From an uncultured Roseobacter sp. (GTDB taxonomy: Bacteria > Pseudomonadota > Alphaproteobacteria > Rhodobacterales > Rhodobacteraceae), in assembly GCF_947493125.1 (NCBI RefSeq), contig NZ_CANLQB010000006.1, forward strand, positions 186,001 through 250,000: a stretch of 64,000 bases of DNA, written 5' to 3'. A model generated the notes under the pieces. The model had not been told where the DNA came from and searched no databases. It worked only from the letters and a program-made list of their open reading frames with translations. Below, in pieces: positions 1 to 64,000 of this stretch. Position 1 is the stretch's first letter; the number at the start of each line of letters is the position of its first letter. The translations under genes were made by a program, and so were the position numbers.

Positions 1-264
1 GTTTGGTGTGACGGGTTGCGGCGCGATTTTGCGCCGGGTGAGAAGCTGAAACTGGCGCCGGGCGAGAGTGTCACGCTGATGCCCGGCGACTGGCATGCCT
101 TCTGGGGCGAAGGCGGCGATGTGCTGATCGGCGAGGTCTCGACCGTGAACGATGATGAGACCGACAACATCTTCCGCGAGCCCATCGGGCGCTTTGCAGA
201 GATAGAAGAGGATGTCGCCCCGACACATCTGCTGGTGAGCGATTACAGAGGCTGGCTGATGTAG
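1..264 (+). CDS. D-lyxose ketol-isomerase-like protein, C-terminal part (5' truncated by window edge)
   Basis: The open frame runs in from base 1 without a start and ends at a TAG at 262-264. The visible 87 residues are a cupin half: a metal-site-like segment PGDWHAFWGEGG is followed by GEVSTVNDDETDN and EPIGRFAEIEED, the signature I associate with D-lyxose ketol-isomerases of the YdaE type, and the protein ends normally a few residues after LLVSDY. Members are cytoplasmic metal-dependent cupins that interconvert D-lyxose and D-xylulose. The TTG at base 16 is internal and should not be taken as the start. The upstream context is outside the window, so operon partners are unknown. Confidence 0.7.
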   Translation, partial: VWCDGLRRDFAPGEKLKLAPGESVTLMPGDWHAFWGEGGDVLIGEVSTVNDDETDNIFREPIGRFAEIEEDVAPTHLLVSDYRGWLM

Positions 265-436
265 TCCACAGAACCTGCGTCACTTCTACAGCGCATCCGC
301 GTCCTTAAAAAGGATGGGACAGGCAAAGCACCGCCGATGCCAGGCCATGCTCGCAAAACGGGAGGCTGGCGTGGCCTTGCAGGCCGGGTACACTCACCGG
401 CGAGTCAGCTCCGACCCATGAACCAAAGGACCCGCC

Positions 437-2392
437 ATGTCGATGTCTCTCAACCGCCGCGGTTTTCTTGCAAGCACCGCAGGCTTCATTGCGCTGCACC
501 CGTTCTCGGCCAACGCCACCACCAATCAGGCGCATCTGCGTATCATGGAAACGACCGACCTGCATGTGCATGTGTTTCCCTACGACTACTATAGTGACAA
601 GCCGGTCGACACGGTTGGGCTGGCGCGGACGGCGTCGCTCATCCAGAGCATTCGCGATGAGGCCTCGAACGCGCTGTTGATCGACAATGGCGACTTCCTG
701 CAAGGCAATCCGATGGGCGACTACATCGCCTATGAGCGCGGGATGAAGGAAGGCGACATGCACCCCGTCATCCAGGCGATGAACTCTCTGGGCTTCGATG
801 CGTCAACGCTGGGCAATCACGAGTTCAACTATGGGCTGGACTTCCTGATGAAGGCACTGGCACGCGCAGATTTCCCGGTGGTCAGCGCGAATGTGGCGCT
901 GGAGCTTGGCAGCGATCCGACCAAGGACAAAACGCTCATACCGCCCTATGTGATCTTGGATCACGCCGTCACGGATGGTGCCGGGGCGGAGCACCCTATC
1001 AAGGTCGGCCTGATCGGTTTCGTACCGCCACAGATCATGACGTGGGATCGCCGCCATCTGGAAGGCAAAGTGCAGGCGCGCGACATTCTGGAGACCGCGC
1101 AGGCCTACCTGCCGCAGATGAAGGAAGAGGGGGCGGATATCATCGTTGCGCTTTCGCATTCCGGGATCGGGTCACCCAACGCGACAGAGGGCATGGAAAA
1201 CGCTGCGGTACCGCTGGCCGGGCTCGACGGTGTCGACGCCATTCTGACCGGGCACAGTCACCTCGTCTTCCCGTCGTCAGAATATGATGGTTTTTCGGGC
1301 GTGGATGTGGGGGCCGGGACCGTCATGGGTACCCCTGCTACCATGGGCGGCTTCTGGGGTAGCCATATGGGGCTGATCGACCTGCTCATCGAAAAGGAGG
1401 GTGGCGAATGGCGCGTGGTCTCAGCCGCCTCCGAGGCACGGCCGATCTCGAAGCGCAACGAAGACCGCAGCGTGACCGCGCTGGTCGACAGCGACCCGAA
1501 GGTGCTCGCCTCCGTCCAGACCGAGCATGACGCGACCCTGGCCTATGTGCGCCGCGCGGTGGGCAAAACGGATGCGCCGTTGCACAGCTATTTCGCGCTG
1601 GTGGCAGACGATCCGTCCGTGCAGATCGTCTCCATCGCACAGATGTGGTATATCGAACAGATGCTGAAGGGGACCAAGCACGAAGGCCTGCCCCTCCTCT
1701 CGGCGGCGGCTCCCTTCAAGGCCGGTGGCCGCGGCGGGCCAGAGTATTTCACGGATGTGCCCGCGGGGGACGTGGCGATCAAGAATGTCGCGGATCTTTA
1801 TCTCTATCCCAATACCGCGCGGGCCGTCCGGGTCACGGGGCAGCAGGTGAAAGACTGGCTGGAACGATCCGCCGGTATTTTCAACCGAGTTGAGCCGGGC
1901 GCACAGGACGCGCCGCTGATCAACACATCTTTCCCGAGCTACAATTTCGACATAATCGACGGAGTGTCTTACCAGATCGACCTGTCGCAACCTTCGAAAT
2001 ACGATACCAAAGGCGAAGTGTTGGATGCGTCCGCCAATCGTATCGTGAACCTGACCTACAATGGCCAGCCGCTGGACATGAAAGCGGAGTTCATCGTTGC
2101 CACCAACAACTATCGCGCGGGAGGAGGCGGGAACTTCCCCGGAGCGACGCCCGAGACGGTCATCTTCGAAGGGCCGGACACCAACCGCGATGTAATCGTG
2201 CGCTACATCGTCGAGAAGGGCACCATCAGCCCAAGGGCGGATGGCAACTGGTCCTTCACATCGATGGAGGACACCACCGTATTGTTCGACACCGGACCCG
2301 CCGCGAAGGCCTATCTGAACCAGGTGAATGCGCAGATTGAGGCCGCTGGCGACGGGCCAGATGGCTTCGCACGGTTCCGCATCTCACTTTAA
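437..2392 (+). CDS. cpdB: Bifunctional 2',3'-cyclic-nucleotide 2'-phosphodiesterase/3'-nucleotidase, Tat-exported
   Basis: 651 residues, the usual CpdB size. The N-terminus carries a twin-arginine signal (NRRGFLAS followed by a hydrophobic stretch and SANA cleavage-like site), so it should be folded before export to the periplasm. The metallophosphatase domain follows with its motif series TTDLHVH (about residue 38), DNGDFLQG, GNHEFNYG, ALSHSGIG and TGHSHLVFP, the expected dimetal ligands. From about residue 390 a 5'-nucleotidase C-terminal substrate domain is visible, ending in NNYRAGGGGNFPG. The family hydrolyses 2',3'-cyclic nucleotides and 3'-nucleotides to release nucleoside and phosphate. 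It stands alone, with 173 bp of leader and no co-directional partner closer than 124 bp. Confidence 0.88.
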   Translation: MSMSLNRRGFLASTAGFIALHPFSANATTNQAHLRIMETTDLHVHVFPYDYYSDKPVDTVGLARTASLIQSIRDEASNALLIDNGDFLQGNPMGDYIAYERGMKEGDMHPVIQAMNSLGFDASTLGNHEFNYGLDFLMKALARADFPVVSANVALELGSDPTKDKTLIPPYVILDHAVTDGAGAEHPIKVGLIGFVPPQIMTWDRRHLEGKVQARDILETAQAYLPQMKEEGADIIVALSHSGIGSPNATEGMENAAVPLAGLDGVDAILTGHSHLVFPSSEYDGFSGVDVGAGTVMGTPATMGGFWGSHMGLIDLLIEKEGGEWRVVSAASEARPISKRNEDRSVTALVDSDPKVLASVQTEHDATLAYVRRAVGKTDAPLHSYFALVADDPSVQIVSIAQMWYIEQMLKGTKHEGLPLLSAAAPFKAGGRGGPEYFTDVPAGDVAIKNVADLYLYPNTARAVRVTGQQVKDWLERSAGIFNRVEPGAQDAPLINTSFPSYNFDIIDGVSYQIDLSQPSKYDTKGEVLDASANRIVNLTYNGQPLDMKAEFIVATNNYRAGGGGNFPGATPETVIFEGPDTNRDVIVRYIVEKGTISPRADGNWSFTSMEDTTVLFDTGPAAKAYLNQVNAQIEAAGDGPDGFARFRISL

Positions 2393-2516
2393 TCGAGCTG
2401 GAACGGGCGTCGGGTGCATCAATTGCGTGACGCGACATCCGTTTCGACCAGTTGTCCGGGAGAGCGGGCCGTGAGAGAAAGGTGTCTCTGCCCGATGGCT
2501 GGACAAAAGACCTGAG

Positions 2517-2999
2517 ATGCAAACGAGTTTCGCCGCGCCTGCGTTGCGCACGCTTCAGCATTACCTGGACCGCTGCGCGCATCTGCTGCACTGCATCGGA
2601 CGCGCGCCGAACCCTGCAAACTTGCTGAGCACGCAACTTGCCGCCGACAGCTTTGACACGGGCACCCATCTGGCCATCGCGATCCAGTTCGCGGCCCGTG
2701 CGGCGGGACCACCCGCGGGTATGGGCGTGCCAGAGATCCCGAAGGAGACGAATGTACCCCGCCTGCTGCAATACCAGCAGGATGTTGCGGTTCTGATTGG
2801 CCGGATCGCACCGGACCAATTGCGCTATGTTGTGTCACATACGGCCGGTGAGGCCACGCTCTCTCAGGAGCCGGACGATTATGTGATCCGCTTTGCTTTG
2901 CCGAATATGATTTTCCATATGTCGATGGCCTATGCTGCGCTTCGGCTCAACGGGCTTGCTTTGGGCAAGGCGGATTTCGACGGGCTGCACAAATACTGA
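2517..2999 (+). CDS. DUF1993 family protein (DinB-like four-helix fold)
   Basis: 160 residues with the DUF1993 pattern: an N-terminal helix with a LQHYLDRCAHLLH-like segment, a central LAIAIQFAARAA helix followed by a Pro-rich turn, then LLQYQQDVAVLIGRI, and a C-terminal PNMIFHMSMAYAALR helix ending in GKADFDGLHKY. DUF1993 proteins are small cytoplasmic proteins with a DinB/YfiT-like helical fold and no established function. The ATG at 2517 gives the normal N-terminus of the family. It is 124 bp downstream of cpdB and is probably its own transcription unit, with a weak hairpin at 3042-3065 after it. Confidence 0.75.
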   Translation: MQTSFAAPALRTLQHYLDRCAHLLHCIGRAPNPANLLSTQLAADSFDTGTHLAIAIQFAARAAGPPAGMGVPEIPKETNVPRLLQYQQDVAVLIGRIAPDQLRYVVSHTAGEATLSQEPDDYVIRFALPNMIFHMSMAYAALRLNGLALGKADFDGLHKY

Positions 3000-3041
3000 G
3001 CGGTTGGACAGCGAGCAAAACTGCCGCGCGAACCTTGAAAA

Positions 3042-3065
3042 GGTGGCAAAGCTTTGCACGCCACC
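3042..3065 (+). terminator. Weak stem-loop after the DUF1993 gene
   Basis: GGTGGC at 3042-3047 pairs with GCCACC at 3060-3065, with a small inner GC/GC extension. There is no following T-run, so this is at best a weak terminator separating the DUF1993 gene from the guanidine riboswitch leader. Confidence 0.25.
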
Positions 3066-3159
3066 GGGCATACTGCACGATCTTTAGGCAGTTACTTAGA
3101 ACATTGGTCGCCGAACCACTGTTTTTGTTGGCACTGGCCGGAAAGGCCGACTTTGATAG

Positions 3160-3276
3160 TCGTGCAGGATATCTAGGGTTCCGCTTCACTATGAAGGCTT
3201 GGTCCGAGAGATATCGCTGTCCGGCGAAAGACCGGGCAGTACACGGCGGGGCAAAATCCCGGGAGGCTACTGCGCT
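3160..3276 (+). promoter_or_regulatory. Guanidine-I (ykkC subtype 1) riboswitch
   Basis: The leader contains the invariant blocks of the guanidine-I aptamer in order: CTAGGGTTCCG at 3173-3183, GGTCCGAGAGA at 3201-3211, and ACACGGCGGGGCAAAATCCC starting at 3241 followed by GGGAGG. Spacing between blocks (a variable helix at 3213-3238 pairs GCTGTCCGG with CCGGGCAGT through GCGAAAGA) fits the family. The aptamer ends about 70 bp before an ABC importer gene. Guanidine-I riboswitches turn on guanidine export or degradation genes when guanidinium binds, so it identifies the substrate of the operon below. Confidence 0.93.
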
Positions 3277-3279
3277 GGT

Positions 3280-3316
3280 TTGACCCGCGCTCCGCTCATG
3301 CCCTCCACGCGGTCAA
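3280..3316 (+). promoter_or_regulatory. Possible expression-platform stem of the guanidine riboswitch
   Basis: TTGACC-C-GCG (3280-3289) can pair with CGCGGTCAA (3308-3316), with one bulged C. The stem lies between the aptamer and the ribosome-binding region GGGGA of the gene at 3347. No T-run follows, so a translational or Rho-dependent mechanism is more likely than intrinsic termination. Pairing was found by eye only. Confidence 0.35.
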
Positions 3317-3346
3317 TCCATTCGACACAAACAATGGGGACCGAAG

Positions 3347-4393
3347 ATGAAGAAACTTGTATCACTCACCGCAGCCGCGCTGTGCCTGGCCACCTCCGGG
3401 ATGGCGCAGGAAAAGACCGATTTCAAGGTCGCCTGGTCGATCTACGTGGGCTGGATGCCGTGGGGCTATCTCGAAGAGAGCGGCATCATGGACAAATGGG
3501 CCGACAAATACGGCATCGACGTCGAGATCGTGCAGATCAACGACTACATCGAGTCGATCAACCAATACACGGCTGGCCAGTTTGACGGCGTGTCCGCCAC
3601 CAATATGGACACCCTGTCGATCCCGTCGGGCGGCGGTGTGGACACCACCGCGCTGATCGTGGGCGACTATTCCAACGGCAATGACGCGGTGATCATCAAG
3701 GGCGAAGGCGATCTGGCCAGCCTCGTGGACAAGCCCGTCAATCTGGTGGAGCTTTCGGTCTCGCACTACTTGCTCGCCCGCGGGCTCGACAGCGCGGGGC
3801 TTTCCGAGGCAGATTTGGGCGGCGTGATCAACACCTCGGACGCGGATATGATCGCGGCCTTCGCCACCGATGACGTGCAGGCAGTGGTGACCTGGAACCC
3901 GCTGGTCTCCTCGATCCTCGAAGACCCGTCCGCCAACAAGCTCTTTGACAGCTCGGACATCCCCGGCGAGATCATCGACCTGATGGTGGTGAACACCGAA
4001 ACGCTGGCGGCGAATCCCGACTTCGGCAAGGCGATGGTGGGCGCGTGGTATGAGGTCATGGGGCTCATGGCCGCCGGTGACGAAGAGGTGCTGACCGCGA
4101 TGGCCGAGGCCTCGGGCACCGATCTCGCAGGCTACAAAGCCCAGCTCGCCTCGACCGAGATGTTCTATGACCCCGCCGAGGCAGTGGCCTTCACCTCCAG
4201 CGCAGAGCTGCCAAAGACGATGGTCAGCGTGGCCGAGTTCCTCTTTGACAAGGGCATCCTGGGCGAAGGCGCGCCCTCGGCGGATTTCGTGGGCGTGGCC
4301 TATCCCGATGGAAGCACCACGGGCGACGAGAACAACGTGATGTTCCGGTTTGATACGACCTACATGCAAATGGCCGCCGACGGCGCGCTCTGA
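3347..4393 (+). CDS. ABC importer periplasmic substrate-binding protein, probably for guanidine
   Basis: 348 residues with a Sec signal peptide (MKKLVSLTAAALCLATSGMA-Q). The mature protein is an NMT1/TauA/SsuA-like type II binding protein: KVAWSIYVGWMPWGYLEESG at the start of lobe 1, IESINQYTAGQFDGVSATN, then DAVIIKGEG and AVVTWNPLVS segments around the ligand cleft. This branch is commonly found beside urea carboxylase or guanidine genes. It is the first gene after the guanidine-I riboswitch and is followed by its permease and ATPase. The substrate is inferred from the riboswitch and the ureohydrolase in the same operon, not from residues in the pocket. Riboswitch control of translation or elongation is expected. 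Confidence 0.85.
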   Translation: MKKLVSLTAAALCLATSGMAQEKTDFKVAWSIYVGWMPWGYLEESGIMDKWADKYGIDVEIVQINDYIESINQYTAGQFDGVSATNMDTLSIPSGGGVDTTALIVGDYSNGNDAVIIKGEGDLASLVDKPVNLVELSVSHYLLARGLDSAGLSEADLGGVINTSDADMIAAFATDDVQAVVTWNPLVSSILEDPSANKLFDSSDIPGEIIDLMVVNTETLAANPDFGKAMVGAWYEVMGLMAAGDEEVLTAMAEASGTDLAGYKAQLASTEMFYDPAEAVAFTSSAELPKTMVSVAEFLFDKGILGEGAPSADFVGVAYPDGSTTGDENNVMFRFDTTYMQMAADGAL

Positions 4394-4401
4394 AGGACAG
4401 G

Positions 4402-4423
4402 GCCCGGGCCTTCGGGGCCGGGC
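4402..4423 (+). promoter_or_regulatory. Intercistronic stem-loop between binding-protein and permease genes
   Basis: GCCCGG (4402-4407) pairs with CCGGGC (4418-4423) around a UUCG-containing loop in the 39-bp gap. Such stem-loops behind binding-protein genes often stabilise the upstream message and reduce read-through, giving excess binding protein over membrane subunits. That role is inferred. Confidence 0.4.
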
Positions 4424-4432
4424 TGCCCCCCC

Positions 4433-5245
4433 ATGCGGATCATCAATATCAAACCGGGCCGGCCGCTTGCGGTGTTTCTGATGCTCCTGCCCTTCGTAGC
4501 GGTCTTTGTGGCCTATGCCATCGGGTCCGAGATCCGCTTGGCCGAGAACCCGTCTGACAAGCTGCTGCCCGCCCCCGGCACGATCTGGGATACCGCATGG
4601 CGTTTGATCACGGAAGCAGACCGGCGCAGCGGGCGAATCCTCTTCTGGCATGACACCGGCGCAAGCCTGATGCGTCTGGGCCTCGGCATAACCATTTCCG
4701 CGCTCACGGCGCTGGTGTTTGCCCTGCTGATCGGGCTCTTGCCGCTGGCGCGCAGCTTTCTGGCGCAGTTCGTCGCGGTCCTGTCTATGATCCCGCCGCT
4801 GGCGCTGTTGCCCATCCTCTTCATCGTCTTCGGTCTGGGAGAGACCTCAAAGGTGGTGCTGATCGTCGTGGGCACCCTGCCCTGTCTGATCCGCGATCTC
4901 GGCCAGCGGGTTGTGGAGCTGCCCCAGGAGCTGCGCGTGAAGGCGCAGACGCTGGGCGCGTCGAGCTGGGTGCTGGCGCTGCGGGTCGCCCTGCCGCAGC
5001 TGATGCCACGGCTCATCCAGGCGGTGCGCTTGCAGATCGGGCCGGCCTGGCTGTTCCTGATCGCGGCAGAGGCCATCGCCTCGGATCTTGGCCTCGGCTA
5101 TCGCATCTTTCTCGTGCGCCGCTATCTGGCGATGGATGTGATCCTCACTTACGTGATCTGGATCACGATCCTTGCCTTTCTGATCGACTGGTCGTTCCGC
5201 TGGGTCTCGCGCCGGGTCTTCCCCTGGGCGGAGGACAGCCTGTGA
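4433..5245 (+). CDS. ABC importer permease, guanidine system
   Basis: 270 residues, typical of SsuC/TauC/NrtB permeases (BPD_transp_1). A first membrane span VFLMLLPFVAVFVAYAIG is followed by a periplasmic loop with LPAPGTIWDTAWRL, then five further spans. The cytoplasmic EAA loop reads RVKAQTLGASSWVLALRVALP around residue 165, the contact point for the ATPase. The gene overlaps the ATPase start by four bases (GTGA), so the two are translationally coupled. Substrate assignment follows the operon context. Confidence 0.85.
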   Translation: MRIINIKPGRPLAVFLMLLPFVAVFVAYAIGSEIRLAENPSDKLLPAPGTIWDTAWRLITEADRRSGRILFWHDTGASLMRLGLGITISALTALVFALLIGLLPLARSFLAQFVAVLSMIPPLALLPILFIVFGLGETSKVVLIVVGTLPCLIRDLGQRVVELPQELRVKAQTLGASSWVLALRVALPQLMPRLIQAVRLQIGPAWLFLIAAEAIASDLGLGYRIFLVRRYLAMDVILTYVIWITILAFLIDWSFRWVSRRVFPWAEDSL

Positions 5246-6012
5246 GCTTCGTCACCGTCCGCAACGTCTTTCAGAGCTACGGGCCGAGACCGATCATCGA
5301 ACGGGTGAATTTCGAGGCCGAAGAAGGCGCGTTCGTCTCGATCGTCGGCGCCTCGGGCTGCGGCAAATCCACCTTTCTACGGTTGCTGCTGGCGCAGGAG
5401 CAGCCGACGCGGGGCGACATCCGGGTTGCCGGAGCCGACCCCGCCCGCGAGCCGGGTCTCGACCGCGGCATCGTCTTCCAGCGCTATTCGGTCTTTCCGC
5501 ATATGACCGTGCGCGAGAACATCGTGGCCGGTGAAAGCTTTCGCCGCCCGTGGGGCCGGTTTTTCGGGGCGGACCGCAAGGCGGCCCTGGCCCGCGCCGA
5601 TGACACATTGGCGCGCATCGGTCTGGATCACGTGGCCGATCAGTATCCCGCGACGCTGTCGGGCGGCATGCAGCAGCGGCTCGCCATCGGGCAGGCGCTG
5701 GTGGCCAAGCCCCGCGTACTGCTACTCGACGAGCCCTTCGGCGCGCTGGACCCCGGCACGCGGCTGTCGATGCATGATTTCCTGCAAGACCTGCGCGCCG
5801 AGACCGGCATGACCGTCTTCATGGTCACCCATGATCTGGAAGAAGCCTTCAAGCTGGGCGACCGGGTGCTGGTCTTCGACAAACCGCGCTGGGACCCGCA
5901 CGACCCCAACCGCTACGGGGCCACCATCACTTACGATTTCGATGCCCGCGATGGCGGCATCCCCTTTCAAACACTCAAGGAGGACACCCATGTTTTGCAG
6001 GCCAACGGATAG
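5242..6012 (+). CDS. ABC importer ATP-binding protein, guanidine system
   Basis: 256 residues, GTG start in a GTGA overlap with the permease stop. Walker A is GASGCGKST near residue 38, Q-loop at IVFQRYSVFP, signature LSGGMQQRLAIGQALV, Walker B VLLLDEPFGALD and switch His in MVTHDLEEAF, all intact. The SsuB/TauB-like enzyme powers import from the cytoplasmic face. The C-terminus has an extra tail containing TYDFDARDGGIPFQTLKED, in which the Shine-Dalgarno sequence of the next gene is embedded. The coding sequences overlap by 23 bp. Confidence 0.88.
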   Translation: MSFVTVRNVFQSYGPRPIIERVNFEAEEGAFVSIVGASGCGKSTFLRLLLAQEQPTRGDIRVAGADPAREPGLDRGIVFQRYSVFPHMTVRENIVAGESFRRPWGRFFGADRKAALARADDTLARIGLDHVADQYPATLSGGMQQRLAIGQALVAKPRVLLLDEPFGALDPGTRLSMHDFLQDLRAETGMTVFMVTHDLEEAFKLGDRVLVFDKPRWDPHDPNRYGATITYDFDARDGGIPFQTLKEDTHVLQANG

Positions 6013-7234
6013 GAGCCGGTCGCACCACCCGCGCGATCAGCGCCACGCAGACCGACGCGCCCACCACCCTGACCTGACCAAACTGCGCGGCTGGAAGGCG
6101 ATGCAGGCCGAAGGCGATCTGCCCGAAACCGGCTGGGAGCAGGAGAAGAAATGGGCGCTGCGCATGGGGCTCACGGGGGCCGACAGCATTGAGGACAAGT
6201 CGATCCCGACCTTTGCGCGCGGCGAGCTGCCGCATTACGCTGGGATCAACACCTTCCTCAAAGCGCCCTACGCCGAGGATGTGACCGAGGTGAAGGATTA
6301 TGACGCGACCGTGCTCGGCATCCCCTTCGACGGCGGCACCACCTACCGGGCGGGCACGCGATTCGGCCCGCAGGGGGTGCGCAAGATCTCGGCCCTCTAC
6401 ACGCCTTACAACTACGAGATGGGGATCGATCTGCGCGAGCAGATGACGCTCTGCGATGCGGGGGATGTGTTCACGATCCCCGCCAATATCGAAAAGACAT
6501 TCGACCAGATCAGCCGGGCGGTGAGCCATGTGGCCTCCTCCGGCTCGCTGCCGATCATGATCGGCGGGGATCATTCCATCGGCTTTCCCTGCGTGCGCGG
6601 CATCGCGGAGTGTACGTCGAAAAAGATCGGGATCGTGCATTTCGACCGCCACGCCGACATCCAGGAGAAAGACCTCGACGAGCGGATGCATACGACACCG
6701 TGGTTCCATTCCACGCTGCTGCCCAACGTGCCCGCGAAGAACCTCGTCCAGGTGGGCATCGGCGGCTGGCAGGTCCCGCGCGAGGCGGTGAAAGTCGCCC
6801 GCGAGCGCGAGACCAACATCATCACCATGGGCGACATGGAGAAGATGGGCGTCGACAAGACCGCCGAGATGGCGCTGGAGATGGCCTGGGACGGGGTCGA
6901 CATGGTCTATATGTCCTTCGACATCGACAGCATCGACTGCGGCTTTGTCCCCGGCACCGGCTGGCCCGAACCGGGCGGGTTCCTGCCGCGCGAAGCGCTG
7001 GCGCTGGCCTCCAAGGTGGCTGCCGAAGGCATCTGCGGGATGGAGCTGGTCGAGGTCGCACCCCCGTACGACCAGTCGGAAATCACGGCCCTCATGGGCA
7101 CGCGGGTGATCGTCGATGTGCTGGGCTCGCTGGTGGCGGCGGGCAAGATGGGCGCGCACAAGCGGCACATCGACAAGCCGGTCAAGATCCCCCATGGCGC
7201 GTTCACGGGAAAGCGGTGGTCCAATGCCACATGA
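5990..7234 (+). CDS. Ureohydrolase (agmatinase/arginase family), probable guanidine hydrolase
   Basis: 414 residues from an ATG six bases after a strong AAGGAGG. The arginase-family metal ligands are all present: GGDHS (His195), HFDRHAD (Asp219, His221, Asp223) and SFDIDSID (Asp311, Asp313). HFDRH instead of the agmatinase HFDAH, and FVPGTGWPEPGGF after the last metal motif, are features I associate with the nickel-dependent guanidine hydrolase branch (GdmH of cyanobacteria), which splits guanidine into urea and ammonium. The riboswitch supports that substrate. The first 27 residues, before DLTKLRGWKAM, look unlike a conserved N-terminus (Arg/His-rich) and may reflect a frame slip or a wrong start. 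Formamidine- or guanidinoacid-specific activity remains possible. Confidence 0.82.
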   Translation: MFCRPTDRSRSHHPRDQRHADRRAHHPDLTKLRGWKAMQAEGDLPETGWEQEKKWALRMGLTGADSIEDKSIPTFARGELPHYAGINTFLKAPYAEDVTEVKDYDATVLGIPFDGGTTYRAGTRFGPQGVRKISALYTPYNYEMGIDLREQMTLCDAGDVFTIPANIEKTFDQISRAVSHVASSGSLPIMIGGDHSIGFPCVRGIAECTSKKIGIVHFDRHADIQEKDLDERMHTTPWFHSTLLPNVPAKNLVQVGIGGWQVPREAVKVARERETNIITMGDMEKMGVDKTAEMALEMAWDGVDMVYMSFDIDSIDCGFVPGTGWPEPGGFLPREALALASKVAAEGICGMELVEVAPPYDQSEITALMGTRVIVDVLGSLVAAGKMGAHKRHIDKPVKIPHGAFTGKRWSNAT

Positions 7235-7655
7235 CATTGTAAACGGCCACATCGGCCACAACCACGACCACCCCGATCACCTGCACAGCCACATGCACGA
7301 GGCCGATGGCGCGGCGGAATTACAGGTCCTGACCGAGCAATTCATCGACGGCTTCATCGCCGCCAAGGACAAGATGTCATACCTGCGCATCGCAGGTGTG
7401 CCCTTGGAAATCGACGCGCCCGGCGGCGGGCCGTCGATGAAACTGGTCGATGTGAAGCTCAGCACCGAATGGCAGGTGGGCACAGCCTCGCCGTCTTTTG
7501 GCTCGCGCGAGCTCAGCTACCTGCCCTATCCCGGCGAGATGGTGACCGAGCGCACCAACATGGGCCTCATCTACGTCTCGATTGACGCCAAACAGGTCAC
7601 GGACCTGCGCACGTTTTTGCAAACCCACCCCGCTTCTGGAAAGGACGCCATATGA
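7224..7655 (+). CDS. His-rich protein of unknown function in the guanidine operon
   Basis: 143 residues; the ATG overlaps the ureohydrolase end by 11 bp, and a longer upstream frame is only overlap. The N-terminal 25 residues carry nine histidines (HDIVNGHIGHNHDHPDH then LHSHMHE), a typical Ni/Zn/Co-binding tail. The rest (about 30-140) is a compact alpha/beta domain with LQVLTEQFIDGFIAAKDK, a conserved-looking PGGGPSMKLVDVKLSTEWQVG segment and YLPYPGEMVTERTNMGLIYVS. I do not recognise the family. Position directly behind a probable Ni-dependent hydrolase suggests a metallochaperone or metal store, which is inference. Confidence 0.75.
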   Translation: MPHDIVNGHIGHNHDHPDHLHSHMHEADGAAELQVLTEQFIDGFIAAKDKMSYLRIAGVPLEIDAPGGGPSMKLVDVKLSTEWQVGTASPSFGSRELSYLPYPGEMVTERTNMGLIYVSIDAKQVTDLRTFLQTHPASGKDAI

Positions 7656-7813
7656 AGTATTTCACACCCCTGCCCGCCCTGCTGGCCGCCACCCCGGCCT
7701 TGGCGCACCACGAAGCCGAGATCGCCGCGACCTCGCCCACAGCTTTGATGACCGGGCTGGCCGTGATTGCATTGGCCGGGCTCGTGGCGTTCAGACAGCG
7801 GCGCACGCGCTGA
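7652..7813 (+). CDS. Small membrane protein with signal peptide and HHE motif, last gene of guanidine operon
   Basis: 53 residues, starting at an ATG that overlaps the previous stop (ATGA). The sequence has a signal peptide (MKYFTPLPALLAATPALA), then HHEAEIAATSP, one membrane span (LMTGLAVIALAGLVAFR) and an RQRRTR cytoplasmic end. It is like the HHE-plus-TM stubs seen in metal-transport and accessory operons. No family is recognised. The short length, perfect coupling and good signal peptide support that it is real. Confidence 0.6.
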   Translation: MKYFTPLPALLAATPALAHHEAEIAATSPTALMTGLAVIALAGLVAFRQRRTR

Positions 7814-7823
7814 TCACACCCTG

Positions 7824-7851
7824 CGCCAGCCCCTGTCACCGGGGGTTGGCG
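7824..7851. terminator. Bidirectional stem-loop between convergent guanidine operon and SLC13 gene
   Basis: CGCCAGCCCC (7824-7833) pairs over ten positions, one a G-T wobble, with GGGGTTGGCG (7842-7851) around a short loop. It lies 10 bp after the last guanidine gene and just before the end of the opposing gene. No T-run is present on either side. Confidence 0.5.
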
Positions 7852-7860
7852 CCCAAGCGC

Positions 7861-9774
7861 TCAGAACACCACGTTCATCATGAGCAGCGAGACGATCAGA
7901 AACAGGACCGTCATCACGCCACCGCTCTTCATGAAATCGGTCACCTTGTAGCCTGCGGGCCCCATGATCAGGGCGTTCACCTGATGGGTGGGGATCAGGA
8001 AGGAATTCGACGTGGAGATCGCGACGGTCAGCGCAAATATCGCCGGATCGCCGCCCGCCGCAATGGCAATCGACACCGCCAGCGGCACCAAAAGCACGGT
8101 CGCCCCCACATTCGACATGATCAGCGTGAACGCCGTGGCGAGCACCGCCACACCGGCCTGCAACGACCACAGCGGCCAGCCGTCGAGCAGGGCCAGGATC
8201 TGCTGGGCAATCCACTCTGCTGTGCCAGTGGTCTGCACCGCCTGACCCAGCGGGATGAGACTGGCCAACAGGAACACCGTGCTCCAGCTGACTGCCGCAT
8301 AGGCATCATCAATATCCAGAACGCCCGTCAGGATCATGCCCACGGCCCCCGTCAGCAGGCAGAGCGACAAGCGCAGGTCCGTGAAGAGGATCAGCGAGAT
8401 GGAAATGACAAAGAACACCAGCGCCCAACCCACCTTGGTCGGGCGCAATTCTTCTTGCGGGAAATCCGTGGTCACCACCACAAAATCGCGGTCACGTGTC
8501 AGCCGGGTCAGTGCTTCCCAGGTGCTGTGAATGACCAGCGTGTCGCCCGCGTGAAAGGGCACCTCGCCCACCGCCGTGGGCGCGTGCTCTTCCGTCTCGA
8601 CATAGCTCATGGTCTCTTCGTCACGGTGGATGGCCAGCAGGCTGGCCCCATAGGTTTTGCGAAACACCAGATCATGCGCACACTTGCCGATGACCGAAGA
8701 GCCGGGCGGCACAACCATTTCCGCCACGCCGGATTTGGTCGGCGCATAGTCCTCGGCAAAAACATCAAGTTGCGGGTGCAGAACAAATCCGCCCTCCGCA
8801 ACCATCTGATCGATGACCTTCCTGCGACCAAGGATCGCCAGCCTGCAGGGCGCGGTGATCTGGGTCTGAATGACGGGGGCGAACCAGCGCTTGCCCCGAT
8901 AGGCGCTGCCGATAATGTAAACGTGGTAGCGCTGCATCACGTCATCGAACGTCTCGCCAACGCAGGGATGTCCCTCGGGCACCGATATCTCAAAAATATC
9001 GGTCTTCAGCCCATAAATGCTCTTCAGATAATCTTTCAAGGATGTGCCGCTCGTTGCCTCGCCCTCCTTGCGACCCGCGGGCAGCACCCAACGCCCGAAG
9101 ACAACGAAGTAGAGGATCCCTGTGACCACAAGCGAAAGCCCAACGGGCGTCACCGAGAACAGACCGAAAGGCGCCATCTGCTGAGCCTCGGGAAGTGTTT
9201 CATTCGCACTCAACAGCAAGTCATTGAGCAAAATCAGCGGCGAGGAGCCCACCATCGTCATGGTGCCGCCCAAGATCGCACAAAATCCCATCGGCATGAG
9301 CAGGCGGCTGAGCGGCAGTTCGGTGCGCACCGATATCCGGCTGACCACCGGAAGGAAAAGCGCCGCTGCACCCACGTTCTGCATGAAAGACGAGATCACC
9401 CCGACAGTGCCCGAGATGATAGGAATCATCCGGGTTTCGGTCTTTCCGCCATGTTTGAGAATAATGGAGGCAACTTTGCTCATCAGCCCGGTCTTGTCGA
9501 GGCCAGCGCCAATGATCATCACTGCAATAATGGACACCACAGCATTCGACGCGAGGCCGTCAAAAAGCTGACTCACGTCTGCCAAAGAGCTCAAAGCTGG
9601 GATCTGACTGAGCAAGCCCAACAGAACCATGACCATGATCGCAGCAAGATCAATTCGGACGATTTCTGAGACGAAAAGGAAAACGGTGAAGGCCAGCAGT
9701 CCGAGTACTACCGACATTTCCAAAGTCAGGCCAATGGGTTCCAATAGTTCTACCCCTTTGCCTTTTGTTACCAC
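7861..9774 (-). CDS. SLC13/DASS-type permease with RCK_C (TrkA-C) domains
   Basis: About 637 residues. Two hydrophobic halves of five or more spans flank a central cytoplasmic part of roughly 220 residues holding two TrkA-C-like repeats (FEISVPEGHPCVGETFDDV and AEMVVPPGSSVIGKCAHDL). Conserved motifs of the CitT/SLC13 family include SNAVVSIIAVMIIG in half one and the C-terminal STSNSFLIPTHQVNALIMGP, containing the SNS-like and PTHQVN elements. The family imports sulfate, di- or tricarboxylates using Na+; the RCK_C-containing branch is often called a sulfate/thiosulfate or tungstate-like transporter, so substrate is open. The start is uncertain: TTG at 9744, preceded by AAAGGGG, is as likely as GTG at 9774. 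Confidence 0.8.
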   Translation of the reverse strand: MVTKGKGVELLEPIGLTLEMSVVLGLLAFTVFLFVSEIVRIDLAAIMVMVLLGLLSQIPALSSLADVSQLFDGLASNAVVSIIAVMIIGAGLDKTGLMSKVASIILKHGGKTETRMIPIISGTVGVISSFMQNVGAAALFLPVVSRISVRTELPLSRLLMPMGFCAILGGTMTMVGSSPLILLNDLLLSANETLPEAQQMAPFGLFSVTPVGLSLVVTGILYFVVFGRWVLPAGRKEGEATSGTSLKDYLKSIYGLKTDIFEISVPEGHPCVGETFDDVMQRYHVYIIGSAYRGKRWFAPVIQTQITAPCRLAILGRRKVIDQMVAEGGFVLHPQLDVFAEDYAPTKSGVAEMVVPPGSSVIGKCAHDLVFRKTYGASLLAIHRDEETMSYVETEEHAPTAVGEVPFHAGDTLVIHSTWEALTRLTRDRDFVVVTTDFPQEELRPTKVGWALVFFVISISLILFTDLRLSLCLLTGAVGMILTGVLDIDDAYAAVSWSTVFLLASLIPLGQAVQTTGTAEWIAQQILALLDGWPLWSLQAGVAVLATAFTLIMSNVGATVLLVPLAVSIAIAAGGDPAIFALTVAISTSNSFLIPTHQVNALIMGPAGYKVTDFMKSGGVMTVLFLIVSLLMMNVVF

Positions 9775-9948
9775 TCACTGAGCCTTTTGCGCAATAAACT
9801 GTCGGCGCCAGTGTATTTTCTGATTTCTGGTCTATGTTGTGCGCCGCAAAGGTCACCAGAGGTCTGACTGCGTACGCTTGCGTATGCTCGTGTCAGGCTT
9901 TTCTCTTGACCGCCGCAGGGATAGTGACCGCAGTGGAGGGCAGCGCCG

Positions 9949-10803
9949 ATGTTGAGCAAGATACTCGTTCCCGTGAGGGGCGATGGTTTGGTGGAAACGG
10001 TCCTTGGGCATGCAGCGGCACTTGCGCGGCGACACCATGCCCATGTCGTCGTCGCCCACTGCCGCACACGCGCTGAAGACCTGATGCCCTATGGCGTGCC
10101 GTTGCCGGCCTTTGCCCGCAAAACCATGTTGACACAGGCGCAGGAACTGGCGGACCAACAGGAGAGAGAACTCAGGGAAGAGTTACATTCTCTGGCTGAG
10201 AAACTGCAGCTGAACGAAACACCCGCCTCCCCGGAAAACAAGACGACAGTCGAGTTTGTGGAAGAGAGCGGACGCATGGCGGATGTCATCAAGCACAATG
10301 GTCGGCTCGCGGATCTGATCGTCGTGGCCAAGCCGGACCGCGACAGAAACGTCGGGACGAACTCGCTCAAATCCGGCTTGTTCCAGACCGGGAGGCCGGT
10401 TTTGATGTGCCCAACCGGAAAACATGTCCCAGACGCATTTGGGGAGCGGATCGCTGTGGCCTGGAATGGCTCATTGGAGGCGTCCCGTACCGTTGCGCTG
10501 ACACTTGATCTTGTGGGGGCAGCCGGCTCCGTCGTGATCCTTGCGGGGGGCAAGGGCGAGCCACACGGGGCGACGGCGGAAGAACTGGTGGACTACTACA
10601 AACTGCGTGGGATCTCCGCCGAGATTCACAGGTTCGAGGCCGAGAGCCCCGGTGCGGCATTGCTCAGAAAAGCCCATGAAACAAAGGCCGGACTGCTGGT
10701 GATGGGTGCCTATAGTACAAGCCATGAACGCGAAACGCTCTTGGGTGGAAATACACAAGCGGTTGTGGATGCTGCGGACATTCCCGTTGTGCTGGCACAC
10801 TGA
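9949..10803 (+). CDS. Tandem universal stress protein
   Basis: 284 residues with two UspA domains (about 1-145 and 150-284). The first opens with MLSKILVPVRGDGLVETVLGHAAAL, the second with FGERIAVAWNGSLEASRTVAL. The second domain ends in LLVMGAYSTSHERE and LLGGNTQAVV, the nucleotide-loop region, while the first has FQTGRPVLMCP instead. Such proteins bind ATP or act as stress dimers in the cytoplasm. The gene is divergent from the SLC13 permease (174-bp shared promoter region), and it precedes the TctCBA importer by 126 bp. Confidence 0.85.
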   Translation: MLSKILVPVRGDGLVETVLGHAAALARRHHAHVVVAHCRTRAEDLMPYGVPLPAFARKTMLTQAQELADQQERELREELHSLAEKLQLNETPASPENKTTVEFVEESGRMADVIKHNGRLADLIVVAKPDRDRNVGTNSLKSGLFQTGRPVLMCPTGKHVPDAFGERIAVAWNGSLEASRTVALTLDLVGAAGSVVILAGGKGEPHGATAEELVDYYKLRGISAEIHRFEAESPGAALLRKAHETKAGLLVMGAYSTSHERETLLGGNTQAVVDAADIPVVLAH

Positions 10804-10929
10804 TTTCAGTGTCGAAATAAAATAATAGTTGAAATCGGGTTTACGCAAGATAGTTACCGGTTCAACAGTGGCGCGGACGGGCTCATGGCTGATTTGGCAT
10901 GGCCTACTTTCAGTATTGGAGGGACTGAT

Positions 10930-11901
10930 ATGAAGCTTACAAAACGTCATCTACTGGGGACCATTGCAGCCAGTTTGTTGGTGGCCACACCCGGGATTGC
11001 ATTTGCCGATGGGTGGCAACCGAGAAAGCCGATTGACTTCACGATCATGGCTGGGCCCGGTGGCGGAGCCGATCAGATTGCGCGTTTCATTCAGTCTGTC
11101 GCCGAGAAAAAGGATCTGACCAACAGACCTCTCGTACCCAATAACAAGGGCGGCGGTTCAGGTGCTGAAGCTTTGATCCATGTGAGCGGGACCAATGACC
11201 CCGATCATACGATTTTGGTCACACTGAATTCATTCTTCACGACCCCCTTGCGGCAGGCTAACCTCGGCATCGACATTCAGACCTTCACGCCGATTGCCAT
11301 GATGGGCGTCGACCCCTTTGTGCTTTGGGTGCACAAGGATTCGGGCATGACGACGTTTGAGGAGTACGTCGAGCAGGTCCGATCCATGAACGGCGAGTTC
11401 GTGATGGGCGGGACCGGTCAGGGACAGGAAGATTCCATCGTGATCGCCTATATGTCGGATGCTTATGATCTGGACATCAAATATATCCCCTATAGCGGCG
11501 GTGGGGCGGTGGCTAAGGATCTTGCAGGCAAGCAGATTATGGCGACCGTAAACAACCCGGCCGAGGCGAAAGGATTTTATGAGGCGGGAGATTTCGTGCC
11601 GCTCCTGGCCTTCTCGGACGAGCGTATGCCGGCCTATCCGGACGTCCCGACCATCAAGGAAAAAGGTCATGATTTCTCCTACTACAACCAGCGGGCGGTT
11701 GTCGGAGCGCCAGGTATGTCTGATGAGGCCGCCGCCTATTATCAGGACGTCTTCACCCAAATCTTTGAAAGTGAAGATTGGCAGGGATACCTGACCTCCG
11801 AAAGCCTGTCACCGCTGTGGATGGATGCAGCGCAGCAACAGGAATACTGGGGGCTGCAAGTGGAGAACCACAAGAAGTTGCTTGCTGCCCTCGGCGAGTA
11901 A
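10930..11901 (+). CDS. Tripartite tricarboxylate transporter (TTT) substrate-binding protein, TctC family
   Basis: 323 residues from the ATG behind GGAGGGA; an upstream in-frame extension from 10885 lacks a binding site. A Sec signal (MKLTKRHLLGTIAASLL to GIAFA) is followed by the TctC/Bug hallmarks: KPIDFTIMAGPGGGADQIAR, NNKGGGSGAEAL, a central MGGTGQGQEDS segment and YIPYSGGGAVAKDLAGKQI. Bug proteins deliver organic acids such as citrate, aromatic acids or dicarboxylates to a TctAB permease. It is followed by tctB and tctA homologues on the same strand. Confidence 0.88.
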   Translation: MKLTKRHLLGTIAASLLVATPGIAFADGWQPRKPIDFTIMAGPGGGADQIARFIQSVAEKKDLTNRPLVPNNKGGGSGAEALIHVSGTNDPDHTILVTLNSFFTTPLRQANLGIDIQTFTPIAMMGVDPFVLWVHKDSGMTTFEEYVEQVRSMNGEFVMGGTGQGQEDSIVIAYMSDAYDLDIKYIPYSGGGAVAKDLAGKQIMATVNNPAEAKGFYEAGDFVPLLAFSDERMPAYPDVPTIKEKGHDFSYYNQRAVVGAPGMSDEAAAYYQDVFTQIFESEDWQGYLTSESLSPLWMDAAQQQEYWGLQVENHKKLLAALGE

Positions 11902-11941
11902 AGACGCCGTCCTTGAGAGCTGAACGGAAGATGAGGGCCAG

Positions 11942-12445
11942 ATGCGCAACGGTGAGATCGTAACCGCGGGCGTTCTGGCCCTTTTTTCCCTGTACCTGAT
12001 GTGGAAGAGCACCGAACTGCCGGTCGGCTACATCGCCGGGCAGGGTCCGGGAGGTGGTGCTTGGCCGTTCTGGTTGTCCGCTATCATGCTGCTGTGCTGC
12101 GGAATGATCGCGTTCAATTGGTGGCGCGGGACCAGCCCACCGTCGCAATCCTCAGAGCCTGTCTTGGACGCCTACGGGTGGAAGATGCTGATCATGGTCG
12201 GCGGCGGCATCGTCGGCTTTGTTGCGTTGGTCAACATCATTTCGATGTACGGAGCGATCGCCGTTTTCCTGTTGTACTACGTCAAGTATCTCGGACGGCA
12301 TGGCTGGGGTCTCAGTCTTTCTTTGGCGCTGATCACGCCCCTGGTTTTTTTCTTTTTCTTCGAAGGTGCCATGCGGATCACAATGCCAACGGGCATGCCC
12401 TTCACGGACCCCGTCTTTAACGTTCTCTACGAGATCATCTACTGA
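11942..12445 (+). CDS. TTT transporter small membrane subunit, TctB family
   Basis: 167 residues, four predicted spans. The N-terminus MRNGEIVTAGVLALFSLYLMW and the segment GQGPGGGAWPFWLSAIMLLCCGMI are typical of TctB (GxGPGFFPxxL-like re-entrant motif), and a third and fourth span follow near 90-155. It works with the large TctA subunit in the inner membrane. It lies 40 bp after the tctC-like gene and 38 bp before the tctA-like gene. Confidence 0.85.
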   Translation: MRNGEIVTAGVLALFSLYLMWKSTELPVGYIAGQGPGGGAWPFWLSAIMLLCCGMIAFNWWRGTSPPSQSSEPVLDAYGWKMLIMVGGGIVGFVALVNIISMYGAIAVFLLYYVKYLGRHGWGLSLSLALITPLVFFFFFEGAMRITMPTGMPFTDPVFNVLYEIIY

Positions 12446-12483
12446 TCACCGCTGCGCCCTGCGGTTAAGGAGCCTTTCTGACT

Positions 12484-13989
12484 ATGGAGATCCTAGCTCT
12501 TCTTGCTGATGGCATGCTGCTCGCATTGCAGCCGCTCAACCTGACCATGATTGTGATCGGGGTCAGTGTCGGCCTGCTGATCGGCGCCATGCCTGGGTTG
12601 GGATCGGTCAACGGTGTGGCGATCCTGCTTCCCGTCACGTTTCTGGTCCCCCCCGGCTCGGCGATCATCTTTCTTGCGGCAATCTACTATGGTGCGATGT
12701 ACGGCGGGGCGATTTCATCTGTCACGTTAGGCATACCTGGCGCTTCGACGGCGGTTGCCACGACCTTCGACGGACGGCCCTTGGCGCGCCAAGGGCGTGC
12801 AAGTCTGGCCTTGGTGACAGCTGCCTTGGCGTCCTTCGTCGGTGGAACGATTGCGAACATGCTGTTCACGCTTTTCGCACCCGCGCTGGCATCCGTGGCA
12901 CTGTCTTTCGGGCCACCCGAAGTTTTTGCGCTGATGCTCCTGGCTTTTGCCACGTTTGTGGGCTTGGGAGGCGATGACATTCCCAAGACCATCTTTTCGA
13001 TTTGCTTTGGGCTGGTGCTCGGCTCGGTTGGCTTCGACCAGATATCTGGCGCACCACGGCTAATTCTGTTCGAGATGAATGGTTTTCTGCAGGGGATCGG
13101 ATTCCTCGTCCTGGCGATCGGCGTGTATGGCATCGGTGAGATGCTTTGGACCATTGAGCAATCACGCGGCGAGGTCAGCAAGACCACACCCAAAATGACC
13201 TTGAAAGGCATGGCCTCAGACGCAAAAGAAGCAACCAAGAAGGGATGGAAGGGAACATTCGTCGGATCCTTTCTCGGCTTCTTCGTTGGCGTTTTGCCTG
13301 CCGCAGGGGCCACGCCCGGCTCGCTGATGTCCTACGGCGTGGCCAAGATGATCTCCCGCAAACCAGAGACATTTGGACAGGGCAACCCGGACGGCGTTGC
13401 CGCGCCCGAGGCGGCCAACAACTCCGCCTCCACCGGCTCGATGTTGCCGATGCTTACCTTGGGCATCCCGGGCTCGCCGACCACGGCGATCCTGCTAGGT
13501 GGCATGGTGATTTGGGGGCTTGTTCCCGGACCACGGCTGTTTGTCGACGAGACTGAATTCGTCTGGGGTCTGATCGGCTCGTTTTACGTGTCCAATGCGG
13601 CGGCAGTTCTGATCAACCTGGCCTTTATCCCACTCTTCATCTGGATGTTGCGCATGCCGTTTACAGTGCTGGCGCCCATGATCTTCGTGCTGTCCATCGT
13701 CGGGGGATATGCGGCAACGCGCGATATGTTCGACATCTGGCTGATGGTGATCTTCGGCTTGGGCGCGTTCTTCCTGCGGAAGTTCGACTACCCGCTTGCC
13801 CCCGCGGTGCTGGCGATCGTACTGGGACCGATCGCGGAGCCGACACTACGCCAGTCGCTTTTGTTGTCGTCGGGAGATCCCTCAATTTTCTTCACCCGAC
13901 CCATCGCCGGACCGATCACCGTGATCGCCCTGATCTTGATCTTTATGCCAGCGTTCAAAATGCTCCGCCGAAAGCGGCAACCAGCCTGA
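12484..13989 (+). CDS. TTT transporter large permease, TctA family
   Basis: 501 residues, about ten to twelve spans. The TctA signature is clear: GLLIGAMPGLGSVNGVAIL near residue 35, YYGAMYGGAISSVTLGIPG near 75, and the second repeat GVLPAAGATPGSLMSYGVAK near 275 followed by GVAAPEAANNSASTGSMLPMLTLGIPGS. These glycine-rich repeats form the transport core. It uses an ion gradient to import the organic acid captured by the TctC subunit. No terminator is visible in the 10 bp between its stop and the convergent reductase gene. Confidence 0.9.
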   Translation: MEILALLADGMLLALQPLNLTMIVIGVSVGLLIGAMPGLGSVNGVAILLPVTFLVPPGSAIIFLAAIYYGAMYGGAISSVTLGIPGASTAVATTFDGRPLARQGRASLALVTAALASFVGGTIANMLFTLFAPALASVALSFGPPEVFALMLLAFATFVGLGGDDIPKTIFSICFGLVLGSVGFDQISGAPRLILFEMNGFLQGIGFLVLAIGVYGIGEMLWTIEQSRGEVSKTTPKMTLKGMASDAKEATKKGWKGTFVGSFLGFFVGVLPAAGATPGSLMSYGVAKMISRKPETFGQGNPDGVAAPEAANNSASTGSMLPMLTLGIPGSPTTAILLGGMVIWGLVPGPRLFVDETEFVWGLIGSFYVSNAAAVLINLAFIPLFIWMLRMPFTVLAPMIFVLSIVGGYAATRDMFDIWLMVIFGLGAFFLRKFDYPLAPAVLAIVLGPIAEPTLRQSLLLSSGDPSIFFTRPIAGPITVIALILIFMPAFKMLRRKRQPA

Positions 13990-13999
13990 AACAGCGCGC

Positions 14000-14977
14000 T
14001 CAGTTGTAGAGGCCCGCGACACGCCCGCGGAGTTGAATCAGCGACAGCACTGTGTCGATGGTTGGCGTCGGTGTGTCCGTCACGCGGCCCAACTCCTGAA
14101 CGGATCCCACCAGCGCGTCGATCTCCATCGGTCGCCCGGCATCCAGATCCTGCAGCATCGACGTCCGATGCGCGCCCACATCCGCACCGCCCTGAATGCG
14201 GCGGTCCACGTCGATGGGAAATTTCACGCCAAGCTTCTCGGCGATCTGTTGCGCTTCGACCATCATGTTGCGCGCAACACCTCTGGTTCCAGGATCTGTG
14301 CAGAGCACGTCCAGTGTCGCATGGGTGAGAGCCGAAATGGGATTAAACGACAGGTTGCCCCAGAGCTTGACCCAGATCTCATCCCGCAGCTTGGGACGTA
14401 CGGGGGCTTTGAGGCCCGCTGCACTCAGCGCTTTGGAGAGGGCCAGCGCACGGTCGGATTTGGTTCCATCGGGCTCGCCCAATGAAAAGCGATTGCCTTC
14501 GATGTGCTTGACCACGCCGGGTTCACTCACCTCGGCCGCCGGGTAGACCACGCAGCCCAGTACGCGGTCCGGACCGAAGCCATTCCATTGCACATCACCC
14601 GGATCAACGGTCGCCAGACGCGTCCCCTCCAGGTCACCACCGATCTTGTGGAAATACCACCAGGGCACACCGTTCACGCCAGACACAATCGTCGTATCCG
14701 GGCCGATCAGGGGTTTCATTTTGTCGACGACAGGCGGCACGGAGTGCGCTTTTAGGGTGACAATCACATAGTCCTGAGGGCCAAGGTCGTTCGGGTCTTC
14801 CGATACGGTTACGGGCATAGTGCTTTGTACGTTTTCCTCTATCAGCGTGAGGCCATTGGCCTGCATAGCTGCGAGGTGAGGGCCCCGGGCCACGAGGCTG
14901 ACATCGGCCCCTGCCTGTGCAAGTTTGGCGCCCATGTAACCGCCGATGGCGCCGGCTCCAAAGATGCAGATCTTCAT
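14000..14977 (-). CDS. 2-dehydropantoate 2-reductase family protein (PanE/ApbA-like)
   Basis: 325 residues. An NADP-binding Rossmann start (MKICIFGAGAIGGYMGAKLAQAG) precedes the ApbA N-domain with VKAHSVPPVVDKMKPLIG and SGVNGVPWWYFHK. The C-terminal ApbA_C helical domain holds KLWGNLSFNPISALTHATLD, including the conserved Lys and Asn of the active site, and a Ser-Met-Asp pattern at TSMLQDLDAGRPMEIDALVG. The family reduces ketopantoate or similar 2-oxo acids. The ATG overlaps the stop of the upstream CoA ligase (ATGA). Being coupled to a catabolic CoA ligase beside an organic-acid importer, it may act on another 2-oxo acid rather than in pantothenate synthesis. Confidence 0.8.
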   Translation of the reverse strand: MKICIFGAGAIGGYMGAKLAQAGADVSLVARGPHLAAMQANGLTLIEENVQSTMPVTVSEDPNDLGPQDYVIVTLKAHSVPPVVDKMKPLIGPDTTIVSGVNGVPWWYFHKIGGDLEGTRLATVDPGDVQWNGFGPDRVLGCVVYPAAEVSEPGVVKHIEGNRFSLGEPDGTKSDRALALSKALSAAGLKAPVRPKLRDEIWVKLWGNLSFNPISALTHATLDVLCTDPGTRGVARNMMVEAQQIAEKLGVKFPIDVDRRIQGGADVGAHRTSMLQDLDAGRPMEIDALVGSVQELGRVTDTPTPTIDTVLSLIQLRGRVAGLYN

Positions 14978-16518
14978 GACGCCGCTTCTTCGACCAAACC
15001 GAGTTTTTCAGCGAGCCCGATACGCTGGAGCTTGCCGGTCGCTCCCTTCGGGATTTCGTCGAGAATGATCACCTTGCGCGGCACCTTGAAGTCGGCCAGA
15101 CGTTCAGAAGCAAAATCGCGGATGTCGCGTTCCCCAATCTCCATGCCTTCCCGGAGCACAATCGCTGCTGCGACTTCCTCTCCGAGCTTCGCGTGCGGCA
15201 CGGCAAATGTCAGCGCTTGAGCCACGCCGGGGTGCGCGGAAAGCACATCGTCGACTTCCAACGGGCTGACCTTCTCACCGCCACGGTTGATGATCTCTTT
15301 CAACCGACCGGTGAGAGCAAGATAGCCATCGGCGTCGAAAGCGCCTTGATCGCCCGTGCGGAACCAACGCTTTCCCTCGGCTTCAAAAAACGCGCTCGCG
15401 TTGGCAGACGGGTTACTTTCATAGCCGGGAGTGACATTCGGACCGGAAATCACAACCTCACCGACTGCGTCAGCATCGAGCAGCTCCGGATTGCTCTCAT
15501 GGGCGATGCGCACTTCAGGACCCGCCGGCAGCCCGACAGCACCGGGCTTCTGGACGCCCGGCGGCAACGGGTTGGAGCACATCTGGTGCGCAGCTTCGGT
15601 CATGCCATACCCCTCGATCACCGGCGCGCCGAAAGTCTCTGCAAGCTGTGTCATCACCGGTCCCGGCAGGGATGCCGAAGACGACCGCAAGAAGCGCAGG
15701 CGTGCGTTTTCGATCACCTCGGCGTTGCGACCCGCGCGGGAAAGGATTGCCTGATGCATGGTGGGAACCGCTGTGTACCACGTTGGATCGGCATCACGGA
15801 CCCATCCGAAGAACTTCAATGCATCGAAACCCGGCGCGCACCAGACCTGTCCGCCCGCGGCAAATGTCGCCGACACGGCCGCGACGAGCCCGTGGATGTG
15901 AAAGAGCGGCATGACGTTGAGGCATCTGTCATCAGGCGTCAGGTTCAGCGACGTCGCAATGTTCCGCGCAGAGGCCGCAATGTTAGATTGCAGCAGTGGC
16001 ACGATTTTGGGGCGCGAGGTCGTGCCCGATGTGTGCAGGATCAAAGCAACATCTGAGACCGACGGCTTGGATTGCGCGCCTGCTTCAACGGTCTCTTCGG
16101 CGCGGAGCACGAAGCTTCCTGCGGGGGTTGCCTCGTCCCATCCGAGGCGCAAGATCGCAATGCCGAGCTTGCTCGCTGCGGCAAAGGCCGGACCTTCATC
16201 GCCTGCAAGCAGAACCAGAGCTTTGGCCTGCAGATCCTCGAGATAGAACGCGAACTCATCTTCCCGATAGGCGGGGTTCAGTGGCGCCGTGACGGCTGTT
16301 TGTGCGATGGTGAAGAATGCCGACGCCATTTCGGGGCCGTTCGGCAAGACGATCGCGACCCTGTCTCCCACGCCTATGCCGACATCTCCAAGGGCTTGGC
16401 CAACTGTGTCAGACAGAGATCGCAGATCACCATAAGTCAGCCAATCCCGGCCAGGAGCTCCCAGCGCAAGCGCGGTCGGCGGATGATCAGAGATGAGATC
16501 ATTAAGAGTTTCCGGCAC
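14974..16518 (-). CDS. Acyl-CoA synthetase, oxalate-CoA ligase-like (ANL superfamily)
   Basis: 514 residues from a GTG six bases after GGGGAGG; the frame extends further upstream, but without a ribosome-binding site. The AMP-binding P-loop reads LHTSGTTSRPKIVPL, followed by EGYGMTEAAHQM, WFRTGDQGAFDADGYL and the C-terminal PKGATGKLQR catalytic lysine motif, all intact. Segments TWYTAVPTMHQAIL, FLRSSSASLPGPVMTQL and MCSNPLPPGVQKPG are close to what I recall for Pcs60/AAE3 oxalyl-CoA synthetases. It would activate oxalate or another short dicarboxylate with ATP and CoA. Coupled to the PanE-like gene and facing a TTT importer, it probably processes the imported acid. Confidence 0.8.
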   Translation of the reverse strand: MPETLNDLISDHPPTALALGAPGRDWLTYGDLRSLSDTVGQALGDVGIGVGDRVAIVLPNGPEMASAFFTIAQTAVTAPLNPAYREDEFAFYLEDLQAKALVLLAGDEGPAFAAASKLGIAILRLGWDEATPAGSFVLRAEETVEAGAQSKPSVSDVALILHTSGTTSRPKIVPLLQSNIAASARNIATSLNLTPDDRCLNVMPLFHIHGLVAAVSATFAAGGQVWCAPGFDALKFFGWVRDADPTWYTAVPTMHQAILSRAGRNAEVIENARLRFLRSSSASLPGPVMTQLAETFGAPVIEGYGMTEAAHQMCSNPLPPGVQKPGAVGLPAGPEVRIAHESNPELLDADAVGEVVISGPNVTPGYESNPSANASAFFEAEGKRWFRTGDQGAFDADGYLALTGRLKEIINRGGEKVSPLEVDDVLSAHPGVAQALTFAVPHAKLGEEVAAAIVLREGMEIGERDIRDFASERLADFKVPRKVIILDEIPKGATGKLQRIGLAEKLGLVEEAAS

Positions 16519-16737
16519 GATAGTCCTCCCCAAATCGTCGTGAAAGGACATAGCCTGCTGACAACAAATCGCAATAGCTAAGCTTTTGCTATGCAGCCAC
16601 CGGACTGCGGGGTCCTCTTGATGGTTGGACCAAGATGAATCCACATCTTTACATTTATTCCAAAATTAGACAAAAAGTTAGATGTACCTAGTAACCAACT
16701 TTGATCTTGCAACCGGATAGTCAGGCCCGAAGACATT

Positions 16738-17709
16738 ATGCGCGCATCACCTGCCGTCTTGAACCAAGCAGCCCTTTCAGTCGCAGCCCACCGACGCATC
16801 GCGCCTTATTTACATAAGACGCCATGTCTGCCATCCCGTCGGGCTTTCACCGACGGGACGCAGTTGCTGTTCAAGGCCGAGAATTTTCAGCGCACCGGGT
16901 CATTCAAGTTTCGAGGCGCGTTGTCTAAGCTGACCACCCTCAATACCGATGTCCCGATCATAACTGCCTCGTCCGGCAACCACGGGCTGGCGCTCAGCAC
17001 CGCCGCAACGATCACTGGACATAAGCTGAGTGTTGTGCTGCCGGAAACGGTTGCCAAAGAAAAACTCAACAAGATCGAAGCGCTTGGCGTCGAGACCATC
17101 CTGCACTCGGACGACTCTGGGCTGGCTGAACAACATGCGCGTGCTCTGGCAGAAACAGAGGGTAAGGTTTATGTCTCGCCCTACAATGACGAGACCGTCA
17201 TCGCCGGTCAGGGCACGATTGGGCTGGAACTGATGCAACAGGTCCCGCACCTTGACATGGTATTTGTCGCCATGGGCGGCGGTGGTTTGATCTCTGGTAT
17301 TGGCTCGGTCCTGAAAGCTTTTTCGCCGCAGACCCGGATCATCGGCGTGAGCACCGCACATTCCGCAGCGCTGGATGCCAGTATCCGGGCGGGCGAAGTT
17401 GTGGAGGTGACACACAGCGAGACGCTGGCGGACGGTTGTGCAGGCAGCATAGATGACGGAGCAGTCACGCTCGGACTGGCCACCGAAGTCGTTGATGAGC
17501 TTCTGACGTGCTCTGAGAACGACATCGCGGACGGTGTACGCTCAATCGCCTGGGAAGAGAAAATGCTGGTCGAGGGGTCGGCCGGGTTGGCCCTCGCACC
17601 CTGGCGGGCGAACCGTGAGCGCTACGCAGGTCTGACCAGTGTCGTGGTTCTTTGCGGCGCGAACTTCGACAGGGAGACGATCCTGCCCGTGATCGGCGGT
17701 CCGGTATGA
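16738..17709 (+). CDS. PLP-dependent threonine/serine dehydratase family enzyme
   Basis: 323 residues, the length of catabolic dehydratases and racemases without a regulatory ACT domain. Fold-type II motifs are present: FKAENFQRTGSFKFRGA with the Schiff-base lysine near 58, ASSGNHGLALS for substrate binding, and a glycine-rich MGGGGLISGIGS phosphate loop. The end VVLCGANFD is canonical. The reaction could be threonine or serine deamination, serine racemisation or 3-hydroxyaspartate dehydration. The 4-base overlap with a YheO/DauR-type regulator suggests an inducible amino-acid degradation pair. The start region, 219 bp from the divergent CoA ligase, is AT-rich and should hold both promoters. 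Confidence 0.85.
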   Translation: MRASPAVLNQAALSVAAHRRIAPYLHKTPCLPSRRAFTDGTQLLFKAENFQRTGSFKFRGALSKLTTLNTDVPIITASSGNHGLALSTAATITGHKLSVVLPETVAKEKLNKIEALGVETILHSDDSGLAEQHARALAETEGKVYVSPYNDETVIAGQGTIGLELMQQVPHLDMVFVAMGGGGLISGIGSVLKAFSPQTRIIGVSTAHSAALDASIRAGEVVEVTHSETLADGCAGSIDDGAVTLGLATEVVDELLTCSENDIADGVRSIAWEEKMLVEGSAGLALAPWRANRERYAGLTSVVVLCGANFDRETILPVIGGPV

Positions 17710-18335
17710 GACCAAACCCAAAAAGCGCTGAGCGCCAGGCATTCGCGCGCGCCGTTGTCCAGTTGTTCTCCCCCTTCTGCGAGGTCGTCCTGCATGATTT
17801 AACATCAGGGACAGTCGCTTACGTTGATGGCTTGCAGTCCGGCCGCGAGACAGGCGACCCGTCCTACCTCGAAGAATTGGGGGTCGAGGATTGGACCGAA
17901 GATGTGCACGGGCCCTATCGCAAGACCATGCCGGATGGACGGGCCGTCAAATCGATCAGCGTGGTGTTGAGAGACGCCGGAGGTGCTGCAGACGGCTTGC
18001 TGTGTATCAACGTCGATATGTCTCAATTCGAAACCGCGAAGGCCGTGCTTGCCGCGCTCACGTCGGTCCCTGCGTCAGAGGCAGAGCATCCGCTCGCCAA
18101 CGACTGGGTGGAGGACATGCATGGACATGTCGCAAGCTGGTGTACCACGCGCGGAATTCTCTTGAAGGATTTGCAACCGGGCGACCGGCAAGCGCTTCTG
18201 TCTGAACTTGCACGGCAAGGCACCTTCGAGCGGAAACGCGCAGCGCAGTCAGTGGCACGGGCTTTGGGCGTCAGCCGGGCAACCGTTTATCAGGATTTGA
18301 AGACGATTTCGGTGGCCCAGACGTCGACCGGCTGA
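17706..18335 (+). CDS. YheO/DauR-type transcriptional regulator (PAS_6 + HTH_22)
   Basis: 209 residues from the ATG that overlaps the dehydratase stop (ATGA). The N-terminal YheO-like PAS domain covers about 15-115 (FCEVVLHDLTSG, then DGRAVKSISVVLRD and LLCINVDMS). The C-terminal HTH (about 160-200) contains LSELARQGTFERKRAAQSVA and LGVSRATVYQDLK, the recognition helix. DauR regulates D-arginine catabolism in Pseudomonas, and relatives control other amino-acid operons. It probably controls the dehydratase and perhaps the divergent ligase/reductase. Confidence 0.85.
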   Translation: MRPNPKSAERQAFARAVVQLFSPFCEVVLHDLTSGTVAYVDGLQSGRETGDPSYLEELGVEDWTEDVHGPYRKTMPDGRAVKSISVVLRDAGGAADGLLCINVDMSQFETAKAVLAALTSVPASEAEHPLANDWVEDMHGHVASWCTTRGILLKDLQPGDRQALLSELARQGTFERKRAAQSVARALGVSRATVYQDLKTISVAQTSTG

Positions 18336-18350
18336 CAATATCGGGGGGTG

Positions 18351-18381
18351 CTGGGGGCATCGATCGTGTTGATGCCCCCAG
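18351..18381. terminator. Bidirectional terminator between regulator and sugar ABC operon
   Basis: A perfect 11-bp stem: CTGGGGGCATC (18351-18361) pairs with GATGCCCCCAG (18371-18381) around a 9-nt loop. It lies 15 bp after the YheO-type gene and 7 bp after the end of the opposing binding-protein gene, so it serves both. Confidence 0.75.
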
Positions 18382-18387
18382 TGAGGT

Positions 18388-19527
18388 CTAACGCTCGAGC
18401 GCGCCCACGCCGGAGAAGCGGAACGCTTCCTGCTCCAAAGCGTCGATCTCTTCCACACTCATCTCGTCATGCGCCACGGTGATCCGGCCCAGGAAGACGA
18501 ACGGCAACTCATCCGCGCGCCCTTCCAAGTCGGCTTTGATCGCTTCAGCGGTTGCCGCACCCACATCGTCGCCCATCCGCATGGGTGTCGCATCCAACTC
18601 GCCGCGACGGATGGCTTCGAGTTCAAGGCCCGTGCCACCCCAGCCTGTCGAGAAGATATCCTTCTCCTTGCCCATGGCGACCTGCGCCTCGACCGAGCCC
18701 ATCGCCATAGCGGTATTGGCGTTGTGGATGGTGGTGGCCTCGGGATAGGCCTGCATGATCAGCGAGGTGCCTTCAAAGCCGCCTTCACGCTGATACTCGC
18801 CATAGTGCTCATAGACTGTGGTCCAGCCCGCTTTTTCTTCCACACAGGATTTGAAGTCACCCGAGCGCTGGTTGTCGGTGATGCCCGGAATCCCGCGGTT
18901 CATCGCCATGGTCACACCTTCGCCCAAACGACCGATCATATAGTCGCACATTGTCAGCGCGCCTGCCGCAGAGGAAAAGTCAAACCAGGCATCCGGCTGG
19001 TTCGCCAAATCCTTGAGCGGAGTATGGAACGCCCACACGTAGGTGCTGAAGCCTTCGTTCGCGGAAAGCTTGTCGATATTGTCCGCTTGAATTGCCAGCT
19101 CCGACGGGCCGAAAATGACGTAGTCGTAAAGATCCGCGTCCTGCTCCACCTGGTTTGCATACGTCGATTGCAGCGAGTGCTCGATCTGACGGCTTGCGAA
19201 CTCCGTGGTTTCGTACTCGATCCCCAGTTCATCCAGACGCTTGGTCAGTGCCAGGTAGTTGCGGGCCCAGAAATCCGACGTATCCGCGGACGGGTAGATC
19301 AGTGCAATCTGGATTGGAGCGTCCTGCGTGCCGGAGAAGGTTTGCGCTGCGGAGCCTACAACCTCCTGCAAAGCCTCCAGTTTGCCCTCGGCGTTCACCT
19401 CGTCCGGCACCCAATAGTCGCGGTCGCCGACATCCGGCAGCTCTTTCAGTGGTAAATGCCCATCTGCAAGGGCTGCACCCGTCAGGGTCATACTTACCAA
19501 GAGCCCTGTGGTTATAAGTCGTTTCAT
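18388..19527 (-). CDS. LuxP-like periplasmic binding protein of a sugar ABC importer
   Basis: 379 residues with a Sec signal (MKRLITTGLLVSMTLTGAALA-D). It is a Peripla_BP_4 protein whose sequence follows LuxP, the Vibrio AI-2 receptor, more closely than RbsB: LIYPSADTSDFWARN, then STGWGGTGLELEAIRRGELD and PMRMGDDVGAATAEAIKADLE, with an FRFSG ending, match LuxP blocks as I remember them. Of LuxP ligand contacts, Ser79, Trp82, Arg215, Trp289 and Arg310 have counterparts, while Gln77 and Asn159 do not. The ligand is therefore probably a furanose-like sugar, with AI-2 possible. It is the last gene of the six-gene importer array and pairs with the permease upstream. Confidence 0.8.
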   Translation of the reverse strand: MKRLITTGLLVSMTLTGAALADGHLPLKELPDVGDRDYWVPDEVNAEGKLEALQEVVGSAAQTFSGTQDAPIQIALIYPSADTSDFWARNYLALTKRLDELGIEYETTEFASRQIEHSLQSTYANQVEQDADLYDYVIFGPSELAIQADNIDKLSANEGFSTYVWAFHTPLKDLANQPDAWFDFSSAAGALTMCDYMIGRLGEGVTMAMNRGIPGITDNQRSGDFKSCVEEKAGWTTVYEHYGEYQREGGFEGTSLIMQAYPEATTIHNANTAMAMGSVEAQVAMGKEKDIFSTGWGGTGLELEAIRRGELDATPMRMGDDVGAATAEAIKADLEGRADELPFVFLGRITVAHDEMSVEEIDALEQEAFRFSGVGALER

Positions 19528-19601
19528 CTACGTTCCTCCCTTTGAAAATTCCGGGGCTTTCCATCAGCGCGCTGCGCCAAACCGCCCCTCATGTCGTGCC
19601 G

Positions 19602-20720
19602 TCAGCCGCTTGGATTTGGGCTGCCGGCAAACATGGCTCCGATCGCCAAAAGGGCGATCAGGATGCCCAGAAGCGCCGCGCTAAAGCGCAGCATTTTTTG
19701 TCCATCCGGCGTGCCCAGGCCGGCCAACCATCCTCCTGCTCCGTCGCGGTCCTTTTTCTGCATCCAGGCATAGAGTGCGACGGAGCTGACAATCACGACC
19801 CCCGACGCCACAGACTGCCAGAAGAACTCGATCCTCAGCGTCACCAGAGCGTTGATCATCATCGACAGGAGGAGCACACCCGCAAAGGACCCAAGCATGG
19901 ACGCGCGCCCACCGAAGAGGGAGGTGCCCCCGACCACGACGGCGGCGATAACATGCAGGTTGAAATAAGGTGCGGAGGTCGCCTGGATCGCATTGAGCTT
20001 GCCCGTCAGCATCACACCCCCAAGAGCCGCACAGGCCCCACAGAGTACGTATGCGTAGACCTTGTGGCGATTCACAGCGATGCCGGTGAGTTCCGCCGCT
20101 TCCGGGTTGGATCCGATGGCGATGGTATAGCGCCCGAAATAGGTGCGGGTCAGAAGGATGTAACCTGCAATCATGGTCGCGGTGCCGATCAGGACAGGGA
20201 TGGGAACAAACCCGGGTATCTGCCCGCGCCCCATGTCAGTGAGAAAATCGGGGAAGCGTGCAAGCACGAGCCCCTTCGCCAACACAAGGGCAAATCCGCG
20301 GTAGACGAGGTCCATGGCCAGCGTGCCGATCAAATCAGGCACGTTGAAACGCGTGATGATCAGGCCATTCAGCAAGCCCATGAGCGCGCCCAGCATGATG
20401 GCGATGGGAACGGCGACATAGACCGAGAAGCCGTATTGCTTGATGAGGAAAGCCATTAGGATGCCCGAGAGGGCCGCAATCGAACCAATGGACAGATCAA
20501 TACCCCGCAAGGTGATTACGAAGGTCATGGCCATCGCCATCGGCATGTAGAGGGCTGCGTCCAACAGAATAAGATTGAGATTGGTGGCGCGGAAATAGCG
20601 CGCTGGCTCGGCGATCCCCATGAAGATCAGGATCGCCAGGATCATGACCATCGGCCCGATGATCGCGATGTAAGGCTCCAGCCGTTCGGTCAGCGGGGGT
20701 TTGGCGGTTGCGGATGTCAT
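19602..20720 (-). CDS. Sugar ABC importer permease (CUT2/RbsC type), first system
   Basis: 372 residues; the ATG at 20720 forms a TGATG junction with the ATPase stop, and the longer upstream frame is overlap. BPD_transp_2 features include ATNLNLILLDAALYMPMAMAMTFVITLRGIDLSIGSIAALSG, here seen as ITLRGIDLSIGSIAALSG, and the cytoplasmic YTIAIGSNPEAAELTGIAVNRHK loop that touches the ATPase. About eight to ten spans are present; a C-terminal tail with WMQKKDRDGAGG precedes one more span. It would pair with the ATPase upstream and the LuxP-like binding protein downstream. Confidence 0.87.
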   Translation of the reverse strand: MTSATAKPPLTERLEPYIAIIGPMVMILAILIFMGIAEPARYFRATNLNLILLDAALYMPMAMAMTFVITLRGIDLSIGSIAALSGILMAFLIKQYGFSVYVAVPIAIMLGALMGLLNGLIITRFNVPDLIGTLAMDLVYRGFALVLAKGLVLARFPDFLTDMGRGQIPGFVPIPVLIGTATMIAGYILLTRTYFGRYTIAIGSNPEAAELTGIAVNRHKVYAYVLCGACAALGGVMLTGKLNAIQATSAPYFNLHVIAAVVVGGTSLFGGRASMLGSFAGVLLLSMMINALVTLRIEFFWQSVASGVVIVSSVALYAWMQKKDRDGAGGWLAGLGTPDGQKMLRFSAALLGILIALLAIGAMFAGSPNPSG

Positions 20721-21475
20721 CAGGCGGCCTCCTCTGCACCGACGATGAGGCCAAGGACCTCTTGTGTGTTGCTCTCGGCGGTCACAACGCGGCCGACGCA
20801 TTGGCCGCGACGCTGCACATGGATGCGGTCTGAGACCTCAAAGACATCGTCCAGCGAATGGCTGATCAGGATGACCGCCAGTCCCTGCGCCTTCAAAGTC
20901 TGGATCAGCTTCAGCGTGCGCGCGGTTTCTTGTGGACCGAGGGCCGCGGTCGGCTCGTCCATCACCAGCACCCGCAAACCTTCATGGTAAACCGCGCGTG
21001 CGATCGCGACGGCCTGACGCTGTCCTCCGGACAGGCTTTCGGTCGGCGCATCAAGCGATTTCAGTGTCACTCCAAGCCTGTCCATTAGCACGCGCTCGGT
21101 CTCGCTGCGCATACGCTTGTTGTCGAGTATCGGCACACCGAACACTGTTTTGGTCAGTTCATTGCCAAGAAACATGTTGGCCGCGGGATCGAGGTGATCT
21201 GCCAGAGCCAAGGTTTGATACACGGCATCGATACCCCTCTCGATGGCCTCGGCGTGGCTTGCGAAATCCACCTTCTGTCCATCGAGAAAAATTTCGCCTT
21301 CTGTAGGCTGGTAAACTCCGGTCAGCACTTTGATTAGAGTGGATTTGCCCGCACCATTGTCACCGACGATGGCCAGAACCTCGCCGGCATAGGCAGCCAG
21401 ATCGACGTTAGCCAGGGCCGTCACGCCGCCGAAGCGCTTTGTAATGCCGCGCATTTTGACAAGGGGGTCAGACAA
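20720..21475 (-). CDS. Sugar ABC importer ATP-binding protein, single-domain, first system
   Basis: 251 residues with one nucleotide-binding domain: Walker A GDNGAGKSTL near residue 38, signature LSGGQRQAVAIARAV, Walker B VLVMDEPTAALG and switch His in LISHSLDDVF. CUT2 importers usually have a fused double ATPase, whereas single-domain forms (FrcA type) work as homodimers. The Q-loop reads YQTLALADHLDPAANMFLGNE. It ends in EVLGLIVGAEEAA and couples to the permease by a one-base TGATG overlap. Confidence 0.88.
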   Translation of the reverse strand: MSDPLVKMRGITKRFGGVTALANVDLAAYAGEVLAIVGDNGAGKSTLIKVLTGVYQPTEGEIFLDGQKVDFASHAEAIERGIDAVYQTLALADHLDPAANMFLGNELTKTVFGVPILDNKRMRSETERVLMDRLGVTLKSLDAPTESLSGGQRQAVAIARAVYHEGLRVLVMDEPTAALGPQETARTLKLIQTLKAQGLAVILISHSLDDVFEVSDRIHVQRRGQCVGRVVTAESNTQEVLGLIVGAEEAA

Positions 21476-21576
21476 GGGAAGCTCCTTCGCCGAGTTGCTG
21501 TTTCACGGGGCAGTCAGGCCGACCGCTAGAGGGAGTAGGCCCACGCATCCCTGCGAGGACCTTTAGGAGTTGGAGC

Positions 21577-22617
21577 TTACTTGCCCCAAATCTCGGCGTA
21601 GGATTCCCGGTAGGGGATATCCGGATCGAAGGAGTTGCTATCCCCCAACTTTTCCAGCCCTTCTGCTGTCACCAAAGCAGGCGAGGTGACATAACCAGAG
21701 CAGGCCTCGCCTTGAACGGCACGGTTGAGCTCGTCGACCAACTGCCAGCCTTGCAGGTTCAGCGGTTCTGCAACCGTCACCGACTGATAGCCGCCTGACC
21801 TAATCCGCTGAAAGGCGGCCTCCGACCCATCGCCGGCGGACCCGGCTTGCGGCCCTTTGTCAGGGGACAGTCCCGCTGCGGCGAGGGATGGGCCCATGAA
21901 GTCGAAATAGAGATCGTTGATCGCCAGAGCGTGGGTCCAGCTTTCGCCGTACTTTTGCAGCAGGCTCGTCGTCAGCGGGCCCATACGGCTGGACGTGTCA
22001 GCGATGGGCGTGTCCACGTATTCAAGTACGGTGCCTCCCGCCGCTTCGACCGTCTCCTTCAGGCGGTCCGCTTTATCGATCGCGATCTGATAGGTTGAGT
22101 CGGTGAAGATCACCACACCAATATCCTGACCGCCATCCTCCAGCGCCCATTCCGCCGCAACCTCTGATACGGTCATCGCATCGGTTGAAACATTGGCAAA
22201 GATTCCGCCGGGCGCATCACAGCCGATCTTGGGACCGGAGTGCCAGGCGACCATCGGAATGTTGGCCGCGACCACGCCTTCCAAGGCCGCTTGCTGTTCG
22301 ACGGCATCAAAACCGTTGATGATGATCCCATCGGGCTGAAGCGCCAATGCTTGTCCGATGGCGCCCGTGCGCCCTTGGATCGAGCCTGCACCGTCGAGAA
22401 CGCGCACATCCCAGCCGATCTTGGCGGCCGCCTCTTCGACACCTTCGGTTACCCCAAGAATACCGCCATTCTTGAGATCTCCCGCAACTACAACGATTGA
22501 TTTGCCTTCGGCCGCTGTCGGCCCTGTGGTGGGGCCGTCCCACTCGGCAGCCCAGACCGCCGTACCTGTCATCGCAGTCGTGGCCAAAAGCCCCGTCAGA
22601 AATGTTCTCTTCTTCAT
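21577..22617 (-). CDS. Sugar ABC importer periplasmic binding protein, second system
   Basis: 346 residues from the ATG after GGGAGGACAAC; the in-frame extension to 22680 is not supported. Sec signal MKKRTFLTGLLATTAMTGTAVWA. The mature part is Peripla_BP_4: SIVVVAGDLKNGGILGVTEGVEEAAAK and QALALQPDGIIINGFD in lobe 1, VFANVSTDA-like ligand loop, VGVVIFTDS in lobe 2, and ALAINDLYFDFMGPSLAAAG late. No pocket-based substrate call is possible. It is directly followed by the first-system ATPase (101-bp gap) and preceded by its own permease. Confidence 0.85.
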   Translation of the reverse strand: MKKRTFLTGLLATTAMTGTAVWAAEWDGPTTGPTAAEGKSIVVVAGDLKNGGILGVTEGVEEAAAKIGWDVRVLDGAGSIQGRTGAIGQALALQPDGIIINGFDAVEQQAALEGVVAANIPMVAWHSGPKIGCDAPGGIFANVSTDAMTVSEVAAEWALEDGGQDIGVVIFTDSTYQIAIDKADRLKETVEAAGGTVLEYVDTPIADTSSRMGPLTTSLLQKYGESWTHALAINDLYFDFMGPSLAAAGLSPDKGPQAGSAGDGSEAAFQRIRSGGYQSVTVAEPLNLQGWQLVDELNRAVQGEACSGYVTSPALVTAEGLEKLGDSNSFDPDIPYRESYAEIWGK

Positions 22618-22645
22618 GTTGTCCTCCCTTTGAATTTTGTTGTGC

Positions 22646-23668
22646 TCAGCGCTTCTCAGCGCCTTTGCGACGCTGCGCATAACCCGCTATACCAATGGCG
22701 ATCAGAAGCGTGACGCCGTTGAAAAGCGGCTCGACCCAGAACGATCCGCCAAACTGTTGGATCCCCGAGATCCCAACCGCCAGGATCGCGACCCCCACGA
22801 CAGTACCCCAGACATTGACGCGACCTGGTTTGATGGTGGTGGAGCCCAAGAACGCGCCGACAAGGGCGGGTAGCAGAAACTCCAACCCGACACTGGCCTG
22901 CCCGATCCGCAGCTTTGCGGCAAGGAGCACACCCGCGAGCGCGGTCATCGTGCCGGAGGCGACAAAGGCGCCGATCACGTATTTCCGGGTTGGGATACCG
23001 TTCAGCTGCGCCGCGCGCTGGTTGGCGCCGATTGCATAGAGATACCGGCCGACCGGTGTGTATTCGAGCACCAGCCACATCACGACCGTGATGGCCAGCA
23101 GATAGTACCCTGTGATCGGCAGACCGAAAACGAAGGTGTTGTTCAGAGCGTAGAAGCCATCGGGTAAGATACCCACCATCTGCCGTCCGCCCGTGTGCCA
23201 CAGCGCCAACGCATAGAGCACTGTGCCGGTCCCAAGCGTCGCAATGAAACTGTCGATTTTGGCGACTTCAACCAGCAAGCCGTTCAGGAACCCTGTAATG
23301 GCGCCCAAAAGAAGAACGGTCGCCACCGCAATAGGCCAGGGTAACCCCAAAAGGGTCTGAAGACTGATCGCCAGAATATGCCACAGGACGATCCCGTACC
23401 CGACCGTCAGGTCGATCCGCCCTGCTGCCATCGGAATCATGGCCCCGAGGCTCAGCAGCGCGATGATTGCCTTGTCGCTCACGATAGCGCGCAGGTTCAA
23501 CATGGTCGGAAAGGTGTTCGGGAGAAGGATCGAGAACAGACCGATCAAAAACACGGTCAGGATCACCAAACCATAGACGGGCAGAAACCGCATCAGGCGC
23601 CTTCCGAACGATAGTCCACGCAACTCCGCCTTGGTCGGCTCCAACGCGTTCGAGTCAAGCGATTGCAT
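22646..23668 (-). CDS. Sugar ABC importer permease (CUT2/RbsC type), second system
   Basis: 340 residues. The N-terminal cytoplasmic tail (ALEPTKAELRGLSFGRRLMRF) is followed by spans typical of RbsC: IALLSLGAMIPMAAGRIDLTVG and the ATPase-contact loop YLYAIGANQRAAQLNGIPTRKYV. The end QRRKGAEKR is cytoplasmic. The start overlaps the double-ATPase gene by 14 bp, showing translational coupling. Confidence 0.87.
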   Translation of the reverse strand: MQSLDSNALEPTKAELRGLSFGRRLMRFLPVYGLVILTVFLIGLFSILLPNTFPTMLNLRAIVSDKAIIALLSLGAMIPMAAGRIDLTVGYGIVLWHILAISLQTLLGLPWPIAVATVLLLGAITGFLNGLLVEVAKIDSFIATLGTGTVLYALALWHTGGRQMVGILPDGFYALNNTFVFGLPITGYYLLAITVVMWLVLEYTPVGRYLYAIGANQRAAQLNGIPTRKYVIGAFVASGTMTALAGVLLAAKLRIGQASVGLEFLLPALVGAFLGSTTIKPGRVNVWGTVVGVAILAVGISGIQQFGGSFWVEPLFNGVTLLIAIGIAGYAQRRKGAEKR

Positions 23669-25181
23669 GAGGTCCGTCCTTCGTTTTTGACATGTTTCCA
23701 GCAGAGGCCGCCTGGATCAGATTCTCGGTGCTGAGCCGCGTTCCGGACAGTTCATCCACAATCGCACCTTGGCTGAACACCACGGCACGGTGACAGATTG
23801 TGGCGATTTCTTCGAAATCAGTGGAGATCATCAAGATGCCGACTCCATCCGCCAAGGCACAGTTGAGCAACGTATAGATCTCGGATTTTGCGCCGACATC
23901 GACACCTGCGGTCGGGTCTTCGCAGAGCAGTAGCGTCCGTTTGGTTGCAAGCCATCGGCCCAGCACAACCTTCTGCTGGTTCCCACCTGACAGCGCCTCA
24001 ATCGCGAGTTCCGGATCATTGGGAGACAAGCCCAACTCTGCCCCTATGATCGCGGCCTGCTCAGCTTCCGCTCTCGGCGCCAGCATATTCAGCAGGCTGC
24101 GCCCAATCCCATCCGGGTTGAGAAAAGTATTTTCACGGATCGACAGGCTCATCGCCACCGACTCTTCGGTGCGATCCTTCGCGACAAGACCGATGCCGGC
24201 CGCCATGGCGTCCTGGGGGGAGGCGAGCTTCGGCGCCTCGCCCTTCAACGTCACCTGACCCGAGAAGGGCATAAGACCAAAAAGTGCTCTCGAGATCGCC
24301 TCGTGCCCAGCGCCGCGCAAACCAACCAGACCAACAATTTCATTTTGACACAAAGAAAACGCCAACGGCCCTACGTCGCCAACCTGAAAGCCGTTCAGGG
24401 CCAATATCTCGCGCCCCAAGGCTTCTGTCGCCCGCACCGTTTCGCGGGTTTTGCGTCCAACTATCTTTTGTACCAGTTCTTCCGGCGTGGTGTGATCGAT
24501 GTTGCGAACACCGACCATCTCTCCGTCGCGCAGAACAGCGACGCGGTCGGCAATCTCAAAGATTTCGTCAAGCCGGTGGCTGACATAAATCATCCCCACA
24601 CCACGGTCGCGCAGAGGCCGGATCGCCGCAAACAAGCGATGCACTTCATCGGCCGGTAGTGAGGCGGTTGGCTCATCAAGAACGAGAAATTCGCTGTCCA
24701 CTGCCAGGGCACGCGCAATCGCGACCAATGACTTTTCAGTCCTACTCAAATTCTCCACGCGGGTTGTCGGTTCGAACTCGCAATCGACTCTCTTCAGGGC
24801 CTCGGTGGCAAAGCGCTCCACCTCGCCCCAGCGGATCATTCCGCTGCGTTTTGCAAAACCCAGTGCCAGAGCAATGTTCTCGGCAACGGTCATCCATTCG
24901 ATGAGGCCGAGATCCTGGTGGATGAAGGCAACTTTCTGACGCTCGCCGAAACCTGCCGGTCGATGCTGGTAGGGCTCTCCGTCGATCAGGACCCGCCCCC
25001 GATCTGGCATGTGGATGCCGCCCAGCACCTTGATCAAGGTCGACTTTCCGGCGCCGTTCTCGCCAAGCAGCGCGACAATCTCACCGCGCCCAACGGACAA
25101 CGACACGTCCTTCAGCGCATAGGTCCCGCCGAAATGTTTCTCGATGCCATCAAAGAACAGACCTGATTGCAGGTTCTGCAT
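23655..25181 (-). CDS. Sugar ABC importer double ATP-binding protein (RbsA/MglA-like), second system
   Basis: 508 residues, two fused nucleotide-binding domains. Domain 1 has Walker A GENGAGKST, a divergent signature LSRTEKSLVAIARAL (LSGG is usual), and Walker B FLVLDEPTASLP. Domain 2 has a degenerate Walker A (GLRGAGHEAI), as is normal in this family, a good signature LSGGNQQKVVLGRWL, but Walker B reads LLLCEDPTAGVD, with the Asp-Glu pair apparently in the reverse order. It is the first gene of the operon facing the LacI regulator. Which site hydrolyses ATP cannot be told from sequence. Confidence 0.87.
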   Translation of the reverse strand: MQNLQSGLFFDGIEKHFGGTYALKDVSLSVGRGEIVALLGENGAGKSTLIKVLGGIHMPDRGRVLIDGEPYQHRPAGFGERQKVAFIHQDLGLIEWMTVAENIALALGFAKRSGMIRWGEVERFATEALKRVDCEFEPTTRVENLSRTEKSLVAIARALAVDSEFLVLDEPTASLPADEVHRLFAAIRPLRDRGVGMIYVSHRLDEIFEIADRVAVLRDGEMVGVRNIDHTTPEELVQKIVGRKTRETVRATEALGREILALNGFQVGDVGPLAFSLCQNEIVGLVGLRGAGHEAISRALFGLMPFSGQVTLKGEAPKLASPQDAMAAGIGLVAKDRTEESVAMSLSIRENTFLNPDGIGRSLLNMLAPRAEAEQAAIIGAELGLSPNDPELAIEALSGGNQQKVVLGRWLATKRTLLLCEDPTAGVDVGAKSEIYTLLNCALADGVGILMISTDFEEIATICHRAVVFSQGAIVDELSGTRLSTENLIQAASAGNMSKTKDGPHAIA

Positions 25182-25210
25182 CCCAAATTCCTCCCACGCC
25201 CAGGCAGTTG

Positions 25211-25287
25211 AGTTACCCGTAACGTTACGCTAATGCTTGTCATAACAGTCGACTCTGTCAAGCCTGAAGTTACCCGTAACGTACGCT
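25211..25287. promoter_or_regulatory. Two copies of a LacI-family operator in the divergent promoter region
   Basis: AGTTACCCGTAACGTTACGC at 25211-25230 is repeated as AGTTACCCGTAACGTACGC at 25268-25286, one base shorter. Each contains the inverted repeat GTTAC-CC-GTAAC, and the first also the perfect palindrome GTAACGTTAC (25219-25228) with the central CpG typical of LacI-family operators. The copies are 57 bp apart, flanking the AT-rich middle; the second touches the lacI-type start codon, so both the ABC operon and the regulator itself should be repressed. Confidence 0.7.
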
Positions 25288-25294
25288 GGTGAAT

Positions 25295-26332
25295 ATGAGC
25301 GAAAAAAAGAGCAAAAACAGCAAGGTAAGCCTGTCTGAGGTGGCGCGGGAGGCCGGTGTCTCAAAAATGACGGCCAGTCGGGTTCTGCGGGGTGAGGGCG
25401 GGTATTCCGAGCAGACCCGAGCCAAAGTGATGGAAAAAGTGGATGCGCTTGGGTATCTGCCGAATCGGCTTGCGACCGTTTTTGCTGGTGACAAGACATC
25501 GACCTTCGTAGGCGTTTCCATCCCAGACCTAGGGAACGAAGTGTTCGCGCAGGTTCTTGAAGGAATTGATCGCAAACTTGGCGCCTTTGGACATCAGTCG
25601 GTACTTGGCCTGACCCAGCACACCCAGCTTGAAGAAGAGAACTGGATCCGGACTGTTTTGTCTTGGCAGCCGGCGGGTCTCATCCTGACGGGTCGCTATC
25701 ACTCCAAGCGTGCCCTGGACATGCTTCGGAATGCGAATGTGCCAATTGTCGAGATTTGGGATCTGAACTCCAGTCCAATGGACATGAGCGTCGGCATCAA
25801 TCACTTCGATAGCGGGTTCGAAATGGGGCGGTTCATCGTTGGGCAAGGCTATCGAACAATCGGATATGTCGGCACCTCGCACGACACCGCAAACGCCGCA
25901 TCCGCTCGACTGGATGGATTCTGCAAAGCTGTTGAGGGCAGTGGCGGAACCGTGGCGCGTCAACTTTGCCTTCATGACACCGCCACGTACTATCCCGGAT
26001 ACTATGGGACGGAACAACTGCTTGGCGGCGCCCACGGGATCGAATGCATCTACTTCCAGAACGACGCGATGGCCTTCGGCGGCTTGCAGTTTTGTGAAGC
26101 CAAAGGCATGCGGATTCCAGACGACATGGGAATTGCGGGCTGGGGCGACCTGCCCGTCGCTGCCGTTATGCGCCGTCGCTTGACCTCAATGCATGTCCCA
26201 CATCTCAAGCTCGGTCAGGTCGCCGCCGAGATGATGCTGGCGCGGCTCTCAGATGAGCCGGTCGCGGCCTGCCGCGACATCGGGTTCCGCCTGATACCTG
26301 GCTCAACTGTCAGATCTGCGTTGGCCAACTAG
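25295..26332 (+). CDS. LacI-family transcriptional repressor of the sugar importer operon
   Basis: 345 residues from ATG 25295 (GTG at 25289 would add two residues). The N-terminal HTH is VSLSEVAREAGVSKMTASRVLRG with a hinge helix LGYLPNRLATVFAG, followed by a periplasmic-binding-like sensor: FVGVSIPDLGNEVFAQVLEGI, GYVGTSHDT, CIYFQNDAMAFGG and GIAGWGDLPVAAVMRRRLTS, as in GntR-type LacI proteins. Divergent transcription from the double-ATPase gene and the two GTTACCCGTAAC sites make it the likely local repressor, released by the imported sugar or a phosphorylated derivative. Confidence 0.87.
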   Translation: MSEKKSKNSKVSLSEVAREAGVSKMTASRVLRGEGGYSEQTRAKVMEKVDALGYLPNRLATVFAGDKTSTFVGVSIPDLGNEVFAQVLEGIDRKLGAFGHQSVLGLTQHTQLEEENWIRTVLSWQPAGLILTGRYHSKRALDMLRNANVPIVEIWDLNSSPMDMSVGINHFDSGFEMGRFIVGQGYRTIGYVGTSHDTANAASARLDGFCKAVEGSGGTVARQLCLHDTATYYPGYYGTEQLLGGAHGIECIYFQNDAMAFGGLQFCEAKGMRIPDDMGIAGWGDLPVAAVMRRRLTSMHVPHLKLGQVAAEMMLARLSDEPVAACRDIGFRLIPGSTVRSALAN

Positions 26333-26623
26333 GTCGTGATACAAAGGCAAATGAGCGCCCAGAAGCGACGTCACACGAACCTTCTCCGGTCGCGACCTGA
26401 CCAGCCCACCGGCCCGGCGGGGAACCCCAACCCGCAGCCTCGATCTGCTTTGGTTTGTGTGATGTCAGCAGCGGTGGCATAAGTCTGCGTCTTTTTGGTT
26501 GGGCGGTGGTGAGCGCTTTACCAGAATTTGCCCAAAGGGGCCTTTGCAAACCGAACATAGCCAAGCGTTCGGGTGGCATCTCCGACGAGAGCGATACCAC
26601 CCGTGTGGCAATTCAATGCGGGT
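26333..26623. other. Intergenic stretch between convergent genes, no supported gene
   Basis: The 291 bp between the LacI-type regulator and the convergent membrane-protein gene show only frames that overlap or lack ribosome-binding sites. No clear terminator hairpin with a T-run was found. Confidence 0.5.
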
Positions 26624-27793
26624 TCAATCATCCGACACATGCACCGGGGGAATTGCATTCGGCGCGACATCCAACGCCATACCAACAACACGCCCAACGT
26701 CTTCAACCGTGGTCCTTTGACCAAAAGTCGCACCATCGATTGATGTCAGAGTCGGTTTTGGCGGGGAGCGGTCGGCCACAATCGGTGCCAAATCGTTTTG
26801 AGGACGCATCAAGACCGGCTTACCACCGTACTTCGAATGGGTCCTTGCACTTTGTGCTGGCGTGGGGGTGGTGCCGTCGATCTCTAAACTCGACATGACA
26901 GTCGACAAAACAGCGGCTTCGATGAGATTGCTATCGAAGTAAATCGGCAAGAGATCCTCGTGGGCGCGGGTGCGGGCGTAGGCCGGATGCCTGAACACCG
27001 TCGGCTTCCGCATCTCGGATGCAGTCACAGAAACGTCCGATTGCTGCGTTGGTGGCGGGAACGAAACATCCATGTGCCCGCCGACCTTCGGTTGAGGCGC
27101 CGGCGACATCCCGATTGATCCAAGTTGGCCCAGGTCCCTCGCGACACCTGGCAAAGACGGCGCGACCTTGAACGGCCCACTTGAAACTAAATCCGACCAT
27201 AATACTCCCGACACGGTCGGAGCCTCATCAAGGGCCGCAAGAGCAACGCGGTCGCCATCAAAAACAATCAGCGGTACTGTAGATCCGTTCAAAGCAATAC
27301 TTTTGAACGAAACGTTTTTCAGATCAGACAGCGACACCCAGCCTAAACCAACAACAAGTCCAAGGCTCAACACCATGCCGAAGCCAAGACCAAAGAATGC
27401 GGCGAAAGCAACAACCACGGGCAGGGGGATACGCCACCCTTGGCGGGCTTCAGCATTGATAGACGCGGTTGCCGGATTCCGGTCCGTTGCCAAGAGTCCC
27501 GACGCCGAATGATGACCTGCTTGTGCAGGCACCGATACAGCAGATGTTTTCGGTGCCGCAAGCTTAGGGGCGAAGTCTGATGTCTTTGCTGCACTATCTC
27601 GGAAAGCCAAAGCCGTGACAGGCGGTTTCTTCTCTATCGCGCCCTTCTCGGCCAAAACGCGTGCGCGTTCGATACGAGCGGTCGCCAAGCGTTCCTCCAG
27701 GTCAATCTGAAGTGCCGCGCGCTCTGCGGATGTCGGCTGATTTTCTTGTTTTACGGAATGCTCCGATCCGCTTTGCCCAAACTCGGCTGACAT
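26624..27793 (-). CDS. Hypothetical single-span membrane protein
   Basis: 389 residues from ATG 27793; a GTG-type extension to 27808 is unnecessary. About 110 N-terminal cytoplasmic residues include a charged helical stretch (ERAALQIDLEERLATARIERAR) likely to form a coiled coil, then a strong membrane span around 125-155 (PLPVVVAFAAFFGLGFGMVL), then an extracytoplasmic, Pro- and Ser-rich region of low complexity. Near the C-terminus DLLPIYFDSNLIEAAVLS could be a short amphipathic element. I recognise no family. Its end faces the LacI gene; upstream lies bchJ on the same strand, separated by 193 bp, so an operon link to photosynthesis is not established. Confidence 0.6.
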   Translation of the reverse strand: MSAEFGQSGSEHSVKQENQPTSAERAALQIDLEERLATARIERARVLAEKGAIEKKPPVTALAFRDSAAKTSDFAPKLAAPKTSAVSVPAQAGHHSASGLLATDRNPATASINAEARQGWRIPLPVVVAFAAFFGLGFGMVLSLGLVVGLGWVSLSDLKNVSFKSIALNGSTVPLIVFDGDRVALAALDEAPTVSGVLWSDLVSSGPFKVAPSLPGVARDLGQLGSIGMSPAPQPKVGGHMDVSFPPPTQQSDVSVTASEMRKPTVFRHPAYARTRAHEDLLPIYFDSNLIEAAVLSTVMSSLEIDGTTPTPAQSARTHSKYGGKPVLMRPQNDLAPIVADRSPPKPTLTSIDGATFGQRTTVEDVGRVVGMALDVAPNAIPPVHVSDD

Positions 27794-27986
27794 AAACACG
27801 CACTCCAAGTACCAATTGTTACAAAAGCGAATCTAAAAAATGCTCGTTCAGCCTACAGGCGTTTCGGCTATTTTGCAAAGTTAGGGGTGCGGCTGGGGCA
27901 CAATGGGCCAGTCTGGGTCAAGTCCCTCTGAGCCAACCATCCAGTTGGCGCTCGAAAAATATGAAGCCGGATGGATGAGCCCGTCT

Positions 27987-28598
27987 TCAAGTATCGCTGA
28001 TCGTGCTCTCCATTGACATACGAAATTCGCATAAATCGCTGTTCCGCTGCGCACAGCACCTGATCTCTGTGCAACGGCAGTGGGGATGGACCAAACGACG
28101 ATAGAGGCGCTCAAAGACAGCGGCGTGCCACGCGCAGAGCGGAGTGTGGCTAACCTCGCCGCGTATCACAGGGTTATCTTTGATGTAGAAGGTCCAAGGA
28201 TCAGACGCCGAGAAGGCACCGGACCCTGCGAATGTCCAAGCATGTTTTGCGATTGCGCGAGAGAGAAACCGTGCAGCAGGTCGGGCGGGCAACGCCCGCA
28301 GTACGTATTGCGCCGGTTTGGGAATGCGGTGACGCAAAATGTAATCTGCCGTGTCCCGGCCTGCCGCTGTCGTCAGACTGGTTGCCACGGTCGGCTCCTC
28401 GGCACGCAGAAGCTGGTGCAACCGCGCGGCATCTTCCTCGGGGATCATGTGTCTGCCGTCGGGGATTTCCAGGATGCCCGCCCTCTCAAGCGTCGCCTTC
28501 ATATTCTGACGCCCGCCGAGGCTTTCGAGATGCGGCAACAATTGTAGGACCGCATTTGGGCCGATCAGCCCCCGGTGCTCAGTTGCGGTGTCAGGCAT
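27987..28598 (-). CDS. bchJ: BchJ-type 4-vinyl reductase/V4R-domain protein of bacteriochlorophyll synthesis
   Basis: 203 residues from the ATG inside the last codons of bchE (8-bp overlap). The N-terminal part [20 protein letters not shown] and [15 protein letters not shown] resembles BchJ. The C-terminal V4R domain shows the Gly-rich [13 protein letters not shown], then [22 protein letters not shown] and [12 protein letters not shown], with the cysteines usual for V4R ligand or metal binding. BchJ was first assigned as divinyl reductase; its exact role is now thought accessory (substrate delivery) because BciA/BciB reduce the vinyl group. Coupling to bchE is the usual arrangement in purple bacteria. 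Confidence 0.87.
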
Positions 28599-30255
28599 CC
28601 TCAATCTGTGCGTCGCTTCCGCCGCACGCCCGGACCTTGGCACCGTTTGGCATCTGAAATGCCTCCTTACGATTGACCGAACGGTCCTTCATCTGGGCGC
28701 GCACAGCCTCGCGCCGCTCGGCGGCACGGGCCGCGCGATCAGCGGAAGCTTCCCAATCATCCAGTTGCGCCTCCGCCAACTGTCGTGTGTCATCGAAATG
28801 GAAATCCACTGTCTTTTTCGTCTGCGGTCCCCAATACCCGGCTTTGCCAAGATCATAGAATGTCCGCTGGAAACCGGCCTTCAGAAAGGCATAGAGGCAG
28901 CCCAAAAGGTACCGTCTGCGAAAACCGGTGCCCCGCCATGGATAGTGAAACAAGGCCTTTCGGGAGTAGAACCGCCTATAGTTGTTCATTACGCCGTCTA
29001 ACAACTCACCCCGTTCCATGGCAGCGGGTTTCATAATGGGTGTGACGAAATTATACTTTGAGAAATCGTAGATCTGGACTTGATCCTTCAACTCCTGAAA
29101 CAGCGGCGTGAACGGCCACGGCGTGTACATGGACCAGTTGGCAAGGTCAGGCTGCCAGTCCCACGCCATACGGAAGGTCTCTTCGAGCGTTTCAGGCGTC
29201 TCGTTATCCAATCCGACGATGAACTGAGCCTCGACCAGAATGTCGGCCTCGCGCAACAACCTGATGGCGGTCTTGTTCTCCTCGACCTTTGTCTCCTTGT
29301 TGAACTGGTCGAGCTTCATCTGCGCTGCGGCTTCGGTGCCGAGCGACACATGCACCAGCCCTGCCTTGCGATAAAACTTCAGCAAGTCCCGGTCGCGATA
29401 GATATCCGTCACGCGGGTGTTGATACCCCATTTCACCCGTCTCGGCAGGTCACGGTCAATCAGTTCCTCACAGAAGGCGACGAACTTCTTCTTGTTGATG
29501 GTGGGCTCTTCGTCAGCGAGAATGAAGAAACCCACGCCGTGGTTTTCGACCAAATCCTCAATCTCATCCACCACATCCCGTGGGTCCCGAACCCGGTAGT
29601 CGCGCCAGAACTTCCATTGACTGCAGAATGAGCACGTGAATGGGCAGCCCCGCGCCAAGTTGGGGATCGCTACCCGCGTGCCCAAGGGGATATAGATGTA
29701 CTTCTCCCAGTCGAGCACGCTCCAGTCGGGTTTGATAGAAGAGAGATCTTTGACGGTCGAAGCGGCGGGTGTCGCAATGATCTCAGTGCCATCGCGAAAC
29801 GCCAAGCCATTGATCTTCCGCCGATCCGCTGGCCAGCGCCCTTCCTGAATCGCCCTCATGAGATCGGTGCATATCTCTTCGCCCTCACCTCGAACGACCA
29901 CATCAACCCATGGCGCTTCAGAGAGCACCTGTTTGAACATGAACGTGGCGTGCACTCCGCCCAGAACCCGCACGGCCTCGGGCACAACCTCGCTGGCAAC
30001 CTTCAGAACGTCTTCTGCGCGATAGATCGATGGTGTGATCGCTGTCACGCCAACCACATCTGGCTTCAGATCCTCCATCCGCCTTGCCAGATCGGCATCG
30101 GTCAAGTTGTCGGTCATCGCGTCAATGAAGTGAATATCGCTGAAACCGGCCTGCCGCAGGTGTCCCGTAAGATATGCCACCCAAGCGGGCGGCCACGTCC
30201 CTGCAATCTCGGCTCCGCCAGATCGATAGTTTGGATGGACGAATAGAATGCGCAT
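28591..30255 (-). CDS. bchE: Anaerobic Mg-protoporphyrin IX monomethyl ester oxidative cyclase
   Basis: 554 residues, the usual BchE size. A cobalamin-binding domain occupies about 1-140 ([14 protein letters not shown] and [18 protein letters not shown], then [10 protein letters not shown]). The radical-SAM core follows with CPFTCSFC, the CxxxCxxC iron-sulfur motif, near residue 200, and [13 protein letters not shown]. The C-terminus has the family-specific [27 protein letters not shown]. The enzyme forms the isocyclic ring E of bacteriochlorophyll with water-derived oxygen. ATG 30255 lies behind GGAGG; the preceding GTG/ATG codons are in frame but closer to the box. A PpsR box and an FnrL box lie upstream, so expression should rise at low oxygen. 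Confidence 0.95.
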
Positions 30256-30266
30256 AGCCGCCTCCA

Positions 30267-30290
30267 TTGTGTAAACCAAAAATTACACAA
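30267..30290 (-). promoter_or_regulatory. PpsR/CrtJ-type operator upstream of bchE
   Basis: A 24-bp inverted repeat, TTGTGTAA-N8-TTACACAA, contains the exact PpsR consensus TGT-N12-ACA (TGT 30270-30272, ACA 30285-30287). It ends 12 bp before the bchE start, consistent with repression of bch genes in oxygen. Confidence 0.85.
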
Positions 30291-30306
30291 TAGCAGTCCG
30301 ACAGGA

Positions 30307-30320
30307 TTGACATAGATCAA
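30307..30320 (-). promoter_or_regulatory. FnrL (FNR/CRP-type) box upstream of bchE
   Basis: TTGAC-ATAG-ATCAA on the plus strand (TTGAT-CTAT-GTCAA on the gene strand) matches the FNR consensus TTGAT-N4-ATCAA with one mismatch. It is 52-65 bp upstream of bchE, behind the PpsR box, as expected for low-oxygen activation. Confidence 0.75.
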
Positions 30321-30350
30321 CTGTTCGCTTTTCGCGCGCCTAAGGCGACT

Positions 30351-31913
30351 TCAAGTATCGCGCAATCGCAATATCGCGATCCAGGGATAGTCTTCGCCGC
30401 GCTGCCTTCGAGGCTGCAAAAGTCCGCTTCCGTCGATAGTCGGTCGCTTCGCCTTGACTGAGTTTTCCACATTTCCGCCGACTGTCGTGATCGTGCCTTG
30501 GCTTTGATCTACGTCCGTCACGAAATCGGAGTGGGACGGGTAGTAACCGTCAATCTTCAGGTGATCCAAGGCAGCCGCGAGATCAAAGCGTGATGCAGTG
30601 GACCGACCGTAGTGCACAATATCTCCTGGGCGTGGAGGATACACTTGAGGATCCATGACTTCAAAAAGAGGGGAGGCGAGACGCTCTTCGACAAGATCCT
30701 CGAAGTATTTCCAGTGCGCCTGCGCACATTTAAAGCGGGTCTCTCCAACGCCCTGTTCGGAGATCGCCCAGCTGATAAATGCGGCGGACCATGCCGGATT
30801 GCCGGTGCTTCCATCGGCAAATGTGACGACTGACCGGCCATGATAGGGCAGACCCAGCGCCTTCCAATAGTCACCCACGCGCGCAAAGTGGGGCTCTTCA
30901 TCTTCTTTATGCCGACCATTGGCAAAGCGTTCCAACTCGGCATTCAGTGTCGCAAGCAAACCGGCGCGCAGTCCGACCACGCCGCTCACCCCCGGACCTG
31001 CACCGCGCCCATCGAATACCGGGGACCACGTGCCGAAGTGAATTGCGTGGGCTTTCGGCAATCGCGTTCCCGGCGCAAACCCGTGATAGTGAACGTCTTC
31101 ACGGCTCTCGTCGCCAAACATCGCAACAGCATTGGCCACCACATGGTTTCCCCATTGCGATAACGCTGTCACCGACGACAAAAACGGGTTCAGAAAATGG
31201 GTGGCGCCACCGAGCACCCCGGCCCGACCGTTGACACGGGCCTGCAGATAATCGCGAACAATACCCTCGATCTGTGATTTTGCAGCAGTGAGCCCCGACC
31301 AGCTGCCAACGGAATTGATGGCTGAAAACTGGAAGGGCTGATCAACAACGGCCTGAATGCCGGACGGAAAAGAGGGATGCACAACTCGGTTGAGGATCGT
31401 CTCGACAACCGCTTCAAGCCCGCCGATCAATTGATCGGCTCCGTACTTCCCGAAATGGCCTACTTCGCTTTGCGCAACACGGGCCAAGGCGTCGAAGTCT
31501 TGTGGTGTGATTTCGACGCGCAGGTGATCGCCAGTCGCAGGTTGTGGTGCGATGGGCTGCTGAACATGCAGTGCGATATCCGGCGCCACGTCAACGACGG
31601 CAGGTATGTCAGGCGTAGGCGAAGAAGGTACGCCCTGCGCATCCAGCATGCGTTTGAGCCGCGCAACGACCCGCGCCTGCTTCGCCAACTCCGAAGCGGC
31701 AAGGGCTTGCAGCGCGCTCACCGCCTGGGTCAACCGTCCCAGACGCCATGCGTCGGACAAGGCCTGAAGCTTATCCGCAATCGCGATCTTTGCGTTCAAC
31801 TCAGTCTGCAACCGATCACGGTCCGCCCCGGATGTTGCCGACAACTCCATTTGCAGGTCGATAATCGCCGTTGCGATCTGAGTAATTTCAGATCGATACG
31901 GATTTTCTGACAT
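30351..31913 (-). CDS. Probable cell-wall hydrolase with SleB-like (Hydrolase_2) and DUF2272 domains
   Basis: 520 residues. An N-terminal helical region with coiled-coil character (about 1-100: DLQMELSATSGADRDRLQTELNAKI) is followed by a Hydrolase_2 domain (about 135-265) with FDALARVAQSEVGHFG as the catalytic-Glu helix, GGLEAVVETILNRV and FQFSAINS. From about 330 a DUF2272 segment runs: NAELERFANG, GNPAWSAAFISWAIS and PRPGDIVHYGR, which resembles NlpC/CHAP amidase folds. No signal peptide is apparent. It may act on peptidoglycan or be released by lysis or a secretion route. A lipoprotein-like gene lies 35 bp upstream on the same strand, suggesting an effector or toxin-immunity type pair. Confidence 0.7.
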   Translation of the reverse strand: MSENPYRSEITQIATAIIDLQMELSATSGADRDRLQTELNAKIAIADKLQALSDAWRLGRLTQAVSALQALAASELAKQARVVARLKRMLDAQGVPSSPTPDIPAVVDVAPDIALHVQQPIAPQPATGDHLRVEITPQDFDALARVAQSEVGHFGKYGADQLIGGLEAVVETILNRVVHPSFPSGIQAVVDQPFQFSAINSVGSWSGLTAAKSQIEGIVRDYLQARVNGRAGVLGGATHFLNPFLSSVTALSQWGNHVVANAVAMFGDESREDVHYHGFAPGTRLPKAHAIHFGTWSPVFDGRGAGPGVSGVVGLRAGLLATLNAELERFANGRHKEDEEPHFARVGDYWKALGLPYHGRSVVTFADGSTGNPAWSAAFISWAISEQGVGETRFKCAQAHWKYFEDLVEERLASPLFEVMDPQVYPPRPGDIVHYGRSTASRFDLAAALDHLKIDGYYPSHSDFVTDVDQSQGTITTVGGNVENSVKAKRPTIDGSGLLQPRRQRGEDYPWIAILRLRDT

Positions 31914-31948
31914 GGCTCAGCCTCCCAAAAAATCGAATTGAAATTCTC

Positions 31949-32761
31949 TCAAAAAACGCCCACGAGCGCCCGATATGCGGCCTCAATCTCTGTGACATGT
32001 CGATCAATGTTTTCAGCGGATTCCGCCAAGAGACTTAAGCCGGACTGTCCGGTGCCGCCTGCTTCCGCGCGCAGTCTCAGGATTTCCAGATCTTTCCGGG
32101 TTTGATCAATCATCAGAACCCAGGTGGCCAACATCCCTCGAAATGTCTCCAACTTCTCTGCACTGCCACCGGACAAGGCGGTGGCCAAACGCGCCGTCTG
32201 ATACATATCCGCAGTATCGTCGCGCATGATCCCGAGGAATGTATCCACGGCCGCTGCGTTTTCACGAATTCCGCGCACGAACTCATCCTGGTCTGCGCGG
32301 GCCAGCGAGAGATTGGCGAGCACCTGAACTGCGCCAATGACGGCACGCACCTGCGCACCTGCGCCCTGCCCGGCGATCAAAGTCGCTGTATTGGCCGAGG
32401 CGGCATTCAGACGCTCGATCTCGTCCCGTTGCAGGCTTAGGGTGCTATTATCGGCATACCGTGCAAGCACCTCGTTGAAGGTCGTTGCAGCAGCGAAGCC
32501 TTCAGTAATGGTCAGGCTGATCGGCGATAGCGCATTCGGCGAATAAACGTCTGCAAAATCTGGGTCGAACGTCGCTGGATCTGTCCGCCTCTTTCGGGAC
32601 ATCTTGTCGTACTGGTTGTAGGCATCGACGACTTGCACGGAAGCGTCCCGCGCTGCATCGTATGACTGTCTGTAATCCTGAAAGGCAGTTGAGCCGGGGA
32701 CGGTACATCCCATAGCAAAAATGCACATCGCAACGACGGCATATGGACGAAAAATGGACAT
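31949..32761 (-). CDS. Putative lipoprotein of unknown function, paired with the SleB/DUF2272 gene
   Basis: 270 residues from ATG 32761; the frame to 32872 has no better start. The N-terminus MSIFRPYAVVAMCIFAMGC is a hydrophobic signal ending in a lipobox-like FAMGC, so lipidation at that Cys is likely. The remaining protein is helical, Ala- and Asp-rich, with segments such as DYRQSYDAARDASVQVVDAY, resembling envelope-attached helical bundles. No family is recognised. It lies 35 bp before the hydrolase gene on the same strand and likely shares its mRNA. Confidence 0.65.
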   Translation of the reverse strand: MSIFRPYAVVAMCIFAMGCTVPGSTAFQDYRQSYDAARDASVQVVDAYNQYDKMSRKRRTDPATFDPDFADVYSPNALSPISLTITEGFAAATTFNEVLARYADNSTLSLQRDEIERLNAASANTATLIAGQGAGAQVRAVIGAVQVLANLSLARADQDEFVRGIRENAAAVDTFLGIMRDDTADMYQTARLATALSGGSAEKLETFRGMLATWVLMIDQTRKDLEILRLRAEAGGTGQSGLSLLAESAENIDRHVTEIEAAYRALVGVF

Positions 32762-32950
32762 CTCAAAACGCCTGAAAAACTTAAAATAATGAACTGATGG
32801 TGACACAGCCATGCAATTCCCGTCAAGCGAGCGTCTTGTTGCAGTGCAGCAATCAGAATGGCGGCGCAGCAATCTGGCTGCATCAACTGTCGTTTTGTCG
32901 AACCAGAATTCGGTTCATTGACTGCGCGGTTTAGGATCGTGGCAGAACTT

Positions 32951-33733
32951 TCAATACCGTGCGATCGCAATCCATTCCGTCCAAATAATGCCCGCGCTGT
33001 CAAACAGCAGCTTTGAGCCTGCCAAGAAGAGAAATCCATAGACCAAGCGGATGAAAACAGCGGGAGCTAAGAAACGGTGGAGCAACAAGCCCAGCCCAAT
33101 TCCCACAAACAGCATCGGAGCCAGTACAAAACTGACCGAAATGCTCTCTTGGGAGAACTGCCCCATGGCCCCATAGGCCAGTGTTTTCACCGCGTTCATC
33201 GCAAAGAAGAACATCGTGTTTGTGCCCACAAAGACCGACTTATCCATGTTCTGGCGCAAGAGTATTCCTTTGACGGGCGGGCCACCGGCATGGGCAACGA
33301 AACTTGCAAACCCGGAGAGCGCACCAAGACCAAAAATCGCAAAAGTGGATGACGTCGCCGGTGTGCGTTCCCTCCTTTGAGCCAGCACAAACTGGGCCAC
33401 GAAGAGCAACGCCAAAACCCCTATGGCAAAGCGGATGACGTCGGCGCTCATCCACTGAAAGGTGATCCCTCCAACGGCCAGGCCAACTGCAGCGCCCGGA
33501 AGCAACATGGACACGACGCGCCGGTTCCAATGGGACCGGTACTTCCAGACGATAATGAAATCCATCGCCAGGAGGATCGGCATAAGCACGGCCACCGCGA
33601 ACTGTGGAGCGACGTAAAGGCTCATTAAGGGCACTGACATGACACCAAGACCACCGCCAAAGCCGCTCTTGGAGATACCGGTGATAAATACCGCAGTCGC
33701 TGCAACGAAATAAAAAGTTGCGCTCAGGTCCAT
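32951..33733 (-). CDS. TauE/SafE family sulfite/anion exporter-like permease
   Basis: 260 residues, about eight spans. The family pattern is visible: AVFITGISKSGFGGGLGVMSVPLMSL near the N-terminus and GALSGFASFVAHAGGPPVKGILL in the second half, which are the two repeat signatures. TauE/SafE members export sulfite, sulfoacetate or similar anions, or import precursors. The divergent LysR gene 93 bp away probably controls it. ATG at 33733 gives MDLSATFYF; the upstream ATG adds four residues. Confidence 0.85.
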   Translation of the reverse strand: MDLSATFYFVAATAVFITGISKSGFGGGLGVMSVPLMSLYVAPQFAVAVLMPILLAMDFIIVWKYRSHWNRRVVSMLLPGAAVGLAVGGITFQWMSADVIRFAIGVLALLFVAQFVLAQRRERTPATSSTFAIFGLGALSGFASFVAHAGGPPVKGILLRQNMDKSVFVGTNTMFFFAMNAVKTLAYGAMGQFSQESISVSFVLAPMLFVGIGLGLLLHRFLAPAVFIRLVYGFLFLAGSKLLFDSAGIIWTEWIAIARY

Positions 33734-33826
33734 GACGAAATCCAATCAGTTCATCACACATTTAGCGAACTCAAATAAATCTCAAAAACGGTTTTATAAG
33801 ATCAAAAAAATTGCAATAAGGGATTT

Positions 33827-34678
33827 ATGAAAGACCTGAATGCCTTGGAAAGCTTTATCGTTGCAGCCGACACGTTGAACTTTTCCGTGGCCGCAGATCG
33901 TCGGAATACGGTGCAGTCCGCTATCAGTACTCACATCCGCAAGCTCGAAGCCGAAATCGGGTGCGCGCTCTTTGAACGGGGCCGTGGCAAGCCGATGTCG
34001 CTTACGGCGGAAGGCGAAGCTTTCGCAGTCTATGCCAGGCGCATTCTCGGGCTCTCCGATGAAGCGATCAGAGCAGTCCGCGGCGCGCGCACCTTGCGAC
34101 GCGTTCGGTTGGGAACGACGGTGACGCTCGCGATGTCTGTCGTCACCAAGGCACTGCGGGCCTTTGCAGAGGTTGAACCGGACGTGCAGATCCACATCCA
34201 GTGCGAGCGCAGCGATGCTTTGCTGGCTTTGCTCGACGCTGGTGAGATCGACGTTGCCTTCATGATGGACCAAGGACGCCGCGCAGGGAGAGAATTTGTA
34301 GAAGCGACACCCTTGGTATGGGTCGGCACGGACGCCTTTGAAATCAATAGTGCGCAGGATGTGCCGCTGGTCTTTTTGACGGATGGTCGCGACCTGCGCG
34401 CCTACGCTTTCGAAGCTTTGGACCGCGTCGACCGGTCTGGATATCTGGCGCATCTCAGCCCGCACCCTATTGGCGTTCGCGCATTCGTCTTGGCTGGCCT
34501 CGCGATGACCGTCATGCCAGCGACTGCGGTCGCACCGCCTTTGTCAGACCTTGGCGAGCACCTTGGGTTACCACCGCTGACAGACGTCGCGCTGTCCCTC
34601 TACCGCGACCCGAAACGATCATCAGATGAAGTCAAAACCCTTTCCACTATTCTGAATGAGCAATTGATCAGCAGATAG
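33827..34678 (+). CDS. LysR-family transcriptional regulator
   Basis: 283 residues. The winged HTH is at 1-60: NALESFIVAADTLNFSVAADR and TVQSAISTHIRKLEAEIGCALFERG. The effector-binding domain starts near 88 (RRVRLGTTVTLAMSVVTKALRAFAEVEPDV). It is divergent from the TauE gene, whose expression it probably controls; the shared 93-bp region is AT-rich. The inducer is unknown. The downstream class IV aminotransferase is convergent and only 30 bp away. Confidence 0.88.
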   Translation: MKDLNALESFIVAADTLNFSVAADRRNTVQSAISTHIRKLEAEIGCALFERGRGKPMSLTAEGEAFAVYARRILGLSDEAIRAVRGARTLRRVRLGTTVTLAMSVVTKALRAFAEVEPDVQIHIQCERSDALLALLDAGEIDVAFMMDQGRRAGREFVEATPLVWVGTDAFEINSAQDVPLVFLTDGRDLRAYAFEALDRVDRSGYLAHLSPHPIGVRAFVLAGLAMTVMPATAVAPPLSDLGEHLGLPPLTDVALSLYRDPKRSSDEVKTLSTILNEQLISR

Positions 34679-34708
34679 GGCGGCAAACGACGCAGCCACC
34701 CGAACGTG

Positions 34709-35668
34709 TCAGTCCTGCCTCACCTTCATCTGAGTGACGTGGCGCGCGATCAAATCCTTATACAGCGCACGAATACGCTGGGTGACGGGGCCTGCAGCCG
34801 CGTGTTCACCCACCGGCTTTCCGTCGATTTCAGAGACCGGTGTTTGTGCTCCGAAAGTCCCTGTCAGAAAGGCCTCCTCGGCCCCATATGCCTCGTAGAG
34901 CGAATAGTTCTTCTCGCGAACGGGGATGTCGTTTGCCCTGCATAAATCGATGACCTTCTGTCGCGTGACACCATTCATGCAGTAGTCTCCGGTAGACGTC
35001 CAAACTTCGCCTCTGCGTACGATGAAGAAGTTGCAGGCGTTGGTTGTGTTTACAAAGCCATGCGGGTCCAGCATGAGGCCCTCATCAGCGCCGGCCTGCT
35101 CTGCCTGGAGGTACGCGATGACGCAGTTCAGCTTTGAGTGGCTGTTATACTTGGCATCCTGCGACATTGGCAGCCCTCGGATCTGTGGGACAGTTGCAAG
35201 ACGGATACCCTTTTCAAGCAAGCTCTCCGAAGGTTTGGAATGCTCCACGATTGCCACAACCGTCGGGCCAGATTGGCTCAGCTTTGGATGTTGAAAAGGT
35301 TTTGCTTTGACGCCGCGCGTTATCATCAGGCGACAATGGGCATCGGTCGTGATCTGATTGGCCGCAGCGGTCGCATTGAGGGCCGCATGAATCTCATCCC
35401 GGCTCATGCCTATCTCAATCGACACAGCCTTGCAGGAGTCGAAAAGTCGGTCCATGTGGTCGTCGAAAAACGCCCACACACCGTCGTAGAGACGCAGTCC
35501 CTCCCACATGCCATCACCGAGCATGAAACCCGAATCGTAAACAGAAACGACAGCCTGCTCCCGTGGAACTATGTCACCGTTAACGAATATCTGAAGCGCT
35601 CTGTTGCGCGGGTCTTCTTCGGCATCATGCGTGGTCAGGCTTTTTGAGTGTCGGTCCATAATGCGCAC
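34709..35668 (-). CDS. Class IV PLP aminotransferase (branched-chain or D-amino-acid type)
   Basis: 319 residues. The fold-IV motifs are clear: VSVYDSGFMLGDGMWEGLRLYDG near residue 45, the catalytic lysine within KYNSHSKLNCVIA near 190, EGLMLDPHGFVNTTNACNFF and the phosphate-binding NGVTRQKVIDL, then EAFLTGTFG. The family transfers amino groups between branched-chain or D-amino acids and 2-oxoglutarate, or acts as a lyase (PabC). The active-site loop does not decide among these. Promoter region is the 192-bp gap upstream. Confidence 0.85.
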   Translation of the reverse strand: MRIMDRHSKSLTTHDAEEDPRNRALQIFVNGDIVPREQAVVSVYDSGFMLGDGMWEGLRLYDGVWAFFDDHMDRLFDSCKAVSIEIGMSRDEIHAALNATAAANQITTDAHCRLMITRGVKAKPFQHPKLSQSGPTVVAIVEHSKPSESLLEKGIRLATVPQIRGLPMSQDAKYNSHSKLNCVIAYLQAEQAGADEGLMLDPHGFVNTTNACNFFIVRRGEVWTSTGDYCMNGVTRQKVIDLCRANDIPVREKNYSLYEAYGAEEAFLTGTFGAQTPVSEIDGKPVGEHAAAGPVTQRIRALYKDLIARHVTQMKVRQD

Positions 35669-35860
35669 CAGCGTGCTCCCTCCCTATTTGTCCCCGCTAT
35701 TCTTACCGCAGTGCTAGTCGATTAAGCCACTCTCCAGAGGGTTCTGATTTGCGAAAGATGGCATGCTTTGAGAGCCGAGGGCGCGTAAGACCAAAAACGC
35801 AATGCTGCCGGGCTGTGGCGGCTCAGGTGTTCCGGACTGGAAGGTTGTTTGACCGAGGAG

Positions 35861-37321
35861 TTACTCCAGGAGCGCGGGCTCCGTAGGCGACCGTCCACTG
35901 CAAATCGGCGCGAACTGCACAAGACCTGCGCCGAAAGTGTCATCTGGCCCTTCGTTACCTAGATCCAGTGCCGTGGAGCGCAGGAAGGATTTCACCTCAG
36001 AGATGGTCAAGTCCGGTTTTGCGGACATCAAAACGGCAGCAGCAGCCGTTGCAAAAGGCGCCGCAAAGGAGGTTCCTGTTTTCGATCTGACGCCCCGGAT
36101 CGATGCCGCGGTCCAGACCTCGACGCCAGGGGCAGCCAGATCAACATGCGGCCCTCTACCGGCACGGCGATAGATGCGGCCCGAGGCATCGACAGCCGTC
36201 GCAGTCAGAACAGGCGCGTAGGCCCCCGGGAATACAGGCTGCGCGCGCGGACCGTTGTTGCCCGAGACCGACACAATGAGAACCTCTTCGCTGCTGAGCC
36301 TCAAGACCATTTCTTCCAGCAAGATGTTATGCGGGCCGGCAAGGCTCATGTTGATGAGGTCCACTCCAGCGCCTGCCAGTTGATCCATGGCTTGCACCAG
36401 AGCGAAGACATCGCTGCGTTCGTCTCCTGAGGTTCTCTGGAAGGCGTCGATGGCAAGCAGTTCCGCGTCCGGCAAAAGGCCATGGGCCCGACCGGACCGG
36501 GACCCGATCAGTATTGCAGCGACGGCAGTTCCGTGCTGTGCGCCAGAGCCGCGGTCTTGCTGACCATCGAGTTTCAGAAGAGACAACCTTCCCCCATCGA
36601 ACGCTTCGTGGTCGGGGTTGATGCCGGTGTCAATCAGACCAATGCGGGTGGTGACACGGCCACAGGTGGCCGCAGCGCCGGAACCCGACCGCCACCCGAC
36701 CAAATCGAAGGATCCGCAATGCAACCCCTCGCACACCTCCTCCAGGCCTTCGTTGGTGCGATAAAAATGGTTAAAATCTGCGGCCTCTCCGGACGGCAAT
36801 TCCCGGATTTGTTCAAGAGCCGCGTCAAGTGCAGTGCCAGAGGGCACACGCAAACGCCGAAGCGTCTCTCCCAAGGCCGCGATCTCGACCGTCCGGATGA
36901 CCTCGTAGCCCTGCCCCGTCAAGGTCGCCAGATCGGCGTCCGATAGATCGAGAACCACGATCTCTGCAGCAGCACGAGTCGGCCGTGGCGCTGGTGCGCT
37001 TCGCTGGGCTGTTTGAGGCGGTGGCGTCCGACCAAAGAGCCAGTCGAACAGGTTCCCGTCGGCATTCGGACCACCGCCGGGCCGATTGTATCGCCCTTCG
37101 CCTCCGTGCCCAATCCGGCCACTACGATCATCCCGGTCGTCGTCATCGCTGTCGCCGCCATCACTATCGCTGTCACTATCACTGTCGCTGTCACTATCAC
37201 TGTCGCTGTCGTCATCGTCGTCAGCCCAGGCGACTGCAGTAACCGGGCTATCATGCCAAATCGCCGGAAGCGCGAAGACCAATGCAGACGCCAAGAGAAC
37301 ATAAAGCAGATATCGTTTCAT
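35861..37321 (-). CDS. S8 subtilisin-like serine protease with Asp-Ser repeat linker
   Basis: 486 residues from ATG 37321. A signal peptide (MKRYLLYVLLASALVFALPA to AVAWA) is followed at about 33-70 by a low-complexity acidic run of alternating Asp and Ser. Then a short prodomain-like part and the peptidase: Asp at RIGLIDTGINPDHE, His at AQHGTAVAAIL, Ser at GTSFAAPFATAA, all three catalytic residues intact. A C-terminal ...GLVQFAP tail closes it. Export makes an envelope or secreted protease. It is divergent from an ECF sigma gene and carries an EcfG-like promoter, so it is a likely member of that regulon. Confidence 0.85.
   Translation of the reverse strand: MKRYLLYVLLASALVFALPAIWHDSPVTAVAWADDDDDSDSDSDSDSDSDSDSDGGDSDDDDRDDRSGRIGHGGEGRYNRPGGGPNADGNLFDWLFGRTPPPQTAQRSAPAPRPTRAAAEIVVLDLSDADLATLTGQGYEVIRTVEIAALGETLRRLRVPSGTALDAALEQIRELPSGEAADFNHFYRTNEGLEEVCEGLHCGSFDLVGWRSGSGAAATCGRVTTRIGLIDTGINPDHEAFDGGRLSLLKLDGQQDRGSGAQHGTAVAAILIGSRSGRAHGLLPDAELLAIDAFQRTSGDERSDVFALVQAMDQLAGAGVDLINMSLAGPHNILLEEMVLRLSSEEVLIVSVSGNNGPRAQPVFPGAYAPVLTATAVDASGRIYRRAGRGPHVDLAAPGVEVWTAASIRGVRSKTGTSFAAPFATAAAAVLMSAKPDLTISEVKSFLRSTALDLGNEGPDDTFGAGLVQFAPICSGRSPTEPALLE
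37161..37210. repeat. Tandem 18-bp repeat encoding the (Asp-Ser)n linker
   Basis: TGTCACTATCACTGTCGC occurs twice back to back at 37171-37188 and 37189-37206, with partial units before and after. On the gene strand this gives the Asp-Ser alternation of the protease linker. The length is prone to slippage and may vary between strains. Confidence 0.75.
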
Positions 37322-37410
37322 TCCCGATCTCCATCTAAGCTGCAATCTGCAAGTTCGGCATTTGAAACATCGTCGGATGTTGCGTCGCCGTCTGTGATTG
37401 CCCTAGAGGT

Positions 37411-37435
37411 AACGACGTGTCGTTCATAATATTCC
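37411..37435 (-). promoter_or_regulatory. Candidate ECF (EcfG/RpoE-like) promoter for the subtilase gene
   Basis: On the minus strand GGAAT (37435-37431) and CGTT (37414-37411) are spaced 16 bp apart, matching the GGAAC-N16/17-CGTT type of ECF promoter with one mismatch. The predicted start would give an 80-90 nt leader. The same DNA also contains the inverted repeat AACGAC-GT-GTCGTT. Found by eye; no start site evidence. Confidence 0.4.
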
Positions 37436-37463
37436 ACGCTTTCATCGGAAAGACCTCAAAAAG

Positions 37464-37994
37464 ATGTCGGACAGTTTCGCAGATGGCATCATTACGCTCC
37501 TTCCCAATTTGAGGCGTTTCGCGATATCGCTATGCCGATCGGCGGACACTGCCGACGATTTGGTCCAGATTACGGTCGAGCGTGCGTTTGCAGCACGCCA
37601 CCAGTTCGACCCCGATACGCGACTGGACGCCTGGCTCTTCAGGATCTTGCGGAACGCATGGATCGACATGACCCGCCGATCCAAGACGCGGGGAACTCAG
37701 ATCGATATCGACGACGCGCCGGACGCAAGCACCGTGGATGGGACAAAGGTCGCAGAGACCGCATTGATGCTCAAGTCCGCAAAGGCGGCAATCGACGCGT
37801 TGCCGGAAAACCAGCGTGACGTGATTATGCTGATCTGCGTGGAAGAATTGAGTTACAAAGAAGCTGCAACGGTGCTGGACACCCCAATCGGGACGGTCAT
37901 GAGCCGACTGGCCCGCGCGCGGCTGGCCATTGCGAAAAAACTTGGAATAAATCAAACAGCCCCACGTTCTTCTGACAACGAGGGAGACCGCTGA
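37464..37994 (+). CDS. ECF-family RNA polymerase sigma factor
   Basis: 176 residues. Sigma-2 region: LCRSADTADDLVQITVERAFAARHQF and DTRLDAWLFRILRNAWIDMTR. Sigma-4 region: ALPENQRDVIMLICVEELSYKEAATVLDTPIGTVMSRLARAR, the -35 reading HTH. The following gene, one base apart, is an anti-sigma factor, and the divergent gene is the exported protease. It lacks sigma-3, as usual for ECF. The stimulus is unknown. Confidence 0.88.
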   Translation: MSDSFADGIITLLPNLRRFAISLCRSADTADDLVQITVERAFAARHQFDPDTRLDAWLFRILRNAWIDMTRRSKTRGTQIDIDDAPDASTVDGTKVAETALMLKSAKAAIDALPENQRDVIMLICVEELSYKEAATVLDTPIGTVMSRLARARLAIAKKLGINQTAPRSSDNEGDR

Positions 37995-37995
37995 G

Positions 37996-38760
37996 ATGCA
38001 AAGTCCTGAATTTAGTGATGAAGAACTGATGGCTTATGCCGATGGCGAGTTGACGGAAGAACGTGCCTCGGAGATGGATGTCGCCTTGTCCAACGACCGG
38101 AAACTTGCTGACCGCCTCGCTCTCTTTATCGACACCCGCGCACTGGCGCGGGGTGCCCTGGAGTCCGACTTAGAGACGCCGGTGCCAGAGCATCTCGTTC
38201 AGCGTGTTCATGACCTGGCCGCGCAGCAGCGTGATGGGTCGAGTGCGGACGATGACGTGATCCCCTTCCCGCAAAAGCCCCGGACTTCACAGCAAATGCC
38301 GGTCTGGAAACTTCCCCTGGCTGCGGGGCTCGCCTTGGCGGTCGGTCTTGGCGCAGGCCTTACGCTGGCGCCGGTGGTCGGAACCGGTGTCAACAGTATC
38401 GAAATCGCAGCACTTGCAGATGATCGTATTGCATCGGCACTCGACACCACACTGTCGGGCGATGAGGTGACGTTGCAAAACGGTTCCCGAATCGCGCTGA
38501 TTGCCACCTTCTTCGACGCAGAGAACACCTTGTGCCGGGAGTTCGAGTTTGATCGCCCTGAAGGCGGAACGGTCGTCTCCGTCGCATGCCAGAAAGGTGG
38601 TCAATGGAATGTCCGAATGGCGGTGGCTGCAGCAGCGACCGATGCCGGATACGCCCCCGCCTCCTCGCTGGAAGTTCTGGATGCTTATCTGACAGCGAGC
38701 GAGGCAGGACCGCCGCTTGAACCCGATGCAGAAGCTGCCGCTCTCGACGCCCTGCGCTGA
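37996..38760 (+). CDS. Membrane-anchored anti-sigma factor
   Basis: 254 residues beginning one base after the sigma stop. The N-terminal cytoplasmic domain (EELMAYADGELTEERASEMD) is typical of the anti-sigma fold that clamps ECF factors; no HxxxCxxC zinc motif is seen. One span is predicted at about 100-122 (LPLAAGLALAVGLGAGLTLA), leaving a periplasmic sensor of about 130 residues (FDAENTLCREFEFDRPEGGTVVSVACQ) with two Cys. The periplasmic Cys pair could be redox-sensitive. It would release the sigma on envelope signal, and the S8 protease could be output or input. Confidence 0.8.
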   Translation: MQSPEFSDEELMAYADGELTEERASEMDVALSNDRKLADRLALFIDTRALARGALESDLETPVPEHLVQRVHDLAAQQRDGSSADDDVIPFPQKPRTSQQMPVWKLPLAAGLALAVGLGAGLTLAPVVGTGVNSIEIAALADDRIASALDTTLSGDEVTLQNGSRIALIATFFDAENTLCREFEFDRPEGGTVVSVACQKGGQWNVRMAVAAAATDAGYAPASSLEVLDAYLTASEAGPPLEPDAEAAALDALR

Positions 38761-38786
38761 ACGTCGACCAGCCCGGAAGTTCATCG

Positions 38787-38817
38787 CCTCGCCCAAGTGA
38801 GCGGGGATTTTATCTTT
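38787..38817 (+). terminator. Rho-independent-type terminator after the sigma/anti-sigma operon
   Basis: CCTCGC (38787-38792) pairs with GCGGGG (38801-38806; one T-G wobble), followed by ATTTTATCTTTT. It lies 27 bp after the anti-sigma stop. Confidence 0.6.
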
Positions 38818-38948
38818 TCAAAACATATATTTATATATTCATCTCTCGTTCATCAGCTTTTATGAAACCGTTCACTGCGCCAACAGGACAGAGACAGGCT
38901 CGCCTCTTAGGTTGATCTCGAAGACACCAAACCAAGAGGATAACTGAC

Positions 38949-40043
38949 ATGACCGTTCACACCTTCGACTTCGATCTGACGATGCTCCATCTCAATGCAA
39001 AATGGGCCTTTACCACCCGTCGCGTCAATCATGACGATGTGGCTGGTCTGGATCCTGCTGTAGCGCTCGGGATTGCGGGCGACCTCGTGCTCTGTGAGAT
39101 CATTGAAATCAACCAGCATCAGAAAATCCAACTTGCCAGCGGACGCGCATCGACCAGCTATCTCGGCGACAAGGTTGTTCTGTGCATCGGCGATCGTTAT
39201 GCGCCGGACCAATTCGAGGGAGCTGCGCGCATCACGACGAGCGGCGCAGACCTGCTCGCCGGCGGAGGCGTCGTTGGCACCATGGAGCATGCACATGCCC
39301 GCATGGTCGAGCCGACCAAGCTGCGCCCAATTGCCCTGCTGACTGACCGCGCCGGGGACGTCATCAACATTGCCCGGTATAGCCTGCGCGAAAGGGAGAT
39401 ACCGGACCATGTCACCGTGATCGGTGTCTTCGGGGCGTCCATGAACGCCGGCAAGACCACCGCCGCGGTCAGCCTCGCCCATGGTCTGTCACGTGCCGGG
39501 TTCAGCGTCGCAGGCTTGAAGGCAACCGGCACCGGTGCCTTCAGCGACTTCAACGCCTTCGAAGATGCAGGCGTCAGCGCGATGGATTTTACCGATGCGG
39601 GCATGCCGACCACATACCGAATGCCGATGGATCGGATCGAGAAGGGCTTTGAGACGCTCGTTGGCACTGCCGCGACCAATGGTGCCGATATCGTCGTGGT
39701 CGAAATCGCCGACGGTGTCTTTCAGCAGGAGACCCAGGAAATTCTGGCAGGATCGAAAATCCGTGACAGGCTCGACGCGATACTCTTTGCCACACCGGAC
39801 GCCCTCGGTGCAGTTGGCGGTACGCGTGTTCTGGCAGACTACGGGCTGAAACCCTTTGCGATGTCCGGGAAACTCACGCAGTCCCCACTTGCCATGATGG
39901 AGGCCAAGATCGCGACAGGCATTCCACAGCTCTCACGTGAAGATCTGTGCACACCTGCCTCGGTTATGGCGGTGACCAGCCCCATCCTGCGCACTCCGAA
40001 TGTCAGTCTCAACACCACCGTTGAGGAGATGACCGCCGCTTGA
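38949..40043 (+). CDS. P-loop NTPase of unknown function (DUF1611-like)
   Basis: 364 residues. The N-terminal half (about 1-155) is a beta-rich domain with DLVLCEIIEINQHQKIQLASG and a probable metal- or ligand-loop GTMEHAHARM. The C-terminal half is a P-loop domain: VTVIGVFGASMNAGKTTAAV as Walker A near 165, GLKATGTGAFSDF next, and IVVVEIADGVFQQE as the Walker B-like strand. The architecture recalls DUF1611 or dethiobiotin-synthetase/MobB-like enzymes, which transfer groups with nucleotide. No catalytic family is certain. An AT-rich 188-bp gap with a TATATTTATATATT run precedes it. The two-component system follows on the same strand 140 bp on, with no terminator seen. Confidence 0.65.
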   Translation: MTVHTFDFDLTMLHLNAKWAFTTRRVNHDDVAGLDPAVALGIAGDLVLCEIIEINQHQKIQLASGRASTSYLGDKVVLCIGDRYAPDQFEGAARITTSGADLLAGGGVVGTMEHAHARMVEPTKLRPIALLTDRAGDVINIARYSLREREIPDHVTVIGVFGASMNAGKTTAAVSLAHGLSRAGFSVAGLKATGTGAFSDFNAFEDAGVSAMDFTDAGMPTTYRMPMDRIEKGFETLVGTAATNGADIVVVEIADGVFQQETQEILAGSKIRDRLDAILFATPDALGAVGGTRVLADYGLKPFAMSGKLTQSPLAMMEAKIATGIPQLSREDLCTPASVMAVTSPILRTPNVSLNTTVEEMTAA

Positions 40044-40183
40044 CCCACCCCGCGATACCTGACGAGAGAGGGCCGCATGTCCATTGCAGCCCTCTCTTGA
40101 CATTTGTGAGCATCTCGAATGGACTATTACACCGGCCGCGGCCCTGATACCCAGCGCACACCGGGATCATTGGAGATAAGAGG

Positions 40184-41749
40184 ATGAGTATTGCCAATCT
40201 GTTACGCGGTCTCGCAGCCCTTATGCTGGTGGTAGCACTCTGCGGAACCGCCTTGGCTTACTGGTCTGCTCAGCGAGCCGCCTTCTTCAACGAGCGGATC
40301 AATCTGGCGCATGAATCATACGAGTTTCACCTCAAGCTGAGCGGCAACACATATCAGCTGTTCAAGCAATATGGCGACGCAATGCTTATCGGCGACCGGG
40401 ACGAGGGTGCAGGTGAGGCTGAACTGATCCGCCTGATCCGCCAGAACATCAGATCCATCCGCGCACTGATTGGCCGGGAGATTGATCTCGTCGGGGATGA
40501 AGAGATTGATGAGCTCGAGCTTCTCGCCCAAATCGAACGCAAGATCGAGGATCTTATCGCACGTTTCGAAGTTGTCCGCACGGAGACTGAGGTTGAAAAG
40601 TTCGGGCGCAATTGGACGGGACTGTCCGTCATGCTCGACGACGACATTGACCGCGATTTCCACTCGATGATCCAAGCGGCTCTGGCCGGGGAACTTGAAG
40701 AGGTGAGAGAAACTCGCGCTGCAGCAGAACAACATCTGCAGACCGCCAACAGCGTAACGCTGGTCTTGGTCGTGTTGGCGGTCGGCGTCGTGATGGTCGC
40801 GCTGTGGGTTTACACCACCCACATCCTCCATCCGATGCAGCGGCTGATGAAGGGTGTCAACGCCTTGGCGGACGGCCAGTTCGATCATCGGATCGCTTTT
40901 CGAGGGCGAAGCGAAATCGCCGAGATCGGAGAGGTTCTGGACAGCATGGCCGCAATGGTCGAAGCACGAACCGAGTCGCTCACCACACAGAACACCGAAC
41001 TGGAGGAGGCCGTTCGCGCGCGAACGGCCGAGCTTGAGAGCTTGCTCACGAAGTCGCGTGTGGCTGAAGACGCGCGCAGGCAGATGCTGGCCGATGTAAG
41101 CCATGAACTGCGCACTCCTTTGACCATCATTCAAGGCGAGAGCGACGTCGCCTTGCGCGGCGCGGACAAGACCGTCGAAGAGTACCGAGAGGCCCTGCGA
41201 CGGACGCGTGAAACCGCCAAGCACACCAATCTGCTTGTAAACGACCTTCTGTTCATCTCGCGCGAGGAGGCTGGCCAGACCCGGTTGAAGCTGGAGCGAG
41301 TGGACCTAAAGGCCCTGCTGAAAGAAGCCGTGGCTGTCTTCGGCCCGGATATTCCGTTTGTAACTGATGTCGACGAAGCTGAGATGTCTCTGGATGTGGC
41401 ACGGATCCGACAGTGCATCGCCGCCATGATACAAAATGCGCGCCGGTATGGTGGACCTGAGGTGACCGTACGCCTCCTCCGCACAGGCCAGGGCTACCGG
41501 GTGAGCGTAGACGACAACGGTCCTGGCCTTCCTGATGATGAGAAGGAAAAAGCCTTCGAAAGGTTCTTCCGCGGATCAAATGCGGCGGACCGCTACGAAG
41601 ATGGGGCAGGTCTTGGGCTGCCGGTCGTGCGTTCGATCGCGCGCGCCCACGGTGGAAATGCGCTCCTTCAGGACCGGTATGGTGGCGGACTTTCGAGCAT
41701 TATGGATCTGCCAACCACAGCACCCTTGCGTGTTGTTTCGCAAAGCTGA
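40184..41749 (+). CDS. Sensor histidine kinase with HAMP domain
   Basis: 521 residues. Two spans (about 8-27 and 185-210) enclose a periplasmic helical sensor of about 155 residues. HAMP lies at 210-265 (HILHPMQRLMKGVNALADGQF), a coiled coil at 270-300, HisKA with phosphoacceptor His307 in DVSHELRTPLTI, then HATPase_c with N-box MIQNARRYGG, G1 DDNGPGLPDD and G2 GAGLGLPVVRSIARAHGG. All motifs are intact. It is followed 127 bp later by an OmpR-type regulator. The helical sensor resembles four-helix-bundle chemosensors; the signal is unknown. Confidence 0.88.
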   Translation: MSIANLLRGLAALMLVVALCGTALAYWSAQRAAFFNERINLAHESYEFHLKLSGNTYQLFKQYGDAMLIGDRDEGAGEAELIRLIRQNIRSIRALIGREIDLVGDEEIDELELLAQIERKIEDLIARFEVVRTETEVEKFGRNWTGLSVMLDDDIDRDFHSMIQAALAGELEEVRETRAAAEQHLQTANSVTLVLVVLAVGVVMVALWVYTTHILHPMQRLMKGVNALADGQFDHRIAFRGRSEIAEIGEVLDSMAAMVEARTESLTTQNTELEEAVRARTAELESLLTKSRVAEDARRQMLADVSHELRTPLTIIQGESDVALRGADKTVEEYREALRRTRETAKHTNLLVNDLLFISREEAGQTRLKLERVDLKALLKEAVAVFGPDIPFVTDVDEAEMSLDVARIRQCIAAMIQNARRYGGPEVTVRLLRTGQGYRVSVDDNGPGLPDDEKEKAFERFFRGSNAADRYEDGAGLGLPVVRSIARAHGGNALLQDRYGGGLSSIMDLPTTAPLRVVSQS

Positions 41750-41875
41750 GACAAGGTTTTTGCAGCAAAAATCGAGGAATATCTCAACAGTTTGGGAATA
41801 ACTGGCGGCCCCCTCCGTTTGTCTTTCTGAAAGGGCGATGCATGCGCCCATACGACACAGAAAAGGCGCAAGACC

Positions 41876-42547
41876 ATGAACATCCTATTGATTGAAGACG
41901 AACTGCGGGTAGCGGATTTCGTCCGGCGCGGATTGAAGGCAGAAGGATGGGTTGTCGAACATGCGGGCGACGGCGAAACCGGCCTTGCTATCATGCAGGA
42001 TCGGGATTTCGACGTCATCATCCTCGATCTGATGTTGCCTGGGATCAGTGGCCAACAGGTCTGCCAGAAAATGCGCGCGCGCGCCAATACGACGCCGGTT
42101 CTGATGTTGACGGCATTGGACAGCACCGACGAACGCGTGGCGGGGCTGCGTGTCGGCGCCGATGACTATCTGCCCAAGCCATTCGACTTTGATGAGTTGA
42201 TCGCGCGCATTCAGGCGCTTCATCGCCGTATGACCGGCTATGGCAACGAGGACAGTAACGGGAAGTATCAGCACCACGGCCTGATCTACGACAGCGCTGC
42301 AATGGTTCTGACCGTGGATGGAATCGTCGTCGATCTCTCCGCCAAGGAACGCGAACTGATCTCCATCCTGATGGCCAGTAAGAACAAGGCGCTCAGCCGC
42401 GAGCGCATTCTGAATTCGGTCTGGGGCACCCATGAGGATCCGATGACGAATGTAGTGGACGTCTACATCGGGCGCCTGCGCAAGAAGCTGGGCCCCTACG
42501 GCGGGTTGATCACGACCGTACGGGGTGCAGGCTATCGCTTTGGCTGA
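41876..42547 (+). CDS. OmpR/PhoB-family response regulator
   Basis: 223 residues. Receiver domain with acidic pair at IEDEL, phosphoacceptor Asp51 in IILDLMLPGISG, Thr in LMLTALDS and Lys in LPKPFDFDELIARI; DNA-binding domain from about 130 with VDLSAKERELISILMAS, SRERILNSVWG and VVDVYIGRLRKKLG then IRTVRGAGYRFG-like end (ITTVRGAGYRFG). The cognate kinase is the preceding gene. Targets are likely to include the neighbouring ABC/hydroxylase operon, but no binding repeats were identified. Confidence 0.9.
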   Translation: MNILLIEDELRVADFVRRGLKAEGWVVEHAGDGETGLAIMQDRDFDVIILDLMLPGISGQQVCQKMRARANTTPVLMLTALDSTDERVAGLRVGADDYLPKPFDFDELIARIQALHRRMTGYGNEDSNGKYQHHGLIYDSAAMVLTVDGIVVDLSAKERELISILMASKNKALSRERILNSVWGTHEDPMTNVVDVYIGRLRKKLGPYGGLITTVRGAGYRFG

Positions 42548-42584
42548 GGTTTCAGCGGCAAAACTTCCAGATTTCTCACCGGAA

Positions 42585-42623
42585 AACGCGTCTCAAGGCT
42601 GGGAGCTTGCCTCGAGACGCGTT
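42585..42623. terminator. Bidirectional stem-loop between response regulator and ABC exporter genes
   Basis: AACGCGTCTCAAGGC (42585-42599) pairs with GCCTCGAGACGCGTT (42609-42623) with one mismatch, a 15-position stem with a 9-nt loop. It sits between the two convergent stop codons. Confidence 0.75.
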
Positions 42624-42633
42624 GACACCCAGA

Positions 42634-44283
42634 TCAGTCTGCCAGGCTGACATCGACCAGCAGATCGTCCGGAGTGCCTGCCTCTGCGATACGACCGTCT
42701 TCGATCACCCACAGTACATCCATCATCCGCGCAATTTGCATATTGTGAGTGATCAGGAGCGTGGTCGCACTTGCCCCGCAGATCAATCGACGCACGAGGT
42801 CAGGGCCCTCTTGATCAAGTGCGTCATCGGGTTCATCCAACAACAACAGCCGCGGTTTCGACAGAGACGCACGCGTCAGAAGAACGCGACGCAATTCTCC
42901 CGCGGAGAGATTTCGCCCGCCCTCTGCAACGGTGCCATCCAGACCACCCAGAAGGTCCAGAACCTTACCGAGCCCAAAGACCTCCGCTTCCCGCAAGATC
43001 TCCGCATCAGCAGGCCGTCCTGGCACACCCATGGTCAGAGCCCGGCGCATAGAGCCTTTTAAAATTGGCGAGCGGGAACCGACAAGCGCAATCATCTCCC
43101 GGCGCTCTCGTGTGGTCAGCGCCGTTGGTGAAATCTCTCCAAGCATCACCTGCCCTGCGGGGGGATGCTCCAATCCAGCCGCGAGGCTAAGCAACGTGGA
43201 CTTCCCTGCACCGTTTGCACCGACAATGCCGATCTTCTGACCTGGGAGCGCTGTGACATTTAGATCTCTCAGCGTACCAGAGGACACGTCCGAGAACACG
43301 ACGCTAGGCGCTGCCTTTGGTGCCGTGAGGTCGTCTGAGCGTGCAATCTCGAGCTTTGGAACAGTGAGCAGGTTCAAGCATTTCTCACGGGCATTCTGCC
43401 AGGCGCGATGACGGTCCCAAACTCCGGCAAGCTCCCGCATCGGCTGGATCATCAGTCCCACGGCGGCCAAGGCGCCCGCAGCTTCGGCCGCCGGCAACCC
43501 GCGTGTCAGCGAAACCCCAAAGACACTCGCCGCCGCCAGTCCCGAAACGACATCCGGCACCGCACGCAAGAGCGCTGCACCCCTGGCGCGGGCGAGCGCG
43601 GCATCGACGAGCTTGTCTGTCCGGGTCTGCAGTCGCCGGGTCTCGATCTGTATCCGACCAAGAAGGCGAAGCTCCGGCGCGTGAGGAATGCGCTCACTCA
43701 TGTCAGCTGCAAGGCGTGCCCGCCGCGATCGGAGACGGCGATGGGCGGGACCCAACCGGGGACCGAGGACGGCAAGGCACAGCAGGCCAAGCACCATCGG
43801 AACCGCAACCGCAATTCCAATGTCGATGTTCATGTAGAACAACACACCTGTCGCGACGGGCAGCACGATCAAAGCGGATATCAAACGCGCCAATCCCAAG
43901 CTGACCCAAGCCCGAACTGCGGTCAGGTCCCCCACGAAACGTAGGGCAAGCGCTCCGTTTCGTCTTGCGGCCAGGTCCCGCGCGGACACCCGCGCCATGT
44001 GCTTGAAGAGCCGCATGCGCAGAGCCGCGGCGAAGTGCTGCCCAACCCTTTCCGCAGTCAGCCGCTCGCAAAAACGCAAGACACCGATAGCTCCGCCCGT
44101 AACGGCAAGTGTAACAAGGGCAACAATCGGTAACGCGGTGGAGCCGTCCCGAAACGCGGCAAAGATATCGCGGGTGGCAAAGGCGGCCAAGCCTGTGGCT
44201 CCGGCCTGACCCAACGCAAATGCGACGAGCAAATAGATGCTGCGTTTGCGGTCTTCACTCATGATCCGTGGAAGCGCGCTCAT
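42634..44283 (-). CDS. ABC exporter, fused membrane and ATP-binding domains
   Basis: 549 residues from ATG 44283, overlapping the hydrolase stop (ATGA). Six spans in an ABC_membrane domain (about 15-310; YLLVAFALGQAGATGLAAFA starts it) are followed by the NBD: Walker A GANGAGKSTLLSLAAG, divergent signature LSAGELRRVLLTRASL, Walker B LLLLDEPDDALD and H-loop LITHNMQ. The small membrane part and LSAGE signature resemble CydC/CydD-like or peptide exporters, working as homo- or heterodimers. No partner half-transporter is next to it, so a homodimer is likely. Cargo is unknown; the hydrolase and Asp-hydroxylase upstream suggest a modified metabolite or lipid. Confidence 0.8.
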   Translation of the reverse strand: MSALPRIMSEDRKRSIYLLVAFALGQAGATGLAAFATRDIFAAFRDGSTALPIVALVTLAVTGGAIGVLRFCERLTAERVGQHFAAALRMRLFKHMARVSARDLAARRNGALALRFVGDLTAVRAWVSLGLARLISALIVLPVATGVLFYMNIDIGIAVAVPMVLGLLCLAVLGPRLGPAHRRLRSRRARLAADMSERIPHAPELRLLGRIQIETRRLQTRTDKLVDAALARARGAALLRAVPDVVSGLAAASVFGVSLTRGLPAAEAAGALAAVGLMIQPMRELAGVWDRHRAWQNAREKCLNLLTVPKLEIARSDDLTAPKAAPSVVFSDVSSGTLRDLNVTALPGQKIGIVGANGAGKSTLLSLAAGLEHPPAGQVMLGEISPTALTTRERREMIALVGSRSPILKGSMRRALTMGVPGRPADAEILREAEVFGLGKVLDLLGGLDGTVAEGGRNLSAGELRRVLLTRASLSKPRLLLLDEPDDALDQEGPDLVRRLICGASATTLLITHNMQIARMMDVLWVIEDGRIAEAGTPDDLLVDVSLAD

Positions 44284-45194
44284 AGTATAGCCTCCTCCAA
44301 CTTCGTGGAGGATCTTTGCCGTGATCGAAAGCAAGCGGCACGCGCGGTGGCAGAGCACCCACCTCGGCATTGGCCTGGCGACGGGTGTGGAACGACAATG
44401 CGGTCCAGCCCGCCCTGACGCACGCAAGCCTCGAAGTCATGCCCGCAATTTGGCAGGATATGGAACTTGATGTCCGGGTTTACGCTCAGCTGTCGCGCAG
44501 CGGCGCGCAAAGCGCCGGTCCATCGTCTCGCGCGGTCCAGGCGATGTGAACCCTGCTGCGCATCAATTGCATTGCCGCTGCGCGTGTTCTTGTCGCGCTT
44601 GCAGTCTTTCTCGCCCACGCAGACTTGCATTGGGATAGACAAGAATTGATCGAGACTATTCACCATACGGTAGCTCCAGACATCCTCGAAATCCGGGCGC
44701 GGCCACAGGCCGTAGGGGTAACTGGCATCGTCCGGAAAGGTGTACCAGCCGGGGGATGCGATGCTGAGGTTGGCGATGCGCTCGGGATGCAACATCGCAA
44801 AGCGATGTGCGAACTGAGCGCCGCCCGAAAACCCAAACAAATCGATCTGTTCAGACCGCACGATCCCATTGCGTCTCAATGACAAGATGAGGTCCAGCAA
44901 GGCGAGATCAGCCCGACCGCAAAGGAGAACCTGCTGGTAGCCCAACCATCTGGCCTTGTCGAAGATCGGCGCGATGACAGGGCGGCCAAGAGCCGTGGCG
45001 CGGCGGGCGAAGAGGGCCGCCTGAAGCTCCGCGCCCCGGCGGATGCCGTGAACTGCCACGAGCGGGATCGCATCATGTGCGACGGTTTCAGGGAGAGCGA
45101 GCCAGCATGCCAGACCTGATGCGCCCGACCCCGACCGGAATTCAAGTCGGAAGGACGGCTGATGGCCATCAGCGCGGTTGGAACGTATACACAT
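44280..45194 (-). CDS. Alpha/beta-hydrolase fold protein
   Basis: 304 residues from ATG 45194. The oxyanion region VAVHGIRRGAELQAAL, the nucleophile elbow GFSGGAQFAHRFA with Ser, and the late NCGHDFEACVR histidine are present, giving a plausible Ser-Asp-His triad. The C-terminal 50 residues (PSPGQCRGGCSATARAAC) are Cys- and Arg-rich and look like a low-complexity tail. The family includes esterases, thioesterases and peptidases; no substrate clue exists. It sits between the Asp-hydroxylase and the ABC exporter in one operon. Confidence 0.78.
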   Translation of the reverse strand: MCIRSNRADGHQPSFRLEFRSGSGASGLACWLALPETVAHDAIPLVAVHGIRRGAELQAALFARRATALGRPVIAPIFDKARWLGYQQVLLCGRADLALLDLILSLRRNGIVRSEQIDLFGFSGGAQFAHRFAMLHPERIANLSIASPGWYTFPDDASYPYGLWPRPDFEDVWSYRMVNSLDQFLSIPMQVCVGEKDCKRDKNTRSGNAIDAQQGSHRLDRARRWTGALRAAARQLSVNPDIKFHILPNCGHDFEACVRQGGLDRIVVPHPSPGQCRGGCSATARAACFRSRQRSSTKLEEAIL

Positions 45195-45220
45195 GGCAAG
45201 CACTCCCTTAACGCATTGGC

Positions 45221-45793
45221 CTAAGCGGCACTCCCAAACACGTCACCAGCGCACGCGCTTGGCAGCATGTCAAAAATCATATGAATTCGATCCTGATCGC
45301 CATCGTTGTTGGCTTCGTGCATTTGGTCGTTGTCGAACCACCACAATTCACCTTGCTGCATGCGCACCTCCTCATCGCCTGCCTTCATCCAGGATCCGTG
45401 GGTCGAGGTGAGCACGAAGTGATAGCGATTGCGCACGCGGTAGTAGTCCCCGCGGTCGATATGAGGGTAGACCCGCTTTCCAGCTGGTAGACACACGATC
45501 TTGGCGCGCCCGAGAATGCTGTCCTGTTCAGCAGCGAAGGCTTCAAGGAACGCGCAGGCAACCGGATATTGCTTCGACCCCGTGGTCCAGCGGCTTTCAT
45601 GCACATCCCGACGCTTCCGGTCGCCAATGGCCGACTTGCGTAACCCACGCAACGGAATGGCCTTGGCCTCTCGTTGAACCGGGATCTTGTCCTGTCGGCC
45701 GGTGGCCACGTTCCATGCACCCGTCACCCCTCGGATCTCCTCCAGAAAAGGTGTGGGATCAATCTCAGATTTGATGCGCTTGAAGTACTTCAT
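45221..45793 (-). CDS. Aspartyl/asparaginyl beta-hydroxylase-like dioxygenase
   Basis: 190 residues from ATG 45793, behind a strong AGGAG. The JmjC-like core is recognisable: VCLPAGKRVYPHIDRGDYYRVRNRYH, with His and Asp iron ligands in HIDRG, then FVLTSTHGSW and the distal MHEANNDGDQDRIHMIFD with a second His and the Arg that holds 2-oxoglutarate. Such Fe(II)/2-oxoglutarate enzymes hydroxylate Asp or Asn in peptides or lipids (OlsC in ornithine lipids). The first gene of a three-gene operon, with an AT-rich promoter region upstream. Confidence 0.8.
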   Translation of the reverse strand: MKYFKRIKSEIDPTPFLEEIRGVTGAWNVATGRQDKIPVQREAKAIPLRGLRKSAIGDRKRRDVHESRWTTGSKQYPVACAFLEAFAAEQDSILGRAKIVCLPAGKRVYPHIDRGDYYRVRNRYHFVLTSTHGSWMKAGDEEVRMQQGELWWFDNDQMHEANNDGDQDRIHMIFDMLPSACAGDVFGSAA

Positions 45794-46151
45794 GTCGATC
45801 TCCTGATGGTGTGAACGGTGTTGAAGCCAATACAATTGAATGGTCGCCAAGGTTGACCGCAGGTCGCTCGGACGTTACGCACCCAACATCAGAAGACTTA
45901 TCGAGTATATCAACTAACATTATGATATTTAATACTAAATTTAGCATCCTTTAACTCCGAATTCATTTGATATTCATTCGGTCGTCAGGACACCGCATGC
46001 GGACGGAACTGTTCGCTGAGCTTGATGGAAATGAGATGTGACCGAGGTCAAAATCTACCTGATGCGTTGCGCAAAGCAGCTCTTGGCGAAGACCAGCTCC
46101 TTGGGCGCTCGAAGGTAGCGATCCGGCCGTCTTTTTGCAGCAGGGCTGCGG
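45794..46151. other. Promoter region of the hydroxylase operon and gene-free stretch
   Basis: The 358 bp between the hydroxylase start and the DUF3299 stop are AT-rich near 45900-45970 and contain the perfect palindrome CTAAATTTAG (45935-45944), a candidate regulator site. The rest (45980-46150) holds only overlapping frames without ribosome-binding sites. Confidence 0.45.
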
Positions 46152-46658
46152 CTACCAGTCGAAAGGCTCTACCTCGACCGCCGCCAAGGCATAGCCTGTG
46201 TCCGCGATATCGGTTGACTTCATCTGCGTCCGCATGGTGCCTGTGACCCAGACGGCGTCCCAGAGCTGGTTGCTTGGCCATGGCGTCTCGGTCACAACAA
46301 AGACCAACTGGTTTGGCGGAGGTGGCGGCACGTGAATGCAGGCGCCTACATACGGCACAAGCAGAAACTCCGTCACGCCTTCCGCGCCGAGTTCCATAGG
46401 AATGATGTAGCCCGGCATTCTGATGTAGGCACCATCTAGCGTCTGGTTCAGCTTGGTGGCATTGGCGTCGTAGATCGGGTTCCACGTGTCGTTGATGAAA
46501 TCGATGGCCCCTTCACCAATAATCTCTGCGTAAGGCACACCAGGCGGAATAAGATCATCCCAAGCGACATCCCGCGGCGCTGCTGCAAAGGCGGTGCTCG
46601 GCAGTGCAGCACTCGCAAGACTGGATGTAATCAGAGAGCGGCGTGTCAGAACAGTCAT
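46152..46658 (-). CDS. DUF3299 periplasmic protein, last gene of zinc operon
   Basis: 168 residues. A Tat-like or Sec signal begins MTVLTRRSLITSSLASAALPSTAFA. The mature DUF3299 domain shows AWDDLIPPGVPYAEIIGEG, LDGAYIRMPGYIIPMELGAEGVTEFLLVPYVGACIHVPPPPPNQLVFV (seen as GYIIPMELG and YVGACIHVPPPPPNQ) and WVTGTMRT. DUF3299 belongs to zinc-acquisition operons such as Vibrio zrgABCDE. The Cys-Ile-His pair is a plausible metal site. The start overlaps the permease stop by four bases. Confidence 0.85.
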   Translation of the reverse strand: MTVLTRRSLITSSLASAALPSTAFAAAPRDVAWDDLIPPGVPYAEIIGEGAIDFINDTWNPIYDANATKLNQTLDGAYIRMPGYIIPMELGAEGVTEFLLVPYVGACIHVPPPPPNQLVFVVTETPWPSNQLWDAVWVTGTMRTQMKSTDIADTGYALAAVEVEPFDW

Positions 46659-47905
46659 ATCCGCACCATCATACCATCGGCCACAGAGAGGCGATAGGCC
46701 CGGAGTGCAGGGATCAAGCTCACAATCGCGCCAGCGGCTACAACTCCGACGATTACCCAGATCTCCCGCAGAGAGGGCGCCTCAATGGGCAGCCAGAGGC
46801 CAAATGCACCGTCAACAATCGGCTGTGCGATGATCAGGCCCACGTACAGCAATCCCAGGCCAAGCACAGCACCCGCTGCCGCCGTCAACGCGGCCTCCAG
46901 CACCAAAAGGCCCATGATAATCGAAGGCCGCGCGCCCATCGCTCGAAAAATCGCCATCTCTCGCCTGCGTTCGTTCAGGCTTGAGAAGATCGTTGCCATC
47001 ATCCCGATCAACGCCGTTACGACAACCATAGCGGAGACGCCCAAAAGCGCCGTCTCCGCCACGCCTACAATGCCCCACAACTCTTGCAACGCGACCCCCG
47101 GCAACACAGCCAACAGCGCTTCGTTCGGATACTGGTTGATTGCCCGCTGCAGCGAAAAGGTCTGCAATGGGCTTTCCACACCCACCAACGCCGCCGTCAC
47201 GGCCTTGGGCGTCAGATCCATTTGCCGGATCACCTCTGTTGGCGTGGTGGTTCCCGGTGTTTTGGCGCCATTTCGCCAGTCGACATGGATGGCTTCGATG
47301 GCCTCCATGCTGACAATCACCGTTCGATCCACTGGCGTGCCCGTTTTTTCCAGAACTCCTGACAAGCGGAAGGGCTGGTCATCGTGCTCGGTAAAGGATG
47401 CGATGCCATGGGCAACCACAATTGGGTCGCCTACCTCATAGCTCAGTGTCGCGGCCACATCCGCACCGATGACTGCGTCATAGAGATCCGCCATGACAAC
47501 GCCTTCGTCAAAGGCCAGACCGCGGCCTTGCCGGTACTTGTAATGATCAAAGAATGCGAGGCTGGTACCCATCACTCGGAACTGACGATGACTGTCCCCC
47601 AGAGAAATCGGAACGATCCAATCCACCTGCGGCTGTCGCGCGATCTCCTGATAGCTCTGCCAGGTGACGTTGTTGGTGGGGTTGCCGATGCGAAAGACCG
47701 AATAGAGCAGCAACTGAACCGAGCCCGAACGCGCACCCACAATCAGATCGGTCCCGGAGATGGTGTCAGCGAAGCTTGCTTTCGCCCCAGCCCTGACCTT
47801 CTCAACACCAAGAAACAAGACCACGGAGAGCGCGATGGCTAGGATTGTCATGGCCACCGTCAGCGCGCGTGCCCCCAGCGAACCAATCGCCAATCTCAGG
47901 ATCAT
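46655..47905 (-). CDS. ABC permease with MacB-like periplasmic domain (FtsX family), zinc operon
   Basis: 416 residues, four spans. First span LTVAMTILAIALSVVLFLGVEK, then a MacB_PCD periplasmic domain of about 230 residues, then the FtsX domain with VVVTALIGMMATIFSSLNERRREMAIFRAMGARP and two final spans. It pairs with the ATPase of the same operon. The DUF2796 and DUF3299 proteins would act on the periplasmic side; direction of transport (zinc uptake through an outer-membrane route) is inferred from the Zrg family. Confidence 0.85.
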   Translation of the reverse strand: MILRLAIGSLGARALTVAMTILAIALSVVLFLGVEKVRAGAKASFADTISGTDLIVGARSGSVQLLLYSVFRIGNPTNNVTWQSYQEIARQPQVDWIVPISLGDSHRQFRVMGTSLAFFDHYKYRQGRGLAFDEGVVMADLYDAVIGADVAATLSYEVGDPIVVAHGIASFTEHDDQPFRLSGVLEKTGTPVDRTVIVSMEAIEAIHVDWRNGAKTPGTTTPTEVIRQMDLTPKAVTAALVGVESPLQTFSLQRAINQYPNEALLAVLPGVALQELWGIVGVAETALLGVSAMVVVTALIGMMATIFSSLNERRREMAIFRAMGARPSIIMGLLVLEAALTAAAGAVLGLGLLYVGLIIAQPIVDGAFGLWLPIEAPSLREIWVIVGVVAAGAIVSLIPALRAYRLSVADGMMVRI

Positions 47906-48603
47906 GCTGCAAGGCTTTCGATCTGCGCGATGTCTTCCATCTGCAACACGCGGTCAAATCGTCTGGCGAGACGCGGGTCATGGCTGACCATCAGCAAGGT
48001 CGTGTTGTTCTCGGCGACCTGATCAAAAAGCAAGTCGAGAAAAGCGCTTTGGCTCCCGGCATCGAGCGCGGATGTCGGTTCATCTGCAATGACAATTGGA
48101 GGCTGTCCAATCAAGGCCCGCGCAACAGCAACACGTTGTTGCTGTCCCACACTAAGCCGCGCTGCCTTTGCCGGCAGGATATTCGGTTGCAGGCCAAGCT
48201 TCCGACAGAGTCTGAGTGCTTCCGCCTGCCCGTCGCCGGCGCGCCGCCGCCGTTGCGGGGCGAAGCGAATTGGCAACAGGATGTTGTCGACCACGGATCC
48301 GAAGGGCAGAAGGTTGAACTGCTGGAAAATCATTCCGATATGCTCGACGCGAAACCTGTCTCGCGCAGCGGCGGAGAGTTCCGAGATGTCCTGTTTCGCA
48401 ACCAGCACCTGACCACTGTGGGCAAGAACCGTCCCGCAGATCAAGGACAGCAGCGTCGATTTACCCGATCCACTTTCACCCAGCAGCAAAACAGTCTCGC
48501 CCTGATGGACGGCAAAATCCGACAATGACAGACCAAACGCGCCCTGCCCCGGCCAGCGGAACTTGACCCCGCACAGCTGGAGCATGGCGCCTGCGGACCT
48601 CAC
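47902..48603 (-). CDS. ABC ATP-binding protein, zinc operon
   Basis: 233 residues, LolD/MacB-like. Walker A GESGSGKSTLLSLICG, Q-loop GMIFQQFNLLPFG, signature LSVGQQQRVAVARAL, Walker B VIADEPTSALD and switch LMVSHDPRLA. The stop overlaps the permease start by four bases, and the start is 2 bp after the ZrgA-like stop. Energises the FtsX-type permease. Confidence 0.88.
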   Translation of the reverse strand: MRSAGAMLQLCGVKFRWPGQGAFGLSLSDFAVHQGETVLLLGESGSGKSTLLSLICGTVLAHSGQVLVAKQDISELSAAARDRFRVEHIGMIFQQFNLLPFGSVVDNILLPIRFAPQRRRRAGDGQAEALRLCRKLGLQPNILPAKAARLSVGQQQRVAVARALIGQPPIVIADEPTSALDAGSQSAFLDLLFDQVAENNTTLLMVSHDPRLARRFDRVLQMEDIAQIESLAA

Positions 48604-48605
48604 GC

Positions 48606-49205
48606 TCAGAACATGCCCCGCAGATTGAGTTCCGGAGCGTCATGGGTCACCTCGGCGGCTACGGCACCCGATGGTGAAACGATCTGAACGTCCAGCTTCC
48701 GGGCGTTCTCAAATGTGTCGAAGTAAGCAAAGGTGATCTCTGACAACGCATCGGGATTGGCACATCGCAACCGATACTGCGCATGAAATTCCGAATGGCC
48801 AGATTCTTCCGTTTCTGCCGCGTGGTCATGGTCATCGTGGCCGGCGTGATCATGCCCGTCGTGATCATGGTGTTCATGCGCGTCGTGAGCGTCCGCGCCC
48901 TCCAACTCCGCGCTGGCCTGTACGACCGAACACTCGGCCGCCGCAGGCATCAAGAAAAGCTCGAGCGGGCGCGCAAGCGTCGCCACCGCTGCATCTATGG
49001 CTGCGCGATCTTCCGCGCTCTTTGCGGCATACTCGAAACCGACGATATCGGCCCCCGGCGCATGCAGCTCGAGAACCACCGTATCTCCATCCAGAGCCAT
49101 GTTGAGCTGACCCACGCCATGTTCGTGTGCGTCGAGTTGACGTGGTGCGTCAGCGAAGGCCGGCACAGCGAGGAAGACGGGAAGCAAAGCAGAAAGACGT
49201 TTCAT
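48606..49205 (-). CDS. DUF2796/ZrgA-like periplasmic zinc-binding protein
   Basis: 199 residues with a Sec signal (MKRLSALLPVFLAVPAFA). The mature protein starts LDAHEHGVGQLNMALDGDTV, the DUF2796 core, followed by a His/Asp-rich loop around 105-130 (AHDAHEHHDHDGHDHAGHDDH) and SEFHAQYRLRCANP. ZrgA proteins bind zinc through these loops and are strongly Zur-repressed. It lies 34 bp behind zur. Confidence 0.88.
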   Translation of the reverse strand: MKRLSALLPVFLAVPAFADAPRQLDAHEHGVGQLNMALDGDTVVLELHAPGADIVGFEYAAKSAEDRAAIDAAVATLARPLELFLMPAAAECSVVQASAELEGADAHDAHEHHDHDGHDHAGHDDHDHAAETEESGHSEFHAQYRLRCANPDALSEITFAYFDTFENARKLDVQIVSPSGAVAAEVTHDAPELNLRGMF

Positions 49206-49239
49206 TTAGACCTCTCAATTTCACAGGAAGTTATGGCGC

Positions 49240-49626
49240 TTATGCGGAACATTCACCACACTGTCCGCGAAGCTCGAAGATGTGTCGGGCAGGCTTGAAG
49301 TTCGTATCCGCAATTAAAGATGACAATTTGGGCAAAAGCGGACCACCATCATGTTCCTGAACCAGGCCACAGGTCTCGCAAATCGTGAGGACCGCCAAAC
49401 TCTGGGCATGGTCACACCGGCATGGGACAAACGACTTAAGCGACTCAAGGCGATGTGCCCGGCCCTGCTCCGTTAGCGCCGTCAATGCCCGATAAACCGT
49501 CGGCGGCGCGATATCAGGCTCGTCGCATTGCAAGGCTTCCAATATCTGATACGCCGTCATCGGTGTCTCTGATGATCGAAGAATTGTCATAATATCGGAT
49601 TGTCGCGTTGCCGCCTGTTTTCGCAT
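49240..49626 (-). CDS. zur: Zinc-uptake regulator (Zur), Fur family
   Basis: 128 residues. The N-terminal HTH reads ATRQSDIMTILRSSETPMTAYQILEAL and PTVYRALTALTEQG. The C-terminal dimer domain has CRCDHAQSLAVLTICETCGLVQEHD, with CETC and the final CGEC near residue 125, the structural zinc site. Context (DUF2796, DUF3299, ABC) and a perfect palindrome upstream make it Zur rather than Fur or PerR. Start follows GGAGGTGCGTC. Confidence 0.9.
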   Translation of the reverse strand: MRKQAATRQSDIMTILRSSETPMTAYQILEALQCDEPDIAPPTVYRALTALTEQGRAHRLESLKSFVPCRCDHAQSLAVLTICETCGLVQEHDGGPLLPKLSSLIADTNFKPARHIFELRGQCGECSA

Positions 49627-49653
49627 GACGCACCTCCTTCATCGCACAGTTTT

Positions 49654-49671
49654 GTTATTTTATAAAATAAC
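49654..49671. promoter_or_regulatory. Zur box
   Basis: GTTATTTTATAAAATAAC is a perfect 18-bp palindrome (extending to TTG and CAA outside), 28 bp upstream of zur, in line with the alphaproteobacterial Zur consensus of GTTAT-like halves. It should make the whole zinc operon zinc-repressed and autoregulated. Confidence 0.8.
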
Positions 49672-49952
49672 AAAAATCAAGCGCGCGCGGTTTGACAGTC
49701 GGCCCGCACCTAAGGTTGCAAATGGCAGGATGGTCCACGCGCAGAAGGCGAACAGACCAAACGCCGCGGCGTTACAACCGCGACGAAGGCACCGCAATTA
49801 TTCAAAAGCGACTTTCAACCCGCGTATTTATTCGGGTAACTTCGGTGTCATCGCTCGGTCATGCACTTGAGATCGCAACAATTCCGCACATCTCACAGTG
49901 TGTTGAAGATATCCGATCAGGTACGGTCGGCACCAACATTGGAGGAAACTTG
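49672..49952. other. Divergent upstream region of zur and the TRAP operon
   Basis: No gene is supported in this stretch. The frame open from 49692 is only an upstream extension of the TAXI gene without a ribosome-binding site. The first 15 bases belong to the zur promoter; the rest should carry the TRAP promoter. Confidence 0.4.
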
Positions 49953-50933
49953 ATGAAATATTCTGCTTTCGCACTTGCGAGCTTGCTTGTATCGACAGCA
50001 GCCTTTGCCGAAGAGGACCGGACAGGCTGGCCAGACAGCTTCACGGTTGCAACGGCATCCCAAGGTGGCACCTACTTTGCCTACGGATCCGGCTGGGCCA
50101 ACCTCGTCGCGGAAGAGCTGGGTCTGACCGGCGGTGGAGAGGTGACCGGTGGGCCGGGACAGAACATGGCTTTGGTTCATACAGGCGACACCCAGTTCGG
50201 GATGACGACCATGGGCCCGGCAGCGGAGGCCATCCGCGGTGAAAGCCCCATCGCACCCGGTCTTCAGATGACCAACGCCTGCGCGATGTTCCCCATGTAT
50301 CAGACCCCTTTCTCGGTCACGGCATTGTCGTCGTCAGGGATCACTGCAATCAGCGAAATCCCGGATGGCGCCCGCATTGGCTTCGGTCCTGCCGGCTCCA
50401 CTTCCGACACCTATTTCCCACGGATGATGGAAACGCTTGGCGTGGATTTCGAGCGTCGCAATGGGTCCTGGTCCGACCTTGGCGGTCAATTGCAGGATGG
50501 TTTGATTGACGTGATCGCCTTCGCCGCCGGTGTACCGGTTCCGGCCGTAAGCCAGCTTGAAGTGCAGACCGATGTGAACATCATCGAATTCACTGAAGAC
50601 GAGCAGTCGACGATCATGGAGGCGTTCCCCGTGGCGTCCTTCGAGATCGCAGCCGACACCTACACCACACTCGAAAACGATGCACGATCAGTCTCGATGT
50701 GGAACTTCGCTATCGCCAATTGCGATCTGCCGGAGAGCTTCGTACACGCGGTCGTCGATATCATCATGTCGGACAATGATCGGATGGTGAACATCCACCG
50801 CGCCGCACGTTCCACCGTCCCAGAGAACTGGGACAAGAACGGCGGCGTGATCGCTTGGCACCCCGGCGCTGCGCGTTGGTTCATCGAAAATGCCGGAGCT
50901 GACATCCCTGCCGACCAAATCCACGGCGGCTAA
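49953..50933 (+). CDS. TAXI family TRAP transporter solute-binding protein
   Basis: 326 residues from ATG 49953 after GGAGGA. Sec signal MKYSAFALASLLVSTAAFA. The TAXI hallmark SFTVATASQGGTYFAYGSGWA begins the mature domain, followed by GPGQNMALVHTGDTQFGMTTMGPAAEAI and RIGFGPAGSTSDTYFPRMME. TAXI proteins bind glutamate, 2-oxoacids or unknown ligands and feed a fused TRAP permease. That permease is the next gene. Confidence 0.88.
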   Translation: MKYSAFALASLLVSTAAFAEEDRTGWPDSFTVATASQGGTYFAYGSGWANLVAEELGLTGGGEVTGGPGQNMALVHTGDTQFGMTTMGPAAEAIRGESPIAPGLQMTNACAMFPMYQTPFSVTALSSSGITAISEIPDGARIGFGPAGSTSDTYFPRMMETLGVDFERRNGSWSDLGGQLQDGLIDVIAFAAGVPVPAVSQLEVQTDVNIIEFTEDEQSTIMEAFPVASFEIAADTYTTLENDARSVSMWNFAIANCDLPESFVHAVVDIIMSDNDRMVNIHRAARSTVPENWDKNGGVIAWHPGAARWFIENAGADIPADQIHGG

Positions 50934-50939
50934 AGCCAC

Positions 50940-50966
50940 AGGGCTCCGCAGCAGATGCGGAGCCCT
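50940..50966 (+). terminator. Stem-loop between TAXI binding protein and TRAP permease genes
   Basis: AGGGCTCCGCA pairs perfectly with TGCGGAGCCCT over 11 bp with a 5-nt loop, followed by TCTTG. It lies 6 bp after the stop and probably attenuates read-through so that binding protein exceeds permease. Confidence 0.65.
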
Positions 50967-51026
50967 TCTTGCAAGCGGGGACGGCATGCCGCCCGGTGAA
51001 CTTTGGACAATGGGACGGGCCGCCGC

Positions 51027-53234
51027 ATGACGTCAGACCCCAATACTGATACGACACTCGACACCAAAGCCGTAGACGAAGAGCTGGTGGAAGAGAACCG
51101 AAGCGTCTTTGCCGGGCACCTCAGGCTGGTCATCGCGATCGTTGCGGGTCTCTATGCGGTGTTCCATATGGCCGTGCTCAACGGGTGGTCCATTCGCGAA
51201 TGGACGGGCGTGGATATACCAAGTCTGCCGGTCTTCCCTATGGAGACCTGGAATTTCCGAATTGTACATATTGCCGGAGCGCTGATCCTCGGATTTCTGC
51301 TCTACGGCGCCCGTCCTTTTCGACAGGGGCAAAGACGGCACCCACTCGACTGGCTGGCCTGGGCCGCAATGCTGCCCGCAGTCTTCGCCTGGATCACAGC
51401 GTTAAGATTTGCATCAGATATCTCAGGAGGTGTGCTGTGGAACGGGGTGGATCCCGGTATCCGATCCGCAGAGATCTGGCAATTCGGCGCACCCCTGCTC
51501 GTCGCCACGGCCATCGGTATTCTGATTGGTTGGCTACGACCCCGTGACAGAGGTGCGATCGCGCCCGCTGATCTCGTGCTCTCGGTGTGCGCCATCGCGG
51601 TCGCCACCTACCTCATGACGATATACGGCACGCTCATGCGCAATGCCACCGGAACGCCTTTCGCACCTATTGGCATCAGCCTGGCAGCTGTGGCTGGCAC
51701 GGCACTTATCATGGAGCTCACCCGCCGGGTCGCGGGTCTCGCCCTGGTGATCATCGCAGGCATATTCCTCATCTACGTTTTTGTCGGCGACATGCTTCCC
51801 GGCTTCCTCAACGCACCGAATATTGAATGGGCCCGGTTCTTCAGCCAAGTCTACACAGACGCCGGAATTCTCGGCCCCACCACCGCCGTCTCATCTACCT
51901 ACATCATCCTATTCATCATTTTCGCGGCCTTCCTGCAGGCCTCTCACGTGGGTGAGTATTTCGTGAACTTCGCCTTCGCAGCCGCGGGCCGTGCCCGTGG
52001 GGGGCCGGCGAAGGTTGCGATCTTTGCCTCCGGCCTCATGGGCATGATCAACGGGACCAGCGCCGGCAATGTTGTGGCGACCGGCTCGCTCACAATCCCG
52101 CTGATGAAACGGGTCGGATACCGACCAAAGACGGCTGGTGCGGTGGAAGCCGCAGCCAGCACAGGCGGACAAATCATGCCCCCGATCATGGGGGCCGGTG
52201 CCTTCATCATGGCTGAAATAACAGGCATCCCCTACACCGACATCGCGATCGCGGCGATCATTCCTGCCGTCCTCTACTTCGTGTCGGTCTACTTCATGGT
52301 GGACTTCGAAGCCGCAAAGCTCGGGATGCGCGGGATGCGCGAAGATGAGCTGCCCAAGCTCGGCGAGATGGCCCGGAAAGCCTTTCTGTTCCTGCCGATC
52401 CTTATATTGATTGGCGCTCTGTTCATGGGATATTCGGTCATCCGCGCCGGAACCCTGGCCACGGCCGCAGCCGCTGTCGTCTCGTGGTTGACACCCTTTC
52501 GAATGGGACCGCGAGCCATCGCAAAGGCCTTTGAACTTGCTGGCACAATGTCGATCCAGATCATCGCGGTCTGTGCCTGCGCAGGTATCATCGTCGGGGT
52601 GATCTCGCTCACCGGGGTCGGAGCTCGGTTTTCATCTGTGCTGCTCAGCATCGCGGACGCCAATCAGTTGTTGGCACTCTTCTTTGCCATGTGCATCGCA
52701 ATCCTTCTCGGCATGGGCATGCCGACCACAGCGGCCTACGCCGTCGCCGCCTCGGTTGTGGCGCCGGGATTGGTTCAGCTGGGCATACCAGCGCTCACGG
52801 CCCATTTCTTCGTGTTCTATTTCGCGGTTGTCTCTGCCATCACACCACCAGTGGCTTTGGCAAGCTACGCTGCGGCGGGGATCTCGGGGGCCAACCCGAT
52901 GGCCACATCCGTGACATCCTTCAAGGTTGGCATCGCGGCCTTTATCGTACCGTTCATGTTCTTCTACCACTCCGCCATTTTGATGGATGGCACCTGGCTC
53001 CAGATCGTTCAGGCCGCGGTCACCGCCATTCTGGGCGTGTTTCTGTTGTCATCCGGCGTACAGGGCTGGTGGGCCGGTCGTGCCGCAGGCCTGGTGTTGC
53101 GAGCCATCTTGTTGACCGCCGCGCTTTGCATGATTGCCGGAAGTCTGCTGACCGATCTCATAGGTGCCGCCATCGCCGCAGCTCTCTTCTTCTGGGCGCG
53201 CATGCGACCCACGGCACCGGAACCTGCACAATAG
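51027..53234 (+). CDS. TRAP transporter fused permease (DctQM), TAXI-associated
   Basis: 735 residues from ATG 51027; the TTG at 51003 adds eight residues. The N-terminal 4-TM DctQ-like part (about 30-165) is fused to a 12-TM DctM-like part. The latter shows GLALVIIAGIFLIYVFVGDMLPG, FASGLMGMINGTSAGNVVATGSLTIPLMKRVGY and AASTGGQIMPPIMGAGAFIMAEITGIPY, and LGMGMPTTAAYAVAASVVAPGL. This fused architecture is the rule for TAXI systems. It imports with a sodium or proton gradient. The substrate is unknown. Confidence 0.9.
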   Translation: MTSDPNTDTTLDTKAVDEELVEENRSVFAGHLRLVIAIVAGLYAVFHMAVLNGWSIREWTGVDIPSLPVFPMETWNFRIVHIAGALILGFLLYGARPFRQGQRRHPLDWLAWAAMLPAVFAWITALRFASDISGGVLWNGVDPGIRSAEIWQFGAPLLVATAIGILIGWLRPRDRGAIAPADLVLSVCAIAVATYLMTIYGTLMRNATGTPFAPIGISLAAVAGTALIMELTRRVAGLALVIIAGIFLIYVFVGDMLPGFLNAPNIEWARFFSQVYTDAGILGPTTAVSSTYIILFIIFAAFLQASHVGEYFVNFAFAAAGRARGGPAKVAIFASGLMGMINGTSAGNVVATGSLTIPLMKRVGYRPKTAGAVEAAASTGGQIMPPIMGAGAFIMAEITGIPYTDIAIAAIIPAVLYFVSVYFMVDFEAAKLGMRGMREDELPKLGEMARKAFLFLPILILIGALFMGYSVIRAGTLATAAAAVVSWLTPFRMGPRAIAKAFELAGTMSIQIIAVCACAGIIVGVISLTGVGARFSSVLLSIADANQLLALFFAMCIAILLGMGMPTTAAYAVAASVVAPGLVQLGIPALTAHFFVFYFAVVSAITPPVALASYAAAGISGANPMATSVTSFKVGIAAFIVPFMFFYHSAILMDGTWLQIVQAAVTAILGVFLLSSGVQGWWAGRAAGLVLRAILLTAALCMIAGSLLTDLIGAAIAAALFFWARMRPTAPEPAQ

Positions 53235-54078
53235 AACTGTGGGTTGATCGCGAGACGTCGAACTCCGCTCATGGCCCACAAACACAAAGAGTTTGAACTT
53301 GTCACGGAGGGCAACATCCAAGTCCACGTGGTTCTTAAGTCGGTCGAATGTGTGGCACATCGCAATCCCGAATTCGCCGCGCCCAGGGCGCGCTGATCGT
53401 GGGATAGAGACGGATCCAGTCGCAGATGGAACCCGTCTCCCGTGCGGGTGGACCGGTAAATGCAGTGCTATACCACGAACTCGAGGTCCTGAAGGTTTAT
53501 GTCCACCATGCTATCGGACGGGTGGGTCCGCCCGACCAGTCATCACCCTAAAGGCTCCCGAACACTCGGATTGAGCCGGACGAGGCTTCGAAACAATCGT
53601 CGACCTGAGCGACCGAAAAGGTATCACTCGGAAAGAGCCAAGCGCCGCCTCGCGCGGCAAGCTGCTAGATAGAGAGTCGCGATCGGGCTGCATCGGTGCC
53701 TCGATGTCTTTGGCTTCGTACCTGACGGGTTGTCTCGAAGTGGAGTGTCTGCTCGCCCTTCTCGCGAACACCGGCATCGTAGAGGGAGCTTTTAAGTATC
53801 TGCGGGTGCTCGGCTAGATATTGGTGAAGCCGCTCTCGATCAATTCAGATCGCCCTCGGCACCTGGTCTCGAAGATGTCGCCGATGTTGACGACGGACGA
53901 CCGCACATTTGCTGTGCCTCGATACAAATGTCCTCAGCGTTCATCGCCTGTTGGCCCGTGCAGCACTTGAGCACCATGGCAAAACACTCGAAATCAGAAT
54001 GCGCGACAATGCCAACCAGAGCCTTCGTTACAGCATTTCATTCTCGACGTAGCACAGCTGGCAGGTGAGACTGGCAAT

Positions 54079-54323
54079 CTATCGGGTCACTTCCTCGGTC
54101 TCGAAACGCAGGTCCGGGGTTAGGGCGTCGGCCCGCTGCGGGCCGCCGCAAAAGCCGGTGTCGGTCCAGCCAGGACCATAGGGCCAGATGGTCCGGTCGT
54201 AATGCGACGGAATGCGAAGTCGTCTGAGGGTCGATTGACCCAGACTTGACAGGACATGCCATAGGCCTCTTTGAAACTAGCCGACCTCGCCAAGTCGCCG
54301 CCGTTCTCGTCAAGAAAGCGCAT
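54079..54323 (-). pseudogene. Frameshifted fragment of an unidentified gene
   Basis: One frame reads from MRFLDENGGDLARSASFKEAY to WVNRPSDDFAFRR, then the sense seems to continue in another frame as YDRTIWPYGPGWTDTGFCG and DLRFETEEVTR with a stop at 54079-54081. The composition is protein-like on both sides of the shift. The family is not recognised. Confidence 0.35.
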
Positions 54324-54359
54324 AGTCAGAGTAACCGATGGTGAAGCCGGACCGAGACT

Positions 54360-54566
54360 TCACCTGGAAGCGGCGCGGCCTCCAGTGAGGCTATTTCGAA
54401 GGCACGAAGGACGCATTGATCGCGCCTGCAGAATGTCGTCTTCAATCATTGAGGAAAAGCCCGACCTCCGCTCGACCTCTAAAAGCGCAGCAGCCAGCCG
54501 CGCGCTGCCGATAAACAGCGCACTAAAGTCCGCCACCGGCAGATCTAAACCATCAATCGTCGGCAC
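54360..54566 (-). pseudogene. Possible N-terminal fragment of an unidentified gene
   Basis: 68 codons beginning with VPTIDGLDLPVADFSALFIGS and an Ala-rich helix, LAAALLEVERRSGF. The reading frame then degenerates. It may be the front of the same decayed minus-strand gene as the fragment at 54079-54323. Confidence 0.3.
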
Positions 54567-54733
54567 GCACCGATCTTTAGAGGTCTTAGATTAAACTGAG
54601 ATATCTTTTCCAGCTGTTATGCCGAAGGTGTCTTGGCGCCACCCTGAAGGGGGTAAACAGAGTTATCGGAACATCTCCATTTAGCAGGCGGCACAGACGA
54701 GACTGCGACAACGGGAGACAAAGATTTCACCCC

Positions 54734-54906
54734 TTAACATATGTACCGCTTTGAACTCGATCAGCGGCGTTACAGAACTCGCCCCGGTCTACAGCTTCCT
54801 GGGCACGCCGCGCATTGGGCAGAAGAGCGGCCCCAAGATCGCCTGGTGCGGCGATTGTTTCAAGATGGGCTTCAATGAGAATGTCTATCCGGCCTCGTCG
54901 GAGTGA
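54734..54906 (+). pseudogene. C-terminal remnant of an unidentified protein
   Basis: A frame without its own proper start encodes LAPVYSFLGTPRIGQKSGPK, then IAWCGDCFKMGFNENVYPASSE-like text split here at IAWCGDCFKMGFNEN, ending at TGA 54904-54906. Two cysteines in CGDC and a normal terminus suggest a gene tail left after deletion. The family is not recognised. Confidence 0.35.
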
Positions 54907-55061
54907 CCGACATCACGATCAAAAGCGTGATCCAGCCCGATTCGACCAACCGATGACCATGAGCCGGCGAAGGCAGCGGGCCATGTCGCGGTGGGCTTGC
55001 CCCTCTGAGCACGCGATACACTGATCAAAAGACCGTGCATTGATGGGCTGCTTGCCCTGCC

Positions 55062-55277
55062 CTAGAAGACGCACATGCCCGCACCCTCGAACTTGGACGA
55101 ATACTTCGTCCCGATAACGCAATCTGAGCCTTTGGTGTCGGCCTTGTCGTAGTTCATCGCGATGGTGATCAGAGGCAATGAGGTGCCAGCCCTAGAAAGC
55201 TCTGCGGGGTTGTGGCAAAGCAAAATGTCCGAAGCAAGTTTGGGATGATCAGAAAGATCATGGCTGGTGGTCCCAAG
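55062..55277 (-). pseudogene. C-terminal remnant of an unidentified protein
   Basis: A 71-codon open frame without ATG/GTG start contains HDLSDHPKLASDILLCHNPAE and, later, ITIAMNYDKADTKGSDCVIG and KFEGAGMCVF with stop at 55062-55064. The upstream frame (ATITWDHQP) appears to join it by a shift near 55260. It looks like true coding sequence that has lost its front. The family is not recognised. Confidence 0.4.
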
Positions 55278-55784
55278 TTATTGTGGCGGCGGTCTCTATC
55301 GAGTTCTTGGCCGATCCCCAGCGAAACACACGTTATTGTGCCACGAGATTAGCGCAGGTCCCTTGGTGTACCCTCAGAAAACACGTTTCTGGTGACCTAG
55401 GGCACGCCCGGTCGCACCGCCATGCTCTCATGCCCACACCGAAGACATAGCTACCATGCCGCGCAATCTGCGGCTCATCGCGCTCTGGGCCACAGACTGC
55501 GCAGTGATAGCATTCCAGACCTGTCAACCGACCTCCTAGTGAAGCACCAACAATTGATGTTGCCTACGAGGCCCAAACTCATACTGATGACCGTCACCTT
55601 CAAAAAAGACCGCCAAGAGATATGGGTCACAATCAGCGCACGTATCCAGCACCATCAAGACCGAACAACGGTCGCCGGCATTGATCAGAATGCAGTTATC
55701 GAACTTTTGAACCTGTGATGCAGATCCAGTCGCCGCGGCGGCTCGGTATTTGCCAAACCCAGGCATTTTGGTCATCCTGCGGAG

Positions 55785-56897
55785 ATGGAGTTTCTGGACC
55801 ACAATCATGACCTGCTCCTGGTGTCAATGTCCTGTCTTGTTGCGCTCGTGGCCGGCTTCATCGGACTTTCCCTGACCCGGGATTTGTCGCAGAAGAGTGT
55901 CGTTCAAAAGAAGTTTTCGATCGCGTTGGCCTCCATCGCTCTCGGCGGAGGCATATGGTCCATGCACTTCGTGGCCATGCTCGGCCTCCAGCTCCCTATT
56001 CTCTTTTACTATGACGCGGCCATCACTTTGGTATCCGCCCTTACAGCCATTCTGATCGTCGCAGCCGCCTTGGTCCTTCTGCATTTCCTCGACCGTACCC
56101 CGCGCCTCATCGCTGCCGCCGGCGGCCTCGTCGGTTTGGGTATTCTGGTCATGCACTACATCGGGATGGCCGGGCTCGAACTCTGCCGGGCGGTCTATAC
56201 TCCCCTCGGTATTGCCGCATCTTCGGTCGTCGCCATTGGGCTTTGTATTGTGGCTTTCAGCGTCGCATACGGCAGCCGTACCAACCGCAACATTATCCTC
56301 GGCACTTTGTGCTTCGCCGCCGCCGTCAGCTTAGTACATTTCTTGGCGATGGCCGGTACACGGTTCGTGCCTGAACCCACTCTCGGCGAGTTCGGGCCAA
56401 TCATGAGCAACGAGTTTTTAGCGCTCGGTGTCATCCTCACGAGCTTCGTTCTCTTTGGGACATTCCTGTGGGTCAGTGTCACCTACCTTGTTGCTAGTCC
56501 GGAAAACCTTGCGCCAAAGCCGCCCGAAGCCGACAATAGACCAGGTCTGCAAGTTCCCTGCGAGCGCGACGGCACAAAGGTGTTTGTTGCGGCGCAAGAC
56601 GTGGCGATTGTTCGCGCCGATGGGCATTATACCCAAGTCTACACCGAACAGGACCGCCTGTTCTGCGTCTGGCCGATCACCGAAGCTCATAAAAGGCTGG
56701 CACCTCAGGGATTGCTTCAGACACACCGAAGTTATCTGGTCAACCCGCTGAAAGTGGCCCGCTTTGAACGCTCCAAGGACAAGGGCCGGTGCCTCTTTGA
56801 CACCGGAGGTTTACCGCCTGTTCCGGTCAGCCGCTCGAAGCTCAAGACCGTTCAGGACGCCCTCGCTGCACAAGACGGCGCAGTTCGTGCAAGCTAG
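55785..56897 (+). CDS. coxC: MHYT-LytTR membrane sensor/regulator, CoxC-like
   Basis: 370 residues. Seven predicted spans form MHYT repeats: IWSMHFVAMLGLQ, ILVMHYIGMAGLEL and SLVHFLAMAGTRF each carry the Met-His pair (His in the third without the preceding Met) thought to bind copper or another metal and sense CO, O2 or NO. A linker leads to a LytTR DNA-binding domain from about 265 (VFVAAQDVAIVRADGHYTQVY, then LLQTHRSYLVNPLKVARFERS). CoxC and CoxH of Oligotropha have this architecture. Being directly upstream of coxM in the same direction makes it the likely CO-responsive activator. Confidence 0.85.
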   Translation: MEFLDHNHDLLLVSMSCLVALVAGFIGLSLTRDLSQKSVVQKKFSIALASIALGGGIWSMHFVAMLGLQLPILFYYDAAITLVSALTAILIVAAALVLLHFLDRTPRLIAAAGGLVGLGILVMHYIGMAGLELCRAVYTPLGIAASSVVAIGLCIVAFSVAYGSRTNRNIILGTLCFAAAVSLVHFLAMAGTRFVPEPTLGEFGPIMSNEFLALGVILTSFVLFGTFLWVSVTYLVASPENLAPKPPEADNRPGLQVPCERDGTKVFVAAQDVAIVRADGHYTQVYTEQDRLFCVWPITEAHKRLAPQGLLQTHRSYLVNPLKVARFERSKDKGRCLFDTGGLPPVPVSRSKLKTVQDALAAQDGAVRAS

Positions 56898-56932
56898 GGC
56901 GCATTTCATGCAAAAGACCCGTTTTTCATTGG
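56883..56932 (+). promoter_or_regulatory. Three imperfect direct repeats upstream of coxM, possible LytTR sites
   Basis: GTTCGTGCA (56883), TTTCATGCA (56904) and TTTCATTGG (56924) are spaced 21 and 20 bp apart, starting within the coxC-like 3' end. Two-turn spaced 9-bp repeats are typical of LytTR operators. The match was found by eye. Confidence 0.35.
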
Positions 56933-57010
56933 TTTTCTGAAGCCAGCGGTCGTCTGTGCAGGCAGGGTGATACCGAGCCAAGACAATCGCTTTTTCGGGG
57001 AGGAGAGCTG

Positions 57011-57865
57011 ATGATCCCAGCCGCTTTTGAATACCATCGTCCCAAAGATATGGAGGGTGTGCTCGCTGTTCTGAACGAGCATGGTGATGATGCCCGCGTG
57101 ATGGCGGGCGGCCACAGCCTGATACCCATGATGAAATTGCGCATGGCGGACGTGCCACATCTGATAGACCTCCAAGACGTCGGGGGATTGTCGGGCATAG
57201 ACATATCAGCCGACAGCATCCGAATTGGTGCGATGGTCACTCAAGCCGACATTATCGACCATGCCGAGCTCGCCAGTGTTGCGCCAATCCTGAGAGAGGC
57301 GGCCTTACAGATCGCCGATCCGCAAGTGCGGTACATGGGAACCGTCGGCGGGAATGTGGCCAATGGCGATCCCGGGAATGACATGCCGGGGCTGATGCAA
57401 TGCTTGGACGCTACGTTCACTCTCGTAGGCGCCGAGGGGGAACGGTCGGTTGCGGCGCGCGACTTCTACGAAGCCGCCTACATGACCGCCCGTGAGGATG
57501 AGGAGGTTCTCACCGCGATAACTCTGCCACGACCGCAAGGTGGGTATGCTTACGAGAAGCAAAAGCGGAAAATTGGTGACTACGCCACCGCCGCCGCCGC
57601 GGTACAAATCGTGAAAGACGGCAACGTCTGCGGCTCTGCAGCCATCGCCATGACGAACCTCAGCGACGTTCCTGTCTTTTCCGAAGCAGCGGGTGCTGCC
57701 CTCTTCGGCACATCTGTCGACGACACCGCGCTGAAATCAGCCGTGAGCGCCATGCTGGATGACATCGACCCCACGGAGGACAACCGCGGGCCAGTTGCAT
57801 TCAAGAGACACGTGGCCGGTGTCATTTTACGCCGCGCCATCGAGCGCGCCTGGTCGCGCGCCTGA
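57011..57865 (+). CDS. coxM: Carbon monoxide dehydrogenase medium (FAD) subunit
   Basis: 284 residues. FAD-binding motifs are clear: MAGGHSLIPMMKLRM near residue 35 and TVGGNVANGDPGNDMPG near 112, with the C-terminal CO_deh_flav domain from 175. CoxM transfers electrons from the [2Fe-2S] clusters of CoxS to the quinone pool. Start has a strong GGGGAGGA box. The next gene, coxS, is 12 bp away. Confidence 0.92.
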   Translation: MIPAAFEYHRPKDMEGVLAVLNEHGDDARVMAGGHSLIPMMKLRMADVPHLIDLQDVGGLSGIDISADSIRIGAMVTQADIIDHAELASVAPILREAALQIADPQVRYMGTVGGNVANGDPGNDMPGLMQCLDATFTLVGAEGERSVAARDFYEAAYMTAREDEEVLTAITLPRPQGGYAYEKQKRKIGDYATAAAAVQIVKDGNVCGSAAIAMTNLSDVPVFSEAAGAALFGTSVDDTALKSAVSAMLDDIDPTEDNRGPVAFKRHVAGVILRRAIERAWSRA

Positions 57866-57877
57866 GGGAGGACGCAA

Positions 57878-58368
<491 letters not shown>

Positions 58369-58372
<4 letters not shown>

Positions 58373-60786
58373 AAGACGACGTTGAAAATCGCGAAGATCG
58401 CGTGGCCAACCTCAAGGGGCTTGGCTGCTCCCGAAAACGAGTGGAGGACGCACGTTTTACGCAAGGCAAGGGCAACTATGTCGATGACATAAAGCTCGAC
58501 GGCATGATCTTCGGTGACTTCGTGCGCTCACCCTATGCCCACGCGCGGATCAAGAGCATCGACGCAGCCGCCGCTCTGGAGGTTCCGGGCGTGCTGGCAG
58601 TGCTGACGGCGAAAGACCTCGAACCGCTCGGCCTGCACTGGATGCCGACACTGGCCGGCGACAAGCAGATGGTGCTGGCTGATGGAAAGGTTCTGTTCCA
58701 GGGGCAGGAAGTCGCCTTTGTGGTGGCTGAGGACCGCTATGCCGCGGCGGACGGGATCGAGTTGGTCGAAGTGGACTACGAAGAGTTGCCCGTGATCGTT
58801 GACCCGTTCGAAGCCCTCCAATCCGACGTAGTGCTGCGCGAGGATCTGGACCCCAACGCCCCCGGCGCCCATGGGCCGCGCAAGCACCCCAATCATATCT
58901 TCACCTGGGAGGCTGGCGACAAGGAACCGACGGAGGAGGTTCTGGCCAATGCGGACGTCGTTGCCGAAGCGAGCATGTATTACCACCGAACTCACCCCTG
59001 CCCACTCGAGACCTGTGGCTGCGTTGCGTCGATGGACAAGGTTAACGGCAAGCTGACCCTCTGGGGCACGTTCCAAGCACCCCACGCGATCCGCACCGTT
59101 GTCTCGCTCATTTCCGGTATCGAAGAGCATAATATCCGGGTGATCAGCCCTGACATCGGCGGTGGCTTTGGCAACAAGGTCGGCGCATACCCGGGGTATG
59201 TCTGCTCTGTTGTGGCCTCCATTGTCACTGGCAAACCGGTCAAGTGGATCGAAGACCGCATGGACAATCTCATGACCACCGCTTTTGCGCGGGACTACCA
59301 TATGAAAGGGCGGATCTCGGCCACCAAAGAGGGCAAGATCACAGCGCTGCAATGTCACGTCACAGCCGATCATGGTGGATTCGACGCCTGCGCCGACCCC
59401 ACCAAATTCCCCGCAGGCTTCATGAATATCTGCACCGGATCTTACGACATACCGACCGCCTATTTGGAAGTGGATGGCGTCTATACCAACAAGGCCCCAG
59501 GCGGGGTCAGCTATCGCTGCTCCTTCCGTGTGACCGAAGCGGTCTACTTCATTGAACGGATGATCGAGGTGCTCGCCATCGAGCTCGACATGGACGCAGC
59601 CGAGCTGCGCCGGATCAACTTCATCCGCAAGGAGCAGTTTCCCTATACGGCGGCGCTCGGCTGGGAGTATGACAGCGGAGACTACCACACCGCCTGGGAG
59701 AAGGCGCTGAAGGCCGTGGATTACGAGGGCTTGCGGGCCGAGCAGGCGCACCGGGTCGAAGACTTCAAGGCAGGCAAAACCCGCTCGCTTATGGGCATCG
59801 GACTGAGCTTTTTCACCGAGATCGTTGGGGCGGGTCCGGTCAAGAACTGCGATATCCTTGGCTTGGGCATGTTCGATAGCTGCGAGATCCGTATTCACCC
59901 AACTGGCTCCGCCATCGCGCGGCTCGGCACGATCAGCCAAGGCCAAGGCCATGCCACGACTTTCGCCCAGATACTCGCCTCGGAAATCGGTCTGCCTGCG
60001 GATTCCATCACCATCGAAGAGGGCGATACAGATACCGCACCTTATGGTCTGGGCACCTATGGGTCTCGCTCCACACCCGTTGCCGGGGCGGCCACCGCAA
60101 TGGCCGGACGCAAGATCCGCGCAAAGGCGCAAATGATCGCTGCCTATCTGCTCGAAGTGCATGACGACGACGTGGAATTCGACGTGGACCGCTTCGTGGT
60201 CAAGGGCGCACCTGAGCGGTTCAAGACCATGAAGGACATTGCCTTCGCTGCCTACAATCAGGCGATCCCGGGCATTGAGCCAGGCCTTGAGGCAGTCAGC
60301 TACTATGACCCACCCAACATGACATACCCCTTCGGCGCTTATGTCTGCGTCATGGACATCGACGTGGATACCGGCGTGCCCGAGATCCGGCGCTTCTATG
60401 CGCTGGACGACTGCGGCACGCGGATCAACCCGATGATCATTGAAGGTCAGGTACATGGCGGGCTGACCGAAGCGCTGGCCGTCGCAATGGGACAGGAGAT
60501 TGCCTACGACGATATGGGCAACGTCAAAACCGGCACGCTGATGGACTTCTTCCTTCCAACAGCATGGGAGGTGCCCAACTATGAAACTGACTACACTGTC
60601 ACCCCGAGCCCGCATCATCCGATTGGCGCGAAGGGGGTCGGCGAAAGCCCGCATGTCGGTGGTGTGCCCTGTTTCTCGAACGCCATTCAGGACGCGTTTC
60701 GCCCGTTTGGCAACCGTCACACCAACATGCCCCACGACCATTGGCGGATCTGGAAGACGGCGAATGCGCTCGGTCTGCACGACTAG
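58369..60786 (+). CDS. coxL: Carbon monoxide dehydrogenase large subunit, form I (Mo-Cu)
   Basis: 805 residues from ATG 58369 (ATGA overlap with coxS); the frame open to 58180 is coxS overlap. The active-site loop reads SYRCSFR with Cys384, the copper-binding Cys; form I enzymes have AYXCSFR, so only the first Ala is Ser here. Other molybdopterin contacts are visible: [23 protein letters not shown] and GAKGVGESP with the catalytic Glu. The enzyme oxidises CO to CO2 at the cytoplasmic side of the membrane. Form II (AYRGAGR) is excluded. Confidence 0.93.
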
Positions 60787-60840
60787 ACCGAAGCCCGAAG
60801 ACGCCGAGCGTCAGATCGAGCCGTTTGCGCGGGGGTTGGG

Positions 60841-61716
60841 ATGAGTTGGACCGAATTGCAAACTGCTCTTGCGGCGGAAGGATACGTCGCCTCCGATGAT
60901 CTGGCGGTCGCCTTGCAACTGGCCGTTTCGCTGGAACGTCCGCTCCTGCTCGAAGGCGCAGCGGGCGTGGGCAAAACTGAAGTGGCACGAACGCTCGCCC
61001 AGGCGCGCGACACGCGACTGATCCGGCTGCAATGCTACGAGGGCCTGGATGCCGCACAAGCCATCTATGAGTGGAACTACCAGCGGCAATTGCTAAGCAT
61101 TCGTGCCGCGGCGGAAGATGGCGAAACGGGCGCAGCCGTCGAGGCGCGGATCTTTTCACGCGAATTCCTGCTCGAGAGGCCGCTTTTGGCCGCCATCACA
61201 CAAGAGGTGACGCCTGTCCTTCTCATCGACGAAATTGACCGTGCGGACGAGGAATTTGAAGCATATCTGCTCGAAATCCTGTCGGATTACCAAGTCTCGG
61301 TGCCGGAGCTGGGCACGATCACGGCCACCACACGGCCTATCGTGATCCTCACCTCCAATGGCACGCGGGATCTGTCCGATGCGCTGAGACGGCGCTGCCT
61401 TTACACCTACGTGGATTATCCCGACCACGCGACCGAACTGGCGATCCTGAAGGCGCGCTGCCCCGATGTAGAGGCCCGGCTTGCGGCACAGGTCATCGGA
61501 TTTGTGCAGAAGCTGCGAGAGGAAGACTTGGAAAAAACGCCGGGAATCGCGGAGATGCTCGATTTCGCTGCCGCGCTGATGGGCCTCGGGATCGCCGATC
61601 TCACTGCGAACCCAAGCGTTCTGCAGGCCACGCTGACCACACTCCTGAAGACCCAGAGCGATCAGGCACAGATCACGCCCGAGGTTGCGGAGCGGATCGC
61701 CGGACGTGCGGCATGA
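60841..61716 (+). CDS. coxD: MoxR-type AAA+ ATPase, CO dehydrogenase maturation
   Basis: 291 residues. Walker A LLEGAAGVGKTEVARTLA near 40, Walker B VLLIDEIDRADEEFEAYLLE, sensor 1 VILTSNGTRDLSDALRRRC with the arginine finger region. CoxD is needed to insert sulfur and copper into the CoxL site in Oligotropha. It overlaps coxE by four bases, and CoxD and CoxE are thought to act together. Confidence 0.92.
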   Translation: MSWTELQTALAAEGYVASDDLAVALQLAVSLERPLLLEGAAGVGKTEVARTLAQARDTRLIRLQCYEGLDAAQAIYEWNYQRQLLSIRAAAEDGETGAAVEARIFSREFLLERPLLAAITQEVTPVLLIDEIDRADEEFEAYLLEILSDYQVSVPELGTITATTRPIVILTSNGTRDLSDALRRRCLYTYVDYPDHATELAILKARCPDVEARLAAQVIGFVQKLREEDLEKTPGIAEMLDFAAALMGLGIADLTANPSVLQATLTTLLKTQSDQAQITPEVAERIAGRAA

Positions 61717-62894
61717 CTCGCGTGACGCGGTTTTCCGGACGTGATCCGGGCCCAACCGCACGCGTGGCGGGCTTCATCGCCCACCTGCGCGACAATGGCA
61801 TGCGATTGGGCGTAGCCGAAGCGGAGCTTTCACTCGAAGCCCTGTGCGCGACCAACGCGACGACCCCTGATACCTGCCGCCGTGCCCTTCGCGCTGTCTG
61901 CACAGGCTGCAAAGACGACGCGGAGCGCTTTGACGCCCTCTTCGACAGCTATTGGATGGATGCCGGACGGGTAAAGCAGAAGCTGACGAAGAGCACCCCA
62001 CCCTCTGCAAATGACGGTGTGCATTCGTCCCGAAAAGGACGCGGACAGGATGCCAACGCCGCCGGCTCAGCTGTCGCGCCGGACGACGATCAGGGCGAGG
62101 CAGACAGCAACGGCACCGGAAAGCTGGTTGCGACCAACCTGCGCAATCTCTCACGCAGAGACCTGCGGGATCTCGTACACGCAGACGAAATTGCCGCTGC
62201 CGAAGCGGTCGCGCGACGTCTCGGAGCCGCGCTTCGAGATCGGCGCTCCAGGCGACGCCGGGCAGCGCGGAAGGGTGATCGCCTGCATTTTCGAAAAACC
62301 ATTCGCCGCAGTCTTGCTACGGGTGGCGAACCACTGGAACTGCTGCGCAAACGACGGCCCGACCGGACGCGCAAGATTGTTGCGCTTTGCGATGTCTCGG
62401 GCTCAATGGGCGCCTACTCTCAAACATTTCTCGCCTTTTTGACCGGGCTGATGCGGGCCGACACCGCGGCGGACGCCTATCTCTTTCACACACGGCTGGT
62501 GCGGATCACCGAGGCTCTGCGCGACAAAGACGCGCTGCGCGCTATCGGCCGGATGTCTCTCATGGCCGACGGCTTTGGAGGCGGATCAAAAATCGGGCTA
62601 TCGCTGCAGCTTTTTGCGGACACCTATGCGCGGCGGTTCGTCGATGGCCGCAGCGTCGTGCTCATTCTGTCAGACGGGTACGACACCAGCCCACCCGATC
62701 TCATCGACGAGGCTCTCAAAAAGCTGCGCAAGCGCGGATGTCGTATCATTTGGCTGAACCCGTTGAAGGGATGGCGCGACTACCAACCGGTGGCCGCGGG
62801 GATGGCTGCGGCGCTGCCGCATCTTGACCTGTTCGCTCCAGCGAACACGTTGGCTGATCTAGCTGCCTTGGAAAAGGAGCTCGCATCCCTATGA
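61713..62894 (+). CDS. coxE: VWA-domain protein, CO dehydrogenase maturation
   Basis: 393 residues. A long N-terminal helical region (1-215), rich in Arg and charged linkers, is followed by a von Willebrand A domain with intact MIDAS (VALCDVSGSMGAYS) near 227 and later SDGYDTSPPDLI. CoxE partners the AAA+ ATPase CoxD, as do other MoxR-VWA pairs. Its stop overlaps the coxF start (ATGA). Confidence 0.9.
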   Translation: MTRVTRFSGRDPGPTARVAGFIAHLRDNGMRLGVAEAELSLEALCATNATTPDTCRRALRAVCTGCKDDAERFDALFDSYWMDAGRVKQKLTKSTPPSANDGVHSSRKGRGQDANAAGSAVAPDDDQGEADSNGTGKLVATNLRNLSRRDLRDLVHADEIAAAEAVARRLGAALRDRRSRRRRAARKGDRLHFRKTIRRSLATGGEPLELLRKRRPDRTRKIVALCDVSGSMGAYSQTFLAFLTGLMRADTAADAYLFHTRLVRITEALRDKDALRAIGRMSLMADGFGGGSKIGLSLQLFADTYARRFVDGRSVVLILSDGYDTSPPDLIDEALKKLRKRGCRIIWLNPLKGWRDYQPVAAGMAAALPHLDLFAPANTLADLAALEKELASL

Positions 62895-63679
62895 CACCCG
62901 CTGAGATCCTGTCGGATGACTTCGCCGAGGCCGCAGAACAACTGCGCGCGCAACAGGAGCCATTTGCCTTCGCCACCATCGTGCGGACGGCGGGGGCTAC
63001 GGCGGCCAAGCCGGGCGCCAAGGCCTTGCTCAGCTCCGATGGAACACTGGTGCGCGGCTGGCTCGGCGGTGGCTGCACCCGCGGTGCGGTCAAACGTGCA
63101 GCTCTTGCAGCCCTGCAAAGCGGAGAGCCGCAATTGGTCTCCATCGCACCTGAAGATTTGCTGGCCGAAAAAGGCCTCGCACCCGGGGACGCCCACGAGG
63201 GCACCCAATACGCGCGCAATGGCTGCCCGTCACGCGGCACAGTCGACATTTTCATCGAGCCATGTCTTCCAAGGCCGCAACTCGTTGTATTGGGGTCGTC
63301 CCCTGTCGCTGTCGCACTTCGGGAACTCGCCCCACAGTTTGACTGGACGGTGACGGCAGCTCCAACCACCAACGAAGCGGTTGTCGGGCAAGCGGCACCG
63401 GCGGTGGTGATTGCCACGCAAGGGCAAGGTGATCTCGATGCGCTCACAAGCGCGCTGCAGGGGCCGGCCGCTCACATCGCCTTCGTCGGCAGCACGCAGA
63501 AATTCTCCAGCCTCGCCAATCAGTTGGAACGTGCCGGAATTGATCGTGGCGCCATCGACGAGGTCAAGGCGCCCGCCGGCCTTGATATTGGCGCCGTAAC
63601 ACCCGAGGAAATTGCCTTGTCCATCTTGGCCGAACTCGTCCAACTCCGCCGCAAGTCAGTAAAGCGACTGAATATTTGA
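62891..63679 (+). CDS. coxF: XdhC/CoxF family protein, CO dehydrogenase maturation
   Basis: 262 residues. The N-terminal XdhC_CoxI domain has FATIVRTAGATAAKPGAKALL and WLGGGCTRGAVKRAALAAL. The C-terminal Rossmann domain begins RPQLVVLGSSPVAVALRELA and ends ALDIGAVTPEEIALSIL-like (DIGAVTPEEIALSILAEL). The family binds molybdenum cofactor and assists its insertion or sulfuration. No coxG homologue follows within the window. Confidence 0.88.
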   Translation: MTPAEILSDDFAEAAEQLRAQQEPFAFATIVRTAGATAAKPGAKALLSSDGTLVRGWLGGGCTRGAVKRAALAALQSGEPQLVSIAPEDLLAEKGLAPGDAHEGTQYARNGCPSRGTVDIFIEPCLPRPQLVVLGSSPVAVALRELAPQFDWTVTAAPTTNEAVVGQAAPAVVIATQGQGDLDALTSALQGPAAHIAFVGSTQKFSSLANQLERAGIDRGAIDEVKAPAGLDIGAVTPEEIALSILAELVQLRRKSVKRLNI

Positions 63680-64000
63680 TATCATTCTGGTGATCCCCGA
63701 TGCTCGGTCGATCTACGACCGACAAAAATATTCGAAGATGCCTACATGCGAAAGCTGAAGATGAGTAAGCGGAATACCATGAAGATCCTTTGCCATGGCC
63801 TTGGAGGTTTGAAGCTTGTCCGTCTGCGGGAAGTACCAAATTCACGCCAAAAGCAGGCATCGGCTTGACAGGAGTTTCAGCGCGCGAGACGGTCTGACTC
63901 TCGACCACGAAGGTTTCGTAGACCAGCAATCAAGATGCGGCGCGCTGCAAGAGCATCCGACAGCGCGCAAGCAGATGTTCGTTCTGTCTGTCCTCGTTGA
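63680..64000. other. Window end after coxF, no supported gene
   Basis: The 321 bp after coxF are less coding-like. A minus-strand frame starting near 63929 overlaps the coxF tail and has no ribosome-binding site. A further cox gene could begin beyond the window. Confidence 0.4.

Follow-up and report, generated by a model that had tools for sequence, protein, structure and literature searches.

A guanidine-I riboswitch operon in an uncultured Roseobacter sp. and a candidate nickel helper of its probable guanidine hydrolase

In nature, guanidine is emerging as a source of nitrogen; the question at stake is how the enzyme that breaks it down is loaded with nickel outside the cyanobacteria. Cyanobacterial guanidinase operons include the nickel helper genes hypA and hypB (PMC8390497, PMC10119275). 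In the comammox study on Nitrospira inopinata, such chaperones are reported missing from a genome that encodes a guanidinase, and the nickel loading of this enzyme is called unclear (PMC11410670). A helper is perhaps not always needed. The window analyzed here, a stretch of 64,000 nucleotides from an uncultured Roseobacter sp., carries a probable guanidine hydrolase operon (Table 1) with a small gene next to the hydrolase gene. In almost all genomes sampled, this small gene goes together with the hydrolase, and it offers a direct candidate for nickel loading. Roseobacters and their kin are common in the sea, and the operon suggests that these bacteria draw nitrogen from free guanidine.

Table 1. 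Features of the guanidine hydrolase operon (positions within the window)
Feature	Position	Strand	Evidence
Guanidine-I riboswitch aptamer (RF00442)	3162..3267	+	cmscan 81.7 bits, gathering 63
Possible anti-sequestor helix	3280..3316 (3280-3289 with 3308-3316)	+	9 pairs, 16 leaders; inferred
Possible RBS-hiding hairpin	3310..3343 (3310-3319 with 3336-3343)	+	RNAalifold, 16 leaders
ABC importer, periplasmic substrate-binding protein	3347..4393	+	TIGR03427
ABC importer, permease	4433..5245	+	PF00528 (BPD_transp_1) 2e-17
ABC importer, ATPase	5242..6012	+	PF00005 (ABC_tran) 6.1e-33; overlaps both neighbor genes
Guanidine hydrolase, GdmH type	5990..7234	+	phmmer 7esr/7oi1, 9fek; Arginase PF00491 4.9e-75
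Accessory protein, 143 aa, His-rich N-terminal tail	7224..7655	+	co-occurrence with hydrolase; proposed nickel-delivery/maturation factor
Small ORF, 53 aa: signal peptide, His, one membrane helix	7652..7813	+	features read by eye

Leader RNA, importer, and hydrolase

The initial annotation had proposed a guanidine-I riboswitch in front of an ABC importer and an arginase-family hydrolase, and had suggested a covariance-model search of the leader. This search confirms the riboswitch: RF00442 matches over its full length (E 5.3e-13) and is the sole Rfam match at the gathering score in the window as well as the single match of this model in the whole genome. A model built from 26 leaders, one from the window and 25 taken from a set of 80 related loci, is matched in 72 loci of this set. 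Downstream of the aptamer, a hairpin contains the GGGGA directly before the ATG at 3347; it is found in the RNAalifold consensus of 16 leaders, with standard pairs in 122 of 128 cells, and it recurs in the window's own minimum-energy fold, where the whole leader has a z-score of only -0.63. The competing anti-sequestor candidate shows standard pairs in 135 of 144 cells (nine pairs, 16 leaders), which denotes conservation and not covariation, as its segments hardly vary. By eye, no T-run of a terminator-type platform was seen in the leader. A hairpin hiding the ribosome-binding site is predicted as a plausible expression platform: once free guanidinium is bound by the aptamer, ribosomes would gain access to the start of the first gene. 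An added outer helix around the aptamer is not claimed; each of the 16 close leaders allows GCAG to pair with CTGC, but the search among 53 leaders, selected by motif, picked the best out of many placements and had no control.

The importer and the hydrolase behind the leader are recovered by family models (TIGR03427, BPD_transp_1, ABC_tran, and PF00491), with 521.7 bits for the substrate-binding protein against TIGR03427 (cut-off 333.9, E 7.3e-157). From family and position, we infer guanidine as the ligand that the importer would take up. The hydrolase gene starts with the ATG at 5990, preceded by AAGGAGG at 5977-5983. Its product finds its best solved relatives (phmmer) in the two known guanidine hydrolases (7esr/7oi1, E 3.1e-162; 9fek, 1e-159), the next being 1gq6 (9e-49), and in sequence it is far nearer to these two proven enzymes than to other solved ureohydrolases. 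The complete metal ligands and the HFDRH variant noted earlier are borne out, all six arginase-type metal-ligand positions being occupied (H195, D219, H221, D223, D311, D313) and the motif reading HFDRHAD. By analogy with its relatives, the enzyme probably uses nickel. Thr105, His222, Trp313, and Glu344 of the N. inopinata guanidinase are marked in the comammox study as possibly important for guanidine (PMC11410670); their equivalents, mapped by eye via the phmmer alignment with chain numbering assumed to lie 2 above that of the paper, are T118, H234, W325, and E355.

Homology to guanidine hydrolases supports the earlier reading of guanidine cleavage to urea and ammonium, a reaction that orthology suggests for this enzyme, and with it that of a guanidine-use operon. 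The urea would pass to a urease that the genome encodes away from the operon (contig C8, 4809-6503). Urease alpha exceeds its cut-off in 31 of 33 genomes bearing the hydrolase or the accessory gene, the remaining two giving partial matches. For the carboxylase route, which the initial annotation had set aside, the urea/guanidine carboxylase model TIGR02712 yields 13 partial matches in the genome and none over cut-off. With a urease in the genome and no carboxylase over cut-off, the coherent route is the release of urea and its breakdown by urease.

The core of the operon is a known kind of system from another clade. A paper of 2021 already places analogues of Sll1077 under guanidine riboswitches in widely differing microorganisms, where they frequently share an operon with hypA, hypB, and genes of an ABC importer (PMC8390497), and the earlier claim is therefore less new than it sounds. 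The sll1077 operon of Synechocystis PCC 6803 (GdmH, GhaA/GhaB, ABC importer) shares the guanidine-I riboswitch, the ABC importer, the orthologous hydrolase, and a urease encoded elsewhere (PMC11410670, PMC8390497); in the present genome HypA went unmatched and HypB did not reach its cut-off, and the operon has instead a 143-residue His-tailed protein and a 53-residue membrane peptide. The N. inopinata locus has the riboswitch and an orthologous hydrolase in common, whereas it harbors an APC permease and no nickel chaperone was found there (PMC11410670), in place of the ABC importer and accessory genes seen here. The newer part of the operon is 7224-7813.

The accessory protein and its co-occurrence with the hydrolase

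Both genes of this part lie within the span of the initial annotation and were left undescribed there, and the missing hypA/hypB is likewise a point absent from it. Among the papers listed by literature searches, neither the accessory protein nor a guanidine hydrolase operon from an alphaproteobacterium turned up.

The accessory gene starts within the end of the hydrolase gene, overlapping its stop. Among 81 proteins of the main set, all of which carry the tail, histidine makes up 33% of the tail (5 to 27 residues each) and 1% of the rest, while in divergent members (in loci L149 and L154) the tail is short or missing. The core shows invariant F, G, D, P, and Y positions, no conserved Cys, and few His, and metal binding by the core is therefore not indicated. 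The nickel proteins HypB, UreE, and SlyD likewise join a conserved core to a His-rich tail that varies. Unlike these, neither the window member nor 22 diverse members of the accessory family gave a Pfam or NCBIfam match over cut-off, and the HypA/HypB models of both libraries matched none of them. No PDB sequence matched the window member at E <= 10. An AlphaFold model of moderate confidence (mean pLDDT 75, pTM 0.61), in which the best conserved segment (92-102) drops partly below pLDDT 50, found no PDB match at E <= 0.001 with Foldseek (best E 0.49). A COMM-domain fold among these matches, with a probability of up to 0.23 and none at E <= 0.001, was not used.

Hydrolase and accessory gene occur in the identical 20 of 149 genomes of the family sample and in the identical 7 of 398 of the phylum sample; in the class sample of 385 genomes, 12 hold the hydrolase, 13 the accessory gene, and 11 both. 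For class and phylum, scoring was confined to the best few candidates per genome, and individual genes may have been missed. With the own genome left out, Fisher p values amount to 2e-24 (family), 4e-17 (class), and 2e-13 (phylum), which overstate the association because the genomes are related. Two class-sample genomes (G273, G511) have the accessory gene without a hydrolase at E <= 1e-90, and these copies look like remnants. Around the accessory gene in 80 loci fetched with its protein, tblastn locates the hydrolase in 79, permease and ATPase in 76 each, and the substrate-binding protein in 73. Loci L088 and L099 have the hydrolase beside the accessory gene, and the sequence examined there contains nothing related to this importer; genes resembling another ABC importer are present in L088 on the opposite strand. 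A divergent relative of the hydrolase in genome G227 (54-57% identical) is without the Trp, and this genome lacks the accessory gene, gives no match to HypA, and has no HypB that exceeds its cut-off.

The own genome gave no match to HypA (TIGR00100), and its best match to HypB (TIGR00073; 65.3 bits, cut-off 121.2) at C8:2379-2942 is probably UreG, as it adjoins the urease. Across the 33 genomes holding hydrolase or accessory gene that were scanned, HypA exceeds the cut-off in eight and HypB in nine; the accessory gene and HypA/HypB are thus not mutually exclusive.

Proposed nickel delivery and rival roles

We lean towards the proposal of a dedicated role for the 143-residue protein in nickel delivery or enzyme maturation, in which it would gather nickel on its His-rich tail and hand it to the hydrolase, or mature the enzyme otherwise, and so fill the role of the HypA/HypB homologues GhaA/GhaB of cyanobacteria. 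The operon as a whole would then be best explained, with similarly modest confidence, as a guanidine-inducible nitrogen-scavenging unit with its own nickel helper. A related arrangement is known from MetAB, which are kin of HypA/HypB. In the metformin hydrolase system, a Ni-dependent ureohydrolase (MetCaCb) is likewise adjoined by the genes of two metal chaperones (PMC11271267). It differs in its substrate and in being a heteromer, and the accessory protein resembles no known family.

A rather unlikely, though weighty, alternative casts the protein as a partner with a structural or regulatory task in the hydrolase, such as a small subunit or stabilizer, with nickel loaded unaided or by UreE/UreG. 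The conserved core with its invariant residues and no conserved Cys, the absence of the His tail from some members, and the probable UreG next to the urease in the own genome all fit such a partner, as does N. inopinata, for which no chaperone was found. Against it stand the tails themselves, present throughout the main set and resembling those of nickel proteins, and the N. inopinata enzyme, a homohexamer (PMC11410670). An assignment of the accessory gene to import or urea handling, instead of to the hydrolase, seems improbable: it shares its neighborhood with the importer in most loci, but L088 and L099 combine it with the hydrolase and show nothing related to this importer in the sequence examined, and the hydrolase is missing for just 2 of the 13 class-sample accessory genes, a one-sided count made from the side of the hydrolase and the accessory gene.

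Least probable is a different guanidino substrate for the hydrolase (agmatine, guanidinobutyrate, or methylguanidine), the riboswitch sensing guanidine as a mere by-product signal. The generic models that respond are agmatinase-like, but stay below their cut-offs (TIGR01230, 170 bits against 174.3; NF002564, 205.5 against 302), and the guanidine hydrolases surpass the next solved ureohydrolase by about 110 orders of magnitude in E-value, with all four marked guanidine residues present; an agmatinase in particular was rejected as unlikely on these grounds. If the 143-residue protein is a nickel-delivery factor, its co-expression might aid the production of fully active hydrolase.

The 53-residue peptide

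The small ORF follows the accessory gene with an ATGA overlap, and by eye His comes right after the likely cleavage site. Speculatively, the peptide might display a metal-binding N-terminus with histidine on the periplasmic side, perhaps capturing nickel. A more far-reaching reading, which we put forward tentatively and hold to be possible, is that the 143-residue protein founds a new nickel-delivery family unrelated to HypA/HypB/UreE, dedicated to the alphaproteobacterial guanidine hydrolase and working with this periplasm-facing peptide, the whole set being guanidine-induced at translation. A link of the peptide to urease was dropped, as nothing similar was seen by eye among the ORFs of the own urease region and that of one relative. 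ORFs of the same architecture pass a filter, set after inspection of the window's own ORF, in 39 of 81 operons, 37 of them at the same overlap; the 42 that fail include L058, in which an ORF of this kind is plain to see. The Pfam model DUF6732 gives 13.8 bits with the window member, below the gathering score of 27, and reaches E <= 0.1 for 4 of 20 small-ORF members (best E 0.0018).

The probable guanidine-use operon

The genome that carries the window comprises 4.83 Mb in 32 contigs and holds a guanidine-I aptamer found once in it, which is also the sole match of the window to Rfam at the gathering score. This RF00442 match, obtained with cmscan, bears out the initial annotation, which had read the leader as a guanidine-I riboswitch. 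Genes for a substrate-binding protein (SBP), a permease, an ATPase, and an arginase-family hydrolase follow in this order on the + strand, the start of the last being best placed, from the sequence, at 5990 behind AAGGAGG. The NCBIfam name of the SBP family, 'putative urea ABC transporter', is a label only, and the ligand is predicted. Relatives of both genes upstream of the operon adjoin it in one of 80 related loci (L044).

Features of the operon and its flanks, with positions in the window
Feature	Position	Strand	Remark
5'-nucleotidase-type gene	437-2392		upstream of operon
DUF1993 gene	2517-2999		upstream of operon
Guanidine-I aptamer	3162-3267	+	cmscan, full-length, 81.7 bits vs gathering 63
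SBP gene	3347-4393	+	downstream of aptamer; TIGR03427, 521.7 bits
Accessory gene	7224-7655	+	143 aa, His-rich tail; overlaps hydrolase stop
Small ORF	7652-7813		53 aa; overlaps accessory stop (ATGA)
CitMHS/TrkA-C transporter gene	7861-9774	-	convergent; downstream boundary of operon

In a search against all PDB sequences, the hydrolase matched the Sll1077 entries 7esr and 7oi1 at 3.1e-162 and the N. inopinata enzyme 9fek at 1e-159, followed by proclavaminate amidino hydrolase at 9e-49. The top matches are named 'probable/putative agmatinase 2' in the PDB and are the two guanidine hydrolases; in the NCBIfam search, the hydrolase of the window reached none of the agmatinase cut-offs. Both guanidine hydrolases are described as enzymes in the literature (PMC11410670, PMC12186494, PMC8390497). 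Mapped by eye, the six arginase metal-ligand positions are filled as expected, as are the four guanidine positions marked in the comammox paper (PMC11410670). The genome encodes a urease alpha subunit (961 bits), and neither a urea nor a guanidine carboxylase was found in it over cut-off. The identity of the hydrolase, the presence of urease, and this lack of a carboxylase over cut-off support the import and direct hydrolysis of guanidine to urea and ammonium put forward initially, with urease as the next step; every biochemical step of this route is predicted. The initial annotation is right, and systems like the operon core are already known from another clade; what deserves a second look is the unnamed gene pair behind the hydrolase.

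The riboswitch and its putative expression platform

A riboswitch model was built from 26 leaders, i.e. those of the window and of 25 of the best 80 among 182 loci encoding relatives of the accessory protein, which match by construction. It matches 72 of the 80, including 47 outside the model-building set; the match of L079, where the contig ends, is partial. No match was obtained in L062, L069, and L082, which are devoid of upstream DNA, or in L088, L097, L099, L108, and L121. Among nine more distant loci, L148, L150, L152, L153, and L154 match, and L146, L147, L149, and L151 do not, the last starting 126 bases upstream of its SBP match.

In 16 close leaders, CGGTC...TCC (3310-3319) is able to pair with GGGGACCG (3336-3343) over the ribosome-binding site (122/128 cells), and 3308-3316 is able to form an alternative helix with TTGACCCGCG (3280-3289; 135/144 cells). 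Both helices are nearly complete, and the pairing segments barely vary, so that covariation is no test of either. For this reason, and since the leader as a whole folds barely better than its shuffles (z -0.63), translational control by alternative helices is a model, not a result.

The accessory protein and its co-occurrence with the hydrolase

The accessory gene is His-rich and co-inherited with a presumed nickel enzyme. Its product reached no Pfam or NCBIfam cut-off and matched no PDB sequence at E <= 10, and relatives that appear in two plasmid records are annotated there as 'hypothetical protein'. When 84,980 species genomes were scanned with a pattern, relatives were located at 182 places; among the loci in named genomes, the three that encode the most similar proteins are from Roseobacter. 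In the best 80 of the 182, tblastn detected the hydrolase in 79, permease and ATPase in 76 each, and the SBP in 73; the locus devoid of the hydrolase (L062) starts just 16 bases before the accessory gene. In L088 (6740-8423), hydrolase and accessory gene occur without a relative of the window's importer and without a riboswitch match, with genes resembling another ABC importer on the opposite strand.

In the family sample (hydrolase E <= 1e-100, accessory E <= 1e-4), both genes occur in the identical 20 of 149 genomes. At E <= 1e-90 and 0.001, respectively, the class sample yields 12 and 13 of 385 genomes with 11 in common, and the phylum sample the identical 7 of 398. G000 belongs to all three samples and G255 to the class and phylum samples; the Fisher p-values for co-occurrence assume independent genomes, which these are not. 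One exception, G227, encodes a hydrolase relative (54-57% identical) in different surroundings, lacking the Trp, with a His-rich insert and no accessory gene. This divergent ureohydrolase relative (L146, 5983-7428), where GTGT replaces GTGW, perhaps has a different substrate. G273 retains a short accessory remnant, with no hydrolase within the 13 kb read; the remnant (L147, 6119-6364) lies downstream of genes resembling those for the ATPase and the permease of an ABC transporter, and the permease-like one encodes a His-rich stretch. In G511 (L148, 6018-7035), the last part of the accessory gene directly follows the riboswitch and the start of the SBP gene, a layout that an internal deletion or a misassembly would produce.

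In 81 proteins (the window's and those of the best 80 of 182 loci), the tail, cut by motif, has a mean length of 36 residues (range 29-77); His accounts for 33% of it, compared to 1% of the remainder. The His stretch is C-terminal in the G511 relative and short or absent in some others; the tail varies in position and length, the core less. Invariant in 22 diverse members are D4, F40, G43, D49, P60, L74, G86, P90, P101, P103, and Y117. The AlphaFold model shows two helices, a long beta hairpin, and a C-terminal helix (pLDDT >= 90 for 65 of 143 residues), and Foldseek detected no solved relative of it at E <= 0.001. Residues 92-102, inside the most conserved stretch, are modeled with pLDDT < 50; being conserved yet unordered alone, this loop would fit a candidate partner-binding site.

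Nickel chaperones and the small ORF

Homologues of hypA and hypB are part of the guanidinase operons of cyanobacteria (PMC8390497, PMC10119275), Ni2+ loading is ascribed to two accessory proteins in a review (PMC12186494), and growth on metformin requires metAB (PMC11271267). Unlike those operons, the Roseobacter genome yielded no HypA match and no HypB over cut-off; its best HypB-model match (65.3 vs 121.2 bits) is probably UreG, because it adjoins urease. A HupE/UreJ-type permease was matched once (32.4 bits, cut-off 23). Of the 33 genomes in which hydrolase, accessory gene, or both occur, nine have a HypB and eight a HypA over cut-off (ten with any HypA match at E <= 0.001). In G005, the genes for HypB and the hydrolase share a contig, about 255 kb apart; in the other eight, the two lie on different contigs, though where contigs are short they may still be near each other. 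N. inopinata is a counter-example, with a hydrolase and reportedly no chaperone found (PMC11410670).

Accessory gene and small ORF share one operon in a genome devoid of the usual HypA/HypB chaperones. Judged by eye and hydropathy, the small ORF encodes a likely signal peptide, one membrane helix, and a His that immediately follows the probable Ala-x-Ala cleavage site. Its match to Pfam DUF6732 is below cut-off, and 4 of 20 members match weakly; only M1, P15, A18, and H19 are invariant in 20 aligned members. By the architecture filter, about half of the operons are without it; ORFs of the same architecture pass in 39 of 81, and 37 share the exact ATGA overlap. That this start overlap is kept while the sequence diverges argues for a real gene.
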